Below, one piece after another: positions 1 to 64,000 of a stretch of 64,000 nucleotides of DNA. This DNA is from Cyclobacteriaceae bacterium (GTDB lineage Bacteria > Bacteroidota > Bacteroidia > Cytophagales > Cyclobacteriaceae). The position numbers and the translations under genes are program-made. The notes under the pieces were generated by a model. It searched no databases. It was not told where the DNA came from and saw nothing but the letters and a program-made list of their open reading frames with translations. Where the stretch lies: NCBI GenBank assembly GCA_015488485.1, contig WFNR01000099.1, positions 1 through 64,000 of the forward strand, read 5' to 3'. Positions within the stretch are counted from its first letter, which is position 1, and each line of letters opens with the position of its first letter.

Positions 1-969
1 ACATATATTAATAAATTGAGTTTATCGGGGAATCATATAGAGCCTATTTATGCTTTGCAAGAATATTGGGGTGTAAACTTTTATTTTGATTTTATACATA
101 TTTTCACAATGTATAGTAATAATACTTTAATCAATTACAATGGACAACAGATTTATGCAAAATCTAATTTTAATTATTATCATCTTTTTGATGTAAATAG
201 ATATATCGGATATGATAGAAATATTAAAAAAATTGTCCTAATTCAAAATGATATTGTTAAAAATCTGTATAATAATAGAATAGGGATAAATAAAGTTTTT
301 TTGAACACTTTTGTATTTACAAATAAAGATAAAAGAATCATTTATTTTATAGATTTAGACAATCCCGAACACCCCCTCTGGCAATCCAACTTAAACCAAT
401 TTGGCACATATAGACAGGCAGGAGATGATTTGGCTTATGAGGTAGTACAATTTATTGGTATTTGGCAAGGAAAATTATTGGTTCAGTTAACCAATGCCCG
501 TTTAATCGCTTTAGATATTAACACAGGAGAGCTTTTGCAAGATATAGAAATCAATAAAACAAACCCTTTAACGGAGGCTTTTTATGACCAATACATAAAA
601 ATGCACTTGGTAGAAGACAAAATAATATGGCTAAGCAATCAAACTTTATTACACATAGATTTAAATACATTTACTCCGGTAATCGTAAAAGAATACTACA
701 GTTTACCAAAAGAAAAACAATGGCGTTTTATGCATAACACTTTCCATAAGGATAAGATTTATTTTACGGCAGATTATGCCTGGCAATATGTTACCCCCTC
801 ATACGTGGGAGTAATGGATGCTACCACCGGAGAGGTATTATGGTCACAGCAATTAGAAAAAACAGGCGGTTTGCCGGAAGCGCCAAAAGTTACTAATGAC
901 AAATTGTATATAAGAACAAATAATGGAGTGCTCCACATCTTTGAAAAAGACCCTGCACCAACCTTTTAA
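1..969 (+). CDS. PQQ-like beta-propeller repeat protein, 5' end outside the window
   Basis: The reading frame is open from base 1, so the true start lies upstream. The last ~150 residues carry propeller-type repeats, for example a stretch reading VMDATTGEVLWSQQL and an earlier LIALDINTGELLQD, which resemble PQQ-like/WD-type blades. No signal peptide or catalytic motif can be judged because the N-terminus is missing. Codon use is strongly AT-rich, most of all in the first 350 bases, unlike every other gene here. That suggests horizontal acquisition or an accessory locus. Proteins of this type often bind partners rather than catalyse; the role here is unknown. Confidence 0.75.
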   Translation, partial: TYINKLSLSGNHIEPIYALQEYWGVNFYFDFIHIFTMYSNNTLINYNGQQIYAKSNFNYYHLFDVNRYIGYDRNIKKIVLIQNDIVKNLYNNRIGINKVFLNTFVFTNKDKRIIYFIDLDNPEHPLWQSNLNQFGTYRQAGDDLAYEVVQFIGIWQGKLLVQLTNARLIALDINTGELLQDIEINKTNPLTEAFYDQYIKMHLVEDKIIWLSNQTLLHIDLNTFTPVIVKEYYSLPKEKQWRFMHNTFHKDKIYFTADYAWQYVTPSYVGVMDATTGEVLWSQQLEKTGGLPEAPKVTNDKLYIRTNNGVLHIFEKDPAPTF

Positions 970-1330
970 AAAACAAAAACAACCACCTTTGTAACACGTG
1001 AGCAGATTCTTATAGATGGCAATATCCCCTTTTATGGGCAACTGATAGTTTGTTAATCAATAACAGCCGGCCTACCTGCACAACCAATTGTTTTAGCCCC
1101 TTAGAAGATCCTTTTGGGCCTGTCAATGAATTATTCGGCTTAACCTGCCAAAAAGTGTATGTTCTTTGCCAATTTTTTCTCAATTTAGCGGTTCAAATAA
1201 AAATTGGTTGCCTTATGATAATGGTTATTATTGTTTATACGCTTTTATTCTTGGCTATTATTTCGCCCTGGGTCTTTCCCAATAGGTTGGTAAGCAAGCA
1301 CAAGCGCGATCAGGAAGTTTAATAGGGGTG
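970..1330. other. Gene-poor stretch between the AT-rich gene and the permease
   Basis: I see no convincing gene in this ~360-base stretch. A frame at 1050-1322 (+) starts with TTG, and its first half looks non-coding. Its last 35 codons, from an ATG at 1215, would encode one hydrophobic helix followed by a basic tail (KHKRDQEV). This could be a small membrane protein but has no other support. Composition shifts here from AT-rich to the window average, so a boundary between foreign and native DNA may lie inside. Confidence 0.35.
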
Positions 1331-2563
1331 CTAGATTTTTCTGCGGACATTAGCCGGGTGGCCATAGCGTACGGCCATTACTGCCGGGCGGAAGGAGGCC
1401 AGCAAGGTGATGACAGTGATCGTCAGGCTGATAGCCGCGAAATCCTGCCAGATCATTTTTACCGGATAGTAGTCCACTACGGCTGTCTTCAGGCCCATGC
1501 CCACCAGCCCCACTTCTTGTTGCAGCCAGCATAGTACATATCCGAGTGCCAGTCCGAAAGCCGCTCCGCTAAAGGAGATGATGGCGCCTTCGGAGAGAAA
1601 AATCCTACGTACCTGCCGGGCAGTAGCGCCCATGGCAAAAAACATTTCCAGGTCTTTCTTCTTGTCGATAGCCAGCATAGATAGGGCGAAGAAAATATTG
1701 ATAGCGCTTACGCCTATGATAAAAGTAAAGGTAACAAAGACAAACAGCTTTTCGATTTTTACCGTGCGCAGCATGACGGCATGCTGCTCATCAGCCCCCA
1801 GTACCCGGAAGTCGTTGCCTAGTTTGTCTTTAAGATTTTGCAGGGTGTTCTCATCCTGACTGTCGTGCAGGGTTAGCTCCAGGGCGGTCACTTTGTTGTC
1901 GTAATGTAGTAGCTCACGGGCAAAGGCCAGCGGCACCAGTACATATTTTTCGTCAAAGGCACGTTCAATAGCGAATACCCCGGCTACACCAAGGGCTTTG
2001 CGGCTTAGCGCCCGGTTAGGGTCGAGGCTGCGCGAGCGCAGGTTTTTCGGATAAAATACCTGCAAAGGAATAAACTCATGAGCAGTGGAAATGCCCAGAG
2101 CGTATTGTACGCCCTGGCCTACCACGGCCATGGGTCGCTTGCCATCCCACAGTTGCAAATACCCCTCCACCACTTTTTCCGACAACCGGTTTACGGTTAA
2201 ATAATTGTCGCTTACCCCCTTGATCACCCCTACCATTTCGGCATTATCATATTTCAGGTAGGCGTTATCTTCTATCACCTGCACCACTTCTTTTACCCCC
2301 GGCTCGGCCTTGATGAGCGTCAGCAGGCTGTCGGCCACCACAAACGATTTGCCGGATTTTGCCTCAATCTTGATATCCGGATCGAAAGAGCCGTAGAGTG
2401 AGCGCAGCAGGTCTTCCAAACCATTGAACACCGACAGGATAACCACCAGTGCCATGGTGGCCATGCCCACCACCAGCATGGAAATAATGGAAATAATATT
2501 GATAAAATTCTTCTTGTCTTTCGACCAGAAGTATTTACGGGCGATGAGCAGTGGAAAGTTCAA
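1331..2563 (-). CDS. FtsX-like ABC transporter permease, LolC/LolE-type
   Basis: A 410-residue integral membrane protein. It has an N-terminal transmembrane helix (about residues 20-50), a large periplasmic MacB-PCD-like domain (about 50-270) and three C-terminal helices typical of FtsX permeases. The N-terminal pattern (LLIARKYFWSKDKKNFIN) and length match lipoprotein-releasing permeases, which work with a LolD-type ATPase to extract outer-membrane lipoproteins from the inner membrane. No ATPase gene is adjacent. It lies 6 bases downstream of rbfA on the same strand, so the two are probably cotranscribed. The exact substrate is inferred from family resemblance only. Confidence 0.85.
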   Translation of the reverse strand: MNFPLLIARKYFWSKDKKNFINIISIISMLVVGMATMALVVILSVFNGLEDLLRSLYGSFDPDIKIEAKSGKSFVVADSLLTLIKAEPGVKEVVQVIEDNAYLKYDNAEMVGVIKGVSDNYLTVNRLSEKVVEGYLQLWDGKRPMAVVGQGVQYALGISTAHEFIPLQVFYPKNLRSRSLDPNRALSRKALGVAGVFAIERAFDEKYVLVPLAFARELLHYDNKVTALELTLHDSQDENTLQNLKDKLGNDFRVLGADEQHAVMLRTVKIEKLFVFVTFTFIIGVSAINIFFALSMLAIDKKKDLEMFFAMGATARQVRRIFLSEGAIISFSGAAFGLALGYVLCWLQQEVGLVGMGLKTAVVDYYPVKMIWQDFAAISLTITVITLLASFRPAVMAVRYGHPANVRRKI

Positions 2564-2569
2564 GGCAGC

Positions 2570-2941
2570 TTATTCGTTGTCGTCTTCGGCAGGTGGTATA
2601 TCCAGATTGTCGAGTAGCTCTTCGATGCGGCTGGCTTGCTCCTGAGTGTCATCGGCAAAAAAGCGCAGTTCAGGCACAATACGTACCTGACGCCCGATTT
2701 TTTTACCCAGAATACCCCGTATCTGTCGCTTGTATTCCTCCAGCAGTTCCATCACCTCCGGCAGTTTGCCGGCCGGTAGTACACTTACATAAATGCTGGC
2801 CACGCTCAGGTCGGGTGATATTTTGGCTCCGGTAAGGGTAACGAAAGCCCCCTGGAAGCTGTCGCGCATTTCTTTCTGAAAGATCTCCGACAGATCGCGC
2901 AGGATCAGCCGGGCAAATTGTTGTTGTCTTTTACTAGCCAT
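2570..2941 (-). CDS. rbfA: Ribosome-binding factor A
   Basis: A 123-residue protein of normal RbfA length. It has the KH-like core and a basic N-terminus (MASKRQQQFARLILRDLSEI). RbfA binds the 30S subunit and assists 16S rRNA 5'-end maturation, notably in the cold. The acidic C-terminal tail (PPAEDDNE) is common in this group. It is the first gene of a two-gene minus-strand unit with the FtsX-like permease and is divergent from the membrane protein at 2990. Confidence 0.92.
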   Translation of the reverse strand: MASKRQQQFARLILRDLSEIFQKEMRDSFQGAFVTLTGAKISPDLSVASIYVSVLPAGKLPEVMELLEEYKRQIRGILGKKIGRQVRIVPELRFFADDTQEQASRIEELLDNLDIPPAEDDNE

Positions 2942-2989
2942 GAGTGTACCACTTGATAAGCGCTATAAAAATAAAGGATTATCGACTAA

Positions 2990-4498
2990 ATGATGGATGG
3001 CCTGCCATTACTTTACCCCGATTGCCAAAGTTTTACGAAGTTTGCCGGTATAAACCCTACGAGTTTGTTCAGTTTTTTCAAAGTCAATAACCCTTACCGA
3101 CTGGTAGTCGTTTTTCTGCTGGCGCTGGCCTTAAAGCTGCCCTGCCTGCTCAGCGACTGTGCTTATTTCGATATGACACACTGGCTGCTTATTAGCGAGG
3201 CCATGGGCAAAGGCATGCTGTACCGCGATATCATCGACCCGCTGGCCCCTCTGGCCGCTATGGTGTATCGGCTGGTTTATCTGGTAGCCGGGCGCTCGGT
3301 GGTGACCTTGCACATACTGGGGTTGCTGGTGTTATGTTGGCAGGCGGTTATATTCAACAACATGGCTATCCGCAATAAAGTATATACGCAGAATACCTAT
3401 CTGCCGGCACTGGTGTATGTGCTGCTGGGCTCGGTGCACTACAGCATGTCGGTTTTTTCACCAGTACAGCTGGGACTTACCTTCGTGCTGCTGGCTTTCG
3501 ATAAGCTGCTTTCTCATGTGGAGTTCAGGGCCAAGCGCGATGAGCAGATCATGAGCATAGGCTTGCTGCTTGGTCTGGCAACCTTGTTTTATGTGCCATT
3601 TATCCTGCTACTCCCTGTAGTGCTGCTTATCCTGGCTTTCTTTACCAGTACTATACCGCGCAGGTATGTGGTACTAACCATCAGCGCCCTGATGCCGCCT
3701 GTGCTCACCCTCCTTTACTACTGGCTGCGACAGGACAGCGCCTATTATGTCGTACACCACCTGGTGCAACCGTCCTTGTCGTTTAGCCTGCGCCAGGCAA
3801 ACCATACTTTGGGGCAGGCCGGGCTGTTTGCCTTGCCTTTGACGCTCTGGCTGCTTGGCTTGCTCACCATGCCCCGGCAGCGCAGACTCAACAACTACCA
3901 GCGCAGGCTGGCAGCACTGTTTTTGTTTACCGGTTTGCTTACCCTGCCGCTTTATTTGTTTCTACAGCAGGCCGATACCGTCACTTTACTGCTTTTGTTG
4001 CTACCGGTGGCTGCTTTTTCTGCTGTGCATTTGTTTTTTCTGGTCAACCGGCCGGTGGCTGATTGGCTCTACTCGCTGCTTGTCCTCGCAGCCCTGCTAT
4101 TTGTGCATTTCGACAGCGCTTTCGGGCGTTGGGGCTACCTGCCGCTTATCGAACAAAAGGTGGAGGTAGAGCCGGCTCTGGCCGACCTGTTGCGTGGCAG
4201 GCGCATCCTGGTGCTTGGTGACGAGCAGCAGCTCTATGCCTACGGTAGCCTCGGTAGCGGTTTTTATTATTGGCCGGTGGCGGCTTACTGGTTTGCCGAC
4301 CCGCACGACCCGCAGCGCTTGCTTTACATCAGGCGGCAGATAGAGCGCTTCCGGCCGCAGGTGGTGCTCGATTACACCCACCAGTGGCGCCAGATTAGCG
4401 AGCGTATTCCTGCCATCAAACTCACTTATAGGCAGGTACGTCCTTTTGTATGGCTCCGTAAAGAAAACCAACCACTATCTTTGCAACCCAATGAGTGA
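2990..4498 (+). CDS. Polytopic membrane protein, possibly DUF6427-like
   Basis: About 500 residues with roughly ten hydrophobic helices and a soluble C-terminal tail of ~110 residues. The N-terminal pattern FSFFKVNNPYRL resembles the start of a family of Bacteroidota membrane proteins (DUF6427) that I recall only loosely. A TTG at 3065 just before this pattern could be the real start instead of the ATG at 2990. The arrangement also recalls GT-C-like glycosyltransferases, but I see no convincing catalytic motif. The 3' end overlaps the purK start by 8 bases. Confidence 0.7.
   Translation: MMDGLPLLYPDCQSFTKFAGINPTSLFSFFKVNNPYRLVVVFLLALALKLPCLLSDCAYFDMTHWLLISEAMGKGMLYRDIIDPLAPLAAMVYRLVYLVAGRSVVTLHILGLLVLCWQAVIFNNMAIRNKVYTQNTYLPALVYVLLGSVHYSMSVFSPVQLGLTFVLLAFDKLLSHVEFRAKRDEQIMSIGLLLGLATLFYVPFILLLPVVLLILAFFTSTIPRRYVVLTISALMPPVLTLLYYWLRQDSAYYVVHHLVQPSLSFSLRQANHTLGQAGLFALPLTLWLLGLLTMPRQRRLNNYQRRLAALFLFTGLLTLPLYLFLQQADTVTLLLLLLPVAAFSAVHLFFLVNRPVADWLYSLLVLAALLFVHFDSAFGRWGYLPLIEQKVEVEPALADLLRGRRILVLGDEQQLYAYGSLGSGFYYWPVAAYWFADPHDPQRLLYIRRQIERFRPQVVLDYTHQWRQISERIPAIKLTYRQVRPFVWLRKENQPLSLQPNE
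4476..4483 (+). promoter_or_regulatory. Putative -7 promoter box (TATCTTTG) for purK
   Basis: Matches the Bacteroidota -7 consensus TAnnTTTG and lies inside the end of the upstream gene. The box ends 7 bases before the purK ATG, so transcription from it would give an almost leaderless mRNA. No TTG -33 element is seen at 19-21 bases. Confidence 0.45.
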
Positions 4499-5630
4499 AT
4501 TTTATCAGGATTTCAAACTGGGCGTGCTGGGGGGTGGCCAGTTGGGCCGAATGCTTATTCAGCAGGCTATCAACTACAACCTGCATGTAGAGGTGATGGA
4601 TGCCGACCCGGCTGCTCCGTGCAGCGCTCTTGCCAATGGGTTTACCTGTGCCCCTATCACCGATTATGAGGCCGTGTTGGCTTTTGGCCGCCAGTGCGAC
4701 CTGGTTACGATAGAAATAGAGAATGTAAATGTAGAAGCCCTGCATCAACTGGCTGCCGAAGGAATACCGGTGTACCCGCAACCAGAGGTTATTGGCCTGA
4801 TCAGGGATAAGGTAAAACAAAAGCAATTTTACCGCCAGCATGGCATACCCACTGCTCCTTTCCGTGAGGTACAGAACCGCCAGGAGGTGCATGACTGTGG
4901 CCTGCCTATGCCCTTTGTCAACAAGCTGGCTACGGCCGGCTATGATGGCCGCGGGGTGCAGGTAATACGCAGCGAGGCAGACCTGTCGCAGGTCTTTGAT
5001 GCGCCCGGCCTGGTGGAGGAGTTTGTGGATTTTGACAAGGAGATTGCCGTGATCGTAGCCCGCAACCGGGCCGGAGAGATAGCCGTTTTTCCGGTGGTGG
5101 AGCTCGAGTTTCATCCACAGCAGAACCTGGTAGAATACCTGAAAATGCCGGCCCGGCTGCCGGCCGCGGTAGAGCTGGCCGCCCGCGAGCTGGCTGTGGA
5201 GGTAATCAAAAAACTGGATATGACCGGCCTGCTGGCCGTGGAGATGTTTGTTACCCGCGACCGGCAGGTGCTGGTAAACGAGGTGGCCCCGCGTACCCAC
5301 AACAGCGGCCACCAGACCATCGAAGCCTGTGCCACCTCGCAGTTCGACCAGCACTTGCGGGCTATCCTCAACCTGCCCCTGGGCGATACCACCCTGCATA
5401 CCCCGGCCATGATGGTAAACCTGCTGGGTGAGCGCGGTCATACTGGCCCGGCCCGCTACGAAGGCCTCCGTGAGGTACTGGCCCGCCCGGGGGTGCATGT
5501 GCACCTGTATGGCAAGGCCGTTACCAAGCCTTATCGTAAGATGGGCCATGTAACCATTACCGGCCGCCATGAGGATAAATTGCAGGAAACAGCGAAATTT
5601 GTAAAAGAAACCTTAAAAGTAAAGACATGA
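4491..5630 (+). CDS. purK: N5-carboxyaminoimidazole ribonucleotide synthase
   Basis: A 379-residue ATP-grasp enzyme that converts AIR, bicarbonate and ATP to N5-CAIR in de novo purine synthesis. The N-terminal loop (LGVLGGGQLGRM) and central ATP-grasp residues (VEEFVDFDKEIAVI) are clear, as is a late element reading NEVAPRTHNSGH typical of PurK. The ATG at 4491 is chosen because it sits eight residues before the conserved glycine loop. The frame stays open upstream, but there it lies inside the preceding gene. It overlaps purE by an ATGA junction, so the two consecutive pathway enzymes are translationally coupled. Confidence 0.97.
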   Translation: MSEFYQDFKLGVLGGGQLGRMLIQQAINYNLHVEVMDADPAAPCSALANGFTCAPITDYEAVLAFGRQCDLVTIEIENVNVEALHQLAAEGIPVYPQPEVIGLIRDKVKQKQFYRQHGIPTAPFREVQNRQEVHDCGLPMPFVNKLATAGYDGRGVQVIRSEADLSQVFDAPGLVEEFVDFDKEIAVIVARNRAGEIAVFPVVELEFHPQQNLVEYLKMPARLPAAVELAARELAVEVIKKLDMTGLLAVEMFVTRDRQVLVNEVAPRTHNSGHQTIEACATSQFDQHLRAILNLPLGDTTLHTPAMMVNLLGERGHTGPARYEGLREVLARPGVHVHLYGKAVTKPYRKMGHVTITGRHEDKLQETAKFVKETLKVKT

Positions 5631-6121
5631 GCGCCACCCCACAGGTAAGTATTATTATGGGCAGCAAGTCCGACCTGCCGGTTATGCAGCAGGCAGCCGA
5701 TTTTCTCAAGCAGATGGCTATTCCCTATGAGATCACCATTGTCTCGGCCCACCGCACCCCGCACCGCATGGTGGCTTTTGCCGAGCAAGCCCGCGGGCGC
5801 GGCATCCGGGTAATTATAGCCGGGGCTGGTGGTGCCGCCCACCTGCCCGGCATGGTGGCCTCGCTTACCACCCTGCCGGTAATCGGGGTACCGGTCAAGT
5901 CGCGCAACTCGATCGATGGCTGGGACTCGGTGCTCTCCATCCTGCAAATGCCGGGTGGCATACCGGTGGCCACCGTGGCGCTTGACGGGGCCCTGAATGC
6001 CGGCATCCTGGCAGCCGAAATAATTGGTGCTTGCGATGAGCAGGTGGCCAACCGCCTGGCCGACTACAAAAAACAGCTAAAGGAGAAAGTAGAAGCAGCC
6101 GCCCGCAATATGGAACCCTGA
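5627..6121 (+). CDS. purE: N5-CAIR mutase, class I PurE
   Basis: A 164-residue PurE that converts N5-CAIR to CAIR, the step after PurK. Active-site signatures are intact: [10 protein letters not shown] near residue 11, SAHRTPHRM near 41 and [11 protein letters not shown] near 70. The presence of purK confirms the N5-CAIR route (class I) rather than class II PurE. The start codon overlaps the purK stop (ATGA). Confidence 0.97.
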
Positions 6122-6147
6122 CGGGAATTCTTCGTAAAGAAGAAGTA

Positions 6148-7140
6148 ATGAAACGGGCTGCGGGACTATTTGCTATAATCGTTTTACTATTCACAGGCTG
6201 CAAGAAGGAGGTAGAGCCTACCATCAAATATGATTTTAAGGTACAGGCCTTTTATGTGGTGCCAACCAACAAAAACACCAGCGAAGACAACATCCTCAGG
6301 GTGGCCAGGTCGGTGATAGAGATGCAGCGCTGGTTCCAGACGGCCACCGGAGGTCTAACCTTTGAGTTTGTAAATGACAACGAACTGGTCTATGTGTACT
6401 ATGCCAAAAAGCCCGACACCTATTATGAAGGCAACTGGTGGGACCTGCTGTTGGAAGAACTGGAACCAACCACCCTGCCGGTAGCCAAGGAAGGCACCAT
6501 AGCCCTGATTTGGGTAGAGGGGATGACGCAAGTGGATGATAGCGCTACCGCCCGTGGGGGTGTACGTTGTAATGGTAATTGCGGGCTGGCCATTATGCCC
6601 ATGCATACGCTTATTGCCAATACTTTGCCACCTGCCGATCTGGGATTGCCCTTGCATGAGATGGGTCACGCCCTGGGTCTGGAGCATCCGCTTGCTAAGG
6701 AAGACCTGCCCCTGCCGCCCGAAGCCAATGCTATGCTTTACAGTGTAATGAACCAGAGTGATATCCGGGCCGGTGCCAACAATATACAGCATGGTTTGCT
6801 TACCTTCGAAAAGGCCACCCTTTCTGCCAATCCTTTTATGAAAGAAATTGTCTTATACAACCAGGACTTTTGGCGTACTATTATTCTCAATTATCCTGTT
6901 ACCGGTCCGGTGCCGGAGCCGGAAATAATAGCCGAACAGACCGGTGCCCGTACCGTAAAATTCAGCACCAATATAAGCGATGCCCTGCGTTATTACTGGA
7001 TATTTGGCGATGGTATTACCAGCTACGAGGCCAGTCCGGAGCATGTTTTCGAAGCCGGAGGCCTCTACAACGTTACCCTGATGGTTACCAGCCCGCAGCA
7101 GATGGCCGCCCGTACCAGTACTTTTGTGGATGTGCAGTAA
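6148..7140 (+). CDS. Metzincin-type zinc metallopeptidase lipoprotein with PKD domain
   Basis: A 330-residue predicted lipoprotein: signal peptide with lipobox LFTGC, lipidated Cys about residue 18. Near residues 170-180 is a complete HExxHxxGxxH zinc site (HEMGHALGLEH), followed about 20 residues later by a methionine-containing turn (MLYSVMN). This is the metzincin layout. The C-terminal ~80 residues form a PKD-like domain (WIFGDG near 290, then YNVTLMV). It probably acts at the cell surface on protein substrates. It follows purE by 26 bases and may be cotranscribed, but the pairing looks incidental. The protease subfamily and substrate are unknown. Confidence 0.85.
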   Translation: MKRAAGLFAIIVLLFTGCKKEVEPTIKYDFKVQAFYVVPTNKNTSEDNILRVARSVIEMQRWFQTATGGLTFEFVNDNELVYVYYAKKPDTYYEGNWWDLLLEELEPTTLPVAKEGTIALIWVEGMTQVDDSATARGGVRCNGNCGLAIMPMHTLIANTLPPADLGLPLHEMGHALGLEHPLAKEDLPLPPEANAMLYSVMNQSDIRAGANNIQHGLLTFEKATLSANPFMKEIVLYNQDFWRTIILNYPVTGPVPEPEIIAEQTGARTVKFSTNISDALRYYWIFGDGITSYEASPEHVFEAGGLYNVTLMVTSPQQMAARTSTFVDVQ

Positions 7141-7204
7141 TTGGGGTTATTCCTGATACTATTTTCAATACAACCCAACTATTCCTTTTCTCTGCCCAAA
7201 GCGG

Positions 7205-7212
7205 TACCTTTG
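7205..7212 (+). promoter_or_regulatory. Putative -7 promoter box (TACCTTTG) upstream of uvrA
   Basis: Exact TAnnTTTG match 138 bases before the uvrA start. Immediately after it comes the dispersed repeat at 7218-7338, so a transcript from here would carry the whole repeat as its leader. Confidence 0.45.
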
Positions 7213-7217
7213 CAGGC

Positions 7218-7338
7218 TTAAACCCGCTTTATTCATGATAGATTTATAAGGAGTGAAAATATGATCTTTTTAATATCAGATTATCAGGGATTTATAATAG
7301 GGTTAATCCTGAATATTCAGGTGAATTTTCCGGGTTAA
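7218..7338 (+). repeat. Dispersed repeat copy 1 (121 bp) in the uvrA leader
   Basis: The first 38 bases, beginning TTAAACCCGCTTTATTC, match the reverse complement of 52914-52951 with three mismatches. The last ~25 bases, ending GTGAATTTTCCGGGTTAA, match the reverse complement of 52803-52827 with one gap and a few mismatches. The two ends are themselves imperfect inverted repeats (TTAAACCCG against CCGGGTTAA). Inside are a 14-bp palindrome CCTGAATATTCAGG at 7308-7321 and a 25-codon reading frame. The shared ends with different middles suggest a small mobile or amplified element family. Confidence 0.7.
7261..7338 (+). other. Possible 25-codon leader ORF within the repeat
   Basis: An ATG at 7261 follows AAGGAG with an 8-base gap, a good Shine-Dalgarno-like site for a phylum that rarely uses one. 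The frame encodes a mostly hydrophobic 25-residue peptide (MIFLISDYQGFIIG at its start) and stops exactly at the TTAA end of the repeat. It lies 12 bases before the uvrA TTG start. Whether it is translated, or regulates uvrA, is unknown. Confidence 0.3.
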
Positions 7339-7350
7339 AAAATACGCAAG

Positions 7351-10206
7351 TTGGGTACTGCCAGACAACAACAGCTACTTACCGGTGTAGCCTCCGAGCA
7401 GGAGCAGGTGGAGGTATATGGTGCCCGTGAGCACAATCTGAAAAATATTGATATTACCTTCCCGCGCCAAAAGCTGGTTGTGCTTACCGGTATCAGCGGC
7501 AGTGGCAAGTCATCGCTGGCCTTCGATACCATTTATGCCGAAGGGCAACGCAGGTATATGGAGAGCTTCTCGGCTTATGTGCGCACCTTCATCGGCAACA
7601 TGGAGCGCCCCGATGTGGACAAGATACTGGGGTTGAGCCCGGTGATAGCCATCGAGCAGAAAACCACTTCGCGCAACCCGCGCTCTACGGTGGGCACGGT
7701 TACCGAGGTGTACGATTTTCTGCGCCTGCTCTATGCCCGGGCTGGGGTGGCGGTCTCCTACCTGTCGGGCAAGCCGATGATCCGCCAAACCGAAGAGCAG
7801 ATACAAACACATATATTGCAGCAGTACGAGGGGCAGAAAATCACCTTGCTGGCACCCCTGGTCAAAGGTCGCAAAGGGCACTACCGCGAGCTTTTTGTGC
7901 AGTTACGAAAAAGCGGCTACCTGCGCGTGCGGGTAGATGGCGAGCTGATGGAGATTACCCCCAAGATGCAGCTCGACCGCTACAAAACCCACGATGTAGA
8001 GCTGGTGGTGGACAGGCTGCTGGTGCGGCCGGAGGATGCCTACCGCCTGGGGCAATCGATAGCCACCGCCATGCGCCAGGGCAACGGCCTGCTGCTGGTG
8101 CTGGACGAGGCCGGTAAGACACGCTATTTCTCCAAAAACCTGATGGACCCCGACACCGGCCTGGCCTATGATGAACCGGCCCCCAACACCTTCTCTTTCA
8201 ACTCGCCCTATGGTGCCTGCCCACAATGCAACGGCCTCGGGGTGGTAGATGACATCACCCGCGACACCATCATCCCCGATCCGGCCCTGTCGGTAAGCCG
8301 GGGTGGCATAGCCCCGTTGGGGCAGTACCGCGATATCTGGATATTTAAAAAGATCGAAGCCATCCTGAAGCGCCAGGGCTACAACATCACCACGCCTATC
8401 AACAAGATAGACGATGCCACCATTGACCTGCTGCTCTATGGCGACAGCGATCCGGTGGCAGTGGCCTCCAAAAAATACCCCGGCACCGACTGGCACGTCA
8501 GGTTCGAAGGCATCATCAGCTTTATGAAAAAGCAGCAGGACAACGGCACGGCCACCATCAGAAAATGGCTCAAGGATTTTACCATCACCAAGCCTTGCCC
8601 CGAGTGTGGGGGCGCCCGCCTCAGGAAAGAGGCCCTGCACTTTTTTATTGCTGATAAAAATATTGCCCAACTGGCACAGATGAGCATCAGCGATTTGCAG
8701 CAGTGGTTTGCCGATATCGAGGCGCGCCTCGATGAACGGCAGAACCTTATTGCCGCGGAAATCCTCAAGGAGATTCGCAAGCGGCTGCGCTTCCTCAACG
8801 ATGTGGGCATCGGTTATCTTACCCTCGACCGCCCCTTGCGCAGCCTGTCGGGTGGCGAGGCGCAGCGTATCCGCCTGGCTACGCAAATCGGCACGCAACT
8901 GGTAGGGGTGATGTACATCCTCGATGAGCCCAGCATCGGCCTGCATCAGCGCGACAACCGCAAGCTGATAGCTGCCCTACAGCAACTGCGCGACCTGGGC
9001 AATACGGTGCTGGTGGTGGAGCACGACAAAGAGACTATGCTCGAGGCCGATTACATTATTGATATCGGCCCCGGTGCCGGTCGCCATGGCGGCCGCATTG
9101 TGGCAGCCGGCCCGCCAGCCGAATTTGTAGCCGGCAACAGCCTGACGGCCGCCTACCTGCGCGGTGAGGAGGCCATCCCCGTGCCGGCCCAGCGCAGGAA
9201 GGGCAAGGGGCAGCACATCAGCCTGCGCGGAGCCTCCGGCAACAACTTACAAAATGTGGATGTGGACTTCCCGCTGGGCACCATGATCTGCATTACCGGA
9301 GTGTCGGGCAGCGGCAAGTCCACCCTCATTCATGATACCCTCTATCCGGTGATGAGCCAGCGCCTGTATCGCTCGCATCGCCAGCCCCTGCCATACCGGT
9401 CTGTCGAAGGACTCGAGCATATCGACAAGGTGATTGAGATTGACCAGGCGCCCATCGGTCGCACACCGCGCTCCAACCCGGCCACCTACATAGGGGTGTT
9501 TGCTGATATCCGCAGCCTGTTTACCGGCCTGCCGGAAGCCAAAATAAGGGGCTACAAGCCCGGGCGCTTTTCATTTAATGTAAAAGGCGGCCGTTGTGAA
9601 GACTGCGAGGGGGCCGGTATGAAGCTGATCGAGATGGATTTCCTGCCCGATGTGCATGTACACTGCCAAACCTGCAAGGGTAAGCGCTACAACCGTGAGA
9701 CCCTGGAGATTCGCTACCGCGGCAAATCGATAGCCGATGTGCTGGACATGACGGTGGATGAAGCAGTGGAGTTTTTTGCCAGCCATCCGAAGATTCTGCG
9801 CAAGGTAAAAACCCTGCAGGATGTGGGACTGGGCTATATCACCCTTGGGCAGCATGCCACCACCCTGAGTGGTGGGGAAGCACAGCGTGTGAAGCTGGCC
9901 AGCGAGCTCAGCAAGAAAGACACCGGTAAAACTTTTTACATTCTGGATGAACCGACCACCGGGCTGCACTTTCAGGATATCCGCCACCTGCTCGATGTGC
10001 TTAACAAATTGGTGGACAAGGGCAATACCGTACTCATTATCGAGCACAACCTGGATGTGATTAAGACGGCCGACTACCTGATAGACCTGGGGCCGGAAGG
10101 CGGGGCGGCCGGAGGGCGGGTAGTGGCAACCGGCACCCCCGAGCAGGTAGCTAAGTCAGCCGCCAGCCATACGGGCAGGTTCTTACGTGAGGAGCTGGCC
10201 GGTTAG
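7351..10206 (+). CDS. uvrA: UvrABC system protein A (excinuclease ATPase)
   Basis: A 951-residue DNA damage sensor that loads UvrB in nucleotide excision repair. It has two ABC ATPase modules, with Walker A loops GISGSGKSS near residue 47 and GVSGSGKST near 650. Two ABC signatures read LSGGEAQR. Zinc-binding Cys pairs include CPQCNGLG, CPECGG and CEDCEG. Length is normal for UvrA. The start is taken as TTG at 7351 because an in-frame stop lies at 7336-7338 and no ATG precedes the conserved EVYGAREHNLKN. A GTG just before that motif is an alternative. Its partners uvrC and uvrB are elsewhere in the window. Confidence 0.97.
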   Translation: MGTARQQQLLTGVASEQEQVEVYGAREHNLKNIDITFPRQKLVVLTGISGSGKSSLAFDTIYAEGQRRYMESFSAYVRTFIGNMERPDVDKILGLSPVIAIEQKTTSRNPRSTVGTVTEVYDFLRLLYARAGVAVSYLSGKPMIRQTEEQIQTHILQQYEGQKITLLAPLVKGRKGHYRELFVQLRKSGYLRVRVDGELMEITPKMQLDRYKTHDVELVVDRLLVRPEDAYRLGQSIATAMRQGNGLLLVLDEAGKTRYFSKNLMDPDTGLAYDEPAPNTFSFNSPYGACPQCNGLGVVDDITRDTIIPDPALSVSRGGIAPLGQYRDIWIFKKIEAILKRQGYNITTPINKIDDATIDLLLYGDSDPVAVASKKYPGTDWHVRFEGIISFMKKQQDNGTATIRKWLKDFTITKPCPECGGARLRKEALHFFIADKNIAQLAQMSISDLQQWFADIEARLDERQNLIAAEILKEIRKRLRFLNDVGIGYLTLDRPLRSLSGGEAQRIRLATQIGTQLVGVMYILDEPSIGLHQRDNRKLIAALQQLRDLGNTVLVVEHDKETMLEADYIIDIGPGAGRHGGRIVAAGPPAEFVAGNSLTAAYLRGEEAIPVPAQRRKGKGQHISLRGASGNNLQNVDVDFPLGTMICITGVSGSGKSTLIHDTLYPVMSQRLYRSHRQPLPYRSVEGLEHIDKVIEIDQAPIGRTPRSNPATYIGVFADIRSLFTGLPEAKIRGYKPGRFSFNVKGGRCEDCEGAGMKLIEMDFLPDVHVHCQTCKGKRYNRETLEIRYRGKSIADVLDMTVDEAVEFFASHPKILRKVKTLQDVGLGYITLGQHATTLSGGEAQRVKLASELSKKDTGKTFYILDEPTTGLHFQDIRHLLDVLNKLVDKGNTVLIIEHNLDVIKTADYLIDLGPEGGAAGGRVVATGTPEQVAKSAASHTGRFLREELAG

Positions 10207-10229
10207 GGAAGATTCACTGTCAATATCAT

Positions 10230-10237
10230 TACCTTTG
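10230..10237 (+). promoter_or_regulatory. Putative -7 promoter box (TACCTTTG)
   Basis: Exact TAnnTTTG match ahead of the small membrane protein gene. It argues for translation from the ATG at 10263 rather than 10245, because the latter would sit almost on the expected transcript start. Confidence 0.45.
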
Positions 10238-10262
10238 CCGGTAAATGGGCGACTCTCCTTTT

Positions 10263-10505
10263 ATGAAAATACTGGTGCCGGCAGCCTTTGTCATACTGGC
10301 CGGCTATAACCTCTATATGGCCAACTGGCTGGAAGGTGCCCTGTATGTATCGGTAGCAGTGGCTTTCCCGCTGATGTGGGCCTTGCGTGCCGGCCGTATC
10401 AAGCGGCATCAGGCCTTCTGGAGTGCCCTCTCCTGGCTGCTGATTATCCTGGCGCTATTGCTCTTCCTGGCGGTATTGCAATACGATGCCCTTACCGGCC
10501 GCTAA
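10263..10505 (+). CDS. Small membrane protein, function unknown
   Basis: An 80-residue protein with three predicted transmembrane helices (about residues 2-18, 22-40 and 52-72) and a short basic loop (RAGRIKRHQ) between the second and third. An ATG six codons upstream (10245) would give 86 residues. I do not recognise a family. It lies 60 bases ahead of the LytS-type kinase on the same strand and could be cotranscribed with it. Confidence 0.6.
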   Translation: MKILVPAAFVILAGYNLYMANWLEGALYVSVAVAFPLMWALRAGRIKRHQAFWSALSWLLIILALLLFLAVLQYDALTGR

Positions 10506-10565
10506 GGCTACCGATTATGTAATGCATGCTGGTTTTATTGGCTAAACTACCGTAATTTGTAGTAA

Positions 10566-11606
10566 ATGAACAAGCAGCGCCTATACTGGCTTTTACAGAT
10601 ATCCGGCTGGACCATTTATGCCGGTATCAATGTACTGGGGGTCAGTGCACAGTCGTCACATTTTACCCCGGTCATGGCCGTACCGGTAGTGGCAGAAGCT
10701 TTTTTCTTCTTTTTGATTACCCATTACTATCGTCATTTGGGGAAGAAAAAAGGCTGGCTCTATCAGTCCACCAACCGCCTGGTGCCAAAAGTGCTGGTGA
10801 GTATTTTCTTCATGGCAGTGCTGGTTTACATGCTCAGGGTGGGCGTATCGGTTGTGCTACACCTGTACAGCCCGGAGATGCTGCATTGGGTAAACCTGCT
10901 GGGCAACATCACCGCCAATATTATTGTGTTGGTTATCTGGTCGTCTATCTATTTTGCCTTTCACTATTTTGAAAAAAACACCCAGTCGCTCAAGTACGAG
11001 GTGGCAATGAATGAGATGAAGCTCAACCAGCTAAAATCGCAGGTAAATCCGCACTTTATCTTCAACGCCCTGAATAGCATACGTGCCCTGGTGGATGAAG
11101 AGCCGGCCAAAGCAAAAAAGGCCATCAACAACCTGTCCAATATCTTGCGCTCTTCACTGGTGATGGATAAAAAGAAACTGACCTCGCTTAAAGAAGAGCT
11201 GGCTACCACCCGCGATTATCTGGCGCTGGAGTCAATTCGCTTTGAAGAGCGCCTGCAAACCGAATTTGATATTCAGCCCGGCACTGAAAATGTACAAGTG
11301 CCGCCCATGATGGTGCAAACTCTGGTAGAAAATGGTATTAAACATGGTATTTCGCGCCTCAAGGAAGGCGGCAAGGTTTCGGTAAAAGCGCGTTTGAATA
11401 ACCATGCTATGTTGCTGGAAATACGTAATAGCGGTCAATACAACCAGCATGGCAGCCTCAATGGTACCGGCCAGGGCCTGCGCAACACGCGCCAGCGTCT
11501 GCAATTAATTTTTGGCAAGGCTGCCAGACTGGAAATACAAAATGAAAATGAACACACCGTACTTACCACAGTGCGGGTGCCTTTATATGAAAACGGAAAA
11601 TTATAA
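10566..11606 (+). CDS. LytS/YehU-type sensor histidine kinase
   Basis: A 346-residue membrane kinase with four N-terminal helices (about residues 8-135), then a short linker and the His_kinase family region. The phosphoacceptor is in QVNPHFIFNALNS near residue 165. The ATP-binding part has LVENGIKHG near 255 and a GTGQGLRNTRQRL glycine loop near 305. No extracellular sensor domain is visible, so the signal is probably sensed in the membrane. The response regulator follows 3 bases later, so the pair is clearly an operon. Confidence 0.92.
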   Translation: MNKQRLYWLLQISGWTIYAGINVLGVSAQSSHFTPVMAVPVVAEAFFFFLITHYYRHLGKKKGWLYQSTNRLVPKVLVSIFFMAVLVYMLRVGVSVVLHLYSPEMLHWVNLLGNITANIIVLVIWSSIYFAFHYFEKNTQSLKYEVAMNEMKLNQLKSQVNPHFIFNALNSIRALVDEEPAKAKKAINNLSNILRSSLVMDKKKLTSLKEELATTRDYLALESIRFEERLQTEFDIQPGTENVQVPPMMVQTLVENGIKHGISRLKEGGKVSVKARLNNHAMLLEIRNSGQYNQHGSLNGTGQGLRNTRQRLQLIFGKAARLEIQNENEHTVLTTVRVPLYENGKL

Positions 11607-11609
11607 GAG

Positions 11610-12323
11610 ATGAGAGCTTTAGTAATCGATGACGAACGACTGGCACGTAAAGAACTGCTGAAATTGCTGGAAGATTACCCCGAAATAGAAGTGATAGGTG
11701 AGGCCGCCAATGCCGAAGAAGCCTATGAGAAGATTAATGAGCTAAAACCGGATTTGCTCTTCCTGGATATCCAGATGCCGGGCAAAACAGGCTTTGAATT
11801 GCTGGAAATGCTTGATGCCGTTCCCAAGGTAATCTTTACCACTGCTTATGATGAGTATGCCCTCAAAGCATTTGATGTAAACGCCCTCGATTATCTGCTG
11901 AAGCCGGTGCAAATGGACAGGCTTAATGAAACAATAGCCAAGCTGCAGCCTCCGGCACCGAAAGAGGAAACAGAGAAAGAGCCTAAACTGGGTCTGAACG
12001 ATCAGGTGTTTGTCAAGGATGGCGACAAATGCTGGTTTGTGAAACTGGCCGATATCCGCTATTTCGAATCGGACGGCAACTATATCAAGGTGTTCTTCGA
12101 TAACGTACGGCCGATGATTCATAAATCGCTAAATGCGCTGGACGAAAAACTGAACGACCGTGATTTCTTCCGCGCCAGTCGCAAGCATATCATCAACCTA
12201 AGCTGGGTAGAAACTATCGAGCCGTGGTTTAATGGTGGACTGATGGTAAAACTGCGTGGCGGTGATAAGGTGGAAGTATCGCGCAGGCAGGCAGCCAAGT
12301 TTAAGGAGAAGATGAGCCTCTAA
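11610..12323 (+). CDS. LytR/AlgR-type response regulator (REC-LytTR)
   Basis: A 237-residue regulator. The receiver domain (1-115) has the acidic pair DDE near residues 8-10, the phospho-accepting Asp in LLFLDIQMPG near 52, the Thr/Ser in FTTAYDEYALKAF and the Lys in LLKPV. The C-terminal LytTR DNA-binding domain (about 135-237) contains FESDGNYIKVFFDN and FFRASRKHIINLSWV. It is the partner of the kinase immediately upstream. The gene stop (12321-12323) overlaps the end of a relic of a minus-strand gene. Confidence 0.94.
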   Translation: MRALVIDDERLARKELLKLLEDYPEIEVIGEAANAEEAYEKINELKPDLLFLDIQMPGKTGFELLEMLDAVPKVIFTTAYDEYALKAFDVNALDYLLKPVQMDRLNETIAKLQPPAPKEETEKEPKLGLNDQVFVKDGDKCWFVKLADIRYFESDGNYIKVFFDNVRPMIHKSLNALDEKLNDRDFFRASRKHIINLSWVETIEPWFNGGLMVKLRGGDKVEVSRRQAAKFKEKMSL

Positions 12324-12378
12324 CGCGGCTGCACCATGCTCACCAGCTCGCGATCCACTTCCCAGTCTTTGGCTATTT
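12320..12378 (-). pseudogene. 3' remnant duplicating the end of the 12733-13101 gene
   Basis: Read on the minus strand, this encodes the last ~18 residues (IAKDWEVDRELVSMVQPR and a stop) of the intact protein at 12733-13101. The peptide is identical. The DNA differs at several positions, all of which look synonymous (for example GCGCGGCTGC against GTGGCTGT). Similarity stops abruptly at about 12378, where the hairpin-rich repeat block begins. No start or upstream part remains. Confidence 0.75.
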
Positions 12379-12680
12379 CCCGTTTTCAGTGATGTCGTGC
12401 CCCGAATAAACGGGAAGGGGGCTTGAAATTAACTTATTGCTCTATGGCGTAGAGCATAAAGAGGGCCTTGCAGGAAAGGCGCCATTAAAGGTCGGGCGAT
12501 TGTTTAGATGAATGTTAATGAAATCCACTTGTTTGAGTGCCGCAGTGCCTGCGGCACGAGTTTGGATTTCGTTCATGGTCGTAGAGCCCGGACGGTCGCC
12601 TTTGCTGCACAGCCTTGATTTTTTTGCCTGCCTAGCCGGCAGGCAGGATTCTTTTTGTATCAAGACAAAAAGAAAAATGT
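12377..12680. repeat. Hairpin-rich repeat block
   Basis: About 300 non-coding bases containing a run of inverted repeats. These are TTCCCGTTT/AAACGGGAA (12377-12385, 12408-12416), GCTCTA/TAGAGC (12439-12455), GTGCCGCAG/CTGCGGCAC with loop TGC (12537-12557) inside a wider GAAATCCA/TGGATTTC pair (12520-12570), TGCCTGCC/GGCAGGCA (12625-12645), and TTCTTTTTGT/ACAAAAAGAA (12649-12674). The layout resembles compound REP/BIME-like repeats. It sits exactly between the truncated gene end and the intact gene. Confidence 0.65.
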
Positions 12681-12732
12681 AAAAAGGGATAGAAAAAGAT
12701 AAAGTTGAAATCCCGAAAACGATCGATGTTTT

Positions 12733-13101
12733 TTATCGTGGCTGTACCATACTTACCAGCTCACGATCCACTTCCCAGTCTTTGGCTATTTTGAGAATAG
12801 CGGCAGCCTCCATTTCGGTAATGTAGCCTTTTTCGCGATTGGCCAGCCAGGTGAGGTTGAGAAACTGCACACGCTTGCTTTTGCTGAGTTTTTTTATTGC
12901 CTGGTTCAGGTATTCGCGCGCCCGCTCAAAAGCGGTGATATAGTCGCGTGCTATGAAATCGAAAGCCCATTTTAATTCCTTCTCAGCATCCAGCTCGGCA
13001 GCCGACCGGTACAGGATTTTTTCTTCTTCTTCTACCAGACCATGGTAGTGAAAAATTATTGCTTTTAACAGCATCAATATTTTCTTTTCCTCGTTTAACA
13101 C
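12733..13101 (-). CDS. Small helical cytoplasmic protein, unknown function
   Basis: A 122-residue protein, predicted almost entirely alpha-helical, rich in Glu and Lys, without signal peptide or membrane segment. It begins MLNEEKKILMLLKAII. An all-helical TerB-like fold is conceivable, but I see no defining metal-binding residues. Its 3' end is duplicated at 12320-12378 with only synonymous changes, which shows the protein sequence has been under selection. The 140 bases upstream (13102-13240) are AT-rich and contain nothing I recognise. Confidence 0.7.
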   Translation of the reverse strand: MLNEEKKILMLLKAIIFHYHGLVEEEEKILYRSAAELDAEKELKWAFDFIARDYITAFERAREYLNQAIKKLSKSKRVQFLNLTWLANREKGYITEMEAAAILKIAKDWEVDRELVSMVQPR

Positions 13102-13240
13102 CGGTGCGGCTCTTCAAGTGATAAATTTAGCCCAAATTATCAGCAAATAAAGTTCAAAATTTAAAATTGTAGCTGTGGGCAGTCAAATTTTAATATAATC
13201 TGGCCGCCTATGGTAACCTAACAATAATAAATAGGATATC

Positions 13241-13990
13241 TCAACCGTCCTGCAAGGCATAAACCACCGGCCGGCTGGGAGCGGCATCCAGGGCGATGGC
13301 CGGTACTTGCAGGTTAAGCAAATAAAGTCCGTCCGCCAGCTGGTTGTCTATATAAGCCAATTCGGTAATGGTAGCCCCCTGGCGCAGGTGTCCTGCCGTT
13401 TGCCAAAAAGCCTTGTGTGCCGCCAGCTTGCCGCCATCCACTTCTTTATCCACAGAAGGCAGGTCGCAGACCAGGTGGTCGATGCTCCGCTCTGCCAGCA
13501 GTTGCAGTGCGGCTGCTGTGAAATAGGGCGGGTTAGTACCCGAGTAGTTTTTACTTAATTTATCTGCTGTATTGGGCCGGGTACGTACCAGCAAGGCTTC
13601 TATACCTTCAATAAGCTTTTCGGATAGTTGGTTGTGCTCTATCACTTTATCCGGGCCGTTGTCTATGGGTGTCACGGTGAGCAGTTGGGCTACAAACCAA
13701 AACCTGGTTAAGCATTGGTCAATGGTGGCCCCACCGGCTGTAATGTGGCCGTAGCATTCGGTATGCGTGGTGTTGCCATGCGGGCTTAAAGAGAGCAGGT
13801 AGTGGTTTACCGCGGCACCGGCTTCGATACTGCCAATAAAATCACCGTTCTCAATGGGCGTCATGGTGGCCAAAGGGCTGTGATAACAGTTTGGGTCGGC
13901 CTGTCCGCCCCGCAGCGGAATGGCCAGGCTATGCGGCTGGGCGAGGTCGGCTGTATAGGCTTTGCCTTGCCAGGATAGGGTGATTTTCAT
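13241..13990 (-). CDS. Cyclase-family (kynurenine formamidase-like) hydrolase
   Basis: A 249-residue protein of the metal-dependent cyclase/arylformamidase family. The family metal-binding motif appears as HGNTTHTECYGHI near residue 72, a variant of HGTHxDxPxH. A later conserved stretch reads HLVCDLPSVDKEVDGG near 172. These enzymes hydrolyse formyl-kynurenine or related amides, but the substrate cannot be told from sequence. The start overlaps the hemW stop (ATGA), so the two are translationally coupled. Confidence 0.85.
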   Translation of the reverse strand: MKITLSWQGKAYTADLAQPHSLAIPLRGGQADPNCYHSPLATMTPIENGDFIGSIEAGAAVNHYLLSLSPHGNTTHTECYGHITAGGATIDQCLTRFWFVAQLLTVTPIDNGPDKVIEHNQLSEKLIEGIEALLVRTRPNTADKLSKNYSGTNPPYFTAAALQLLAERSIDHLVCDLPSVDKEVDGGKLAAHKAFWQTAGHLRQGATITELAYIDNQLADGLYLLNLQVPAIALDAAPSRPVVYALQDG

Positions 13991-15117
13991 AAGTTGTCAT
14001 CCATCAGTTCCACAATTATTGAGTCGGCCAGCAGCCAGCCGCCTTCGGTAAGCACAAATTTATCGTTTTCTCGTTTTGCCAGTCCTTGTTCTATACAGTG
14101 TTTTAGAAAAGAACCATGCTTATCTTCCGTGTCAAGCCCGAACTTATCCCTGATCAGATGCAAGTCTATACCCCTGTCGGTGCGCAGGCCGGTAAGCAGG
14201 TATTCATAATACTGCTGTGCTTTGTTCAGATGTTCGGTAGTGGCCGGCACAAGGCCCCGGCTGAGCTGCCGGATGTAAATAGCATTGTTGGCGATATTGG
14301 CCTGGCGGCTGCTGCCATTGTACGAATGTGCCCCGGGGCCTGCGCCCAGGTAGGGCGCCCCATGCCAATAGGCCTGGTTGTGCCGGCTACGGTACCCCGG
14401 CCGGGCGAAGTTCGATACCTCATAATGCTCAAATCCTGCCTGACCCAGTATGTCGCACATAAGGCGGTACTCCGCCTCGTAGGTGGCTTCGCTTACCGCC
14501 TTGAGCCTGCCCTGACGTTGCCAATGCCCCCAGGCGGTGCGCTCCTCTATGGTCAGGGCGTAGCACGACAGGTGCTGTATGGGCAGTGCCAGCGCCTGCT
14601 CCAGGTTGCGCTGCCACTGGCGGGTGGTTTGGCCGGGGATGCCATAAATCAGATCGATAGAAATGTTGTCGAAGCCCGCTGCGGCCAGCAGATGTACGGC
14701 TTCGATGGCCTGGCGGCCGCTATGGGCACGGTTGAGCAAGGGCAACACGCGGTCGTCAAACGACTGCACCCCCAGACTGATGCGGTTGAACCCCAGCCTG
14801 CGCCACATGGCTGCCCGTTCTGCACTTACATCTTCTGGATTGACCTCCAGGGTGATTTCTGCTTCAGCATCCACTGCAAAAAGCGCACGGATTTTGGCCA
14901 GCAGCAGGGCCAGTTGCTTATCGGCCAGCAAGCTGGGGGTGCCACCTCCCAGATAGATAGTAGCCACTGGCTCTTGCAGATAAGATTGTCGCAATGCCAG
15001 CTCCTGCGTTAGGGCTTGCACCAATTCGGGCAGGCTCTTCAGGGTAGTGCTGAAATGAAAATTGCAATAATGACATGCCTGCCGGCAATAAGGTATGTGC
15101 AGATATATTCCCCCCAA
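13987..15117 (-). CDS. hemW: Radical SAM heme chaperone HemW
   Basis: About 376 residues. The radical SAM cluster motif is CRQACHYC near residue 10, with the preceding YLHIPYC and later IYLGGGTPSLL, RISLGVQSFDD and IDLIYGIPGQT typical of HemW (formerly annotated as coproporphyrinogen III oxidase-like). A C-terminal HemW domain follows. The TTG at 15117, giving M-GGIYLHIPYC, is preferred. An ATG at 15156 would overlap the start and promoter of the divergent gene. The second Cys spacing (CxxxCxxC) is intact. Confidence 0.93.
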   Translation of the reverse strand: MGGIYLHIPYCRQACHYCNFHFSTTLKSLPELVQALTQELALRQSYLQEPVATIYLGGGTPSLLADKQLALLLAKIRALFAVDAEAEITLEVNPEDVSAERAAMWRRLGFNRISLGVQSFDDRVLPLLNRAHSGRQAIEAVHLLAAAGFDNISIDLIYGIPGQTTRQWQRNLEQALALPIQHLSCYALTIEERTAWGHWQRQGRLKAVSEATYEAEYRLMCDILGQAGFEHYEVSNFARPGYRSRHNQAYWHGAPYLGAGPGAHSYNGSSRQANIANNAIYIRQLSRGLVPATTEHLNKAQQYYEYLLTGLRTDRGIDLHLIRDKFGLDTEDKHGSFLKHCIEQGLAKRENDKFVLTEGGWLLADSIIVELMDDNL

Positions 15118-15122
15118 AATTT

Positions 15123-15130
15123 TACCTTTG
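15123..15130 (+). promoter_or_regulatory. Putative -7 promoter box (TACCTTTG)
   Basis: Exact TAnnTTTG match that ends 6 bases before the ATG of the Omp85-like gene, so the mRNA would be essentially leaderless. It lies in the ~20-base space between the divergent hemW and Omp85-like starts. Confidence 0.5.
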
Positions 15131-15136
15131 GTGTAA

Positions 15137-16849
15137 ATGTATAAAAAAGCCGGCATTCTCCTGTTTCTTTGGTTGGTGGTGTCCGATTTGCAGGGGCAGC
15201 CACATCCTTACCGCATAGATTTCGTGCCCGATACAGTCGGCTTGTCGCCACTTACCGGCCGGGCCGACAGTGCCGGATTTATATTGCAGGTACAGGATGC
15301 TTATCACGATTTGTTGTGGCGCGGCTACCTGCTGGCCAATATCGACAGCCTGCAAATACAGGGTGAGACCTGGCGGGCGCTGATACATGCGGGGCAGCGC
15401 TATCGCTGGCAGGCATTGGGGGTTGAAGGGATTCCGGAAGAGTTGCTGAGCAAGGCCGGCTATCGTCAGCACAATTTTGACGGGCGGCTTTTTTCTATAA
15501 AAGAATTCAGCCGGTTGGTAGAAAGCTTGTTAACCCTGGCTGCCAACAATGGCCACCCATTTGCCACGCTCAAGCTGGATGGGATTGCTGTGGACAGCAA
15601 CCGGGTAAGTGCTACGCTGGTCTATCATGCCGGCCCCGAGATTCGCTACGACAGCCTTGTTCTGGTACCGCCAGGCCTGGTAAAACCGACATTTCTGGCG
15701 GCCTACCTGCAGGTACGTCCGGGCGACCTGTATCAGCTCAAGACCATTCGTCAGTTACCTGTCAACCTAAGCCGGCTGCCCTATCTCAACCCGGCCGATA
15801 CTTTTTCCCTTACCTATCGCGATGGCCGGTGTCGTATTACCCTGCCGCTGCAGGCGGTAAAAGCCAATAAGGTGGATGGGCTGATTGGCTTTTTGCCTTC
15901 CCCCCAAGCGGACAACAAACTGCTGATAACCGGCTATCTGAACCTGGAGCTACACAATCTGTTTCGCGCGGGCAAGTATTTGCGGCTGGCCTGGCAGCAG
16001 TTTAACCGGCAATCGCAAACCCTGCACCTGGCTTACCGGCATCCCAATCTATTTGCCTCTCCCGTAGGCTTGGCGGTCGATTTCAATCTGCTGCGCCAGG
16101 ACACGGCCTTTTTGCAAACGGCCTTTCACCTGCAGGCCTTTTACCGGCAGCGCTATTGGGAAGTATGGTTCAAAGGTGCTTTTCGCTCATCACGGCCGTT
16201 GTCGGCACCGGCCGATTCGCTGACCCTACCTACCATAGCCGATTATAAGCTGCGTCAGGCGGGGGCTGGGCTGGCCTATAGTACCCTTACCGATGCCATT
16301 AACCCCACAGGAGGGGCACGGATATTTATGGAAGGATTGGTAGGCAGCAAGCAAATCAACAAAACTGCCGGAGTGGTGGAAGCCGTGTACGATAGTCTGA
16401 CGCTGCGGCCCCTGCAAACAACCTGGCAAGCAGGCGGGGAGTACAACCTGCGCCTGGGCCGACTGCTGGTGGGGCATGCCGATGCCACGCTGGCGGGTAT
16501 CTTCAGCAACGAGCGCTTGTTTGTGAATGACCTGCTGCGCCTGGGCGGGCTAAACAACCTGCGCGGCTTCAACGACCTGGAGCTGTACGTATCGGAGTAT
16601 GCCCTGCTGCGCCTGGAGCTGCGACTGCTCATGGGGAGCGACTCCCGGTTGTTTTTGTTTTACGACCAGGCTTTTACCCGCAACCGGATATATGAGCAAA
16701 GCGACAGTCCCCTGGGCTTTGGCGGTGGGTTGGTGCTGAATACCGGGGCCGGTATGCTGCAATTGGTCTATGCCCTTGGGGTTTCCGCCCAACAATCACT
16801 ATCATTGGCACAATCAAGAATTCATGTAGGTTATGTGGCGCGTTTTTAG
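15137..16849 (+). CDS. Omp85/BamA-like outer membrane protein
   Basis: A 570-residue protein with an N-terminal signal peptide (about residues 1-21). The next ~200 residues look like POTRA-type modules, followed by a C-terminal beta-barrel ending in an aromatic Phe (VGYVARF). Barrel signatures include LRLGGLNNLRGFNDLE near 465, matching the conserved RGF loop of Omp85 proteins. The length is nearer to TamA/surface-antigen proteins than to full BamA. It probably inserts or translocates outer-membrane proteins. It is followed by DUF4271, hemD, porP and gldKLMN on the same strand, overlapping DUF4271 by 17 bases. Substrate specificity is unknown. Confidence 0.85.
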   Translation: MYKKAGILLFLWLVVSDLQGQPHPYRIDFVPDTVGLSPLTGRADSAGFILQVQDAYHDLLWRGYLLANIDSLQIQGETWRALIHAGQRYRWQALGVEGIPEELLSKAGYRQHNFDGRLFSIKEFSRLVESLLTLAANNGHPFATLKLDGIAVDSNRVSATLVYHAGPEIRYDSLVLVPPGLVKPTFLAAYLQVRPGDLYQLKTIRQLPVNLSRLPYLNPADTFSLTYRDGRCRITLPLQAVKANKVDGLIGFLPSPQADNKLLITGYLNLELHNLFRAGKYLRLAWQQFNRQSQTLHLAYRHPNLFASPVGLAVDFNLLRQDTAFLQTAFHLQAFYRQRYWEVWFKGAFRSSRPLSAPADSLTLPTIADYKLRQAGAGLAYSTLTDAINPTGGARIFMEGLVGSKQINKTAGVVEAVYDSLTLRPLQTTWQAGGEYNLRLGRLLVGHADATLAGIFSNERLFVNDLLRLGGLNNLRGFNDLELYVSEYALLRLELRLLMGSDSRLFLFYDQAFTRNRIYEQSDSPLGFGGGLVLNTGAGMLQLVYALGVSAQQSLSLAQSRIHVGYVARF

Positions 16850-17927
16850 CTTTTGGCTTTTGTGGCAGGCAGCCGCCTTCCAGGGGGTGGCACAGCAGCG
16901 TGTTTATGACCTGCGGCACGACTGGCAGCAGTATGACCATCAAACAAAAACCTATCGCCCCTTTAGCGGTACAACCCCGGGCGACTCTGTGAGTTTTGTG
17001 CTGCCGGGCGATGAATATGCCGATCATTTTTTGGTATTGACACTAGCGCACGAGGCAGCCTTGTTATATAAAGGTCAGCTAATGGCCGAATTGCCCTCCG
17101 GCATCAACTACCTGAAGATCGACAGCCTTGTCAGGCAGCTTGACAACCGGCAGCCCATGCTTACGCTGTATGCACCGGCAGGACTTCACGGGCTGGAAAC
17201 CTACATTAGCCGTCAGCCGGCCCAAACCAGCGTAGTCGTCCACCAACCACCTGTATTCAATAATGCCTATAGCAGCTTTTTTTTTACGGTTCTGCTGATT
17301 ATTTTGCTGGTATCGGTATTGTTGCGCTGGTCTTTCCCTGATCTGGCCTCCCAATACCTGGCCATAGGCCATACCCTGCGCCCACGCCTGATAAGTGAGC
17401 TTATTTATAAGGTGAACCCGCTGGCTCATCCCAATATTCATTACCTTCTGTTTATGTCTTTTATAATGGGCCTTGTATGGATACATGTGCAGTACTTTTT
17501 TCCGGGGTGGTGGCCGGCTTTCGGCTGGCAGTTGGCGCATTGGTCATATGCAGCCTTACTGCTGGGTTGGGTAGGGGTGTCACTGGTTTTCTTCTTATTT
17601 CTTATTTTGAAATATCTGCTTACCCAGGCTATCGATACTGCGCATAATTGTAAGCTTGCCCATATCCATTTTGCTTCTTTTCTGCGCTTGTGGTTTATCC
17701 TTTCGCTATGGCTGCTGTTGCTGGTTGCCATGCAGTTTCTGCATATACTCTGGTTGTCGCCTGTAGCTTTCAACCGGCTGCTGTTGGCAGTGATTATCCT
17801 GATCGAAGGGTTGCTCTTTCTTAAACTAACTTTTGCGGCCACACATACGGTTATCTATTTAATTATTTACTTTTGCGCCACAGAAATAGTACCTATGGTA
17901 TTATTTTTGCAACTTGTTTTAAGGTAA
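16833..17927 (+). CDS. DUF4271 membrane protein
   Basis: A 364-residue protein. It has a signal-like N-terminus and an exported domain (about 20-145). From residue ~150 there are around six transmembrane helices, matching the DUF4271 architecture found in Bacteroidota directly upstream of hemD. Function is unknown. The start lies inside the 3' end of the Omp85-like gene, so translation may be coupled. A hemD promoter box lies within its last codons. Confidence 0.85.
   Translation: MWRVFSFWLLWQAAAFQGVAQQRVYDLRHDWQQYDHQTKTYRPFSGTTPGDSVSFVLPGDEYADHFLVLTLAHEAALLYKGQLMAELPSGINYLKIDSLVRQLDNRQPMLTLYAPAGLHGLETYISRQPAQTSVVVHQPPVFNNAYSSFFFTVLLIILLVSVLLRWSFPDLASQYLAIGHTLRPRLISELIYKVNPLAHPNIHYLLFMSFIMGLVWIHVQYFFPGWWPAFGWQLAHWSYAALLLGWVGVSLVFFLFLILKYLLTQAIDTAHNCKLAHIHFASFLRLWFILSLWLLLLVAMQFLHILWLSPVAFNRLLLAVIILIEGLLFLKLTFAATHTVIYLIIYFCATEIVPMVLFLQLVLR
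17868..17875 (+). promoter_or_regulatory. Putative -7 promoter box (TACTTTTG) for hemD
   Basis: TAnnTTTG match inside the end of the DUF4271 gene, about 80 bases before the hemD ATG. It could give hemD (and perhaps genes downstream) a promoter separate from the Omp85/DUF4271 unit. Confidence 0.35.
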
Positions 17928-17956
17928 AGACTAAATACAGGGATACCGTGGAAGTA

Positions 17957-18730
17957 ATGAAAGAAGACTTAAAAGAGAGAATGCGTGATGTGAAAAGCAT
18001 TCTGGTCTCTCAACCCGAACCGAAAAGCGAAAACTCACCTTATTATAAACTGGCTGAAAAGTACAATATCAAAATCGATTTTCGTCCCTTTATAGAAGTA
18101 CAGCCCATTGATATGAAAGAATTCAGAAAGCAAAAGGTGGACTTTCTGGATCATTCGGCTGTCATTTTTACCAGCCGCAATGCGGTTGACCATTTCTTCT
18201 CGATGTGCAAGGAGCTAAAAATCGAGATGCCGGCCGATATGAAATATTTCTGTATATCGGAGCAAACGGCCAATTACCTGCAGAAATATATCGTAGTGCG
18301 CAAGCGCAAGATATTTTCCGGCCAGCGTACCGCTGCCGAGTTGATAGAGGTGTTGAAAAAACACCCTGATGAGAAGTATCTGTTCCCTTGTTCCAATATT
18401 CGCAAGGATGATATCCCTAACTTCCTGAAAGAAAACAATTACAACTTTACCGAAGTAACGCTTTATAAGACGGTAGCCAGCGACCTTTCCGACCTGGCTG
18501 ATATCAAATATGATATGATTGCGTTCTTCAGTCCGGCAGGTATTAATTCTCTTTTTATCAACTTTCCCGACTTCAAGCAGGAGAAAACCCGTATCGCCAC
18601 CTTCGGCCCGGTTACTGCCAAAGCCGCCCGGGAACGTAATCTGTATGTAGATGTGGAAGCGCCTCTGCCGGAAGCCCCGTCTATGACCGGAGCCATTGAA
18701 GTGTATATTAAGAAAGTGCGCAATCTATAA
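17957..18730 (+). CDS. hemD: Uroporphyrinogen-III synthase
   Basis: A 257-residue HemD-family protein that closes hydroxymethylbilane to uroporphyrinogen III. Diagnostic stretches are VIFTSRNAVDHFF near residue 73, GQRTAAELIEVL near 120 and the C-terminal FFSPAGINSLF near 190. The family is weakly conserved, but the DUF4271-hemD order supports the call. Translation is taken from the ATG at 17957 (MKEDLKERM). The open frame upstream runs through the DUF4271 3' end. No other heme gene is adjacent except hemW on the other strand. Confidence 0.9.
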   Translation: MKEDLKERMRDVKSILVSQPEPKSENSPYYKLAEKYNIKIDFRPFIEVQPIDMKEFRKQKVDFLDHSAVIFTSRNAVDHFFSMCKELKIEMPADMKYFCISEQTANYLQKYIVVRKRKIFSGQRTAAELIEVLKKHPDEKYLFPCSNIRKDDIPNFLKENNYNFTEVTLYKTVASDLSDLADIKYDMIAFFSPAGINSLFINFPDFKQEKTRIATFGPVTAKAARERNLYVDVEAPLPEAPSMTGAIEVYIKKVRNL

Positions 18731-18771
18731 CCTTCGCTGCGTTTTTCTCGTCTTGCTATTCATATAAACAT

Positions 18772-18805
18772 AGCCATAATTTGTTTTTTAAATGAAATTA
18801 TGGCT
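18772..18805 (+). promoter_or_regulatory. Perfect 11-bp inverted repeat between hemD and porP
   Basis: AGCCATAATTT (18772-18782) pairs with AAATTATGGCT (18795-18805) across a 12-base loop. It is followed by a T-rich but not uninterrupted stretch, and porP starts 34 bases later. It may be a weak terminator of the hemD unit or an operator/mRNA structure for the type IX secretion genes. Confidence 0.5.
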
Positions 18806-18839
18806 TATCTTTATGTTTTGAACAATAGCTGAAATTACG

Positions 18840-19796
18840 ATGGGTAAACGCCTTATACTTTTTCTTGGCTTACTTCTGGGATACGGCTCACTTGCCTGGG
18901 CACAGCAGGATCCGGAGTTTACCCAGTTTATGTTCAACAAGGTATATTACAATCCGGCCTATGCCGGTGTAGAAGGTGTTACCCGCTTTAATTTGCTGAT
19001 ACGCTCCAAGTGGACCGGCTATGCCACCACCTTCGATGGAGCCGGAGGGGCGCCCAACACCCAGGTGCTTACGGTAAGCTCGCCACTTTATAAACTAAGG
19101 AGTGGCTTTGCCGCTTATGTGATGAACGACAATCTGGGCAACCTGAACAATCTGGCTATTCAAGGTGCGTACGCTTACCATTTGGCCATCAAAGAGGCTA
19201 AGCTGAGCATAGGGGTAAATCTGGGCTTTTTCTCCCAGTCTATTGACTTCAGCAAGTACCGCCCAGCCGATATTAACGACCCGCTTTTGAAAACCGGCAA
19301 GGATACCCAGGTGCGCTTCGACATGGGAGCAGGCGTATTTTACCAGGCTCGCAAGTTTTATGTATCGGCCAGCGTCAACCACCTGTTGAGCCCGAGTTTT
19401 AATTTCGGTATTGAAAACCTGCGTAACGCTGTACAACCTGTAATGTACGTAATGGGCGGCTATTTTTATGAGTTGTCTTATAACTTAACCCTCACTCCTT
19501 CGTTATTGGTGCAATCGGATTTCAAAAAAGCCTTGATTAACATTGGTGCGATTGCTGAACTGAACGAAAAATTCTGGGGAGGCTTGAGTTACAAATATCA
19601 GGAATCGGTGGCCGTTATCCTGGGCATGAGTTTACTGAAATCCAAAGCATTGGAGGTTGGCTACGGCTTTGATTACATTGTGCATCAGCAAGATGCCAAG
19701 CAGCCCACCTCACACGAGATCAGGTTAAGTTATGTCTTGCCGGTAAGCTCATTTGGAGGAAGAAAAGTGATTCGTACACCTCGATTTAGGCATTAA
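18840..19796 (+). CDS. porP: Type IX secretion system PorP/SprF-family outer membrane protein
   Basis: A 318-residue protein with a Sec signal peptide (about 1-21, ending SLAWA-Q). It has the family start QDPEFTQFMFNKVYYNPAYAG and a C-terminal beta-barrel of alternating aromatic strands ending in RLSYVLPV and a basic tail. PorP/SprF proteins are outer-membrane parts of the type IX secretion/gliding machinery that pair with surface adhesins or the PorE/PorK-N apparatus. Immediate linkage to gldKLMN supports a core rather than adhesin-specific copy. The 111 bases after it (19797-19906) are AT-rich with no clear terminator. Confidence 0.93.
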   Translation: MGKRLILFLGLLLGYGSLAWAQQDPEFTQFMFNKVYYNPAYAGVEGVTRFNLLIRSKWTGYATTFDGAGGAPNTQVLTVSSPLYKLRSGFAAYVMNDNLGNLNNLAIQGAYAYHLAIKEAKLSIGVNLGFFSQSIDFSKYRPADINDPLLKTGKDTQVRFDMGAGVFYQARKFYVSASVNHLLSPSFNFGIENLRNAVQPVMYVMGGYFYELSYNLTLTPSLLVQSDFKKALINIGAIAELNEKFWGGLSYKYQESVAVILGMSLLKSKALEVGYGFDYIVHQQDAKQPTSHEIRLSYVLPVSSFGGRKVIRTPRFRH

Positions 19797-19960
19797 ACGC
19801 AGAAAAATTTTGGTTTCTCCAATAATTTCCACAACTTGTGCCCGAATTAAAAAAAATTGACGCTTTATTAAAAAAAATATAAAATTATTGCTGAATTGCG
19901 TTATTATTGGGCAATATATTTAATTTGTATTGGTTAATCTATATACGGATTAAACTTGAC

Positions 19961-21043
19961 ATGATGAAGATACCATTTGTTTTTAACATGAGAAGGCTGA
20001 GTTTAGTAGTGCTAAGCCTGGGATATTTAACAGGCTGCGGTTTGTTTGGCGGTAATAATGAGAGCACCGGAGACTTGACCGGAGTACTCGATCGTCCGGA
20101 AGGTTGGGTAATGACTACCCCCTACGGCATGGTGCCTATTCCGGCAGGTACTTTCCACATGGGCCAGGCTGATGAAGATGTGGGCCAGACCCAGATCAAC
20201 TACAACAAGCAAGTTACCATCGGTGGCTTCTTTATGGATGACACCGAGATCACCAACAATGAATACCGGCAGTTTATCGAGGCTCTGAAAGAGGACTCCT
20301 TAAGCTCAGGCACTACCTCTACCGGTATTACCGTAAATGGTCAGGGTACCTGGCCGGTAGATTCGCTGTTGGCCTATTATCCCGATACTACGGTATTTGT
20401 AAAAGACTTTTCGCACCACATGGGCGATCCGTTGCAGGAGTACTACTATTCACACCCGGCTTACGACAACTATCCGGTAGTGGGGGTTAGCTGGGTGGCA
20501 GCCCAGTATTTCTGCAAGTGGCGTACCGATTATCTCAACGATTATCATATCCGTGAAACAGGCTGGCCGATGCCGGCATTCCGCCTGCCATCGGAGGCCG
20601 AGTGGGAATATGCCGCTCGTGGTGGACGTTCGCTGGCCAAGTACCCCTGGGGTAACCCTTATATAAGGAATGCCAAGGGCTGTATGCTGGCCAACTTCAA
20701 GCCGGGACGTGGTAACTACTATGATGACGGCTATGCCTATACCAGCCCGGTGGGTGAGTACTTCCCGAACGATTATGGCTTGTATGATATGGCCGGTAAT
20801 GTAAGTGAGTGGACGCAGGATGCTTTCCATCCGGCATCAGTACCGCTGGTATGGGATTTGAACCCCGAGTACAAAGACCCCAATGAGAAACGTAAAGTGA
20901 TACGGGGTGGCTCCTGGAAAGATGTGGCCTTCTTCCTTGAAACCGGTACCAGGGCCTTCGAATACCAGGATTCTACCCGTGCATATATAGGATTCAGGTG
21001 TGCCATGACACATTTGGGCCGTTCAAGCGGTAGAGAGTTTTAA
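19961..21043 (+). CDS. gldK: Gliding motility lipoprotein GldK (type IX secretion ring)
   Basis: About 360 residues. The lipobox is in SLGYLTGCG, with an alternative start at ATG 19988 (MRRLSLVV) giving a more standard signal peptide. The body is a formylglycine-generating-enzyme (SUMF1)-like domain with MVPIPAGTFHMG, RLPSEAEWEYAARGG, DMAGNVSEW, VIRGGSW and GFRCAM. GldK lacks sulfatase-modifying activity in characterised species and forms, with GldN, the periplasmic ring attached to the outer membrane. It is shorter than the Flavobacterium homologue as I remember it. First of the gldKLMN set. Confidence 0.95.
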   Translation: MMKIPFVFNMRRLSLVVLSLGYLTGCGLFGGNNESTGDLTGVLDRPEGWVMTTPYGMVPIPAGTFHMGQADEDVGQTQINYNKQVTIGGFFMDDTEITNNEYRQFIEALKEDSLSSGTTSTGITVNGQGTWPVDSLLAYYPDTTVFVKDFSHHMGDPLQEYYYSHPAYDNYPVVGVSWVAAQYFCKWRTDYLNDYHIRETGWPMPAFRLPSEAEWEYAARGGRSLAKYPWGNPYIRNAKGCMLANFKPGRGNYYDDGYAYTSPVGEYFPNDYGLYDMAGNVSEWTQDAFHPASVPLVWDLNPEYKDPNEKRKVIRGGSWKDVAFFLETGTRAFEYQDSTRAYIGFRCAMTHLGRSSGREF

Positions 21044-21128
21044 TTATTGAAATTTTGTTTTATATTGTAACCAACTTTAATTAACCATACATTCGTACAT
21101 TCTTTTGATGAACTAAAATTTCAAAACA

Positions 21129-21980
21129 ATGAGTAAACAAAAAAAGGGAGGCTTTACCGAGCTACTGTTTAAAACAATCATGCCGAAAGTGTACGGCATA
21201 GGTGCAGCTGTAGTAATTATAGGAGCTTTGTTCAAAATCCAGCACTTACCCGGAGCAGGTGTAATGCTGGGAATAGGTTTGACAACTGAAGCAATCATCT
21301 TCTTCTTAAGTGCCTTTGAGCCGCCTCACAAAGAGCCGGACTGGACCAAGGTTTACCCGGAATTGGCAGATGACTATACCGGCCCGGTAAATAAGCCTGC
21401 GGTTCGTTCTGCCGGTGCAGGGGCAGGCGATAGCATATCGCAAAAACTCGATCATATGCTCGAAAGCGCCAAAATAGGGCCGGAGCTTATAGAAAGCCTG
21501 GGTAAAGGCATGAAGAGCCTGGCTGAGAATGTGAAGCAGATGAGCAACCTGTCAAGCGCAGCGGTGGCTACCGATGAGTATGCCAAGAATGTGAGCAAGG
21601 CCTCGCAGGCGCTTATCGAAATGAATAAATCATATGCCAAGACGGCCAGTGCCATGAGTGAGATGGCCAATGCCTCTACCGATGCCAAGGAGTATCATAC
21701 TCAGGTACAAAATATCACCAAGAACCTGGGCGCACTGAACTCAGTCTATGAAATGGAGTTGCAGGATGCCAACAGCCATCTTAAAGCCATGAACAAGTTT
21801 TATGGTAATGTGGCCAGTGTAATGGAAAGCATGGAAAAAGCCGGTAAGGGCTCGGAAAAATTTGCTGCCGAAATGCAAAAACTTACCACCAACCTTACTT
21901 CGCTCAACACTATTTATGGCAGCATGCTTACTGCCATGCGTGGTGGCGGAGGCGGACAAGCCCAACCTTCGCAAGCTTAA
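21129..21980 (+). CDS. gldL: Gliding motility protein GldL (type IX secretion motor)
   Basis: A 283-residue inner-membrane protein with two N-terminal helices (about 19-38 and 42-63) and a long cytoplasmic helical tail ending in a glycine-rich segment. GldL and GldM form the proton-driven motor. The expected charged intramembrane residues are present: Lys36 in LFKIQHLPG and Glu54 in LTTEAIIFF. The FEPPHKEPDW element follows the second helix. It lies between gldK and gldM. Confidence 0.96.
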   Translation: MSKQKKGGFTELLFKTIMPKVYGIGAAVVIIGALFKIQHLPGAGVMLGIGLTTEAIIFFLSAFEPPHKEPDWTKVYPELADDYTGPVNKPAVRSAGAGAGDSISQKLDHMLESAKIGPELIESLGKGMKSLAENVKQMSNLSSAAVATDEYAKNVSKASQALIEMNKSYAKTASAMSEMANASTDAKEYHTQVQNITKNLGALNSVYEMELQDANSHLKAMNKFYGNVASVMESMEKAGKGSEKFAAEMQKLTTNLTSLNTIYGSMLTAMRGGGGGQAQPSQA

Positions 21981-22021
21981 ATTAACCTAAACTGATTGTT
22001 GAATTTAATCTATAAATAGAT

Positions 22022-23635
22022 ATGGCAGGAGGTAAAGAGACACCCAGACAGAAAATGATTGGGATGATGTACCTGGTGCTTACCGCACTGCTTGCCCTCC
22101 AGGTAAGTAATGCCGTACTCGAGAAGTTCATTTTTATTGATAAATCGCTTCAGCGAATGGCTGAAGACTATGAGCGAAAGAACCGGGAAACCGTTTCCAA
22201 TATCGAGGCGCAGGTAAACAAACGCAACAACCTACCCGAAGAAGTAGCTATCCTCAACATCGCCAAAGAAGTACGCCAGGAAACTGATAGGGTCATGACT
22301 TACATGAAAGACCTTAAAGAAAAAATGGTGGAAATAACCGGTGGCTATGATGAAAATGGTGGTTTGGTAGGTGCCAAGGATTACGATAAGGTAAGTACCA
22401 TGATGCTGCAACAAGGGCGGGGTAAGGAACTTGAAAAAATGCTTAACGATTATGCCAAGTTTCTGGCTCAAAAGACCGGCAAGAAATATGCCGAGTTGTT
22501 CCCGCCTCTGGCACGCGATGCCAAGGATATCCCGGAGTTTGCCAACGATCCTAACCAGAAAGACAAACGTTTTGCGGAGCTGTATTTTGAGAATACACCT
22601 ACCGCTGCCGGTATGGCTACCATCAGTTATCTGGAAACCGAGGTGCTAAACTACGAGCGTAAGGCTTTGAAAATACTGGCCGATAGTGTGGGAGCCGGTG
22701 AGGTTTCATTCGACCAGATATTCCCGCTTATCCGTCCGGAATCCAAGATTGTGGCAGCCGGTGGCAAGTATGTGGCCGAAATGTTTATTGCCGCTTCGTC
22801 TTCAGCCTTGAACCCCAAGTTTTATAAAGATGGCAAGGAGATTCCCGTTGAGGAACTGTTGCTGGAAGGGGGCGCCAAGATCAAAAAAGGCAAGGTAGAG
22901 TTTGTGGCCACTCCGGGCAAATATGATCCGAAAACCAACCTGGCCCGCAAAACCTATGAAGCGGTAATTGAACTGGAAGGCAAGGCATATAAGCAAAATG
23001 TTGAATATTTTGTAGCCAAGCCGACAATACTTATTGCTTCGGCAGCGTTATCAGCCTTGTGGAAGAACTGTGGCAACCAGCTAAACGTACAGGTGCCTTC
23101 GTTGGGTAACAACTACAATCCCAGTTTTTCGGCTACCAATGCTACCGTAATACCCGGTGGTAGCAAAGGTGAAATAACCATTATCCCGCAAAAGAGAGGG
23201 AAGGTGGTGCTTACTGTAAAAAGTAACGGAACCTTGATAGGCACCAAAACCTTTAAGGTAAAGGATATTCCCAAACCGAGTTATGAGATTGTGATTCCCA
23301 AGTCGGCCGGAAATATCGTAGATGGTGTAAGTGCCAAGGCTTTCAGGAGTGTTACCATTAATGCCAAGCCGGAGCCCAGCTTTGCCCAGGATGTACCCAA
23401 AGACGCCCGTTACCGCGTGCGTGAGGTTGAGGTAAAACTGATCCGTAATGGTGACCCGCGTAAAAGGCAGGTGTTTAAAAAGAGCAAAATCAGCCTGAGC
23501 TCATTTGCCGCAGAGGCCCGTAAAGGAGATATTTACGTATTTACCATTAAACAGGCAGTACGTATTAACTTCCAGAACAAGACTGAAAGGGTACCTGTGA
23601 AGAATGAGATTTATAAGGTGTTGGTAGTTAAATAA
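22022..23635 (+). CDS. gldM: Gliding motility protein GldM (type IX secretion motor)
   Basis: A 537-residue protein with a single N-terminal transmembrane helix (about 13-34) and a long periplasmic region made of the four GldM domains. The N-terminus (PRQKMIGMMYLVLTALLALQ) is nearly invariant in the family, and Arg9 matches the conserved charge in the membrane segment. GldM dimers inside the GldL pentamer transmit rotation to the GldK/GldN ring. It is 41 bases after gldL and 9 bases before gldN. Confidence 0.96.
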   Translation: MAGGKETPRQKMIGMMYLVLTALLALQVSNAVLEKFIFIDKSLQRMAEDYERKNRETVSNIEAQVNKRNNLPEEVAILNIAKEVRQETDRVMTYMKDLKEKMVEITGGYDENGGLVGAKDYDKVSTMMLQQGRGKELEKMLNDYAKFLAQKTGKKYAELFPPLARDAKDIPEFANDPNQKDKRFAELYFENTPTAAGMATISYLETEVLNYERKALKILADSVGAGEVSFDQIFPLIRPESKIVAAGGKYVAEMFIAASSSALNPKFYKDGKEIPVEELLLEGGAKIKKGKVEFVATPGKYDPKTNLARKTYEAVIELEGKAYKQNVEYFVAKPTILIASAALSALWKNCGNQLNVQVPSLGNNYNPSFSATNATVIPGGSKGEITIIPQKRGKVVLTVKSNGTLIGTKTFKVKDIPKPSYEIVIPKSAGNIVDGVSAKAFRSVTINAKPEPSFAQDVPKDARYRVREVEVKLIRNGDPRKRQVFKKSKISLSSFAAEARKGDIYVFTIKQAVRINFQNKTERVPVKNEIYKVLVVK

Positions 23636-23644
23636 GTGTAGATT

Positions 23645-24595
23645 ATGACTAGGAAAAGCAGATTCTTCTTACTACTGTTACTGGCAGGACTGACCACACG
23701 ATTTGCTGTGGCCCAGGAGGGTGTTTCTTATGAAAACCCCAACTCGGTAAGTCCTATACCGTATTATGAGCAGTTGTATAAACAACGTATCTGGTCGAGG
23801 GTGGATTTGGAGCAGAAGCAAAACCGTGGCTTCTTCTTCAAAGGCAAGGAAATTACCAAACTGCTTATCGATGCGGTAATGAATGACGAAATTCAAACCG
23901 TTTATGATGCCGAAGCCGGTTTGGGAGAACTGGAAAAACCCATGACCAAGGAAGAGTTTGTAAAGCGTTTACAAAAAACGCAGGGTGATGAAGGTGAACC
24001 GGAACCGCAGCCTTTGTATGAAGAAGACTGGCCCTATGCCGTTGGCGAGGTAGTTGAATACAATGGGGTTAACTACGAGAGTTTGAAAGACGAAAACCTG
24101 GGTAATTATCCCGATACGGCTCCGGACTACTGGAAAGTATGGGAGGGTGAAAAGCCCGAGCCCTTTTTGCCTTCGGAGATTACTATTCTGGAAGTAATGG
24201 AAGATGTGATCTTTGATAAGCGCAGGGCCAGGGAATATCGTGATATTCAGTCTATAAAGTTGGTTGTACCTGGTAAATACACCAACGATGGCTCCAACTA
24301 CTATGTAGCTACTTTTGCCTACAAAGACCTCGAGAAGTTTTTCAGAGAGCACCCGGAGAAAGCCCTGTGGTACAACCAATACAACAGTGCCGAAAACCGC
24401 AACCTGGCCGATGCCTTCTTGCTGCACCTTTATCAGGGGCAGTTGTATAAGGTGGAAAACCCGGAAAACCTGACTTTGCAGGATATCTACGGGCAGGATG
24501 CCAATGGCAACCCGTCAATCAAGGCCGGTTTGATAGGTGCTGAACAAGTGCGCATGAAAATGCTGGAGCGCGAACACAACCTGTGGTCGTATTAG
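23645..24595 (+). CDS. gldN: Gliding motility protein GldN (type IX secretion ring)
   Basis: A 316-residue periplasmic protein with a signal peptide ending near residue 23 (FAVAQ). The body shows the GldN/PorN pattern: PIPYYEQLYKQRIWSRVDLEQKQN, a middle acidic insertion (about 110-180), and a C-terminal MKMLEREHNLWSY. It partners GldK in the periplasmic ring. The insertion around DEGEPEPQPLYEEDWPYAVGE looks like a low-complexity linker plus a small module, making the protein somewhat longer than minimal homologues. A terminator follows at 24625. Confidence 0.94.
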   Translation: MTRKSRFFLLLLLAGLTTRFAVAQEGVSYENPNSVSPIPYYEQLYKQRIWSRVDLEQKQNRGFFFKGKEITKLLIDAVMNDEIQTVYDAEAGLGELEKPMTKEEFVKRLQKTQGDEGEPEPQPLYEEDWPYAVGEVVEYNGVNYESLKDENLGNYPDTAPDYWKVWEGEKPEPFLPSEITILEVMEDVIFDKRRAREYRDIQSIKLVVPGKYTNDGSNYYVATFAYKDLEKFFREHPEKALWYNQYNSAENRNLADAFLLHLYQGQLYKVENPENLTLQDIYGQDANGNPSIKAGLIGAEQVRMKMLEREHNLWSY

Positions 24596-24624
24596 AAATT
24601 TGAAATTTTAGTTTGTCATAAATT

Positions 24625-24654
24625 AGGCTCTGTCGTCAGATGGAGCCTTTTTTT
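24625..24654 (+). terminator. Rho-independent terminator of the gld operon
   Basis: Stem AGGCTC (24625-24630) pairs with GAGCCT (24643-24648), followed by a run of T to 24654. It overlaps the last four codons and stop of the convergent uvrC gene. Confidence 0.7.
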
Positions 24655-26426
24655 ATGGCCTGCACAATAATAGCTGCCTTTGCTTTGCCTACCACATTGG
24701 CCAGTTCTTCCTGTGAGGCCTGTTTTATTTTTTTTACCGACCTGAACGCGGTCAACAGCTTATCGGCAGTATGTGCGCCTATACCCGGAAGCTCCTGGAG
24801 TTTGGTGTTGATGGTACTGCTGCGCTTCTGGCGGTGAAAGGTAATGGCAAAACGGTGGGCTTCATCACGAATTCGTTGCAGAAGCTTGAGCGAACTCGAT
24901 TTTTTAGAGATATGAAGCGGCAGCGGATCGTCCGGCAGATATATTTCTTCCAGTTTTTTGGCGATGCCTATCAGTGGGATCTGACCATAGATGCCAAGCT
25001 CTTTGAGTGCCTTCACCGCAGCATTAAGTTGTCCTTTGCCCCCGTCAATTACGATTAAATCTGGTAGATCTGCCTCTTCTTCCAGCAATCTTCTGTACCT
25101 GCGGGTTACAATTTCTTGCATTGAAGCAAAATCATCCGGCCCGCTTACGGTTTTGATATTGAATTTACGGTAATCCTGCTTGCTGGGTACACCGTTTTTG
25201 AAGCACACCATTGAGGCCACTGGCTGGCTGCCCTGCAGGTTGGAATTGTCAAAGCATTCTATGTGCTCCGGTAGTGTGGTCAGAGAGAGGTCTTTTTGCA
25301 ACTGCTCCAGAGCATAAAGTTGCTTGGTTTTGGCGGCCTCTGGTTTGCTTTTGTGTTGTTTTTTAAGGCTGTAAGCATTCTTCAGCGACATCTCCACCAG
25401 CTTTCGCTTATCGCCTATTTTAGGCACTACCACTGTTATGTTTTCCGGCATCCCCGCTATGCTATAATTACTCAGCAAGGTCATTTTTTCCTGATCGTTC
25501 AGGCTTATTAATTGCGGTACTACGGCTGCCAACAGCTCGGGCATGGCCAGGTCAAGTTTATTCTTGAGTGTCTTGGTCAGGCTCTGTATCACAGCTCCCT
25601 GGTTTACCAGCATATAGTTGACAAATACCGTATCGCCATCTGTTGTGGCGGTAAGGATGTGCAGGTTGCCCAGGCGTGGGTTGATCACGATGGTTTTGGC
25701 GTAGAAGCGTTCAAGCAATTGCAATTTCTCTTTGGCCTGTTGGGCTTCTTCAAAGCGTAGTTCTTTGGCGGCTGCCTGCATTTGTTGTTTGAAATATTCA
25801 CGCGGTACAGCCAGATTGCCCTTGATAATCTGCACGGCCTGCTCCAGGTCGGCCAGATAAGAGGCCTCCTCTTGCTTGCCAGCACAAGGCCCGCGGCAAT
25901 TACCGATATGGTATTCAAGGCACACTTTGTACTTGCCGGCTTTGATATTTTTTTCGGACAGATTGTAAGTACATGTCCGCAGGGTATATAGGCGGTGTAC
26001 CAGTTCCAGCACATTATTCATAGCCACCACGCTGGTATAGGGGCCGTAGTAGGTGCCCTTGTTTTTATTTACTTGCCGGGTGGCGTAGATACGCGGAAAG
26101 CGTTCGTTGCTCACACATATAAAGGGAAAAGATTTGTCATCTTTCAGCAAGATGTTATAACGTGGCTGATGGGCCTTGATCAGGTTGTTCTCCAGGAGCA
26201 GGGCGTCAAACTCACTGGGAGTTACAATGATTTCTATGTGATTGATTTCGCTGATCAGCTTGCGTGTCTTCAGGCTCTGATTTTGTTTAGCAGTAAAATA
26301 ACTTTTTACGCGCTTACGCAAATCTTTGGCTTTGCCTACATAAATCAGCTTATTGTGGCTATTGAAAAACTTGTACACCCCGGGTTGATGGGGCAGCAGC
26401 CCGGTATCATGTGGGTCTATGGTCAT
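24636..26426 (-). CDS. uvrC: UvrABC system protein C (excinuclease nuclease)
   Basis: A 596-residue dual-incision nuclease. The N-terminal GIY-YIG domain is shown by LPHQPGVYKFFN and LIYVGKAKDLRKRV (residues 10-40). A Cys-containing segment (CLEYHIGNCRGPC) lies near 172, then a UVR motif, then the RNase H-like nuclease with HIECFDNSNLQG near 390 and LIVIDGGKGQL near 455. Tandem helix-hairpin-helix motifs at the C-terminus include LPGIGAHTADKLL. It works with UvrA and UvrB. Its 3' end overlaps the gld terminator from the opposite strand. Confidence 0.97.
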   Translation of the reverse strand: MTIDPHDTGLLPHQPGVYKFFNSHNKLIYVGKAKDLRKRVKSYFTAKQNQSLKTRKLISEINHIEIIVTPSEFDALLLENNLIKAHQPRYNILLKDDKSFPFICVSNERFPRIYATRQVNKNKGTYYGPYTSVVAMNNVLELVHRLYTLRTCTYNLSEKNIKAGKYKVCLEYHIGNCRGPCAGKQEEASYLADLEQAVQIIKGNLAVPREYFKQQMQAAAKELRFEEAQQAKEKLQLLERFYAKTIVINPRLGNLHILTATTDGDTVFVNYMLVNQGAVIQSLTKTLKNKLDLAMPELLAAVVPQLISLNDQEKMTLLSNYSIAGMPENITVVVPKIGDKRKLVEMSLKNAYSLKKQHKSKPEAAKTKQLYALEQLQKDLSLTTLPEHIECFDNSNLQGSQPVASMVCFKNGVPSKQDYRKFNIKTVSGPDDFASMQEIVTRRYRRLLEEEADLPDLIVIDGGKGQLNAAVKALKELGIYGQIPLIGIAKKLEEIYLPDDPLPLHISKKSSSLKLLQRIRDEAHRFAITFHRQKRSSTINTKLQELPGIGAHTADKLLTAFRSVKKIKQASQEELANVVGKAKAAIIVQAIKKGSI

Positions 26427-26428
26427 GG

Positions 26429-28717
26429 CTACATGATATCATCCTCATCGAGGTCAACGCGCAGGGAGTCGAGCTTTTTTTGCAGCAGCGAATCGGCCGG
26501 CTGCAGGCCGTACTTGGAGCAGTCAAGGGTAACACTCAGCGGCTTGCGCGGGCGCTCGAATGGCCCACGCTCATAGCCCAGTGAATCATCGGCATATACA
26601 TCGGTCATGAACTTGGCCCAGATGGGTAAGGCCATATAAGAACCCTGACCGTGACGGATGTTGGGAAAATGTATGGCCCGGTCATCGCCACCTACCCATA
26701 CGCCTGCTACCAGGTCTTTGGTTACCCCCATAAACCAGCCGTCAGAATAATTTTGGGTGGTGCCGGTTTTGGCGCCAATTTCATTATTGCCATCGGTCAG
26801 GTGCCAGCGATAATCGAGGCTGCGGGCGGTGCCGCCCTCTTCTTCTACCGTGCCACGCAGCATATAGAGCATCAGGTAGGCATCTTCTTCGCTCAGGGCT
26901 TGCTTTTGTTGCGGTACGAAATTCTGGATGATTTCTCCGTTTTTATCCTCAATGCGGGTGATGTAAAAAGGCTTGGTATAGGTGCCTTTGTTGGCAAAAG
27001 CGCTGTAGGCTCCTACCAGTTCATACACCGATACATCGCTTACCCCGAGCGCCAGTGCCAGCACCGGAGCCAGGTCGCTCTCAATACCCAGTGAGCGGGC
27101 CTTCTTAACTACATTTTCCGGGCCTATAAGACTCATTATGTAGGCGGTAACGGAGTTTTTGGAGCGTGCCAGGCCCTGCCGCAGGGTGAGTTTCTCACCG
27201 GTAAATTTACGGTTGGCATTTTCCGGTGACCAGGTGGGCGGGTCACCACCTGTCTGGTAGGTTCTGCGCTCATCTACTACCTCATAGCATGGGTAGTAGC
27301 CGTTTTCAATAGCCGTGGCATATACGATGGGCTTAAAGGTAGAACCCGGCTGGTTCTTACCCTGACGTACATGGTCGTACTTAAAATACTTATGGTTAAT
27401 ACCCCCTACCCAGGCTTTGATATGCCCGGTGTGCGGGTCCATAGCCATAAACCCGGCCTGCAAAAACTTCTTGTAATAGCGCAACGAATCCATCGGGCTC
27501 ATCACGGTGTCGATCTCCCCTTCCCAGGAGAATACCCGCATCGGCCTGGGGGTGTTCAGGATTATATCGATCGAGTCGGAGTTTTCGCCATACTTTCTTT
27601 TCAGTTTGCGGTATCGATCGGTGCGCTTCATTACCATCTCTATAAAGCCGGGTATCTCACGGCCATCTTCATCTACCCAGGGGTTTTTATCACCCCATTC
27701 TTCCAGAAAAGTGGTTTGCAGCGAGTCCATCCACCAGGCCATGGCGTTTTCGGCATACTGCTGCAGGTCTTTGTCTATGGTGGTATAGATTTTCAGGCCG
27801 GCTTCGAAGAGGTCGATGTTCCTTTCTTTACAGAATTTAATCAGGTCGCGCTTGATTACCTCACGAAAATAGGTAGCCAGACCGGTATTTTGATTTTCTA
27901 CCTTATAATTACTCAGGTCTATGGGTAGCTGCTTGAGCGAGTCCAGCTCTTCGGGGGTGAGTACACCTGCGCGCCCCAGTTTGGTGAGCACTTCATTGCG
28001 CTTGCGGATGGAGTTGTCGTAGTTGAGTACCGGGCTGAAGCGGGTTACACCCTGCAGCAGGCCGATGAGGGTGGCCGACTCCTGGTAGTTTAGTTCCGAA
28101 GGCTCTTTGCCAAAAAATGTTTTGGCAGCCGACTTGATGCCGTAGGTATTGCTACCGAAATCCACCGTGTTCAGGTAAAGGGCCAGTATTTCTTTTTTAG
28201 TAAAAGTTTTCTCCAGTTTTACGGCAATAATCCACTCTTTGGTTTTGGAGATTATCAGCCGCGGTATCCTGCCCAGCCGGGCGATGGGGCCTTCCATCTC
28301 ACTGCTACGGGTGGCATAGAGCTTTTTGGCCAACTGCTGGGTAATGGTACTGCCGCCACCGGCCGGGCTGAAGGTGAGGAGCCCTTTCAATACCCGCATA
28401 TAAGCGATAAAGTCAAGGCCGGAATGGTTGTAATAGCGGTGGTCTTCCGACACTACCAGGGTGGTTTTCAGTTCATCGGAAAGATGGTCGAAGTCCACCT
28501 TACTGCGGTTGGTGCGGAAATATTTACCCATTTCTTCGCCATTGGCGTAGTACAGGGTTGACGACAGATCGGTCTCGGGGTTTTCAAGCTGTGCCAGCGA
28601 GGGCATGCCGCCAAACAAGCCCATAAAATTATTGCCCACTGCTACGATGTAGAGCGGCAGGCCGATAAAAAAACCGGCAAATATCACCCAAATGGCTATA
28701 ATCAGCTTCTTCTTCAT
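26429..28717 (-). CDS. Penicillin-binding protein 1A (bifunctional peptidoglycan synthase)
   Basis: A 762-residue class A PBP. It has an N-terminal membrane anchor (about 4-27), then a GT51 glycosyltransferase with catalytic Glu91 in SEDHRYYNHSG and GGGSTITQQLAKKLY near 118. The transpeptidase domain has the SxxK motif GSTFKP near 440, SKN near 505 and KTGTTQNYSDGW near 660. It polymerises and cross-links peptidoglycan. It starts 18 bases after porW/sprE on the same strand, so the two are probably cotranscribed, and it ends 2 bases before the uvrC start. Confidence 0.95.
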   Translation of the reverse strand: MKKKLIIAIWVIFAGFFIGLPLYIVAVGNNFMGLFGGMPSLAQLENPETDLSSTLYYANGEEMGKYFRTNRSKVDFDHLSDELKTTLVVSEDHRYYNHSGLDFIAYMRVLKGLLTFSPAGGGSTITQQLAKKLYATRSSEMEGPIARLGRIPRLIISKTKEWIIAVKLEKTFTKKEILALYLNTVDFGSNTYGIKSAAKTFFGKEPSELNYQESATLIGLLQGVTRFSPVLNYDNSIRKRNEVLTKLGRAGVLTPEELDSLKQLPIDLSNYKVENQNTGLATYFREVIKRDLIKFCKERNIDLFEAGLKIYTTIDKDLQQYAENAMAWWMDSLQTTFLEEWGDKNPWVDEDGREIPGFIEMVMKRTDRYRKLKRKYGENSDSIDIILNTPRPMRVFSWEGEIDTVMSPMDSLRYYKKFLQAGFMAMDPHTGHIKAWVGGINHKYFKYDHVRQGKNQPGSTFKPIVYATAIENGYYPCYEVVDERRTYQTGGDPPTWSPENANRKFTGEKLTLRQGLARSKNSVTAYIMSLIGPENVVKKARSLGIESDLAPVLALALGVSDVSVYELVGAYSAFANKGTYTKPFYITRIEDKNGEIIQNFVPQQKQALSEEDAYLMLYMLRGTVEEEGGTARSLDYRWHLTDGNNEIGAKTGTTQNYSDGWFMGVTKDLVAGVWVGGDDRAIHFPNIRHGQGSYMALPIWAKFMTDVYADDSLGYERGPFERPRKPLSVTLDCSKYGLQPADSLLQKKLDSLRVDLDEDDIM

Positions 28718-28735
28718 AAAAACCTTTTACAAAAA

Positions 28736-31342
28736 TCAGAAATGCTCCCGGTAAAACGACAGGTATGCATCAATTTCTTTGGTTTCGTACAGAATGTCAA
28801 AATTACTCTTCGAAATCACAAAATAGGGATTCAGGTTGCCGTCAAAAAGTTTTTCGGCTTTGCAGATATCATAAAACAGCAAGGCTGAATCCTTGTCCTT
28901 AAACGTTTTTACCACGGTCATGGTTACCTGGTCGTCCAGCTCCAGTATGCTGGTTTGCAGGCCGCTGCTGTCGCTCATGGTGGTGAGCAACTGGTCAAGT
29001 TGTTGGCGGATTTTTTGGGCGGTGGCCATGCTGTCGGCCAGTACTACGAACAGAAACTTATCGCTGGTGGTATCGAAGTAGCGGGCCGAACGTAGTTTTA
29101 CAAGGCTGTTGCGGTAGTTTTTCGAGGCATCGAGTAGCTTTTGTGCATAGTCGTGCAAGCTGTGGTCGGGGTATTGCTCTATAAACTGCTGCAGGGCCAT
29201 TTGGTAGTCGGCCAGTTCTTTGGTTTTGCCGATAATCAAAATCTGCAACAAGCGCAGGTTGGCCGAGAAGGTTACATCGGGATAGATAGTGAGCAGGGAG
29301 TCGATTTGTTGGTAGGCCGAATCGTAATAACCGTTTTCGTATAGCTCGTACAGGCTTTTGTAGGCATTTTGTAGTACGATATTGGCCTGATTGCTGTTTT
29401 CTTCATAATCGGGGTTGTCAATCAATTTTGTATAAATAGATTGCGGGTATTTTTCATGCATCAGAGCTACAATTTCATCGGCTGTGCCCGGGGCTTCGTC
29501 ACGGTAATAGAGGTAGAGCAGGTAGTAGGCTTCCGGCAGGTATTCCGATTCGGGGTATTTTTCTTTCAGGAGCCGAAAGGTGGCAATAGCATTGTCTTTT
29601 TCTTCCAGGTCGAAGTAGTAAATTTTGGCCAGCTTGTAGTAGGCATCTTCCAACAGCTTGTTGGCTTTGGCCAACTCCTCGGGTGTTTGCGGTATGGCAG
29701 CATACATTTCGCGGGCTTTGTTCATGATGATCTGGTCGCGGCTTAGCTCTTGCTGATCTGCCGTACCGCTTACTTCTTCATCGGCAACTGGCGATTCGTC
29801 AGAGCCAGCCTCTATTACCTGCTTTACAGACCTGCGCCAGTGGTCTTCCAGCGGTCGGTTGCCCCAGGTCTGCCTGAACTGCACCCGCCCTGAGCTTACG
29901 GCCGAGGGATTGGAAAAATACCAGGTGGTGCCTCCGATACCGGTGGGCTTATCGAGGGTTGCCTGGCGTGCTGCCTGACGTGCTTCTTTCTTTTTGGCCA
30001 GTTTTTCGGCTTTTTCTCTTGCTTCTATCTCCTCGGTGGCCTTATTTACAAGCAGGCTCATTACGGTGGCGGAGTCCATGGTAGCCAGGCGTAACAGGCT
30101 GTCCTGTAAGGTGATGGTGTTGTATTGCTCTACAAAGTCGGCCAGTACCTCTTGCCGGTGCTTAACAGCGGCATATTGCTCGTAGGTTTGCGGCAGCACA
30201 CTTACGGCACTATCATAATAGGATTTGGCCAGTTGATAGTTTTTGAGGGTGTCGTAATAAATCTCACCCAGGCTGATATACGACAGGCCTTTTTGCTTGG
30301 CATTGTTGAGGCTGTTTTGTACCGAGAGGTTGAATTTTTCAATAGCCTCATCCAGATTTTTCTGCTTGAATTCAAACCGGCCCCACTCGTAGTATATCTT
30401 GTCTTTAAACTCAATGTTTTTTTCATCGTTTACCAACTTCTTAAAGTACTTGCGCACCTTTTTCAGGTCTTTGCTGTCGCCCAGTTCGGTCACCTGGGCA
30501 ATGTTGAGCTTGGCATAGAAGTTAAGCTCGTAAGGAGGATTGCTGTCAATGCACTTTTTGTAATACTCGTAAGCGGCCGAGGCAAAGCCCAACTCCTGAT
30601 ACACCTGCCCGATGATGAAATAATAACGCGCCCGCTCTTTTTTAGGAAACAGCGGGTCGGCCTTCACCAGGTTGCGCACCATATTGTCCATATCGCCCAG
30701 TACCTGAAAGTAATAGGCTCTGGTTAGATAAAGCTGTTTGAGGTTTTCCTTGTTTAGTGTTTCATTCTCGAGATAATCCGAAGCTGCTTCGGCATTGGCG
30801 TATTCGCCATTTTCGATAAACACACGCATCAGGTTTACCACTGCCTTGTGCCGTGCATCGGGGTCTTCGCTGTTGGTGTTTACATATTTAAAAGTGTTGA
30901 TGGCATTGGGAAAATCATAGCCGTACATACGGGCCAGACCAATCAGTATATAGCTGTCGTCCACCCATTTGCTGTTTTTGTGGTACTGAATGACAATAGA
31001 TGCTTTTTTGAGCACATACTCAACATCTTCTGCATAGGTTTGTGCCATGGTAGAATCCAGCGGGGGAAATACCCACAGCACTTTGTCATAGTCGCGCTCC
31101 ATAGCCTGCCAAATAGCCGCTTCTATTTGCCTGATGCGCTCATTAGCAATAAAATAAGCATTGTAATGGGCCGTTGTATTGTGAAAAAGGACATTCATCG
31201 GGGCGCTGCTCTCGGATGAGCAACCCCAGCAGAGGGCCAGCGCCATAAAAACAAGCAACAGGTGCAGGTGTTTTGCCAAGCTTTTGAAAATCAATCGAGT
31301 GTTGTTTCTATTTGCAACGCAAAAATCGGATATATAATACAA
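28736..31342 (-). CDS. porW: Type IX secretion TPR lipoprotein PorW/SprE
   Basis: An 868-residue protein with lipobox CWGCSS near residue 41 and the family signature FHNTTAHYNAYFIANERI directly after it. TPR-like helical repeats fill most of the rest, with a charged Lys/Ala coiled segment near 440-460. PorW/SprE is a periplasmic lipoprotein that links the PorK/N ring to the rest of the type IX machinery. A TTG at 31294 (M-IFKSLAKHLHLLL) would give a more normal signal peptide than the ATG at 31342. The frame heads an operon with PBP1A and is divergent from the M23 peptidase. Confidence 0.88.
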   Translation of the reverse strand: MYYISDFCVANRNNTRLIFKSLAKHLHLLLVFMALALCWGCSSESSAPMNVLFHNTTAHYNAYFIANERIRQIEAAIWQAMERDYDKVLWVFPPLDSTMAQTYAEDVEYVLKKASIVIQYHKNSKWVDDSYILIGLARMYGYDFPNAINTFKYVNTNSEDPDARHKAVVNLMRVFIENGEYANAEAASDYLENETLNKENLKQLYLTRAYYFQVLGDMDNMVRNLVKADPLFPKKERARYYFIIGQVYQELGFASAAYEYYKKCIDSNPPYELNFYAKLNIAQVTELGDSKDLKKVRKYFKKLVNDEKNIEFKDKIYYEWGRFEFKQKNLDEAIEKFNLSVQNSLNNAKQKGLSYISLGEIYYDTLKNYQLAKSYYDSAVSVLPQTYEQYAAVKHRQEVLADFVEQYNTITLQDSLLRLATMDSATVMSLLVNKATEEIEAREKAEKLAKKKEARQAARQATLDKPTGIGGTTWYFSNPSAVSSGRVQFRQTWGNRPLEDHWRRSVKQVIEAGSDESPVADEEVSGTADQQELSRDQIIMNKAREMYAAIPQTPEELAKANKLLEDAYYKLAKIYYFDLEEKDNAIATFRLLKEKYPESEYLPEAYYLLYLYYRDEAPGTADEIVALMHEKYPQSIYTKLIDNPDYEENSNQANIVLQNAYKSLYELYENGYYDSAYQQIDSLLTIYPDVTFSANLRLLQILIIGKTKELADYQMALQQFIEQYPDHSLHDYAQKLLDASKNYRNSLVKLRSARYFDTTSDKFLFVVLADSMATAQKIRQQLDQLLTTMSDSSGLQTSILELDDQVTMTVVKTFKDKDSALLFYDICKAEKLFDGNLNPYFVISKSNFDILYETKEIDAYLSFYREHF

Positions 31343-31359
31343 TAATACTTTTTAATCTC

Positions 31360-31367
31360 TATTTTTG
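31360..31367 (+). promoter_or_regulatory. Putative -7 promoter box (TATTTTTG)
   Basis: TAnnTTTG match 25 bases before the GTG start of the M23 peptidase, in the short space divergent to porW/sprE. Confidence 0.4.
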
Positions 31368-31392
31368 ACCGCAAAATGGCCAATCTACAGGC

Positions 31393-32256
31393 GTGAAAGC
31401 AAAAAAAACACTTACCAACTGGCTTACCGAACGCTATCTGCTGATAATTCGCAACGAGGAGAATTTTGCCGAAAAAAGATTCCTGGGTTTTACCTATGCC
31501 AAGTTTTTCCTGGTTTCCTTTTTACTGTTTATCGTATTAATGGGGCTAAGCCTGCTTCTTACACGCACTTTGCTGGAGGAGTGGTTCGATCCGGAATACG
31601 CGCAAATGCAAACCAACAAAAAACTCGTACAATTGACTATGGAACTGGACTCGCTGTCGGAAGAGGTGCGCAGAAAAGACCAATTTATTGCTCTTTTTAA
31701 GGGTTTTTTGACCGGTGAAACCGATTCGGCCCGTATAGATAGCTTCAGGAGGGGGAATTTATCAGCCCGGAATTTTCAGGTTAATCTAACCCCACAACCC
31801 ATCGATTCGCAGTTTCGCAAGGAATTTGAAGGATTGGCGGCTTCGGAAGAAATTATTGACAATAATGCCGGCTATTCAGAGCTGTATGAAATGTTCTTCT
31901 TTTCACCCATATCCGGCCTGATCTCCAGAAAGTACAATTCATCCGAGGGGCACTACGGGGTGGACGTGGTATCGCGCAAGAACGAACCGGTGATGGCGGT
32001 GGCCAACGGCACGGTAATTATGTCTTCCTGGACGCAGGATGCCGGCTATGTGCTGGCTATCCAGCACGATGCCAATCTGATTTCAATCTATAAGCATAAT
32101 GCCGAATTATTGAAAAAAACCGGTAGTTTTGTGGAAGGAGGCGAGGTAGTAGCTATTATTGGCAATACCGGAGAGCTTACCGATGGCCCGCATCTGCACT
32201 TTGAGTTGTGGTACAAGGGCTACCCGGTAAACCCGGAAGAGTTTGTGACATTTTAG
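31393..32256 (+). CDS. M23-family peptidoglycan peptidase, membrane-anchored
   Basis: A 287-residue protein with GTG start. One transmembrane helix (about 35-57) is followed by a coiled-coil (about 70-105), then a C-terminal LytM/M23 domain. Zinc-site elements are SEGHYGVDVVS near 195 and GPHLHFELWYKG near 265, so the HxxxD and HxH motifs are both intact and the enzyme could be active. M23 peptidases cut peptide cross-links. It ends 23 bases before the bactofilin gene. M23-bactofilin pairs are a known arrangement in cell-shape control. Confidence 0.92.
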   Translation: MKAKKTLTNWLTERYLLIIRNEENFAEKRFLGFTYAKFFLVSFLLFIVLMGLSLLLTRTLLEEWFDPEYAQMQTNKKLVQLTMELDSLSEEVRRKDQFIALFKGFLTGETDSARIDSFRRGNLSARNFQVNLTPQPIDSQFRKEFEGLAASEEIIDNNAGYSELYEMFFFSPISGLISRKYNSSEGHYGVDVVSRKNEPVMAVANGTVIMSSWTQDAGYVLAIQHDANLISIYKHNAELLKKTGSFVEGGEVVAIIGNTGELTDGPHLHFELWYKGYPVNPEEFVTF

Positions 32257-32279
32257 CAATATTGGAAAAAGTAAAAATC

Positions 32280-32717
32280 ATGTTTAATAAAGACGACAAA
32301 AAAGTGACGGAAGAGTTGACCAACTCGAGCAATACTATTGGCAAAGGAACTACGGTAGAAGGCAACATCGAAACCTATGGCAACCTGCGTATCGATGGCA
32401 AGGTAATTGGTAACATCATTACCAAATCGAAGCTGGTGCTGGGGCAGACCTCACATGTAGATGGTAACATTCTGGCACAGAATGCCGAAGTTTTTGGCGA
32501 GGTGAAGGGCAAGATCGAAGTGTCGGATTTACTTACCCTCAAATCATCATCGGTGATTCATGGCGATATCCTGACCAGTAAGCTGGTGGTGGAAACCGGA
32601 GCCAAATTCAATGGCGGCTGTAAAATGGGTAATGTAGTGAAAGAAATAAAACTTGGCGAAAACAACGGACAAGGATCGCAAAACGGCCTCAGACGCGAAG
32701 AAGTCAAAGCTTCTTAA
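32280..32717 (+). CDS. Bactofilin
   Basis: A 145-residue polymer-forming cytoskeletal protein. The core (about 25-120) is the right-handed beta-helix with regular hydrophobic spacing (TTVEGNIETYGNLRIDGKVIGNI, shown here in part only). The flanking termini are charged and disordered. The start is the ATG at 32280 (MFNKDDKK); the frame is open upstream only because it runs through the M23 gene. Bactofilins recruit M23 hydrolases to set local cell wall curvature, which fits the upstream neighbour. Its 3' end overlaps the atpZ frame by 65 bases. Confidence 0.94.
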   Translation: MFNKDDKKVTEELTNSSNTIGKGTTVEGNIETYGNLRIDGKVIGNIITKSKLVLGQTSHVDGNILAQNAEVFGEVKGKIEVSDLLTLKSSSVIHGDILTSKLVVETGAKFNGGCKMGNVVKEIKLGENNGQGSQNGLRREEVKAS

Positions 32718-32895
32718 AAGCTATGTAAAATATACCGGGCTGGCTTTTCAGATGCTGGGTGTAATTGCTGCCGGAGCCGGAGCCGGTTTTTGGCTGGACA
32801 ACAAAATGACTAACCGTGTACCGGTATTTACCTTGCTGGGCACGGTTTTTTCTTTGGTCGCTATTGTGGTATATCTGATCAGGCAAGGTGAATAG
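32653..32895 (+). CDS. AtpZ/AtpI-family F1F0 assembly protein
   Basis: An 80-residue protein with a charged N-terminus and two transmembrane helices (about 28-46 and 55-76). GVIAAGAGAGFWLDNK is the family signature. Such proteins assist c-ring assembly or ion supply for the F1F0 ATP synthase. The TTG start at 32653 lies inside the bactofilin gene in another frame. The start could be a few codons later. It overlaps the next gene by 8 bases. Confidence 0.85.
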   Translation: MAKTTDKDRKTASDAKKSKLLKSYVKYTGLAFQMLGVIAAGAGAGFWLDNKMTNRVPVFTLLGTVFSLVAIVVYLIRQGE

Positions 32896-33262
32896 AAGGA
32901 TACGGGCGTTGACTGTCTATACCGGTCTGGCAGTGGTCTTGCCGGCTGTTACGTGGGTAGTGCTGAATCTGATGGGCATGCATTGGGATGAGCACATTGT
33001 TTATGTTCTCTTTTTTCTCTTATTGCTTTTCCCGGTAGTTAACCTGCTCCATGCATATGGCAGCCGCCAAAGTGGTCGCGAGGCTGTAACCCCCATACTG
33101 TTGTCGGTGGTAATTAAATTGCTGGCCAGCAGCATATTTTTGTTTTTTATCTTATATCAGCAACCGGCCCGGCCAGCGCTGGTGGTAATTGTTTTTCTGG
33201 CCTACTATGCCATATTTACCATAGCGGAAATTTTGCTGCAAATAGCCGCAGGCAAAGGATAA
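32888..33262 (+). CDS. Subunit-I-like membrane protein of the ATP synthase cluster
   Basis: A 124-residue protein with four transmembrane helices (about 8-28, 35-55, 70-92 and 98-118) and a GTG start overlapping the atpZ end. Its position directly ahead of atpB and its size match ATP synthase subunit I-type proteins. Sequence identity to that family cannot be confirmed by eye. Confidence 0.7.
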   Translation: MNRRIRALTVYTGLAVVLPAVTWVVLNLMGMHWDEHIVYVLFFLLLLFPVVNLLHAYGSRQSGREAVTPILLSVVIKLLASSIFLFFILYQQPARPALVVIVFLAYYAIFTIAEILLQIAAGKG

Positions 33263-33300
33263 TTTGTCAGGCAAATATTTTTTTTCGCTGAGATACTATC

Positions 33301-33308
33301 TACATTTG
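33301..33308 (+). promoter_or_regulatory. Putative -7 promoter box (TACATTTG) for atpB
   Basis: Exact TAnnTTTG match 23 bases before the atpB ATG. It suggests the structural genes have their own promoter besides read-through from the bactofilin/atpZ unit. Confidence 0.5.
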
Positions 33309-33331
33309 CAGTCGCAAAAGCAAGGCGTTAG

Positions 33332-34366
33332 ATGGTTGACAACTACTTAAGAATTAATACTTTGAAATTCAGAACGATACGAGTATTTTTAGCGCTTAGC
33401 CTGATTTTTTCTACCCTCAACACATTACAGGCGGCACCGAGCGAAGGAGGCGAGGATGAGGCTTTCAACCCGGGCGATATGATCATGCATCATATTCTGG
33501 ATTCACATACCTGGCATTTTTGGGATGGGTTTACCGTGTATCTGCCGGTAATCGTGTACTCCAAGGAGTACGGGCTTGAAATGTTTTCTTCGAAAAACTT
33601 TTTTGATGAAAACCACAACACCGTACCATACAAGGGTTACAGGCTGGAGCATGAGCATATTGTGCATGAAAGCGGAGCCAAAATATATGATTTCTCCATC
33701 ACTAAGAATGTAGCGGCCCTGTTTTTGAATGCCATTTTTATGCTGGTGGTATTTCTCAGCGTAGCCCGGGCCTATAAAAAGCGGCAAAAGCAGGCACCCA
33801 AGGGCTTGCAGTCGCTTATGGAGCCCATTATCCTGTATATAAAAGATGAAGTGGTAAAGCCCAATATCGGCAAGGGCTATGAAAAATATGTGCCTTACCT
33901 GCTTACCTTGTTTTTCTTTATCTGGTTTGGCAACCTGTGGGGGTTGCTGCCTGGTGCGGCCAACCTTACCGGCAATATAGCCGTAACCGCCACCCTGGCG
34001 TTTTTTACCTTTGTTATTACCAATGTAAGCGGCAATGCCAATTATTGGAAGCATATCTTCTGGACACCCGGGGTGCCCTTGCCCTTGCGCCTGATTATTT
34101 TGCCGGTGGAACTGATTGGGGTGATCACCAAGCCCATTTCGCTGCTGATACGATTGTTTGTGGCGATTTCGGCCGGTCATATCGTGATTCTGAGCCTGAT
34201 TGCCATGGCTTTTATCTTTCATAGCTGGGCAGTGGGTATCGGCAGTTCATTGGTATTGGTATTTATAAATTTAATTGAAATTCTGGTGGCTACCATTCAG
34301 GCCTATGTGTTTACTATCTTCACATCGGTTTATATCGGTCTGGCTACCGAAGAAGCGCATCATTAA
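33332..34366 (+). CDS. atpB: F0F1 ATP synthase subunit a
   Basis: A 344-residue subunit a. It has a cleavable-looking signal peptide (about 14-35, ending LQAAP) and a ~100-residue periplasmic insertion before the membrane domain, a layout seen in Bacteroidota. Helices follow from ~140. The conserved Arg of the proton channel is in PISLLIRLFVAISAGH near 275, with TIQAYVFTIFTSVYI near 325. It forms the ion path with the c-ring. Confidence 0.96.
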   Translation: MVDNYLRINTLKFRTIRVFLALSLIFSTLNTLQAAPSEGGEDEAFNPGDMIMHHILDSHTWHFWDGFTVYLPVIVYSKEYGLEMFSSKNFFDENHNTVPYKGYRLEHEHIVHESGAKIYDFSITKNVAALFLNAIFMLVVFLSVARAYKKRQKQAPKGLQSLMEPIILYIKDEVVKPNIGKGYEKYVPYLLTLFFFIWFGNLWGLLPGAANLTGNIAVTATLAFFTFVITNVSGNANYWKHIFWTPGVPLPLRLIILPVELIGVITKPISLLIRLFVAISAGHIVILSLIAMAFIFHSWAVGIGSSLVLVFINLIEILVATIQAYVFTIFTSVYIGLATEEAHH

Positions 34367-34372
34367 AATTGA

Positions 34373-34645
<273 letters not shown>

Positions 34646-34661
34646 ACTTACAAGAAAATGA

Positions 34662-34689
34662 CTCCGGGCATTAGGCCCGGGGTTTTTTT
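34662..34689 (+). terminator. Intra-operon terminator/attenuator between atpE and atpF
   Basis: CTCCGGGC (34662-34669) pairs with GCCCGGGG (34675-34682, one wobble) across the loop ATTAG, followed by seven T (34683-34689). This is a textbook intrinsic terminator inside the ATP synthase operon. Partial termination would raise atpB/atpE mRNA over the downstream genes, fitting the multiple copies of subunit c. The hairpin may instead protect the 3' end of a processed atpBE mRNA. Confidence 0.75.
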
Positions 34690-34714
34690 AAAGAAATTAA
34701 ACAACTGTAGATAA

Positions 34715-35209
34715 ATGGATTTATTAACACCCGGTATAGGCTTGATTTTCTGGCAGGCGGTAGTATTTCTGCTGCTGGTATTGTTGTTGGGCAAGTTTGC
34801 CTGGCGGCCCATTCTAGATTCATTGCGTATCCGTGAAGAATCGATAGAGGAGGCGCTACGTGCTGCCGAAGAAGCCCGTGCCGAAATGGCACGCCTGAAG
34901 GCCGACAACGAAAAGCTGATGGCACAGGCACGTGAAGAACGTGATGCCATGCTCAAGGAAGCCACCAAAATGGCCAACCAAATAAAGGAAGAGGCCAAGG
35001 AGGAAGCCAAGAAAATCAGTGCCAAAATGATTGAAGATGCCAAAGCGGCCATTGAGGCGGAAAAAGAAGCTGCCCTTAAGGAAGTGAAAAACCAGGTGGC
35101 CGAGCTGTCGGTGGAAATAGCCGAGAAGCTGATCCGCAAAACGCTGGGCGACAAAAAAGCGCAGCAAGCGCTGGTAAAAGAATTTTTGGCCGAAGCAAAC
35201 CTTAACTAA
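34715..35209 (+). CDS. atpF: F0F1 ATP synthase subunit b
   Basis: A 164-residue peripheral-stalk subunit with an N-terminal membrane helix (about 9-28). A long charged coiled coil rich in Glu, Lys and Ala (about 40-140) follows. The short TM-proximal FAWRPILDSL is typical. The stop is 2 bases before the atpH start. Confidence 0.96.
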   Translation: MDLLTPGIGLIFWQAVVFLLLVLLLGKFAWRPILDSLRIREESIEEALRAAEEARAEMARLKADNEKLMAQAREERDAMLKEATKMANQIKEEAKEEAKKISAKMIEDAKAAIEAEKEAALKEVKNQVAELSVEIAEKLIRKTLGDKKAQQALVKEFLAEANLN

Positions 35210-35211
35210 TT

Positions 35212-35748
35212 ATGCGCAGTCATCGAGCAGCATCGCGATATGCCAAATCTTTGCTGGTACTGGCCCGGGAACAGGGGGTACTGGAAAAGGTAATGGCCGA
35301 TATGCAGCTTTTTCTGTCGGCCCTTGACCAGAGCCGGCAGTTGGACCTGGTGCTTAAAAATCCGATCGTCAACAATGACAAGAAGAGCAAGATACTGCAT
35401 GCCTTGTTCGACAAGCGCATGGATAAACTCACCCTGGCGGCTTTCGATCTGATAACCCGCAAAAACCGCGATAATATTTTGTGTGAAATTGCCGGAGAGT
35501 TTATCAAACAGTACAACGATCTGAAAGGATTGCAGGAAGCCGAGGTGATAACCACCATCCCTATAGAGGATGACCTGCGCCAGGAATTTGCCGGCCTGGT
35601 AAAGAAAATATCCGGCAAAGAGGCCCGTTTGCGTGAGGTAGTAAATGAAGATATTGTAGGCGGCTTTATCCTGAATGTGGGCGACCGCAGACTTGATAAT
35701 TCGCTGCGCTCACAGCTAAATAAAATTAAGCGAGAACTAACTAATTGA
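35212..35748 (+). CDS. atpH: F0F1 ATP synthase subunit delta
   Basis: A 178-residue OSCP/delta subunit that connects F1 to the peripheral stalk. The N-terminal helical bundle begins ASRYAKSLLVLAREQG, and the C-terminal signature reads VNEDIVGGFILNVGDRRLDNS. Length and position between atpF and atpA are standard. Confidence 0.96.
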   Translation: MRSHRAASRYAKSLLVLAREQGVLEKVMADMQLFLSALDQSRQLDLVLKNPIVNNDKKSKILHALFDKRMDKLTLAAFDLITRKNRDNILCEIAGEFIKQYNDLKGLQEAEVITTIPIEDDLRQEFAGLVKKISGKEARLREVVNEDIVGGFILNVGDRRLDNSLRSQLNKIKRELTN

Positions 35749-35770
35749 TTTATAATAAAATTAGCAGATA

Positions 35771-37351
35771 ATGAACGATGTAAGACCTGATGAAGTATCG
35801 GCCATATTGCGCGAGCAACTCTCAAACGTAAAAACCGAAGCCGAGCTCGAAGAGGTAGGCACCGTATTGCAGATCGGTGACGGAGTGGCCCGTATCTATG
35901 GCCTTACCAAAGCCGAATCCGGTGAATTGTTGGAGTTTGAAAACGGTGTGGAAGCGCTGGTGCTTAACCTGGAAGAAGATAATGTAGGAGCTGTGTTGCT
36001 GGGGCCTTCCAAAGGTATTCGCGAAGGCGATACGGTAAAGAGGACCAAGCGAATTGCCTCGGTAGATGTGGGTGATGGCCTTTGTGGCCGTGTGGTGAAT
36101 ACCCTGGCGCAGCCTATAGATGGCAAAGGCAAGATAGAAGGCGAGCTCTATGCCATGCCGCTGGAGCGTAAGGCACCGGGGGTTATCTACCGTCAGCCGG
36201 TAAACGAGCCCCTGCAAACCGGTATTAAGGCTATCGACTCCATGATACCCATTGGCCGTGGCCAGCGTGAGTTGATAATCGGTGACCGCCAGACCGGTAA
36301 AACGGCTGTGGCCATCGATACCATTATCAACCAAAAGGAATTTTACGACAAGGGCGAGCCGGTATATTGTATTTATGTGGCAGTAGGTCAGAAGGCCTCT
36401 ACCGTGGCCGGTATTGTAGCCCAGCTCGAAAAAGCCGGTGCCATGGACTATACAATAGTAGTGTCGGCTACCGCTTCCGATCCGGCTCCTATGCAGTTTT
36501 ATGCACCTTTTACCGGAGCTGCTATCGGTGAGTTCTTCCGCGATACGGGTCGTCCGGCACTGGTAATCTATGACGACCTCTCTAAGCAGGCTGTAGCTTA
36601 CCGCGAGGTGTCGTTGCTACTCAGGCGCCCTCCGGGACGTGAGGCCTACCCGGGTGATGTATTCTACCTGCACTCACGCTTGTTGGAAAGGGCTGCCAAA
36701 ATCATCGACAACGATGAGATTGCCAAGAAAATGAACGATATACCGCCTTCTATTAAAGATATGGTAAAGGGAGGCGGCTCATTGACAGCCCTGCCGGTAA
36801 TTGAAACCCAGGCAGGTGATGTGTCGGCATATATTCCTACCAACGTAATTAGTATTACCGATGGTCAGATATTCCTGGAGACCGACCTGTTCAACTCAGG
36901 TATCAGGCCGGCTATTAACGTAGGTATATCCGTATCGCGGGTAGGGGGTGCCGCCCAGGTAAAATCGATGAAAAAGGTAGCCGGTACACTCAAACTCGAC
37001 CAGGCTCAATACCGCGAGCTGGCGGCTTTCGCCAAGTTCGGCTCCGACCTGGATGCCGCCACCTTGCTTACCATTAACCGGGGCACCAAGAACCAGGAAA
37101 TCCTCAAACAAGCGCAGTATTCGCCTTTCAGAGTGGGCGAGCAGATTGCTTCGATCTTTGCTTCTACCAAAGGCTTTCTGGATAACGTGCCGGTAGAGAA
37201 GGTAAAGGATTTTGAGAAGGAGTACCTGATGGTGCTTAATCAAAAGCACAAGGATACCCTGGATGCCCTGAGTGCCGGTAAGTTTGACGATGAACTGACC
37301 GATGTGCTGAAAGAAGTGGCCAGCGATGTGGCCAAAGGCTACGAAAGCTAA
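35771..37351 (+). CDS. atpA: F0F1 ATP synthase subunit alpha
   Basis: A 526-residue regulatory nucleotide-binding subunit. It shows the P-loop GDRQTGKTA near residue 172, the [11 protein letters not shown] region near 270 and the terminal helical domain. It forms the F1 hexamer with subunit beta, which is not encoded in this cluster. Confidence 0.98.
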
Positions 37352-37363
37352 TAAATTGGTGTA

Positions 37364-38233
37364 ATGGCAAACCTGAAAGAAGTAAAGACCCGCATAAACT
37401 CGGTAATTTCTACCCAGCAGATTACCAAAGCCATGAAAATGGTGGCAGCTGCCAAGCTACGCAGGGCTCAGGATAGCATCCTGCAAATGCGCCCCTATGC
37501 CGCCAAACTGGGCGAGGTGCTGGCCAATGTAAGTGCCGGCCTGGAGCAGGACCAGAATGTGTATGGTGCCCCACGCGAGGTAAACAGGGTGCTGCTGGTA
37601 GTTATCAGCTCTGACCGCGGTCTGTGCGGACCTTTCAACTCCAACGTATTTAAACTGGCGGTAGAGCATATTCAGAAAAATTATGCTGCCCATCAGCAGG
37701 CCGGTGATCTGCAGATTATGCCGGTTGGCAAAAAATCTTTGGAATTCTTCAGGAAGCGTGGTTATCAGGTAATTGATGAGTATGCCGGCTTGTTTAGCCA
37801 TTTGTCGTTCGACAATGTTCGCAAGGCAGCCGAATTTATCATGAAAAACTATGCCGAGGGTCAGTTCGATCGGGTAGATCTGGTGTACAACACCTTTAAG
37901 AATGTGGCAACCCAAATATTGACAGTGGAGCAATACCTGCCGGTAAAAATAGAGGCTGGTGAAGAAGATATGAACCTCGATTATATATACCAGCCCGACC
38001 AGGAAACGCTGATCAAGGAGTTGATTCCCAAGTCGCTTAAGGTGCAGTTTTACAAGGCCATACTGGAATCGAATGCGGCCGAGCATGGTGCCCGTATGAC
38101 GGCCATGGACAAGGCCACTGAAAATGCCGATGAGTTGCTGCGTGATTTGCGCCTGACCTATAACCAGACCCGCCAGGCAGCCATTACCAAGGAAATACTC
38201 GAAATCGTGGCCGGTGCCGAAGCACTGGGCTAA
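37364..38233 (+). CDS. atpG: F0F1 ATP synthase subunit gamma
   Basis: A 289-residue rotor subunit. The N-terminal helix starts MANLKEVKTRINSVISTQQITKAMKMV (conserved; only part cited), followed by SSDRGLCGPFNSN near 85 and the C-terminal helix ending TKEILEIVAGAEAL. It is the last gene of the operon, followed by a strong terminator. As commonly in Bacteroidota, atpD and atpC are not here. Confidence 0.97.
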   Translation: MANLKEVKTRINSVISTQQITKAMKMVAAAKLRRAQDSILQMRPYAAKLGEVLANVSAGLEQDQNVYGAPREVNRVLLVVISSDRGLCGPFNSNVFKLAVEHIQKNYAAHQQAGDLQIMPVGKKSLEFFRKRGYQVIDEYAGLFSHLSFDNVRKAAEFIMKNYAEGQFDRVDLVYNTFKNVATQILTVEQYLPVKIEAGEEDMNLDYIYQPDQETLIKELIPKSLKVQFYKAILESNAAEHGARMTAMDKATENADELLRDLRLTYNQTRQAAITKEILEIVAGAEALG

Positions 38234-38256
38234 CGATTGCGCTGAAATATTATTTG

Positions 38257-38282
38257 GCCCGTCCTCCTGGACGGGCTTTTTT
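38257..38282 (+). terminator. Rho-independent terminator of the atp operon
   Basis: GCCCGTCC (38257-38264) pairs perfectly with GGACGGGC (38269-38276) across TCCT, followed by six T. Placed 24 bases after the atpG stop. Confidence 0.9.
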
Positions 38283-38328
38283 GTTTTTGCTGTAAATTAC
38301 AGGCAAATTATCCTTATTTTGTCGGGGG

Positions 38329-39156
38329 ATGAAAGGGCTAATAAAAACATTGCTGACTGCACATTGGCTTAATATGGATACGGCCCTGGGAGCGGTGGCA
38401 AGCTGTTATTTTTTTGCTTTCCTTTTGCAGGTGACTTTACCGCCAGTGGTAGCCTTGACTTTGGCACTGGCTGTATTGGCCATTTATAATTTCGATCATT
38501 TGATGGATGCCGCTCGTCTGCCGGGGCAAGCGCTTACCACACGCCACCGGTTTTATCAGCGTAGTTTTCGCTGGCTGGTCTATTATCAGGCAGCCTTGAT
38601 GGCTGTGCTGCTGGGGCTGAGCTTTTTGCTACCGCATGCGGTATTGCGTATTGGGGTGGGCCTGGGTGGTTTGGTGTTAATCTACTTTTTGTTGCTGTTC
38701 GGCAGGCGTGCTTCCGGTTTTTTATTCAAAGAGGTGTTTATTGCCGTTGTATTTGTGCTGGGGGCTTTGCTGCCACCCTTGTCGCTGGCTCATGCAGGTG
38801 CCTGGCGGATAATCATTTGGCCGGCCGGCCAGTTTATTCTGCTGGCTGTGGCCAATACCTTGCTGTTTGCCTGGTACGACTACGAGGTGGACCGCCAGGA
38901 AACACATATTTCCATAGCCCTTACCCTGGGCAGGCAACGCCTGAAAAGGTTGATTCATGGTATTTTGATAGTTTTTCTGATAGCAGGGGTTGCCGCTCCT
39001 GTTGATGAGAGGGTATGCGCTTCGGTCATCCTCTGGCTGATGTGGCTGGTGTTTTTACTCATAACGCTTTTCCCGCAAACCTTTGTCCGCCATGAGCGCT
39101 TCAGGATTTTCGGTGAGGCGGTCTTTTTGTTACCGGCACTCGTGTGGCTATGCTAA
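38329..39156 (+). CDS. UbiA-like prenyltransferase-superfamily membrane protein
   Basis: A 275-residue protein with about eight to nine hydrophobic helices. Two acidic motifs resemble the UbiA Asp-rich sites: YNFDHLMDA near residue 52 and WYDYEVDRQETH near 180 (DxxxD-like). They are weaker than in well-studied UbiA proteins, so the enzyme may be divergent or use another acceptor. Its 3' end overlaps the methyltransferase frame. A prenyltransferase plus methyltransferase pair would fit quinone or lipid tailoring, but this is inference. Confidence 0.65.
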   Translation: MKGLIKTLLTAHWLNMDTALGAVASCYFFAFLLQVTLPPVVALTLALAVLAIYNFDHLMDAARLPGQALTTRHRFYQRSFRWLVYYQAALMAVLLGLSFLLPHAVLRIGVGLGGLVLIYFLLLFGRRASGFLFKEVFIAVVFVLGALLPPLSLAHAGAWRIIIWPAGQFILLAVANTLLFAWYDYEVDRQETHISIALTLGRQRLKRLIHGILIVFLIAGVAAPVDERVCASVILWLMWLVFLLITLFPQTFVRHERFRIFGEAVFLLPALVWLC

Positions 39157-39770
39157 GCAAGGGGTACAATCGGTTGTCGCCTATTTATGACCAACTGGCT
39201 GCGCTGGTTTTTGGTGGAAAAATAAGAGCAGCACAACGCCAGCTATTGACATACATACCACCCGCTGCGCAGCTATTAATAGCAGGGGGTGGCAACGGGC
39301 TGGTATTGGAAGACCTGGCAGCTATACGTGTACCAGTCGAAAAGATAGTATATGTTGAGGCAGCCGAAAAAATGATAGCACGGGCGCGCCAGCATCAGCC
39401 GGCCGGTATGCCGGTAGATTTCTCTTGTGGTGATCTGCTTACCTATACTGCCGGTAACTTTGATGTAGTTCTGGCTCCCTTCTTTTTCAGCCAGTTTACG
39501 GTACCACAGGCTGTAGAGATGGCGGGACATCTACGTGGCAGGCTCAAATCCGGAGGGCTGTTGCTGTTTACCGACTTTTATCCGCCCGGGCGTATAGCCG
39601 ATAAACTGCTGATGCCGGTAATGATGCTGTTCTTCAGGCTTACGCTGGGCATCAGGCACTGGCGGTTTCCGCCTTATGATGAAATCTTTTTGAGTGCTGG
39701 CTTTGAGCAGGTTGAGGACTGTATGATCGAGAAAAGCAATATAGGTATCCGGGTGTTCAGGGCCCGTTGA
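39150..39770 (+). CDS. Class I SAM-dependent methyltransferase
   Basis: A 206-residue methyltransferase with Rossmann motif I LLIAGGGNGLVLEDL near residue 41, acidic end of strand 2 (VYVEAAEKM) and motif post-II DVVLAPFFFSQF near 108. Substrate unknown. A GTG two codons upstream (39144) is an alternative start. It overlaps the UbiA-like gene and ends in a 14-base overlap with the convergent minus-strand gene. Confidence 0.85.
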   Translation: MLSKGYNRLSPIYDQLAALVFGGKIRAAQRQLLTYIPPAAQLLIAGGGNGLVLEDLAAIRVPVEKIVYVEAAEKMIARARQHQPAGMPVDFSCGDLLTYTAGNFDVVLAPFFFSQFTVPQAVEMAGHLRGRLKSGGLLLFTDFYPPGRIADKLLMPVMMLFFRLTLGIRHWRFPPYDEIFLSAGFEQVEDCMIEKSNIGIRVFRAR

Positions 39771-41181
39771 TATCATCGGCCAGAAGAACGAGTTCCGCAA
39801 ATGACGGGTAATAACCATTCTGGCGGGCAAATTCCTCGGCCTTGGCAGTAAGTTGCGGTAAAATCTTATTTGCCTGTGTACGAATATGATCGTAAGCCAG
39901 GGCGGTTTCCGGTGCCATGCCTGGCGGCAACTGACGTTCCATACCGGTCCAGGAAGCAATCAAATCATAAAAGTTCTTTAACCGGTACCAGGGCAACAGC
40001 CAGCGGATTTTTCGGGTGGCCGGGTCGTTGAGGTTCAGCAAGGCCTGGCGATAGGCAGCCAGTTGCAGATTGTGTGCTTTGAGCTGCGGGCCGCTTAGCT
40101 GTAAGGCTACTACCTTCACGGTGTTTTGATAAGTCAGCTCGGCCGCTACGGCTTGTTGGTGCGGGTGGATACCCAGCCGGTTGAGGGGCAGTAGCATGGC
40201 GCTGTCGGTTGGGGTAACAAAATCAAACAGGGTTATTTGCCTTCCTTCATAAAAATACTCTAGTGCTTCGGTGGTAAATAAGGTTGCATGATTTGCCGGG
40301 TACATTAAGTAGTCATAAGGAAGGGTAAGGGTTTGCGACAACTGGTAGCCATAGCTGGCAGCTTGATGTGCCAGTGTAGGGTTGGCAATAATCTCGGGCA
40401 GGTCACTGCGCCAGCGTAGCACCATTCTTCTGCCGGCTGGCTTGGCAAGCAATTGGTCGGCCGGTATGGCGTGTAGCCCGTGGGCGGGTAGGCTGGCAAT
40501 ACAGGCGTTGCTGTCGTTGCCAACAAGTACAATGCCGGTCACCGGGCTTAGAGCTACCGGAATTTTGCTGATACTCAGAAAAGGGTAGGCCAGGTTGCTA
40601 TCGTCAACAATAAAATCACCCGAATGAATCTGCTCTAAATTCAAGAGATGATTCTCTCTCACTACGCCTTCTTCTATGGTTATTTCCAGTTGCCGGTTGA
40701 TGACCAGAAATGCTTGTAAGGTATTTATTTCATCCAGGCGTGACACCAGCAAATCCCGGGTCATGTCATTACGCAGGTTCCAAAATACACTTTGTTCTTT
40801 CAGGTACTGCTGCCACTGCCAGAGTATCTCCAATACAGGCAGGGCGGGCCGGCTGCCGGTAGCCGCCAGAAAAGTGAGTTGACCTATCCGGCTGTGCAGT
40901 TCGGCAAGTTCCCGGCTGTCGGCATCGCTCATTTCCGACTTGATGCTTGCCATGCCCTTATTTACTTCTGCCAATAAGGTGTCATAAAGCAAAGAAACAG
41001 AATCGGCCGGCAGGCCTGTAAATGTTGCTTTGATGGCAGGGATAACAGTAGGTAGCGGCTGTGGCTTTTTGTGAGTATGTAAATCAGTACGGGCCAGAAA
41101 ATTGGCATTGGGTATGCTCAGCAACATATAGATGATTACCAATACGGCTAATCGTGATCCCAGTTTAATCAACAACTTCAT
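39757..41181 (-). CDS. Membrane-anchored YiiX/NlpC-P60-like protein, probably inactive
   Basis: A 474-residue protein with an N-terminal membrane anchor (about 7-24) and a helical region (70-180). A segment from ~190 to ~345 follows the layout of permuted papain-like YiiX proteins: IHSGDFIVDDS, a following SPVTGIVLVGND where the family has an SHVGIV-type His motif, a PYDY element near 305, and LFTTEALEYFYEG where the family has a CSE-type Cys. In this alignment by eye, both catalytic Cys and His are missing. The C-terminus is helical. Family assignment is inference. Confidence 0.55.
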   Translation of the reverse strand: MKLLIKLGSRLAVLVIIYMLLSIPNANFLARTDLHTHKKPQPLPTVIPAIKATFTGLPADSVSLLYDTLLAEVNKGMASIKSEMSDADSRELAELHSRIGQLTFLAATGSRPALPVLEILWQWQQYLKEQSVFWNLRNDMTRDLLVSRLDEINTLQAFLVINRQLEITIEEGVVRENHLLNLEQIHSGDFIVDDSNLAYPFLSISKIPVALSPVTGIVLVGNDSNACIASLPAHGLHAIPADQLLAKPAGRRMVLRWRSDLPEIIANPTLAHQAASYGYQLSQTLTLPYDYLMYPANHATLFTTEALEYFYEGRQITLFDFVTPTDSAMLLPLNRLGIHPHQQAVAAELTYQNTVKVVALQLSGPQLKAHNLQLAAYRQALLNLNDPATRKIRWLLPWYRLKNFYDLIASWTGMERQLPPGMAPETALAYDHIRTQANKILPQLTAKAEEFARQNGYYPSFAELVLLADDINGP

Positions 41182-41354
41182 ACATCCAATGCTAAGCGAT
41201 AATAAGTGGTGAAAAAATACTTAATAAAATCAAAATACTTCAGAAGATAAGCGATTTTAATTTATGGTTGGCACCACCCTAATTGAACAATACACATAAA
41301 GGCTTTCATAAATCTTGGAACTTGGGCGGATATCACGATTTGTATTATATTAAT

Positions 41355-43991
41355 ATGCCCGGAATGCTTAATATTTGTAAGTATCACATTATACCAGCAA
41401 TATACCGCTTGGAAATTTTTCAGCAATATACCGATTATCAGACACTGATTCTGGATGCAATCAGGGAACCGCTTTTCTTTTTGAGTGATGAAAAGCGCAT
41501 TATGGTATGGAACAAGTCGGCCGAAGAACTGACAGGCGTTGACCGCAAGGAAGTGCTTGGCAAGGATGCCTCTGAGATATTGCAAAATGGCAAGGATGAT
41601 TTCAAAGCACGGCTGAATGCAGAGCACGCCATTTTGACGTTGGTAAGCATCAGGGGAAATTCATACCGTATTTTACTTGACCCAATCGTACAGGAAGGCA
41701 AATTGCTCGGCTACAAGGGAGGAATTTACGACTCTTCGCAAGGTATTCTCAAGGCTTTTCCACGCAAATATCTGGAGGTAGTAATAAGTAAGTCTCCGGT
41801 AAGTATATTGGTTTTTGATCGCGAAGGAAAGGTGCTGTATTCCAATCAGGCCATCTATACCAACTGGGGGTTGAATAGGGAGCAACTGGATTTTTTTAAT
41901 ACCAAGTACAATATTTTTCTGGACAAACAACTCCAGAGGCAGGGTATTATGCCAAGCATAAAAAGGGCATTTGACGGTAAGCCTGCTTCCACGCTTTTAC
42001 GTTATGAAGTGCCACATAATAATGGCGAATTGCAAGTGTATTGGTTGTTGGCGCACCTTTATCCGGTATTGCGCCCTGACGGCCAGGTAGAATTTGTGGT
42101 ATTACATTTTCTGGATGTTACCGAACAGAAGAATTTGCAGGAAGCATATACCAGCGCCAGCGAATGGATTAAGCTGGCTATCGAAAACAAAGACCTGGGT
42201 ACCTGGGAATGGCATGTGCAGGAGGGCGTGCTTTATTTCAAAGATGGCAGCCTGGCTTCGCAGCAATTCAATTTATCGTCACCTGATGATCTCACAAGGG
42301 CTTCTTTGATGTATCAGGATGATGTGCCGCCTTTGATTGAGAAGCTGACCGATCTGGTAGAGGGTAGAACCCAAATAGTGGAGGCGGAGTTTCGTGCCCG
42401 TGATGACGATGGCAACTGGCCCTGGTTTATGGCCCGTGGCAGGGTGGTAAAAAGTGACGAAACCGGCCGCCCTTTGCGGGTGGCAGGCATTCATGTCAAT
42501 ATTGATGAGCGCAAACAGATTGAACAACGCATCAAGGAAAGTGAAGCCAAGTTTAAGGATTTGGTTGATAATGCCCCGATCGGGATTGGTATAATAGCTG
42601 ATGAGAAGTTGGCCTTTGTCAATAAAAAACTGGCAGAAATGGGCGAGGTGGAAGATCGAAGTCAGGTGCTGGGGGTGAATGTACGGGCTTTTATTCCTGA
42701 TGAGGAGCGCTATAAAATTTTTATGGAGCGCTACCGCATGGTAACAGAGCGTGGTGAAAAGGCGCCTTTGTACACAACACAACTAAAAACCGTAAAAGGC
42801 AACATTTTTGATGTGGAGGTGTTGTCGATTCCTACTATACATGAAGGCAAGCGGGCCATGCAGGTGCTGATGCTTGATATTACCGAGCGGAAAAAGACCC
42901 TGCAGGAGCTAGCCCGTAGCCGTGAGTTGCACATGCAGTTGTTTGCCAATGCACCTATGGGTATTGTGTTGCTCGATGAGCAGTTTAATGTAAATAATAT
43001 AAACAAAGGATTTGAAAAACTCTTCGGCTACAAACTGGATGAGATCAAAGGGAAGTCACTGATGGATTTTATTGTGCCTCCGGAGTTGGCTGAAGAAGCT
43101 GAGCGGCTGAATGATATTACCCTGAAAGACAACATCGAATATTTTGAGTCTTACCGCCTTAATAAAAAGAAAGAAAAAATCCCGGTTCTTATTTACGCCC
43201 TGCCGGTAAAAGAGGGAGGACAGCATTTTGGCATTTATGGTATTTATATTGATATAAGTAAACGTGTACAGGCTGAAGAGGAACTGAAGACCAGAAATCT
43301 TGAGCTGGATAATTTCGTGTATAAAGTGTCGCACGATTTGCGGGCCCCGCTGGCCTCGGTGTTGGGCTTGATAAACCTGTCGCGCCTGGAACAGGATAAT
43401 CCTTCGCTTGACTATATTGAATTGATTGAGATTCAGATATATAAACTTGACAACTTTATCAGAGATGTGCTGAGCCACTCCAAGAACCTGAAAATGTCAT
43501 TGTCGGTTGGCCGGATTGATTTTCAGCAAATTGTTGATCAGTGTTTTAAGGACCTCAATTATTTGCCGGGAGCCAGTGAGGTAGAAGTGGAAGTCGATAT
43601 TAATGTGCAGGACTTCTATAGCGACCGCTGGCGTATCAGTGAGATTTTCCGCAATCTGATTGGTAATGCCATCAAGTACCGCAACCCCGAGGCCGAGCCC
43701 AGCCGCATAGCCATTAAGATAGAAAAGTCGAAGAACAATTGCCTGATAACCATTGCCGACAATGGCCTTGGTATTAACAAGGAGAGCCTGCCACATATAA
43801 TGAAGATGTTCTACCGGGCTTCAGAGAAGGCCACCGGTTCAGGTATAGGGTTGTATATTGTCCAGAAGGCGGTAGAAATTATCAAGGGTCGTGTTGAGGT
43901 AACCAGCAAACCGGGTGAAGGCACCACTTTTACGCTTACCTTGCCATCGCTGGAGCACTTGCGTGGGGTAGACGGGGAGGTGGTTTGTTAA
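41355..43991 (+). CDS. Multi-PAS soluble sensor histidine kinase
   Basis: About 880 residues. It has no clear membrane segment, four or five PAS domains in tandem, then HisKA and HATPase_c. The phosphoacceptor is in YKVSHDLRAPLASVLG near residue 660. The N box is NLIGNAIKYRN, with G boxes IADNGLGINK and GSGIGLYIVQKA. The start is uncertain: ATG 41355, TTG 41283 or TTG 41409 (M-EIFQQYTDYQ) all fit. No response regulator is adjacent, so it is an orphan kinase here. The several PAS domains suggest multiple cytoplasmic cues. Confidence 0.9.
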   Translation: MPGMLNICKYHIIPAIYRLEIFQQYTDYQTLILDAIREPLFFLSDEKRIMVWNKSAEELTGVDRKEVLGKDASEILQNGKDDFKARLNAEHAILTLVSIRGNSYRILLDPIVQEGKLLGYKGGIYDSSQGILKAFPRKYLEVVISKSPVSILVFDREGKVLYSNQAIYTNWGLNREQLDFFNTKYNIFLDKQLQRQGIMPSIKRAFDGKPASTLLRYEVPHNNGELQVYWLLAHLYPVLRPDGQVEFVVLHFLDVTEQKNLQEAYTSASEWIKLAIENKDLGTWEWHVQEGVLYFKDGSLASQQFNLSSPDDLTRASLMYQDDVPPLIEKLTDLVEGRTQIVEAEFRARDDDGNWPWFMARGRVVKSDETGRPLRVAGIHVNIDERKQIEQRIKESEAKFKDLVDNAPIGIGIIADEKLAFVNKKLAEMGEVEDRSQVLGVNVRAFIPDEERYKIFMERYRMVTERGEKAPLYTTQLKTVKGNIFDVEVLSIPTIHEGKRAMQVLMLDITERKKTLQELARSRELHMQLFANAPMGIVLLDEQFNVNNINKGFEKLFGYKLDEIKGKSLMDFIVPPELAEEAERLNDITLKDNIEYFESYRLNKKKEKIPVLIYALPVKEGGQHFGIYGIYIDISKRVQAEEELKTRNLELDNFVYKVSHDLRAPLASVLGLINLSRLEQDNPSLDYIELIEIQIYKLDNFIRDVLSHSKNLKMSLSVGRIDFQQIVDQCFKDLNYLPGASEVEVEVDINVQDFYSDRWRISEIFRNLIGNAIKYRNPEAEPSRIAIKIEKSKNNCLITIADNGLGINKESLPHIMKMFYRASEKATGSGIGLYIVQKAVEIIKGRVEVTSKPGEGTTFTLTLPSLEHLRGVDGEVVC

Positions 43992-44068
43992 AATGCCGTA
44001 GTTTGTTTTACATCAGGCGGATAGGCTGTACCTTAGCAGGCTGAAACTGAGAGACTAATACGGCAAAA

Positions 44069-44641
44069 TTGGGCGAGCGAGAAAAAACCAGTTTTTTTAT
44101 CAGAAATTTATTGCGCGGGTTGGCCTGGCTGCTGGTGCTGGTGGGTTTGTTTATTCTATTTAATCACTATGTGGATGTAGAATCGTCAGAGTTTTTGCAT
44201 GCTATCGGCAACCGCCCCGGGCCGGTTTTCACCATTTATTTTTTATCCGAAATAATTATCGGCATCATACCCCCGGAGATGTTCATGGTGTGGTCGCTAA
44301 AGTTTGCCGAAGGGCGCAATTACATAATGGATGTGGCCTTGCTGGCGGTGATCTCCTATGCTGCCGGTGTAGCCACCTACTTTTTTGGGCGCTATTTTCA
44401 TCATACCCTTATCTACCGCTATCTGCGCAGGTACTATCTGCGTAAGCTGGAGGACAAATTCTACCGTTTCGGGGGTTTTTTGTTGTTTGTAGCAGCCGTT
44501 ACGCCATTACCTTATTCGGGCGTATGTATGCTTATGGGGTCGGTGCACTACCCGAAATCAAAATTTTTTCTTATTACCCTTAGTCGTTTCTTGCGTTTTG
44601 CCGTCTATGGCTACATTATGTGGCGTGCCAGCCTGCTGTAA
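44069..44641 (+). CDS. VTT/DedA-like (SNARE-associated) membrane protein
   Basis: A 190-residue protein with TTG start and about five hydrophobic segments. The VTT core shows GVATYFFGRYFHHTL near 110, a charged stretch (LEDKFYRFGG) and AAVTPLPYSGVCMLMGSVHY near 150, the region of the reentrant loop and conserved Pro/Gly. DedA/VTT proteins include flippases for undecaprenyl phosphate and scramblases. It ends 5 bases before the convergent cysteine desulfurase stop. Confidence 0.8.
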   Translation: MGEREKTSFFIRNLLRGLAWLLVLVGLFILFNHYVDVESSEFLHAIGNRPGPVFTIYFLSEIIIGIIPPEMFMVWSLKFAEGRNYIMDVALLAVISYAAGVATYFFGRYFHHTLIYRYLRRYYLRKLEDKFYRFGGFLLFVAAVTPLPYSGVCMLMGSVHYPKSKFFLITLSRFLRFAVYGYIMWRASLL

Positions 44642-44646
44642 GGGGG

Positions 44647-45771
44647 CTATTGATAGAGAGCCGCCAGCTTGCTTACTACCGTATCTATTTCTTCGAGGCT
44701 GTTGTATCTACTGAATGAGAAGCGGATTACGGCCTGGTCTTCCGGCACTTTCAGGGCGGCCATCACATGCGAGGGTTCCTGCGCTCCGCTGGCGCAGGCG
44801 CTGCCTGCCGATACCGCTATGCCGGCCATGTCGAGCTTAAACAGCAGCATATCGTTGGCCGGATGGGGCGGCAAGCTCACACTCAGAATATGACAAGCAC
44901 TGGCTTCCGGTAGTGATGAGGTGCCGTTGGTTTTGATACCTGGGATAACCTTTTGCAGTTCGTTTAGCAAATGGGCTTTCAGTCGGCTTATATGCGCTTT
45001 ATCAGTCTGCATATTGTCATGGCAGGTCTGTAGGGCGGTCGCCATGCCAGCAATAGCTGCCGGATTTTCCGTGCCCGGTCGCAGGCTGCGTTCCTGGCTG
45101 CCACCATGCAGCAATGGTTGCAGTTTAATGTCCTGTCGCAGGTAAAGAAAGCCCGCTCCCTTGGGGCCGTGAAGCTTGTGGGCACTGGCTGCCAGGCCGG
45201 CCAGGTGCCACTTTTGGGGTGATAAGACATAATGGCCGGCAGTTTGTACAGCATCGGTGAAAAACAAAGCATTATGCTGCTGGCATATTGCCCCTACTTC
45301 CTCAATGGGCAGCAGATTGCCGGTTTCGTTGTTGGCATGCATCAGGGCTACCAGGGTTCCGGGTTGGTCTGCCAGCCATTCCTCCAACCGGGTCAGATCG
45401 GGCTGGCCGAGGGCATTGTGTGGCAGCCAGCGTACACTGGTGCCGGTGGTTTGTTCCAGGTATTGCAGTGTTTTGAGCACAGCCGGATGCTCCAGTGGAG
45501 AGCTGATAATGACCGGCACCTGATGTGCCATACCCTGTAAGAAAAGGTTAATGGCCTCGGTGCCTCCCGAAGTGAAAATAATTTCGGTGGCTTTTACTCC
45601 CAGCAAGGCGGCTATCTGCTTGCGAGCCTGCTCGATACCGCTGCGTGCCTTGCGGCCGGTAGCATGTGTGGATGAAGGGTTGCCATAAATATCTTCCAAA
45701 TAGGGCAGCATGGCGGCCCGGGCTTCCGGTGCCAATGGCGTGGTGGCGGCATTGTCAAGGTAGATCTGCAT
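44647..45771 (-). CDS. Cysteine desulfurase (NifS/IscS family)
   Basis: A 374-residue PLP enzyme that mobilises sulfur from cysteine. It has the N-terminal YLDNAATTPLAPEA, the PLP Lys in ASAHKLHGPKGAGFLY near 202, GTENPAAIAGM and the active Cys in SAGSACASGAQ near 325. The short loop around the Cys fits group I (IscS/NifS) enzymes. No iscU or other Fe-S gene is near. It is separated from glmM by 7 bases and probably cotranscribed with it. Confidence 0.95.
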   Translation of the reverse strand: MQIYLDNAATTPLAPEARAAMLPYLEDIYGNPSSTHATGRKARSGIEQARKQIAALLGVKATEIIFTSGGTEAINLFLQGMAHQVPVIISSPLEHPAVLKTLQYLEQTTGTSVRWLPHNALGQPDLTRLEEWLADQPGTLVALMHANNETGNLLPIEEVGAICQQHNALFFTDAVQTAGHYVLSPQKWHLAGLAASAHKLHGPKGAGFLYLRQDIKLQPLLHGGSQERSLRPGTENPAAIAGMATALQTCHDNMQTDKAHISRLKAHLLNELQKVIPGIKTNGTSSLPEASACHILSVSLPPHPANDMLLFKLDMAGIAVSAGSACASGAQEPSHVMAALKVPEDQAVIRFSFSRYNSLEEIDTVVSKLAALYQ

Positions 45772-45778
45772 GGCAGGC

Positions 45779-47164
45779 CTATTTACCGGCAGTTAGTTCT
45801 TGTATCTGGCTTATCGCTTTGTCGGCCAGGTCGTGGGCGGCTTGCTCTGAGGCAGCTTCTGTATAAACGCGTATAATCGGCTCGGTATTGGATTTGCGTA
45901 GGTGTATCCACCCGTCAGCCAGGTCAATTTTCAGTCCGTCAATCGTATTGCGTTGCGCATGGGCATAAAGAGTTGCCATTTGTTGCAGGATGGCATCCAC
46001 ATCTATAGCGGGGGTCAGAGCTATTTTTTTCTTGGCCATAAAATAGGCCGGATAGGTGGCACGCAGGTCGGAGGCTGTGGTTTGTTGCCTGGCCAAATGG
46101 CTCAGAAACAGGGCAATGCCTACCAGTGCATCGCGGCCGTAGTGCAGGGCCGGAAAGATAATGCCGCCATTGCCCTCTCCGCCAATCACCGCCTGGGTGG
46201 CTTTCATCTTTTCTACCACGTTTACCTCACCTACGGCAGCCGCCTGGTATTGCCCCCCGTACTTTTCGGTGATGTCGCGCAGAGCGCGGGTAGAAGACAG
46301 GTTCGACACTGTATTGCCCGGTTGTCTGCTCAACAGGTAGTCGGCCACTGCCACCAGGGTATATTCTTCGCCAAACATGCTGCCGTCCTCGCAGATCAAG
46401 GCCAGGCGGTCCACATCGGGGTCCACCACTATGCCCAGATCGCATTTTTCGCTTACTACAGTCCGGCTTATTTCACCGAGATTTTCAGGCAAAGGCTCCG
46501 GATTGTGGGCGAACCGGCCGTTGGGTTCGCAGTTTATCTTCACAATATTTTCAATACCCAATGCCTGAAGCAGGGCCGGTACAGCTATACCACCGGACGA
46601 ATTGACGGCATCTACGGCTATGGTGAACCCGGCCTGGCGGATAGCCTCGGTATCTACTTCCGGCAAGGCCAGGATGGCCTCGATATGCCTTTGCAGAGCT
46701 TCGTTATCTTGTTGAATCCGCCCCAATTCATTTACAGTGGCATATTTCAGTTTGCTATCGGCCAATGACAATATAGTTGCACCGTCCTGGGCAGATACAA
46801 ACTCTCCTTTATCATTGAGTAATTTCAGGGCATTCCACTCTACCGGATTATGGCTGGCTGTGATGATGATACCTCCGGCCGCCTGATGATGGGGTACTGC
46901 CATTTCTACGGTAGGGGTTGTGGACAGCCCCAGGTCAATGATGTCCATACCCATGGCGGTGACGGCACCTTTTACCAGTTGGGTTACCATTTCGCCTGAG
47001 GGTCGTGCATCTCGACCGATAACCAGCCGGTTGCTGGATGCATGTTCACGCGCCCAGCGGGTAAAGGCAGAGCTAAACTTAATAATATCGGGAGGGGTAA
47101 GGGCCTGGCCTGGCGTGCCGCCAATGGTGCCGCGAATCCCGGAGATGGATTTGATCAGTGTCAC
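45779..47164 (-). CDS. glmM: Phosphoglucosamine mutase (GlmM-type)
   Basis: A 461-residue alpha-D-phosphohexomutase. The phosphoserine loop reads IITASHNPVEWNALKLL near residue 100 and the metal site is VVDPDVDRLAL near 240. The sugar-binding GGEGNGGIIFPALHYGRD is near 325, and the phosphate-binding RKSNTEPIIRVYTEA near 425. It converts glucosamine-6-P to glucosamine-1-P, feeding UDP-GlcNAc for peptidoglycan and LPS. Phosphomannomutase activity is possible in the same family. It lies between the NqrM-like and desulfurase genes. Confidence 0.9.
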   Translation of the reverse strand: MTLIKSISGIRGTIGGTPGQALTPPDIIKFSSAFTRWAREHASSNRLVIGRDARPSGEMVTQLVKGAVTAMGMDIIDLGLSTTPTVEMAVPHHQAAGGIIITASHNPVEWNALKLLNDKGEFVSAQDGATILSLADSKLKYATVNELGRIQQDNEALQRHIEAILALPEVDTEAIRQAGFTIAVDAVNSSGGIAVPALLQALGIENIVKINCEPNGRFAHNPEPLPENLGEISRTVVSEKCDLGIVVDPDVDRLALICEDGSMFGEEYTLVAVADYLLSRQPGNTVSNLSSTRALRDITEKYGGQYQAAAVGEVNVVEKMKATQAVIGGEGNGGIIFPALHYGRDALVGIALFLSHLARQQTTASDLRATYPAYFMAKKKIALTPAIDVDAILQQMATLYAHAQRNTIDGLKIDLADGWIHLRKSNTEPIIRVYTEAASEQAAHDLADKAISQIQELTAGK

Positions 47165-47194
47165 GAAAGGTTAGGGTTTGGTAAGCAGATGATA

Positions 47195-47428
47195 TTACTT
47201 GAATTGGTCAAGCACTTTTAGTACTTCCGAAGAGTTTTCTTCTTCCTGCTCTCTTTTGCACTCCCCATTGCCACCACAGGCGCCCGAACAAGTGATGCCC
47301 AGCTTAACCAGGTGCGGGTTTTGCGAGGCACAGGTGCCCTTGAATTCACCGCCTTTCTTAAACAGTAAACGTACCGACATTAACAAAAAGAAAGCAGCAA
47401 TAAATCCGATGGTGATGAGGGTGGTCAT
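47195..47428 (-). CDS. NqrM-like small cysteine-rich membrane protein
   Basis: A 77-residue protein starting at ATG 47428, with one N-terminal helix (about 3-23) and Cys33, Cys47, Cys51 and Cys57 (motifs GTCASQNP and CSGACGGNGEC). It then has an acidic tail. The helix plus Cys-rich knuckle resembles NqrM, the factor that delivers Fe to Na+-NQR/RNF. It is shorter and diverged, and no nqr or rnf genes are in the window. It is first in a minus-strand unit with glmM and the cysteine desulfurase, whose product could in principle supply sulfur. Confidence 0.65.
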   Translation of the reverse strand: MTTLITIGFIAAFFLLMSVRLLFKKGGEFKGTCASQNPHLVKLGITCSGACGGNGECKREQEEENSSEVLKVLDQFK

Positions 47429-47435
47429 AATTATA

Positions 47436-47443
47436 TACCTTTG
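47436..47443 (+). promoter_or_regulatory. Putative -7 promoter box (TACCTTTG) for mazG
   Basis: Exact TAnnTTTG match in the divergent space between the NqrM-like gene and mazG, 48 bases before the mazG ATG. A small GTAAC/GTTAC inverted repeat follows in the leader. Confidence 0.45.
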
Positions 47444-47490
47444 TATTATCAGTAACGCAAAGTTACGCGGTGAGGTTCCCAAATCAAACT

Positions 47491-48306
47491 ATGGACAAGT
47501 ATTATTTATCCCCCTCGGAAGACCCGGAAAGAAGCAAGAAACTGGCTGCATTTGACCGCCTGCTTACTATTATGGATGAGCTGCGCACCCAATGCCCCTG
47601 GGACAAGGAGCAGACTTTCGAATCGCTGCGCTATCTTACCCTGGAAGAAGTGTATGAGCTCTCCGATGCTATTTTGGAGAAGGACTACCCGGCTTTGGAG
47701 AAGGAGTTGGGCGATCTGATGTTGCACATTGTCTTTTATGCTCGGATTGGCTGGGAGCAGCAGCTTTTTGATATAGCCTCTATTCTTACTGCCATAGCTG
47801 AAAAGCTGATTCACCGGCATCCGCATATCTATGGTGATGTTGAGGCCAACAGTGCCTCAGAGGTAAAAGACAATTGGGAAAAGATAAAGCTCAAGGAGAA
47901 AGCCAACAGCTCGGTGTTGGGTGGTGTGCCAGCCTCTTTGCCGGCCCTGGTAAAAGCTATTCGTATGCAGGAAAAAGCGGCCGGGGTGGGTTTTGACTGG
48001 AGCAAAAAAGAACAGGTGTGGCACAAGGTAGAGGAGGAGTTGGCCGAATTTAAGGCCGAAGCCGAGCGATCGGATGATAAAGACAAGCTGGAAGAAGAGT
48101 TTGGCGATGTGCTCTTCTCGTTGGTAAATTATGCCCGTTTTATCGGCCTTAATCCGGAGAATGCCCTGGAGCGCACCAATCGTAAGTTCCGGGAGCGCTT
48201 TCAATATATTGAGCAGGCAGCCCGAAAGCAGGGGCAAGACCTGCATGACATGACCCTGACAGAAATGGATAAGCTGTGGGAGCAAGCTAAAAATGAAAAG
48301 GACTAA
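47491..48306 (+). CDS. mazG: Nucleoside triphosphate pyrophosphohydrolase MazG
   Basis: A 271-residue two-domain MazG. It has the N-terminal LDRLLTIMDELR-like core (here FDRLLTIMDELRTQCPWDKEQTF, cited in part) with EEVYEL and the ExxE metal sites, plus a second copy with EEFGDVLFSLVNYAR near 205. It hydrolyses non-canonical or excess (d)NTPs to monophosphates. The start is ATG 47491 (MDKYYLSP); upstream in frame the sequence is leader. A bidirectional terminator follows. Confidence 0.95.
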   Translation: MDKYYLSPSEDPERSKKLAAFDRLLTIMDELRTQCPWDKEQTFESLRYLTLEEVYELSDAILEKDYPALEKELGDLMLHIVFYARIGWEQQLFDIASILTAIAEKLIHRHPHIYGDVEANSASEVKDNWEKIKLKEKANSSVLGGVPASLPALVKAIRMQEKAAGVGFDWSKKEQVWHKVEEELAEFKAEAERSDDKDKLEEEFGDVLFSLVNYARFIGLNPENALERTNRKFRERFQYIEQAARKQGQDLHDMTLTEMDKLWEQAKNEKD

Positions 48307-48335
48307 AAAAAAGCGCCTCAAAGGGCGCTTTTTTT
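48304..48335. terminator. Bidirectional terminator between mazG and the zinc-ribbon gene
   Basis: AAGCGCC (48311-48317) pairs with GGCGCTT (48324-48330). A run of A precedes it and a run of T follows, so it can terminate both mazG (+) and the convergent minus-strand gene. Confidence 0.9.
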
Positions 48336-48353
48336 ATCGTTAGTAATATTTTA

Positions 48354-49100
48354 TCATGCAGTAGCAGTTTCAGCCGGTTTTGATTTCAATTTGGCTACCT
48401 TAAAGGTAGTCTGTGCCTTATAATCGCAATAACTACAGATGTAGTACTTGATCAACTCTCCTTCTTCTTCATAGGTAGGCTGGGTAACAATCTCTTCTTT
48501 TACTACCCGCAGGGTGAGGTAGCCGCACTCCGGACAACGCTCGGCATGCAAGTGGCCCGAATACTTCTCGATTTTGGTGTAGCCGGTTTCCTCATCTACC
48601 CACACATCGTAGTCCACGCTGAAAACCTCTTCTTCAGCCTGCATACCTTCATCCAGATATACATCCTCTTCTTCTTCGCTCAGCAGTTTCATTGGTTTGC
48701 CGGTCTTGGGCGAAATACGCGGCTTGTAGCGTAATTGACGCAGTCGTTTTTCTACATAGAAAGGGTAGTAAAATTTCAACAGGTTATTGATGATTACTGC
48801 CAGTACAATGGCAATTGACAGGGTAGTAACCCACCTGATGATAAACCAGAAAATGCCTATTTCGGCCAGGAAAGAATTAGCCAGCAAGCTGGCCCCCACC
48901 AGCAGCAGCAAACTGCTTTGCCATAAAGCGCCAATTTCATTCTCGTTGATATAGTCGTACTTGTCTTTGTACTCTTTGAGTGAAGCAAGCTTTATGTAGT
49001 AAGCCAGCATACGTAGCACAGCCAGGCTTATGAATACATAGGCAGCTATTCTGGCCCAAAAGTTCCATTCATCGATCCACAATAATGGTGCCTCTTCCAT
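48354..49100 (-). CDS. Membrane protein with C-terminal zinc ribbon, unknown function
   Basis: A 248-residue protein with about three N-terminal transmembrane helices (14-34, 59-77 and 82-108). Next comes a basic stretch (VEKRLRQLRYKP), an acidic linker (about 140-170), then a two-knuckle zinc ribbon: Cys189 and Cys192 (RCPECGY), Cys222 and Cys225 (ICSYCDY). I do not recognise a family. The ribbon could be a nucleic-acid- or partner-binding module facing the cytoplasm. The 134 bases upstream are AT-rich with no exact TAnnTTTG box. Confidence 0.8.
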   Translation of the reverse strand: MEEAPLLWIDEWNFWARIAAYVFISLAVLRMLAYYIKLASLKEYKDKYDYINENEIGALWQSSLLLLVGASLLANSFLAEIGIFWFIIRWVTTLSIAIVLAVIINNLLKFYYPFYVEKRLRQLRYKPRISPKTGKPMKLLSEEEEDVYLDEGMQAEEEVFSVDYDVWVDEETGYTKIEKYSGHLHAERCPECGYLTLRVVKEEIVTQPTYEEEGELIKYYICSYCDYKAQTTFKVAKLKSKPAETATA

Positions 49101-49234
49101 TTTTTTATTTTTTTGGTTAGGGTTATCGGTATAATCTTATACGTACTCCAAAAATCACAAAAAAATGTGAAAAATGAAACACAGTTGTAATTAACAAATT
49201 TTTTTTGTAAAAAACAACGATTACAGCCTGCTTT

Positions 49235-50008
49235 TCAGCTTTTTACTAAGCTGATCAAAGCCATAAATGCTTCATTTAATTTATCCGGAGCCTCGTACAT
49301 ACTCATATGGGCTACACCCGGCAAGGCATAACCCAATTTTTTATTGTGCATCCCGTTCAGATGCAGCTCTATATCTGTATGCGAAATATGAGGGTCTTGT
49401 AACCCTGCTACGAACATTACCGGCTTATTTTGCCGGAAAACATCCATCCGGCCGGGGCGCTGGCGCATGGCCAGCATATAGCCGGCTACCACCTCTTTGT
49501 CCAGGCCGTGCGTCATTTGCCGCACAAGGGCCAGTTTGTCAGCCAGGCGCTGCCGGTTCTCGGGGGCAAACAGATTGGGAACAAAATTCTCGCTAAAGGC
49601 CGCCACACCATGCTGGCGGATAAAAGCTGCCGTTTTGAGGCGTTGCGCCTTTTTCTCTTCACTATCTGCCAGGGAGGTTGAGTTTATCAAACCGAAAGCG
49701 CCCACATAATCGGGGAAGTTGGCTGCCAGGGCCAGCGACACATAGCCGCCTAATGAATGCCCCAGCACCACATATTCTGTCAGGCTTATCTCCCGGGTCA
49801 GAAAATCATGGATGCTGGCGGCCACCTCCTCAATGCCAAAACCTTGCGCCAGTGGGGCGCTATTGCCAAATCCCGGTAAGTCCACCGTGATTATCCGCCC
49901 ATGTTGTGCCCATTGCGGCAGCAGGTCATCCCACAAACTTTGGTTTTCGCAAAAGCCATGTAAGAGCACTACCGGTAGCCCGGAGCCGTTTTGACGGTAG
50001 CTGATCAT
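49235..50008 (-). CDS. Alpha/beta-fold hydrolase
   Basis: A 257-residue hydrolase of the small alpha/beta family. It has the oxyanion region LLHGFCENQSLWDDL near residue 16, the nucleophile elbow GHSLGGYVSLAL near 82 and a likely catalytic His in PGVAHMSMYEAP near 235. Substrate unknown. The start overlaps the dxs stop by an ATGA junction, so it is cotranscribed with dxs. Confidence 0.88.
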   Translation of the reverse strand: MISYRQNGSGLPVVLLHGFCENQSLWDDLLPQWAQHGRIITVDLPGFGNSAPLAQGFGIEEVAASIHDFLTREISLTEYVVLGHSLGGYVSLALAANFPDYVGAFGLINSTSLADSEEKKAQRLKTAAFIRQHGVAAFSENFVPNLFAPENRQRLADKLALVRQMTHGLDKEVVAGYMLAMRQRPGRMDVFRQNKPVMFVAGLQDPHISHTDIELHLNGMHNKKLGYALPGVAHMSMYEAPDKLNEAFMALISLVKS

Positions 50009-51933
50009 TTTACGGCAGCCGGCTTAGCCTCGAGCAGGGCCAGGGCAGCCTGATAGATACCTTCCGGGTCGAAGCCGCATTGGCGATGCAGTTCAAGCTG
50101 GGTGCCGTGTTCAATTACCTCGTCAGGGATGCCGAGGCGTTTTATGCGGTTGTGATAGCCCTGGTCGGCCATGAACTCAACCACAGCGCTACCGAAACCA
50201 CCCATCAGGCAGCCGTCCTCGAGGGTGATAATGTATTTGAATTGCTTGAGTACTTCATGCAGCAACTCCTCGTCCAGCGGTTTGGCAAACCGCATATCAT
50301 ATACGGCCATGCTGATGCCCTCAGCTGCCAGGCGCTCGGCTGCCTGCAAGGCGTAGTTGCCCACATGCCCAAGCGATAAAACGGCCACATCTCGGCCTTC
50401 GCGTACCTGTCGCCCCTTGCCAATAGCCAGTTTGCGCATGGGTGTACGCCAGTTTACCATTACCCCTTCACCGCGCGGGTAGCGGATGGTAAAAGCAGTT
50501 TTCTCGCGTGGCAGCGAGGCTGTGTACATCATATTGCGCAATTCCTCTTCATTCATCGGGGCGGCCACAATCATATTCGGGATAGCCCGCATGTAAGCAA
50601 TATCATAGGCACCGTGGTGCGTAGGGCCGTCAGCTCCGGCAAAGCCGGCCCGGTCCAGGCAGAAATTAACCGGTAGGTTCTGGATACAAACGTCATGAAT
50701 CACCTGGTCGTAGGCGCGCTGCATAAAAGTACTGTAGATATTGCAGAAAGGGATGAGCCCCTGGGTAGCCAGGCCGGCCGAGAAAGTAACGGCATGTTGT
50801 TCGGCAATGCCTACGTCAAAGGCGCGGTCGGGCATGGCTTCCATCATGATATTCATTGATGAGCCCGAGGGCATGGCCGGGGTAATACCCATTATCTTGT
50901 CGTTTTGCTCGGCCAGCTCTACCAGCGTATGGCCGAAGACCTCCTGATATTTGGGTGGCTTGGGGCTGTCGGCCGGCTTTTTATGGATCTCCCCGGTTAC
51001 CTTGTCAAATTTACCTGGAGCGGCATGCCACTTGGTTTGTTCTTTTTCGGCCGGCTCAAAACCTTTGCCCTTGCGGGTCAGGCAGTGCAGTATCTTGGGG
51101 CCGGGAATGTCTTTCAGGTCGTTCAGTACAGCCACCAGATGATCCACATCGTGGCCGTCAATAGGGCCGAAATAGCGCAGGTTAAGCGACTCGAACAGAT
51201 TGCTTTGTGTAAGCAGGAAGTTTTTGATACTGCCCTCAATATTGGCAATTATCTCACGGGCGCTGGGGCCAAATTTGCTGATTTTACCCAGCAGCTTCCA
51301 GACTTCGTCTTTTACCTTGTTATAAGTGTGCGAGGTAGTGATATCGGTGAGATATTCTTTCAGCGCGCCCACATTGGGGTCGATTGACATGCAGTTGTCG
51401 TTCAGGATAATCAGCAGGTTGGTGTTGGAAACCCCGGCATGGTTCATAGCTTCAAAGGCCAGTCCTCCGGTGAGGGCGCCATCTCCTATTACCGCTATAT
51501 GCTGACGGTCCTTTTCATTTTTATAATTTGAGGCCACAGCCATGCCCAGAGCGGCAGAGATAGAGGTAGAGGAGTGTCCTACTCCAAAGGCATCGTAGGG
51601 GCTTTCGCTGCGTTTGGGGAAACCGGAAATACCCTTGTACAGCCGGTTGGTATGAAATACCCCCCTGCGGCCGGTAAGTATCTTGTGGCCGTAGGCCTGG
51701 TGCCCTACATCCCATACCAACTGATCGTAAGGCGTGTTGAAAACGTAATGCAGGGCCACGGTAAGCTCCACTACCCCCAGGCTGGAAGCGAAATGCCCGC
51801 CATATACCGATACAGTATCGATAATGTATTGGCGCAGTTCCTGCGATAATTGCGTAAGCTGGCTGCGGTCCAGTTTTTTCAGATCGTCAGGCGAGTTGAT
51901 GGTGGCCAAAAGCGGACCGGGTTGTATTTGCAT
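50005..51933 (-). CDS. dxs: 1-deoxy-D-xylulose-5-phosphate synthase
   Basis: A 642-residue thiamine diphosphate enzyme. It joins pyruvate and glyceraldehyde-3-P in the first step of the MEP isoprenoid route. Features are VWDVGHQAYGHKILTGRR near 73, IGDGALTGGLAFEAMNHAG near 148 (TPP motif), DGHDVDHLVAVLNDL near 255, the transketolase-like GIAEQHAVTFSAGLA near 365 and a C-terminal domain. It feeds undecaprenyl phosphate and menaquinone. Confidence 0.97.
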   Translation of the reverse strand: MQIQPGPLLATINSPDDLKKLDRSQLTQLSQELRQYIIDTVSVYGGHFASSLGVVELTVALHYVFNTPYDQLVWDVGHQAYGHKILTGRRGVFHTNRLYKGISGFPKRSESPYDAFGVGHSSTSISAALGMAVASNYKNEKDRQHIAVIGDGALTGGLAFEAMNHAGVSNTNLLIILNDNCMSIDPNVGALKEYLTDITTSHTYNKVKDEVWKLLGKISKFGPSAREIIANIEGSIKNFLLTQSNLFESLNLRYFGPIDGHDVDHLVAVLNDLKDIPGPKILHCLTRKGKGFEPAEKEQTKWHAAPGKFDKVTGEIHKKPADSPKPPKYQEVFGHTLVELAEQNDKIMGITPAMPSGSSMNIMMEAMPDRAFDVGIAEQHAVTFSAGLATQGLIPFCNIYSTFMQRAYDQVIHDVCIQNLPVNFCLDRAGFAGADGPTHHGAYDIAYMRAIPNMIVAAPMNEEELRNMMYTASLPREKTAFTIRYPRGEGVMVNWRTPMRKLAIGKGRQVREGRDVAVLSLGHVGNYALQAAERLAAEGISMAVYDMRFAKPLDEELLHEVLKQFKYIITLEDGCLMGGFGSAVVEFMADQGYHNRIKRLGIPDEVIEHGTQLELHRQCGFDPEGIYQAALALLEAKPAAVK

Positions 51934-51971
51934 GATAATTAACCTTTATCTGCAGATTTAAGAAATACACA

Positions 51972-51979
51972 CAAAAATA
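51972..51979 (-). promoter_or_regulatory. Putative -7 promoter box for dxs
   Basis: Reads TATTTTTG on the minus strand, matching TAnnTTTG, about 38 bases before the dxs ATG. Confidence 0.4.
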
Positions 51980-52024
51980 ACACATTTTAACGGCCAAAAA
52001 ATCAATAGCCAGCCTAATCTTGAA

Positions 52025-52032
52025 TATATTTG
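52025..52032 (+). promoter_or_regulatory. Putative -7 promoter box (TATATTTG) for scpA
   Basis: Exact TAnnTTTG match 22 bases before the scpA ATG, giving a leader of roughly 15-18 bases. Confidence 0.45.
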
Positions 52033-52053
52033 AAGACTATTTTACCGCTGGTT

Positions 52054-52806
52054 ATGACTTTTGAAATCAAACTACCGCTTTTTGAAGGGCCTTTCGACCT
52101 GTTGCTCTTTTTTATTGAGCGCGATGAACTGGATATCTATGACATTCCCATAGCCAAAATAACGGACGATTTTCTGGATTATCTGCAGCACCTGGAAGAG
52201 ATGAACATTGAGGTGGCCAGCGAGTTTATACTGGTAGCAGCCTCGCTGATGCGCATCAAAGCTAAAATGCTGCTGCCGCGCCCGCAGCTGGATGAGGAGG
52301 GCAATGAGATAGACCCGCGTGAAGAGCTGGTACGCCATCTGCTGGAGTATAAGAAATACAAATCGGTGATTGATGAGCTGAGCCGCATGGAAGCTGAGCG
52401 CCTGGCCCGGGAAAAGCGTGGCAACCTGAAACGTGAACTGCGCCTGCTGGCCGAAGGCATAGGCGTGGAAGCGGAAATGCAGGATTTGGACCTGTACAAG
52501 CTGCTCAAAGTATTTGAGCGCGTAATGCAGCGCTTTGAAGAGGAAAAAAACAAGCCGGTACATCAGGTAATACCATACCCTTATACTATTGAGGGTCAGA
52601 AAGAAAAGCTGCTGACACGTCTGCAAAGGCAGAAGCGGGTGGCTTTTCAAGAACTGATTGCCGAAGAACCCGACCGTGTGGTGGTAGTATTTAATTTTCT
52701 GGCTATTCTGGAGTTGCTGCAGAGTCAGCAGATCGGCATTGTGCTGGGCGAAGGCTACAACAATTTCTGGCTGGAACAGCCGACCGGCAAAGAAGTGGAG
52801 GCTTAA
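52054..52806 (+). CDS. scpA: Segregation and condensation protein A
   Basis: A 250-residue kleisin of the bacterial SMC-ScpAB condensin. The N-terminal signature is FEIKLPLFEGPFDLLLFFI, followed by DIYDIPIAKITDDFL and a long charged helical middle. The C-terminal winged helix ends near GIVLGEGYNNFWLEQ. The ATG at 52054 (MTFEIKLP) is chosen from the family start and the promoter position. scpB and smc are not adjacent. The stop codon lies inside the repeat at 52803-52951. Confidence 0.95.
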   Translation: MTFEIKLPLFEGPFDLLLFFIERDELDIYDIPIAKITDDFLDYLQHLEEMNIEVASEFILVAASLMRIKAKMLLPRPQLDEEGNEIDPREELVRHLLEYKKYKSVIDELSRMEAERLAREKRGNLKRELRLLAEGIGVEAEMQDLDLYKLLKVFERVMQRFEEEKNKPVHQVIPYPYTIEGQKEKLLTRLQRQKRVAFQELIAEEPDRVVVVFNFLAILELLQSQQIGIVLGEGYNNFWLEQPTGKEVEA

Positions 52807-52951
52807 TCCGGAAATTCACTTGAATTTTCCGCCTTTCAGGCCAAAGAATGCCAAAATCGATGTGTTTGACGATTTTCCCATATTTTCATCAGATGACAAT
52901 TTTGGGATAAATCCATTCCTTATGAATCTATCATGAATAAAGCGGGTTAAA
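52803..52951 (-). repeat. Dispersed repeat copy 2 (149 bp) after scpA
   Basis: On the minus strand its first 38 bases match the start of the 7218-7338 repeat (35 of 38), and its last ~24 bases match that repeat's end. Both have TTAA-CCCG-type inverted termini. The middle is longer by about 28 bases, and an internal stretch is shared (TGAAAATATG). Like copy 1 it has a short frame after AAGGA, here 26 codons. The scpA stop codon forms part of the right end. Confidence 0.7.
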
Positions 52952-53220
52952 CCGTCAATTGTCATTAGATTGTCTAATGACAATTGATGAATTGAAAATC
53001 AATGAGTTATGCAACTAATTGTATTATCCAAAAAGGATTTTCAATTGTCACGGTTAACCTCCTACGAGTCAGACACGACTGTAGGAGTCGTCTGACCTGA
53101 CAAGTTATTGTTTTCCAATAACTTCGTCAGCTCATGGCGATACTGCCAGAGCATGACAAGCTTCGCTTCGTCATGCCCGAAGGGCAAAATTGTCAATTCT
53201 ATTGACAATTTTGGGATAAA
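52894..53220. repeat. 18-bp direct repeat flanking the hairpin block
   Basis: TGACAATTTTGGGATAAA occurs at 52894-52911 and again at 53203-53220. The first copy lies inside the dispersed repeat. The second is one arm of the last hairpin plus its flank. Confidence 0.7.
52955..53213. repeat. Series of perfect inverted repeats (hairpin block)
   Basis: Five inverted repeats in 260 bases. They are TCAATTGTCATTAGA with its complement, loop TTG (52955-52987, 15 bp perfect); AATTGAAAATC/GATTTTCAATT (52990-53000, 53036-53046); AAGTTATTG/CAATAACTT (53102-53124); GCATGAC/GTCATGC (53151-53176); and CAAAATTGTCAAT/ATTGACAATTTTG (53185-53213, 13 bp perfect). A further imperfect pair around GTCAGAC/GTCTGAC lies at 53065-53095. 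There is no coding frame. It may be a nested repeat element or structured RNA. Confidence 0.65.
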
Positions 53221-53249
53221 AAAAGCTGCCCCTGGACCGAAGCAGCTTT
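53218..53249 (-). terminator. Rho-independent terminator of ndk
   Basis: AAAGCTGC (53222-53229) pairs with GCAGCTTT (53242-53249). On the minus strand it is followed by a U run from the A tract at 53218-53224. It lies 24 bases after the ndk stop. Confidence 0.8.
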
Positions 53250-53272
53250 GTCAAATGTCCTGATGTGCTTTA

Positions 53273-53692
53273 TTAAAACATATCCGTTTCGGCAAAGAAA
53301 AAGCGGCCTTCGATGGCGGCATTTTCGTCCGAGTCGGAGCCGTGAATGGCGTTGGCCGAAATATCTTTGGCAAACAAGCGCCTGATGGTGCCTTCGGCTG
53401 CTTTTTTGGGGTCGGTATTGCCAATCAGTTCGCGGAAATCGGCCACGGCATTGTCTTTTTCCAGAATCATCGGCACAATAGGCCCCGATGACATGTACGC
53501 ACACAACTCACCATAAAAAGGCCTTTCCTTATGTACGGCATAAAATTGCCCGGCTCTTTCGGGGGTAAGTTGGGTTAGCTTCATTGCTACAATGCGGAAA
53601 CCAGCTTCTTCAATCATTTTAATAATAGCACCGGTATGGCCTGCGCCTACGGCATCAGGCTTGATCATGGTAAACGTTCTGTTTGTTGCCAT
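53273..53692 (-). CDS. ndk: Nucleoside diphosphate kinase
   Basis: A 139-residue NDK that balances nucleoside triphosphates. It has the start FTMIKPDAV, the phospho-His region [13 protein letters not shown] near residue 116 and the [12 protein letters not shown] segment. The length is full size. It stands alone, with its own promoter box and terminator. Confidence 0.97.
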
Positions 53693-53717
53693 TTTTTAGT
53701 GTTTTAAAATTTAGCTG

Positions 53718-53725
53718 CAAAAATA
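53718..53725 (-). promoter_or_regulatory. Putative -7 promoter box for ndk
   Basis: Reads TATTTTTG on the minus strand (TAnnTTTG), 25 bases before the ndk ATG. Confidence 0.45.
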
Positions 53726-53877
53726 GACCTTTAACAGCTATTATAATTGCCCAACCGCCAACATTTATCCAGTATGACGGCAATTGTTGTTAACCTTTGG
53801 CTTTTCTGCCAAAACATAGCAATTTTGTGCACCTTGTTTGTTCGGAGCTACATGCTGGCGAACAAGATTTATTTTTT

Positions 53878-54897
53878 ATGACAAACCTGGAAGCCTTTAA
53901 ACAACTCCTGGCCGGGCCCCGCAAGGTGGCTATCACGGTACATACCAATCCCGATGCCGATGCGCTGGGGGCTGCCTTAGCTCTGTCATCTATTCTGGCC
54001 CAGCAGGGGCATCAAACCAACGTAGTTTCGCCCAATAGTTATCCGGTTTTCCTGCATTGGATGAAAGGCATCAAACAGGTGATTGACTATGAGAAAAAGC
54101 CTGCCAGGGCCGAACAGGCTATTGGCGAGGCCGAAGTTATTTTTTGCCTCGATTTCAACGACCTGGAGCGCATAGGCGAGTTGGGTAAACTGGTAGCGGC
54201 AACCAGCGTGCCCAAAGTGATGATCGACCACCATCTGGAGCCCGACCATTTTGCCGATTTTGAATTCTGGAGCATAGAAGCCGGGGCTACTGCCGAGCTG
54301 GTATATGACCTGGCCGTGCAAATGGACTGGTTGAAATATATTGGCCCGGAAGAGGCCGACTGCCTGTATGCCGGTATTATGACGGATACGGGCGGCTTTC
54401 GCCACCCCAACACCACCCGCCATATTCATGAGGTAGTGGCCGAGCTTATTGGTCTTGGTGCGCAAACAGCCAGAGTGGCCAAGTTGGTTTATGATACCAA
54501 TACCGAGAATCGCTTGCGCCTGATCGGCTTTGTGCTAAGCCAGCGCCTGGTGGTGATGAAAGAGGTAGGCGTGGCTTACATCTACCTGACGCTGGAAGAC
54601 CAAAAAAAATTCAAGGCACAAAAAGGTGATACCGAAGGCCTGGTAAATTATGCTTTGTCGATTGCCAATATCACTATGGCGGCTATGTTTACCGAAGCCG
54701 AGGATATGATCAAGATATCATTCCGTTCGGTAGGTAGCTTTTCGGTAAATGAGTTTGCCCGTAAATATTTCAATGGCGGAGGTCATAATAATGCGGCCGG
54801 AGGGCGTTCGGAAGAATCGTTGCAGGATACGATTGAATATTTTAAAAAATTGGTAGAAAAACATAAGGATGAACTCAAATATGATCCAAATGAATAA
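53878..54897 (+). CDS. nrnA: Bifunctional oligoribonuclease/PAP phosphatase NrnA (DHH family)
   Basis: A 339-residue DHH-DHHA1 phosphoesterase. Metal-site motifs are HTNPDADALGAALAL near residue 21, FCLDFNDLERIG near 85, MIDHHLEPDHF near 112 and GIMTDTGGFRH near 165. The DHHA1 part ends FNGGGHNNAAGGRS. NrnA degrades short oligoribonucleotides and 3'-phosphoadenosine 5'-phosphate. The ATG 53878 start is chosen because the conserved fold begins right after it. It overlaps the next gene by 8 bases. Confidence 0.92.
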   Translation: MTNLEAFKQLLAGPRKVAITVHTNPDADALGAALALSSILAQQGHQTNVVSPNSYPVFLHWMKGIKQVIDYEKKPARAEQAIGEAEVIFCLDFNDLERIGELGKLVAATSVPKVMIDHHLEPDHFADFEFWSIEAGATAELVYDLAVQMDWLKYIGPEEADCLYAGIMTDTGGFRHPNTTRHIHEVVAELIGLGAQTARVAKLVYDTNTENRLRLIGFVLSQRLVVMKEVGVAYIYLTLEDQKKFKAQKGDTEGLVNYALSIANITMAAMFTEAEDMIKISFRSVGSFSVNEFARKYFNGGGHNNAAGGRSEESLQDTIEYFKKLVEKHKDELKYDPNE

Positions 54898-55888
54898 GTT
54901 GTTGCTATGGGTTGCTTTGATGGCAGTAGTGGTGGGTTGTAAGAATAATGACGAACAACAAGCCGGAGAAAGCACCACCGTTAAGCCGCAACAGATGGCT
55001 GATAACACGGAAAACCCCAGGGGAAAAGGTGAGCCGTTACCCCTGCCGGACAACCTGAAAGAAACCGATACGGGTGTTAAATATCGCTTTTACAAAAAAG
55101 GTGACGGACGCGTGCCTCCCGATGGCGATTATTGGCTGATCAACCTGTCATACTACGATGCCTGGGGGGAGAAAATTTTTTCTACCGCTGACCGCGGAGG
55201 CGCCATGCCGATGATGTATATAGCTGACAACCTTTCCAAAAACGGCTCGCTGGAAGAGTGCCTGAGCATGTTGGCCAATGGCGACAGCGCCCAATTCTTT
55301 ATCAGTGCCGATACTTTGTTTCGCTATGCTTATCGCAGGGCGGCCCCCGATAGCCTGAAAGGCACCCTGATCAGGGTGGAGGCCAGCGTTGACGGTATTT
55401 ATGACGCCCAGGGCATCGCCCAATATGAGGCGGATAAAGCACGCCAGCAACTGGAAAAAGAAATACCGGTTATCGAGGAATACTTGCAAAAACACGGTCT
55501 GCAAGCAAAAAAAACACCTGAAGGCCTGTATTATGTGATTGTAGAAGAGGGAGCAGGCCCTCATCCGGCTGCCGGCCAGATTGTGCGGGTAAACTACACC
55601 GGCAAGTTGCTCGATGGTACGGTATTCGATACCAGCAACAAAGACGATGCCCTGGAAGCAGGCATCTACACACCACGCAAACCTTATGAGCCTTTTCGTT
55701 TTAGGCTGGGAGCCAACCAGGTTATCAAAGGCTGGGATCTGGGTATTCCCCTGCTGCGACCGGGCGGCAAGGCTGTGTTAATCATCCCTTCGGCACTGGC
55801 CTATGGCAGCCGCCAGATGGGTAAGCTGATTAAACCCAACTCGGTGTTGGTTTTTGACGTTGAATTGGTAGAAATTGTTGATGAATGA
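54890..55888 (+). CDS. FKBP-type peptidyl-prolyl isomerase lipoprotein, two-domain
   Basis: About 332 residues. The signal ends in a lipobox (VVVGC, Cys near 17). The C-terminal FKBP domain (about 220-332) is well conserved: VRVNYTGKLLDGTVFDTS, FRLGANQVIKGWDLGIPLL, IIPSALAYGSRQMG. The N-terminal half (about 60-185) looks like a second, degenerate FKBP domain. Such lipoproteins assist folding of exported proteins; GldI is a related gliding protein. It is cotranscribed with nrnA and overlaps the next FKBP gene by an ATGA junction. Confidence 0.9.
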   Translation: MNKLLLWVALMAVVVGCKNNDEQQAGESTTVKPQQMADNTENPRGKGEPLPLPDNLKETDTGVKYRFYKKGDGRVPPDGDYWLINLSYYDAWGEKIFSTADRGGAMPMMYIADNLSKNGSLEECLSMLANGDSAQFFISADTLFRYAYRRAAPDSLKGTLIRVEASVDGIYDAQGIAQYEADKARQQLEKEIPVIEEYLQKHGLQAKKTPEGLYYVIVEEGAGPHPAAGQIVRVNYTGKLLDGTVFDTSNKDDALEAGIYTPRKPYEPFRFRLGANQVIKGWDLGIPLLRPGGKAVLIIPSALAYGSRQMGKLIKPNSVLVFDVELVEIVDE

Positions 55889-56370
55889 GATACTTAATTG
55901 TTTTTTTCGCCCTTGGTCTGACCCTTTTCGCGGCCTGCAAGAAAGAAGAGCCGCAGCCGATAGATGAGGTAGAGCAACTGGAAATTGATCTGGAAAAGAT
56001 TGATAATTACATTATTGAACATGGACTGGTAGATGACTCGCTGCATCACCCGACCAAAATCCGTTACATCATTTTACAGGAAGGCAGCGGGCTGAAACCG
56101 CGCTATGATGAAGACTCTATAGAAGTAGCGTATGTAGGCACTTTGCTGGATACCGGTGAGCAGTTTGATGCCAATGATGCTTTTCGTGCCAAGCTTGATC
56201 AGAATCTGATACTGGGCTGGCAGATCATGTTGCAGGAAATGCGCGAGGGTGACAGATACCAGATATTCTTGCCTTCTTTCTTTGGCTATGGCGATAAGGG
56301 CTCTCCTCCCAAGATACCGGCCAATGCCGTCTTGATTTTTGATATCGAACTCAAGCGGGTGTATAAATAA
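55885..56370 (+). CDS. FKBP-type peptidyl-prolyl isomerase lipoprotein, short
   Basis: A 161-residue lipoprotein (lipobox LFAAC, Cys near 18) with a single FKBP domain: ILQEGSGLKP, IEVAYVGTLLDTGEQFDAN, ILGWQIMLQEMREGD and IFLPSFFGYGDKG. Several active-site aromatics are changed relative to the neighbour, so isomerase activity may be reduced. Tandem with the larger FKBP lipoprotein, and rdgB begins on the next base after its stop. Confidence 0.88.
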   Translation: MRYLIVFFALGLTLFAACKKEEPQPIDEVEQLEIDLEKIDNYIIEHGLVDDSLHHPTKIRYIILQEGSGLKPRYDEDSIEVAYVGTLLDTGEQFDANDAFRAKLDQNLILGWQIMLQEMREGDRYQIFLPSFFGYGDKGSPPKIPANAVLIFDIELKRVYK

Positions 56371-56952
56371 ATGCGCCTGGTATTTGCTACTCACAATCAG
56401 CATAAAGTGGCCGAGTTGGCAGCTCTTCTGCCACCGGGAATTGAGTTGATAAGCCTGAATGAAGCCGGTATTACGGAAGAAATAGTAGAAAATGGCTCTA
56501 AGCTCGAAGACAACGCCCTGATCAAAGCCCGCTATGTGTATGAGCACCTGGGCTTACCTTGCTTTGCCGATGATACGGGTCTGGAGGTGGAGGCGCTGGA
56601 CGGAGCACCGGGGGTGTATAGCGCCCGTTATGCCGGGGAGCCGGTAAGCCATGAACGCAATATTGACAAATTGCTTGGTCAAATGCAGGGCGTGGCCAAC
56701 AGACAGGCACGCTTCCGTACAGTGATAGCACTTATCTGCCAGGGGAAGGAGTATTTGTTTGAAGGCATCGTAGAGGGTACAATCACCACAGCACGGCAGG
56801 GCAGCGGGGGTTTCGGGTACGATCCGGTCTTTCTTCCTAATGGGTTTAATCGTACATTTGCACAGATGAGCCTGGAGCGGAAAAACAGTATCAGCCACCG
56901 GGGCCGGGCAGTTGACAAGCTGATTGCATTTTTAAAAAATAAAAACTGTTGA
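56371..56952 (+). CDS. rdgB: Non-canonical purine NTP pyrophosphatase (RdgB/HAM1)
   Basis: A 193-residue house-cleaning enzyme that hydrolyses (d)ITP and XTP. It shows FATHNQHKVAEL near the N-terminus, FADDTGLEVEALDGAPGVYSARY near 67, GFGYDPVFLPNG near 148 and SHRGRAVDKL near the C-terminus. It begins directly after the FKBP stop and overlaps udk by 4 bases. Confidence 0.95.
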   Translation: MRLVFATHNQHKVAELAALLPPGIELISLNEAGITEEIVENGSKLEDNALIKARYVYEHLGLPCFADDTGLEVEALDGAPGVYSARYAGEPVSHERNIDKLLGQMQGVANRQARFRTVIALICQGKEYLFEGIVEGTITTARQGSGGFGYDPVFLPNGFNRTFAQMSLERKNSISHRGRAVDKLIAFLKNKNC

Positions 56953-57572
56953 AACCACCCTTTATCATCGGCATTGTAGGCGGCAGTGGCTCGGGCAAAA
57001 CTTTTTTTCTGAAGAATCTGCTTAAGCATTTTACCTCCGAGCAGGTGTGCCTCATATCGCAGGATAACTATTACCGGCCGCGCGAGGAGCAACCGGTAGA
57101 TGAAAAAGGTGTAAAAAACTTTGACTTGCCCGAGTCAATCGACTTTGAAGCCTACAAGAATGATATTATTGCCCTGCGCAATGGCAAGACCGTAACCAGA
57201 ACGGAATACACTTTTAACAATCCGGCTGCACAGCCGGCCGAGATTGTGTTACAGCCGACACCGGTGATAGTGGTGGAGGGACTGTTTGTATTGTACTATC
57301 AGGAAATTGCCCGTTTGCTTGACCTGAAGCTATTTATAGAAGCGCGCGACTATATTAAGCTGAAAAGAAGGATTATCCGTGATGACCGGGAGCGCGGCTA
57401 TGACCTGCACGATGTGCTGTACCGCTATGAGCACCATGTAATGCCCACTTATCATAAGTATATTGAGCCTTACCGGCTTAGTACTGATCTCATTATCCCC
57501 AACCACGATGGCTTTGACCAGGCGCTGGAGGTGCTGGTGGCTTTTATCCGGGCCAAGGTGCAGGAAGCCTGA
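56949..57572 (+). CDS. udk: Uridine kinase
   Basis: A 207-residue nucleoside kinase with P-loop GIVGGSGSGKT near residue 8, SQDNYYRPR near 40 and a lid region EARDYIKLKRRIIRDDRERG near 130. It phosphorylates uridine and cytidine. TTG start at 56949 overlapping rdgB. Last gene of the nrnA unit; the 75 bases to uvrB contain no obvious terminator. Confidence 0.93.
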   Translation: MKPPFIIGIVGGSGSGKTFFLKNLLKHFTSEQVCLISQDNYYRPREEQPVDEKGVKNFDLPESIDFEAYKNDIIALRNGKTVTRTEYTFNNPAAQPAEIVLQPTPVIVVEGLFVLYYQEIARLLDLKLFIEARDYIKLKRRIIRDDRERGYDLHDVLYRYEHHVMPTYHKYIEPYRLSTDLIIPNHDGFDQALEVLVAFIRAKVQEA

Positions 57573-57647
57573 TGATAATTTGATCATGGAAAAAGAAGGC
57601 CAGGGATCGAAAAACTGAGGACGGGACCTGACTCACATCATCTATAC

Positions 57648-59672
57648 CTAACGCGAGTTTTTGAGCTGTTCTTTTAAAATATCAAGCTCATCACGATAGC
57701 GGGCTGCTTCGATGAAGTCGAGTTCTTTGGCGGCTTTTTCCATTTTTTTCTGCGTGACTTTTATCTGTTTTTCAAGCTCTTCGCGGCTCATATAGGCAGT
57801 TACCGGGTCAGCCGCCAGGGTGCTGTTGTCAGGCTCGGTATAGTATTTTTTACTTTCTTTTTTGGCATCGGCCACTTTGGTCTGCTCCAGGATGGCTGCG
57901 GTAGATTTGATTACGGTTTGCGGGGTAATGTTATGGCGGGCATTGTATTCAGCCTGGATGCGTCTTCTGCGGTTGGTCTCGTCAATGGCCACCTGCATCG
58001 ATTTGGTGATCTGGTCGGCATACATAATCACCCGCCCCTGGCTGTTGCGGGCCGCCCGGCCGATGGTTTGTATCAGCGATTTTACATTTCGTAGAAAGCC
58101 CTCCTTATCGGCATCCAGGATGGCCACCAGCGATACTTCAGGCAGATCGAGGCCTTCACGCAGCAGGTTTACCCCTACCAGCACGTCAAACTCTCCCAGA
58201 CGCAGCTCGCGCAGTATTTCCACCCGGTCGAGGGAGTCAACCTCCGAGTGGATATAGCGCGTTTTGATGTTGGCCCGGGCCAGGAATTTGCTCAGTTCTT
58301 CGGCCATGCGCTTGGTCAGGGTGGTTACCAGTACCCGCTCGTTTTTTTTGACGGTCTCGTCAATTTCTTCCAGCAGGTCATCTATCTGGTTGAGGCTGGG
58401 GCGCACCTCTATGGCCGGGTCCAGCAGGCCGGTAGGGCGGATAAGCTGCTCGACCACTACCCCCTCGGAAGCCGCCAGTTCGTAGTCGGCAGGGGTAGCA
58501 CTTACAAATATCACCTGGTTGATTAGTGACTCGAATTCATTGAACGACAGCGGCCGGTTATCCAGAGCCGAGGGCAGCCGGAAGCCGTACTCTACCAGAT
58601 TCTCCTTGCGCGAGCGGTCGCCACCCCACATGGCGCGGATCTGCGGTATGGTTACATGGCTTTCGTCTATTACCATCAGGTAGTCATCGGGGAAATAATC
58701 GAGCAGGCAAAACGGCCGGCTGCCGGGCTGGCGCCTGTCGAAATAGCGTGAGTAATTCTCCACTCCCGGGCAATAGCCCAGTTCGCGCATCATCTCCAGG
58801 TCGAACTCGGTGCGCTCCTTTATGCGCTTGGCCTCAATCTGGCGCCCTTCATCCTCAAAAAGCTGCACCTGCGCCATCATATCATCCTGTATTTCACGGA
58901 TGGCCTGCTGCAGCGTGTCCTGGCCGGTCACAAACAGGTTGGCCGGATAAATGGTAATGGCCGGTTCCTCGGTTATCTTGCGTCCAGTGGCCGGGTCGAT
59001 GGTTTGCAGAGCTTCTATTTCATCGCCCCAGAAAACAATACGAAAGGCAAAATCGCCATAGGCCACAAACACATCCACCGTATCGCCCTTTACGCGAAAG
59101 GTGCCGCGCTTAAATTCCCCTTCGGTGCGGCTATACAGGATATTCACCAGGTCGAACAAAAGCTGGTTGCGGGAAATCTTCTCCCCGGTCTGCAGGGTCA
59201 CCACATTCTTGCCGAATTCTTCGGGGTTGCCAATACCATAGATACACGATACCGAGGCTACTACAATAATATCCCTGCGGCCGCTGAGCAGGGCCGAGGT
59301 GGCACTCAGGCGCAGCTTTTCAATTTCTTCGTTTATCGACAGGTCTTTTTCGATGTACAGCCCGGTGGTGGGGATGAAAGCCTCCGGCTGATAATAATCG
59401 TAATAGGAGATAAAGTACTCTACGGCATTCTCCGGGAAAAACTGCTTAAACTCACCATAGAGCTGAGCGGCCAGGGTTTTGTTGTGGCTAAGCACCAGGG
59501 TAGGGCGCTGTACCTGCTGTATTACGTTGGCAATGGTAAAGGTTTTGCCCGAGCCGGTAACGCCCAGCAGCGTCTGAGCGCGGTCGCCACGTTGCAGGCC
59601 CTCAACCAACTGGGCAATGGCCTGCGGCTGGTCGCCTGTAGGGGTAAATGCGCTGGTGAGCTTGAAAGGCAT
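57648..59672 (-). CDS. uvrB: UvrABC system protein B (excinuclease helicase)
   Basis: A 674-residue UvrB with Walker [11 protein letters not shown] near residue 38. The beta-hairpin region is [21 protein letters not shown], cited in part. Helicase motifs include [20 protein letters not shown] and [15 protein letters not shown]-terminal UVR motif ([18 protein letters not shown]) contacts UvrC. Start at ATG 59672 (MPFKLTSAF); the frame upstream is leader. It is last in a minus-strand unit with aroE, 33 bases apart, and has its own promoter box. Confidence 0.97.
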
Positions 59673-59695
59673 AGCGTTGATTTGGGTCGTAAGCT

Positions 59696-59703
59696 CAAAA
59701 ATA
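59696..59703 (-). promoter_or_regulatory. Putative -7 promoter box for uvrB
   Basis: Reads TATTTTTG on the minus strand, in the 32-base gap between the aroE stop and the uvrB ATG. It would let uvrB be expressed apart from the upstream operon. Confidence 0.45.
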
Positions 59704-59704
59704 C

Positions 59705-60451
59705 TTAGTGCGACCAGATTTCCCACGCTCGGTCGGCCTGAAGATGCAGCATTTCCAGGCCGTTTTTGGTAGCCGCCCCCCGCTCACGGGCCTTTTGCAG
59801 CAGCAGCGTCTCTTCGGGGTTGTACACCAGGTCGTACACAAAATGCTCGGGCGTGAGGTGATGATAGGGGATATCGGGGTAAGTGTCGGTATGCGGGTAC
59901 ATGCCCAGCGGGGTGGTGTTGATCAGCAGGGGCGTGTGAGTGAGTATTTTGTTGGCTGGCAGGTCGTCATACACCAGTTGGCCGGACTGCTGTTTCCGGG
60001 ATACTATTAAATATACAATGCCCAGCTCTTCGAGCACGGCTGCCACTGCCCTGGCAGCGCCACCACTACCCAAAATGAGCGCCTTGTAGGTAGCCGGCTC
60101 ACCGGGTAGCCAGTTGAGCAGCGACTGCCGGAAGCCATAGTAGTCGGTGTTATAGCCGCTCAGGCGCCCGCGGCTAATTTTGATGGTATTCACTGCTCCC
60201 ACCCGGCTGGCGGAGTCTTCGAGCCAGTCGAGATAAGGCACTACGGCTTCCTTGTGCGGTATGGTCACGTTCAGCCCGCATAGGTCGGGGTGCTCCTCAA
60301 GCAGGGCTGGCAACTGCCAGATGTCTTCCAGTTCGAAATTTTCGTAAATATGATTGTGCAGCCCCCCGGCAGCGAATTTTTCGGTAAAATATTGCCGGGA
60401 GAAAGAATGGCCAAGCGGATAGCCAATCAAACCGTAGCGCCTGATTTTCAT
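59705..60451 (-). CDS. aroE: Shikimate dehydrogenase
   Basis: A 248-residue enzyme that reduces 3-dehydroshikimate to shikimate. It has the substrate loop [11 protein letters not shown], the catalytic Lys in [15 protein letters not shown] near 66, GAVNTI and the Asp in YNTDYYGF near 101. The NADP glycine loop [10 protein letters not shown] is near 125. It overlaps the DUF368 gene by an ATGA junction. Confidence 0.96.
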
Positions 60452-61386
60452 TTTTTGCGGGTAATCTGCAAGGCAATCTTCTCGATTACCACTACAATAA
60501 AAAAGCCTATGGCCATAAATAACAAGGCTTGCAGAAAAAACGGGTCATGCCCGGTTGTCTCCAGGTAGTTGTTGGGCAAAATATTTTGCTCGATAAAGGG
60601 CACCTGCTGACCATGACTATTGAGGCGGTATTCCAGCACCTGTTTCCACGGCCAGAGTTTATTCAGCGAGCCCATCATGAAGCCGGCCAGCAAGGCTACG
60701 GTAAAATTATGATAATGCTCCAGCAGCCAGGAGATAACCCTGACAAACGATACCAGACCGATAACGCAACCTGCCAGAAACAAGGCCAGCACGGCCAGGT
60801 CCATTTCATGCAGGGCCATCAGGATGTACTCGTACTTGCCCAGCACCAGCAGGATAAACGCCCCGGAGATGCCCGGTAAGATCATAGCCATAATGGCCAG
60901 CATACCGCTGAGCAATACCATGGGGTAGGTATCGGGGGTGTGGGCCGGGGTGAGGCTGGTAATGCCATAGGCAATAATGCCTCCCAGGATCAGCGCCAGC
61001 ACCACCGTCCATTTCCATTTGGTGATTTGCCGTAACACGGTAATGGAAGAAATCAGGATAAGCCCCCAGAAGAATGACCACAGTTGAATAGGGTAATGTA
61101 ATTTGAGGTAAATAAGCAAGGCGGCCAGCGACTTGATGCTGACCAGTATGCCACCGAAAACCGCCAGCAGGAAGTTGCCGTTTATGGCTTGCCAGAAAGT
61201 CTTGAAGCGGCCGCGCACCAACAATTGCAGATTGGGCAGGTTTATGGCTTTGATGGACTCCAGTAGTTCTTCATAAATACCTGTAATAAAGGCAATTGTA
61301 CCTCCGGAAACCCCCGGCACCACATCGGCTCCTCCCATAGCCAGCCCTTTGAGGAAGAGCATCAGATAGTCTTTTATTTTGCGCAT
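60448..61386 (-). CDS. DUF368 membrane protein (PopT-type polyprenyl-phosphate transporter)
   Basis: A 312-residue polytopic protein with about eight hydrophobic segments. It has the DUF368 hallmarks KGLAMGGADVVPGVSGGTIA near 14 and LPGISGAFILLVLGKYEY near 170. DUF368 members (PopT) recycle undecaprenyl phosphate across the inner membrane. It overlaps aroE by 4 bases and follows comA by 9 bases. Confidence 0.92.
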   Translation of the reverse strand: MRKIKDYLMLFLKGLAMGGADVVPGVSGGTIAFITGIYEELLESIKAINLPNLQLLVRGRFKTFWQAINGNFLLAVFGGILVSIKSLAALLIYLKLHYPIQLWSFFWGLILISSITVLRQITKWKWTVVLALILGGIIAYGITSLTPAHTPDTYPMVLLSGMLAIMAMILPGISGAFILLVLGKYEYILMALHEMDLAVLALFLAGCVIGLVSFVRVISWLLEHYHNFTVALLAGFMMGSLNKLWPWKQVLEYRLNSHGQQVPFIEQNILPNNYLETTGHDPFFLQALLFMAIGFFIVVVIEKIALQITRKK

Positions 61387-61395
61387 GCAGTGCGG

Positions 61396-62160
61396 TTAGT
61401 CCTGCTTGAGGAAATGATTGAACGTATCGCCCCGCAGCCCCAGGCGGATGGTCTCCAGCGGGATCACCTCATTTGGCGCTATATTACCCAGGTTGACGTT
61501 GCTACCCAGCAGCTTGATAAACCATACCTGCTGCGATTTTTGCGGGGCCTCCCAGATGATTTTTTCAAATGGAATTTGCGTCAGTATTTCCTGCACCAGA
61601 CCGGAGCGCACCTCACCGCTGGAGCGGAACAGCCCCACATTGCCGCTTTCGCGTGCTTCGCCAATCACTTTCCAAGAGCCTGCCGCCAGCTCTTTTTGCA
61701 TAAGCTCTATCCACTTATAAGGCGGGATGATTTTTTCCACATCTTTGGAGCCGACCTCCGAGAGTACCGTTACCTGCTCGGATAACTTACTGATATAGTC
61801 ACACTTGCGGTCATGGTTGAGCTCGATGGAGCCATCCGATACCTCGGCATACTGCATACCATATTTGTCCAGTATTCTGCGGTAGTCGTCAAATTGATCG
61901 CGGATGATGAAAGCTTCGAACAGGGTGCCTCCGAAGTAGGTAGGGATACCGGCATCGGCATAGACCTTCAGTTTGTCTTTGAGCTTTGGAGTAACGAACG
62001 AAGTGCCCCAGCCCAGTTTTACAATATCTACGTGGTCGCTGGCTACGCTCAAAAAATCTTCTACCTGCCGGCAACTCAGGCCTTTGTCCATAGCCATGGT
62101 AAAGCCGTATTCCCTGGGCTTTTTGGTACGCTCAGGAAGATTCTTTAGGGTGTAATTCAT
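61396..62160 (-). CDS. Phosphosulfolactate synthase-family protein (ComA-like)
   Basis: A 254-residue TIM-barrel protein of the ComA family. It has KLGWGTSFVTPKLKDKL near 48, YFGGTLFEAFII near 75, EVSDGSIELNHDRKCDYI near 106 and GSKDVEKIIPPYKWIELM. ComA adds sulfite to phosphoenolpyruvate. In archaea this leads to coenzyme M. In Bacteroidota the product could feed cysteate for capnine-type sulfonolipids, though this is inference and no other sulfonolipid gene is in the window. The start overlaps the TPR gene stop (ATGA). Confidence 0.85.
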   Translation of the reverse strand: MNYTLKNLPERTKKPREYGFTMAMDKGLSCRQVEDFLSVASDHVDIVKLGWGTSFVTPKLKDKLKVYADAGIPTYFGGTLFEAFIIRDQFDDYRRILDKYGMQYAEVSDGSIELNHDRKCDYISKLSEQVTVLSEVGSKDVEKIIPPYKWIELMQKELAAGSWKVIGEARESGNVGLFRSSGEVRSGLVQEILTQIPFEKIIWEAPQKSQQVWFIKLLGSNVNLGNIAPNEVIPLETIRLGLRGDTFNHFLKQD

Positions 62161-63563
62161 CAGGAATGGTCTTTTCTGAATTTCTCAATAATCTTGTAAA
62201 GGGCCTTTTGGGTTTCCAAGTTGGTGAAGAAACGCAAAAGTTCCGTGTGTTTATCGAAATCCAAAATTAGTGCATTTTCGAGAGAATGAAAGGCTTCCTG
62301 GTAGTTGTTATCGGCAATATTATAGGCTGCCAGGCGGTACATGAGGTCGGCATCCTGCGGGTTTTCTTCCAGGCCCCTTTCGATGGTGCCGATGGCTTTG
62401 CGCAGGTCGCCCTGTTCGAAATACACATACGACCAGTCGAGCCAGGTTTGTGGCTCTTCGGGCATAAGCATGGCGGCTTCTTCGTAGGCGTCCAGGCTGG
62501 AAATCAGGTTGCCAACCTTGTAGTCGGCTTTGGCAATGGCCTGCCAGTAGAGCGGGTTGGCATTATCCAGCTTAAGGGCTTTGCTAAAGAAGTGCACTGC
62601 CTCGTACCAGCGCTCCAGTTTGCTCATACACAGGCCGGCTCCGTACCAGGCCTGGTCGTTAAGGTTTTCGAGCTTGGCAGCTTTCTGAAAATACTTCAGC
62701 CCCAGGTCATACTGCGCCATTTTCTCGTACACGGCCCCTATCATGTTGTACACCTCAGCGCTGGCGCCTTCGAGCTTAAGTACCTGGTAAAAGGCATTCA
62801 GCGCCTCGCGGTAGTGGCCCAGTTGCATGTGGGCGTTGCCCAAATTGAAATGGGCCGAAGAGAAATCTTCCTCAATAAGCACGGCATACTCAAAGGCTTC
62901 CAGCGCTTTTTCAGTTTGCTCAAGCCGGGTATAGGCAATACCCAGATTGAACCAGGCAAAATAAGAATACGGGTCGGTGTCGATAAACTGCTTGTAATAG
63001 CCAATGCTCTCATCATCGCGCCCGGTTTGCTCCAGGCAGAAGGTCAGGTCATAGAGGGCATTCTCATGATAGGGGTTGGCAGCCAGGGCTTTTTTAAAAT
63101 AATCGATGGCCCGCTCGTAGTTTTCACGGGTCTTCTCGATGGCGCCCAGGTTGTATAGCACTTCATCTTTTTCTTCGGCCAGCATCAGCGCCCGGTTTAG
63201 CTCCTGAACAGCCTCATCGTATTTTTCCCGGGTATGTAAAATATTACCACGCAGCAAAAATATTTCCGCTTCATTGGGTTGGTAATTCTCTGCCTTTTCT
63301 ATAATCTCCAGCGCCTTGTCGTAGTCTTCGGTATAATAATGCAGGCGTGCCTTAAGCAGCATAATTTCTACCGAAAAAGGATATTGCGTTTCTGCTTGCC
63401 GAACGGCTTGCAAGCCTTTTTTAAAATTACCCTGCCAGATATAGTGGGTGATTATTTCTTCATAATCTTCGAGCTCGAAAAAAACAAAGCTTTGCTTTTT
63501 CAGGCTGTCTTCAAACTGGCGAACCAACTCGTTGCCTCTTTTACGCTTAAAATCTCCTTCCAT
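62160..63563 (-). CDS. Tetratricopeptide repeat protein
   Basis: A 467-residue soluble protein (ATG 63563, MEGDFKRKRG) composed of around eleven TPR units from residue ~45 onward, for example AWFNLGIAYTRLEQTEKALE and AHFNLGNAHMQLGHYREAL. There is no signal peptide. It likely acts as a protein scaffold in the cytoplasm; the partner is unknown. It is the first gene of the TPR-comA-DUF368-aroE-uvrB minus-strand run. Confidence 0.9.
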   Translation of the reverse strand: MEGDFKRKRGNELVRQFEDSLKKQSFVFFELEDYEEIITHYIWQGNFKKGLQAVRQAETQYPFSVEIMLLKARLHYYTEDYDKALEIIEKAENYQPNEAEIFLLRGNILHTREKYDEAVQELNRALMLAEEKDEVLYNLGAIEKTRENYERAIDYFKKALAANPYHENALYDLTFCLEQTGRDDESIGYYKQFIDTDPYSYFAWFNLGIAYTRLEQTEKALEAFEYAVLIEEDFSSAHFNLGNAHMQLGHYREALNAFYQVLKLEGASAEVYNMIGAVYEKMAQYDLGLKYFQKAAKLENLNDQAWYGAGLCMSKLERWYEAVHFFSKALKLDNANPLYWQAIAKADYKVGNLISSLDAYEEAAMLMPEEPQTWLDWSYVYFEQGDLRKAIGTIERGLEENPQDADLMYRLAAYNIADNNYQEAFHSLENALILDFDKHTELLRFFTNLETQKALYKIIEKFRKDHS

Positions 63564-63615
63564 ACACAAAAGTTTGGTTCAAGATACGAATAAAATTAAA
63601 AAACCAAACAGCCGG

Positions 63616-64000
63616 TTATTTGTTTAACAATAAAATCCGCTCACAGGTCCAAGCTATCGAATCCTCCAATGTCCTGAATTCGTAGTGCAGGGCTTCCTTT
63701 ACCTTTTTATTATCAAACAGATAGTCCATACGGCTCAGGTTGATCGATTCGCGGGTTACAATGGCCCGGCTACCGGTCAGTTTGGCTCTTATCGTATCTA
63801 CCACATAGGCAAAAGTAAGGAGTGTGGTATTAACTTTGATTTTCGGGGCAGGTTTATTCAGGTATTTGCTGATCAGGGCAAATACTTCCCGGTATGGCGC
63901 CTTGCCGGCATTGAGGATAAACCGCTCACCGTTGATGTCGTTGAACAGCAGCAGCAGGATAATCTGTGCCACATCACGTACATCTACGTAGTTCATGGTG
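63616..64000 (-). CDS. NAD-dependent epimerase/dehydratase family protein, 5' end outside the window
   Basis: The frame continues past the right edge, so only the C-terminal ~128 residues are seen. They begin near the family element NYVDVRDVAQ and continue with GERFILNAGKAPYREVFALI, as in extended short-chain dehydrogenases that act on nucleotide sugars or related substrates. The NAD-binding glycine loop and catalytic YxxxK would be upstream. Substrate unknown. Confidence 0.8.
   Translation of the reverse strand, partial: TMNYVDVRDVAQIILLLLFNDINGERFILNAGKAPYREVFALISKYLNKPAPKIKVNTTLLTFAYVVDTIRAKLTGSRAIVTRESINLSRMDYLFDNKKVKEALHYEFRTLEDSIAWTCERILLLNK

Follow-up and report, generated by a model that had tools for sequence, protein, structure and literature searches.

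A spare gene end and a structured repeat at a tight convergent junction in a Cyclobacteriaceae draft genome

The lytR/small-gene junction and its spare gene end

The DNA analyzed here (the window) is a 64,000-nucleotide stretch of a Cyclobacteriaceae genome, termed G000 below and available as a draft of 182 contigs. The following features surround the junction of interest.

10566-11606, plus strand: sensor histidine kinase gene (His_kinase; Pfam PF06580, E 2.3e-25)
11610-12323, plus strand: lytR-type response regulator (Response_reg and LytTR; Pfam PF00072 and PF04397), with a stop codon overlapping that of the spare end
12320-12378, minus strand: spare copy of the small-gene end, 19 codons with the stop counted, from the repeat match; probably the native lytR-adjacent tail, as 2 of 2 polarisable differences are derived in the other copy
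12379-12732, no strand: added block of about 354 bp that separates the two gene ends and is lacking in the same-genus genome G001
12461-12676, plus strand: structured dispersed repeat with a long imperfect hairpin, a T tract, a terminal hairpin, and a likely pseudoknot (217.6 bits with covariance model R1, this copy itself being among the three used to build the model)
12628-12648, no strand: extra 21-nt palindrome within the repeat, missing from the other two G000 copies in alignments
12733-12791, minus strand: functional copy of the small-gene tail, from the repeat comparison
12733-13101, minus strand: small gene of 122 amino acids, convergent with lytR and conserved in relatives

An initial annotation of this DNA had claimed that the end of the small gene occurs a second time at 12320-12378, and this second occurrence is real. 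A repeat search pairs 12321-12378 with 12734-12791 as a direct repeat of 58 nt, 90% identical at a spacing of 413, and with 78.8 bits this ranks first in the window among direct repeats spaced under 2.5 kb (runner-up, 38.3 bits). The extent given there, about 18 codons, is better stated as 19 codons including the stop, with the second copy at 12733-12791. Read on the minus strand, both tails give the same 18 residues, IAKDWEVDRELVSMVQPR, and a stop. They differ at 7 of 57 positions, all of them third positions and all synonymous, just as had been described; position 12320 is one of the seven and makes the difference between TAG and TAA as stop.

The differences are not spread evenly. All seven lie within the last 11 codons, stop counted (P of 0.009 for confinement to one end), on the side proximal to lytR, while the first 26 nt of the compared tails in gene sense are identical and belong to a 28-nt identical stretch (12351-12378 and 12764-12791). 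The spare copy begins directly on the end of lytR: the TAA that ends lytR (12321-12323) and the spare stop (CTA on the plus strand, 12320-12322) overlap.

Random changes in these tail codons would be expected to be synonymous in 21 to 27% of cases, compared with the 7 of 7 observed. If the copies had begun identical and the spare had drifted freely with the other constrained, this outcome would have a P of about 0.001-0.0025; under the same drift model, the location of 2 of 2 polarisable changes in the functional copy has a P of about 0.03-0.05. Both values come from few sites and from a test run after the pattern was seen. The synonymous-only pattern is thus improbable under free drift, and the view that it reflects divergence under selection holds numerically. 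Both tails were therefore probably still coding when they diverged, as would be the case for an allele derived from a related lineage. As a weaker step, the present small-gene tail itself was probably acquired from a diverged allele through recombination. Of the alleles or paralogues invoked earlier, the allele part, including recombination with the allele of another strain, is accordingly plausible from this P value while unproven, and the paralogue part is not borne out by the relatives.

The small gene has matches in 36 of the 59 genomes searched (window genome included), one per genome. A second match occurs only in G000, where it is the 19-residue tail, and a second full gene was found in none of the 59, so that a decayed paralogue was rejected as the source of the spare end. 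The gene belongs to no Pfam family at E 0.001, and its Pfam and NCBIfam matches are weak and below curated cut-offs. When small-gene loci of relatives were taken with 1.5 kb of flank, lytR was convergent with the small gene in 12 of 29 non-own loci (L006-L034), where lytR fell inside the fetched locus; in 10 of those 12, fewer than 60 nt separate the last aligned codons of the two genes. The direct convergence that the initial annotation had suggested looking for in close relatives is found in the same-genus genome G001 (locus L042), where 9 nt lie between the two stops and neither the block nor a duplicated end is present. The block of about 354 bp and the duplicated gene end were therefore gained here, and the repeat-block insertion proposed earlier is backed by this empty junction.

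The added block and two further copies of its repeat

Only part of the block, 12457-12675, has clear matches in G000, on contigs C134 and C106. The earlier account omits that the repeat has these two other copies and that they too have gene-end duplications from convergent neighbors on either side. All three copies lie on separate contigs, between convergent genes, with gene-end direct repeats of 58, 120, and 19 nt on either side. On C134, the neighbors of the repeat are a glyoxalase/VOC-type gene and rsgA, and the 120-nt flanking repeat (93%) spans their junction, from the VOC end across the spacer to the rsgA end. On C106, pfkA and miaA are the neighbors, and the 19-nt flanking repeat (89%), marginal taken alone at 25.6 bits, contains both gene ends. 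The corresponding G001 junctions are empty, with 3 nt between the stops of VOC and rsgA, and with pfkA and miaA overlapping by 12 nt in the same shape.

With a draft assembly and direct repeats that differ at a strain-like level, it could be argued that the assembly joined junction versions from two strains, as might happen in draft or metagenome data. This is highly improbable, as the same layout recurs around the same repeat on three separate contigs with direct repeats of different length.

The spare VOC end on C134 has 4 nonsynonymous changes among 8 differing codons and reads as ordinary decay, so the allele argument is confined to the window locus. Between the repeat core and the direct repeats lie stretches of 22 to 151 nt that are unshared among the three loci; searched against the rest of G000, against G001, and against G015, they gave no match at E 0.01 or better. 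The repeat is therefore not a unit with fixed ends, and transposition of a fixed-end element is disfavored for the same reason.

End duplications were also sought at other gene pairs, using simple open reading frame calls. A sample of 442,082 bases of G000 holds 59 convergent pairs among 353 gene pairs. Some end-duplication match was obtained for 5 of the 59, and scores of at least 25 bits, a threshold chosen after the scores were seen, only for the three with the repeat; the other two matches are short (21.1 bits each). None of 35 convergent pairs sampled from G001 gave a match. In other orientations, one pair in G000 (L183, 36.5 bits) and one in G001 (L200, 26.5 bits) exceed 25 bits, and such matches are therefore not impossible at other pairs.

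These counts bear on the order of events. A duplication might have come first, by local slippage, with the repeat settling later in a newly harmless spacer; redundant sequence between tight convergent genes would tolerate insertions, and the G001 junctions are nearly without spacer. Against this, the 56 repeat-free convergent pairs sampled in G000 show no end duplication at 25 bits or above. End duplications on their own thus appear rare, and this order of events is very unlikely.

Some further features of the block can be described. A duplication of the lytR end before 12733 looked promising by eye and was rejected, as 452 of 2000 shuffles were at least equal; in five more checks, for longer duplications running beyond the ends of the repeat, the corresponding counts were 107 to 1514 of 2000. 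A 73-codon open frame covers the structured repeat (12442-12663, minus strand) and similar frames cover the other two copies, probably as by-products of the repeat and not as genes. The palindrome at 12628-12648, present in the window copy only, interrupts the repeat directly before the terminal hairpin and has short matches in G015 (best E 6.1e-4) and weak ones in G000 and G001.

The repeat as a folded element and its distribution

Model R1 was built from the three G000 copies. In ten copies from four genera, 94.6% of alignment cells are paired across 53 pairs, compared with 39 to 48% in slid controls, and both sides have changed in 44 of the 53 pairs, although this alignment leans to the model because it was fitted to it; two reverse-strand self-matches were removed before the count under a stricter threshold. 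In an alignment made from sequence only, the terminal hairpin and closing helix reappear (13 of 21 pairs compensated) but the inner helices do not. Two copies outside the model fold alone to the same outline, one with a z score of -5.1 (0 of 200 shuffles as stable) and the other with -2.2 (5 of 200). The repeat is a covarying folded element.

The motif CTTGAT, 3' of the long hairpin, can pair with a loop ATCAAG in 59 of 60 cells over 10 sequences, with two compensated pairs and 11 of 500 shuffles equal, and this likely represents a pseudoknot. An automatic check of 63 loci found CTTGAT with the loop ATCAAG in 26 and no stem in 22; because several of its partner choices are unreliable (8 loci with only 4 pairs), the pseudoknot assignment is taken from the 10-sequence test alone.

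Like the bacterial structured RNA families collected in Rfam, the repeat has a fold that is conserved and covaries, yet five loci with the repeat have 0 matches in Rfam 15 at E up to 1. For 11000-14500 of the window, the single Rfam match is below its gathering score and outside the repeat. Among the results of literature searches, the titles and abstract openings name no such repeat.

Searches with model R1 returned, in G000, the three copies and a single weak match that lies on the reverse strand and overlaps the C134 copy; in G001, no copy; and in six other genomes of the family, 3 to 12 matches each at E up to 0.1. Matches, mostly to the 3' part of the repeat, occur in 25 of the 59 genomes (own included), and the repeat is present in several genera of the family. 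What this adds is a folded element that covaries strongly, lacks an Rfam match, and extends across those genera. Among the copies in other genomes, all gene contexts occur. With 8 of 63 loci untyped, 15 of 55 are convergent when the window genome's own three are counted and 12 of 52 when they are not.

Direct repeats accompany 19 of the 63 copies and 12 of 99 control positions, an excess inflated by tandem and other repeats, and the idea that the repeat generally has duplicated flanks was rejected. In a separate step, the borders were misplaced at five loci that contig ends truncate (L215, L220, L223, L224, and L230), and these rows were not used. Among the flanking repeats listed outside G000, none clearly extends over the predicted 3' end of a gene. 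There, a single copy, in G002, combines a convergent junction with a clean flanking repeat (35 nt, 88.6%), which abuts the gene end and does not cover it. Gene-end duplication thus stands at three sites in one draft genome.

In G037, from another family of the order, the 3' part of the repeat lies inside a larger unit of about 430 nt with eight copies (L067, L090-L093, and L100-L102), several of which have partial internal direct repeats. The flanking repeats recorded in G037 belong to this element itself.

Possible routes into a tight junction

In compact genomes, convergent genes are so tightly packed that insertions should break one of them. The three cases described here suggest a route by which a repeat may enter such junctions without loss, namely by duplication of one or both gene ends. 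We consider it fairly probable that the spare segment is what remained of the small-gene end after the repeat-bearing block of about 354 bp entered a tight tail-to-tail junction that was duplicated in the same event. A block carrying the dispersed, structured, noncoding repeat would have entered between lytR and the small gene, and the junction would have been duplicated with it, much as happens in a long target duplication or when an insertion occurs by a single crossover, which would leave both neighboring genes with complete ends. That duplication and insertion were one event is inferred. The diverged-allele tail would have arrived with the block by recombination, and the spare tail beside lytR would then be the old native one.

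The order of segments is native tail ending in 28 identical bases, block, diverged tail ending in 28 identical bases, and the rest of the gene, a topology that a long target duplication would produce and a single-crossover insertion would too. With flanks of 22 to 151 nt that differ per locus, we favor capture of the block together with flanking DNA, probably through recombination with a related strain.

One form of such capture would use a small circle from a related strain, or a linear fragment homologous at one end, that carries the block and the diverged tail and recombines by a single crossover in the 28-nt identical stretch. The native tail would be left beside lytR, as the observed order would have it, and the differences would be synonymous and confined to the lytR-proximal side, as they are. 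One-ended homologous capture is said to have been described in three naturally competent species (PMC3240628). Against this stand the ordinary decay of the C134 spare VOC end and the lack of any sighting of the donor strain or circle, and this route is possible though doubtful. In homology-facilitated illegitimate recombination, homology is reported to join one end, and the other end is joined without homology (PMC3240628); it can be inferred that a partial old copy could be left behind. In contrast, the tail peptide here is unchanged and the same repeat is found at three sites.

Another version of the joint event would be the insertion of a nonautonomous mobile element, moved by a transposase that makes long target duplications of variable length, with the tails drifting apart later. 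IS1634 and IS1549 offer a parallel, as their direct repeats are reported to be tens to hundreds of base pairs long (8 to 514 bp) and to differ in length by copy (PMC2266710). The block is likewise flanked by long direct repeats of varying length, with the same topology at three loci, and the G002 copy has its own flanking repeat at a convergent junction. Unlike IS1634 and IS1549, the block has no transposase gene and no common ends beyond the core, and its flanking copies have diverged. A search of G000 for the IS1634-family transposase (NF033559) gave three weak matches, none over the cut-off, and 7 of 7 synonymous differences are improbable for a freely drifting spare copy. Of the traits of a nonautonomous element of the IS1634 type, long direct repeats of variable length are present, whereas neither a transposase over the cut-off nor common ends abutting the direct repeats were found in G000, and the transposase-driven route is rather unlikely. 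The repeat also resembles REP and MITE-like repeats in being short, noncoding, hairpin forming, intergenic, and present in several copies per genome; unlike these, it has multiple helices with compensated changes, a likely pseudoknot, and gene-end duplications at all three G000 copies.

A more far-reaching speculation, which we regard as quite unlikely, is that the order has a structured RNA element, pseudoknotted and not yet catalogued, which is itself mobile and whose arrival duplicates the tail-to-tail junction over tens to more than 100 bases. Such an element could enter junctions that tolerate no ordinary insertion. If it spread, perhaps, through RNA or a small circle carrying flanking DNA, this would explain both the locus-specific flanks and the allele-like tail.

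Apart from this junction, an unrelated repeat region lies at 52860-53230 of the window. A 401-base stretch there has 82 matches in G000. The region looks like a palindromic element within another repeat family, with an exact 18-nt direct repeat as its borders (52894-52911 and 53203-53220), and its outer repeat partly recurs inverted at 7218-7255.
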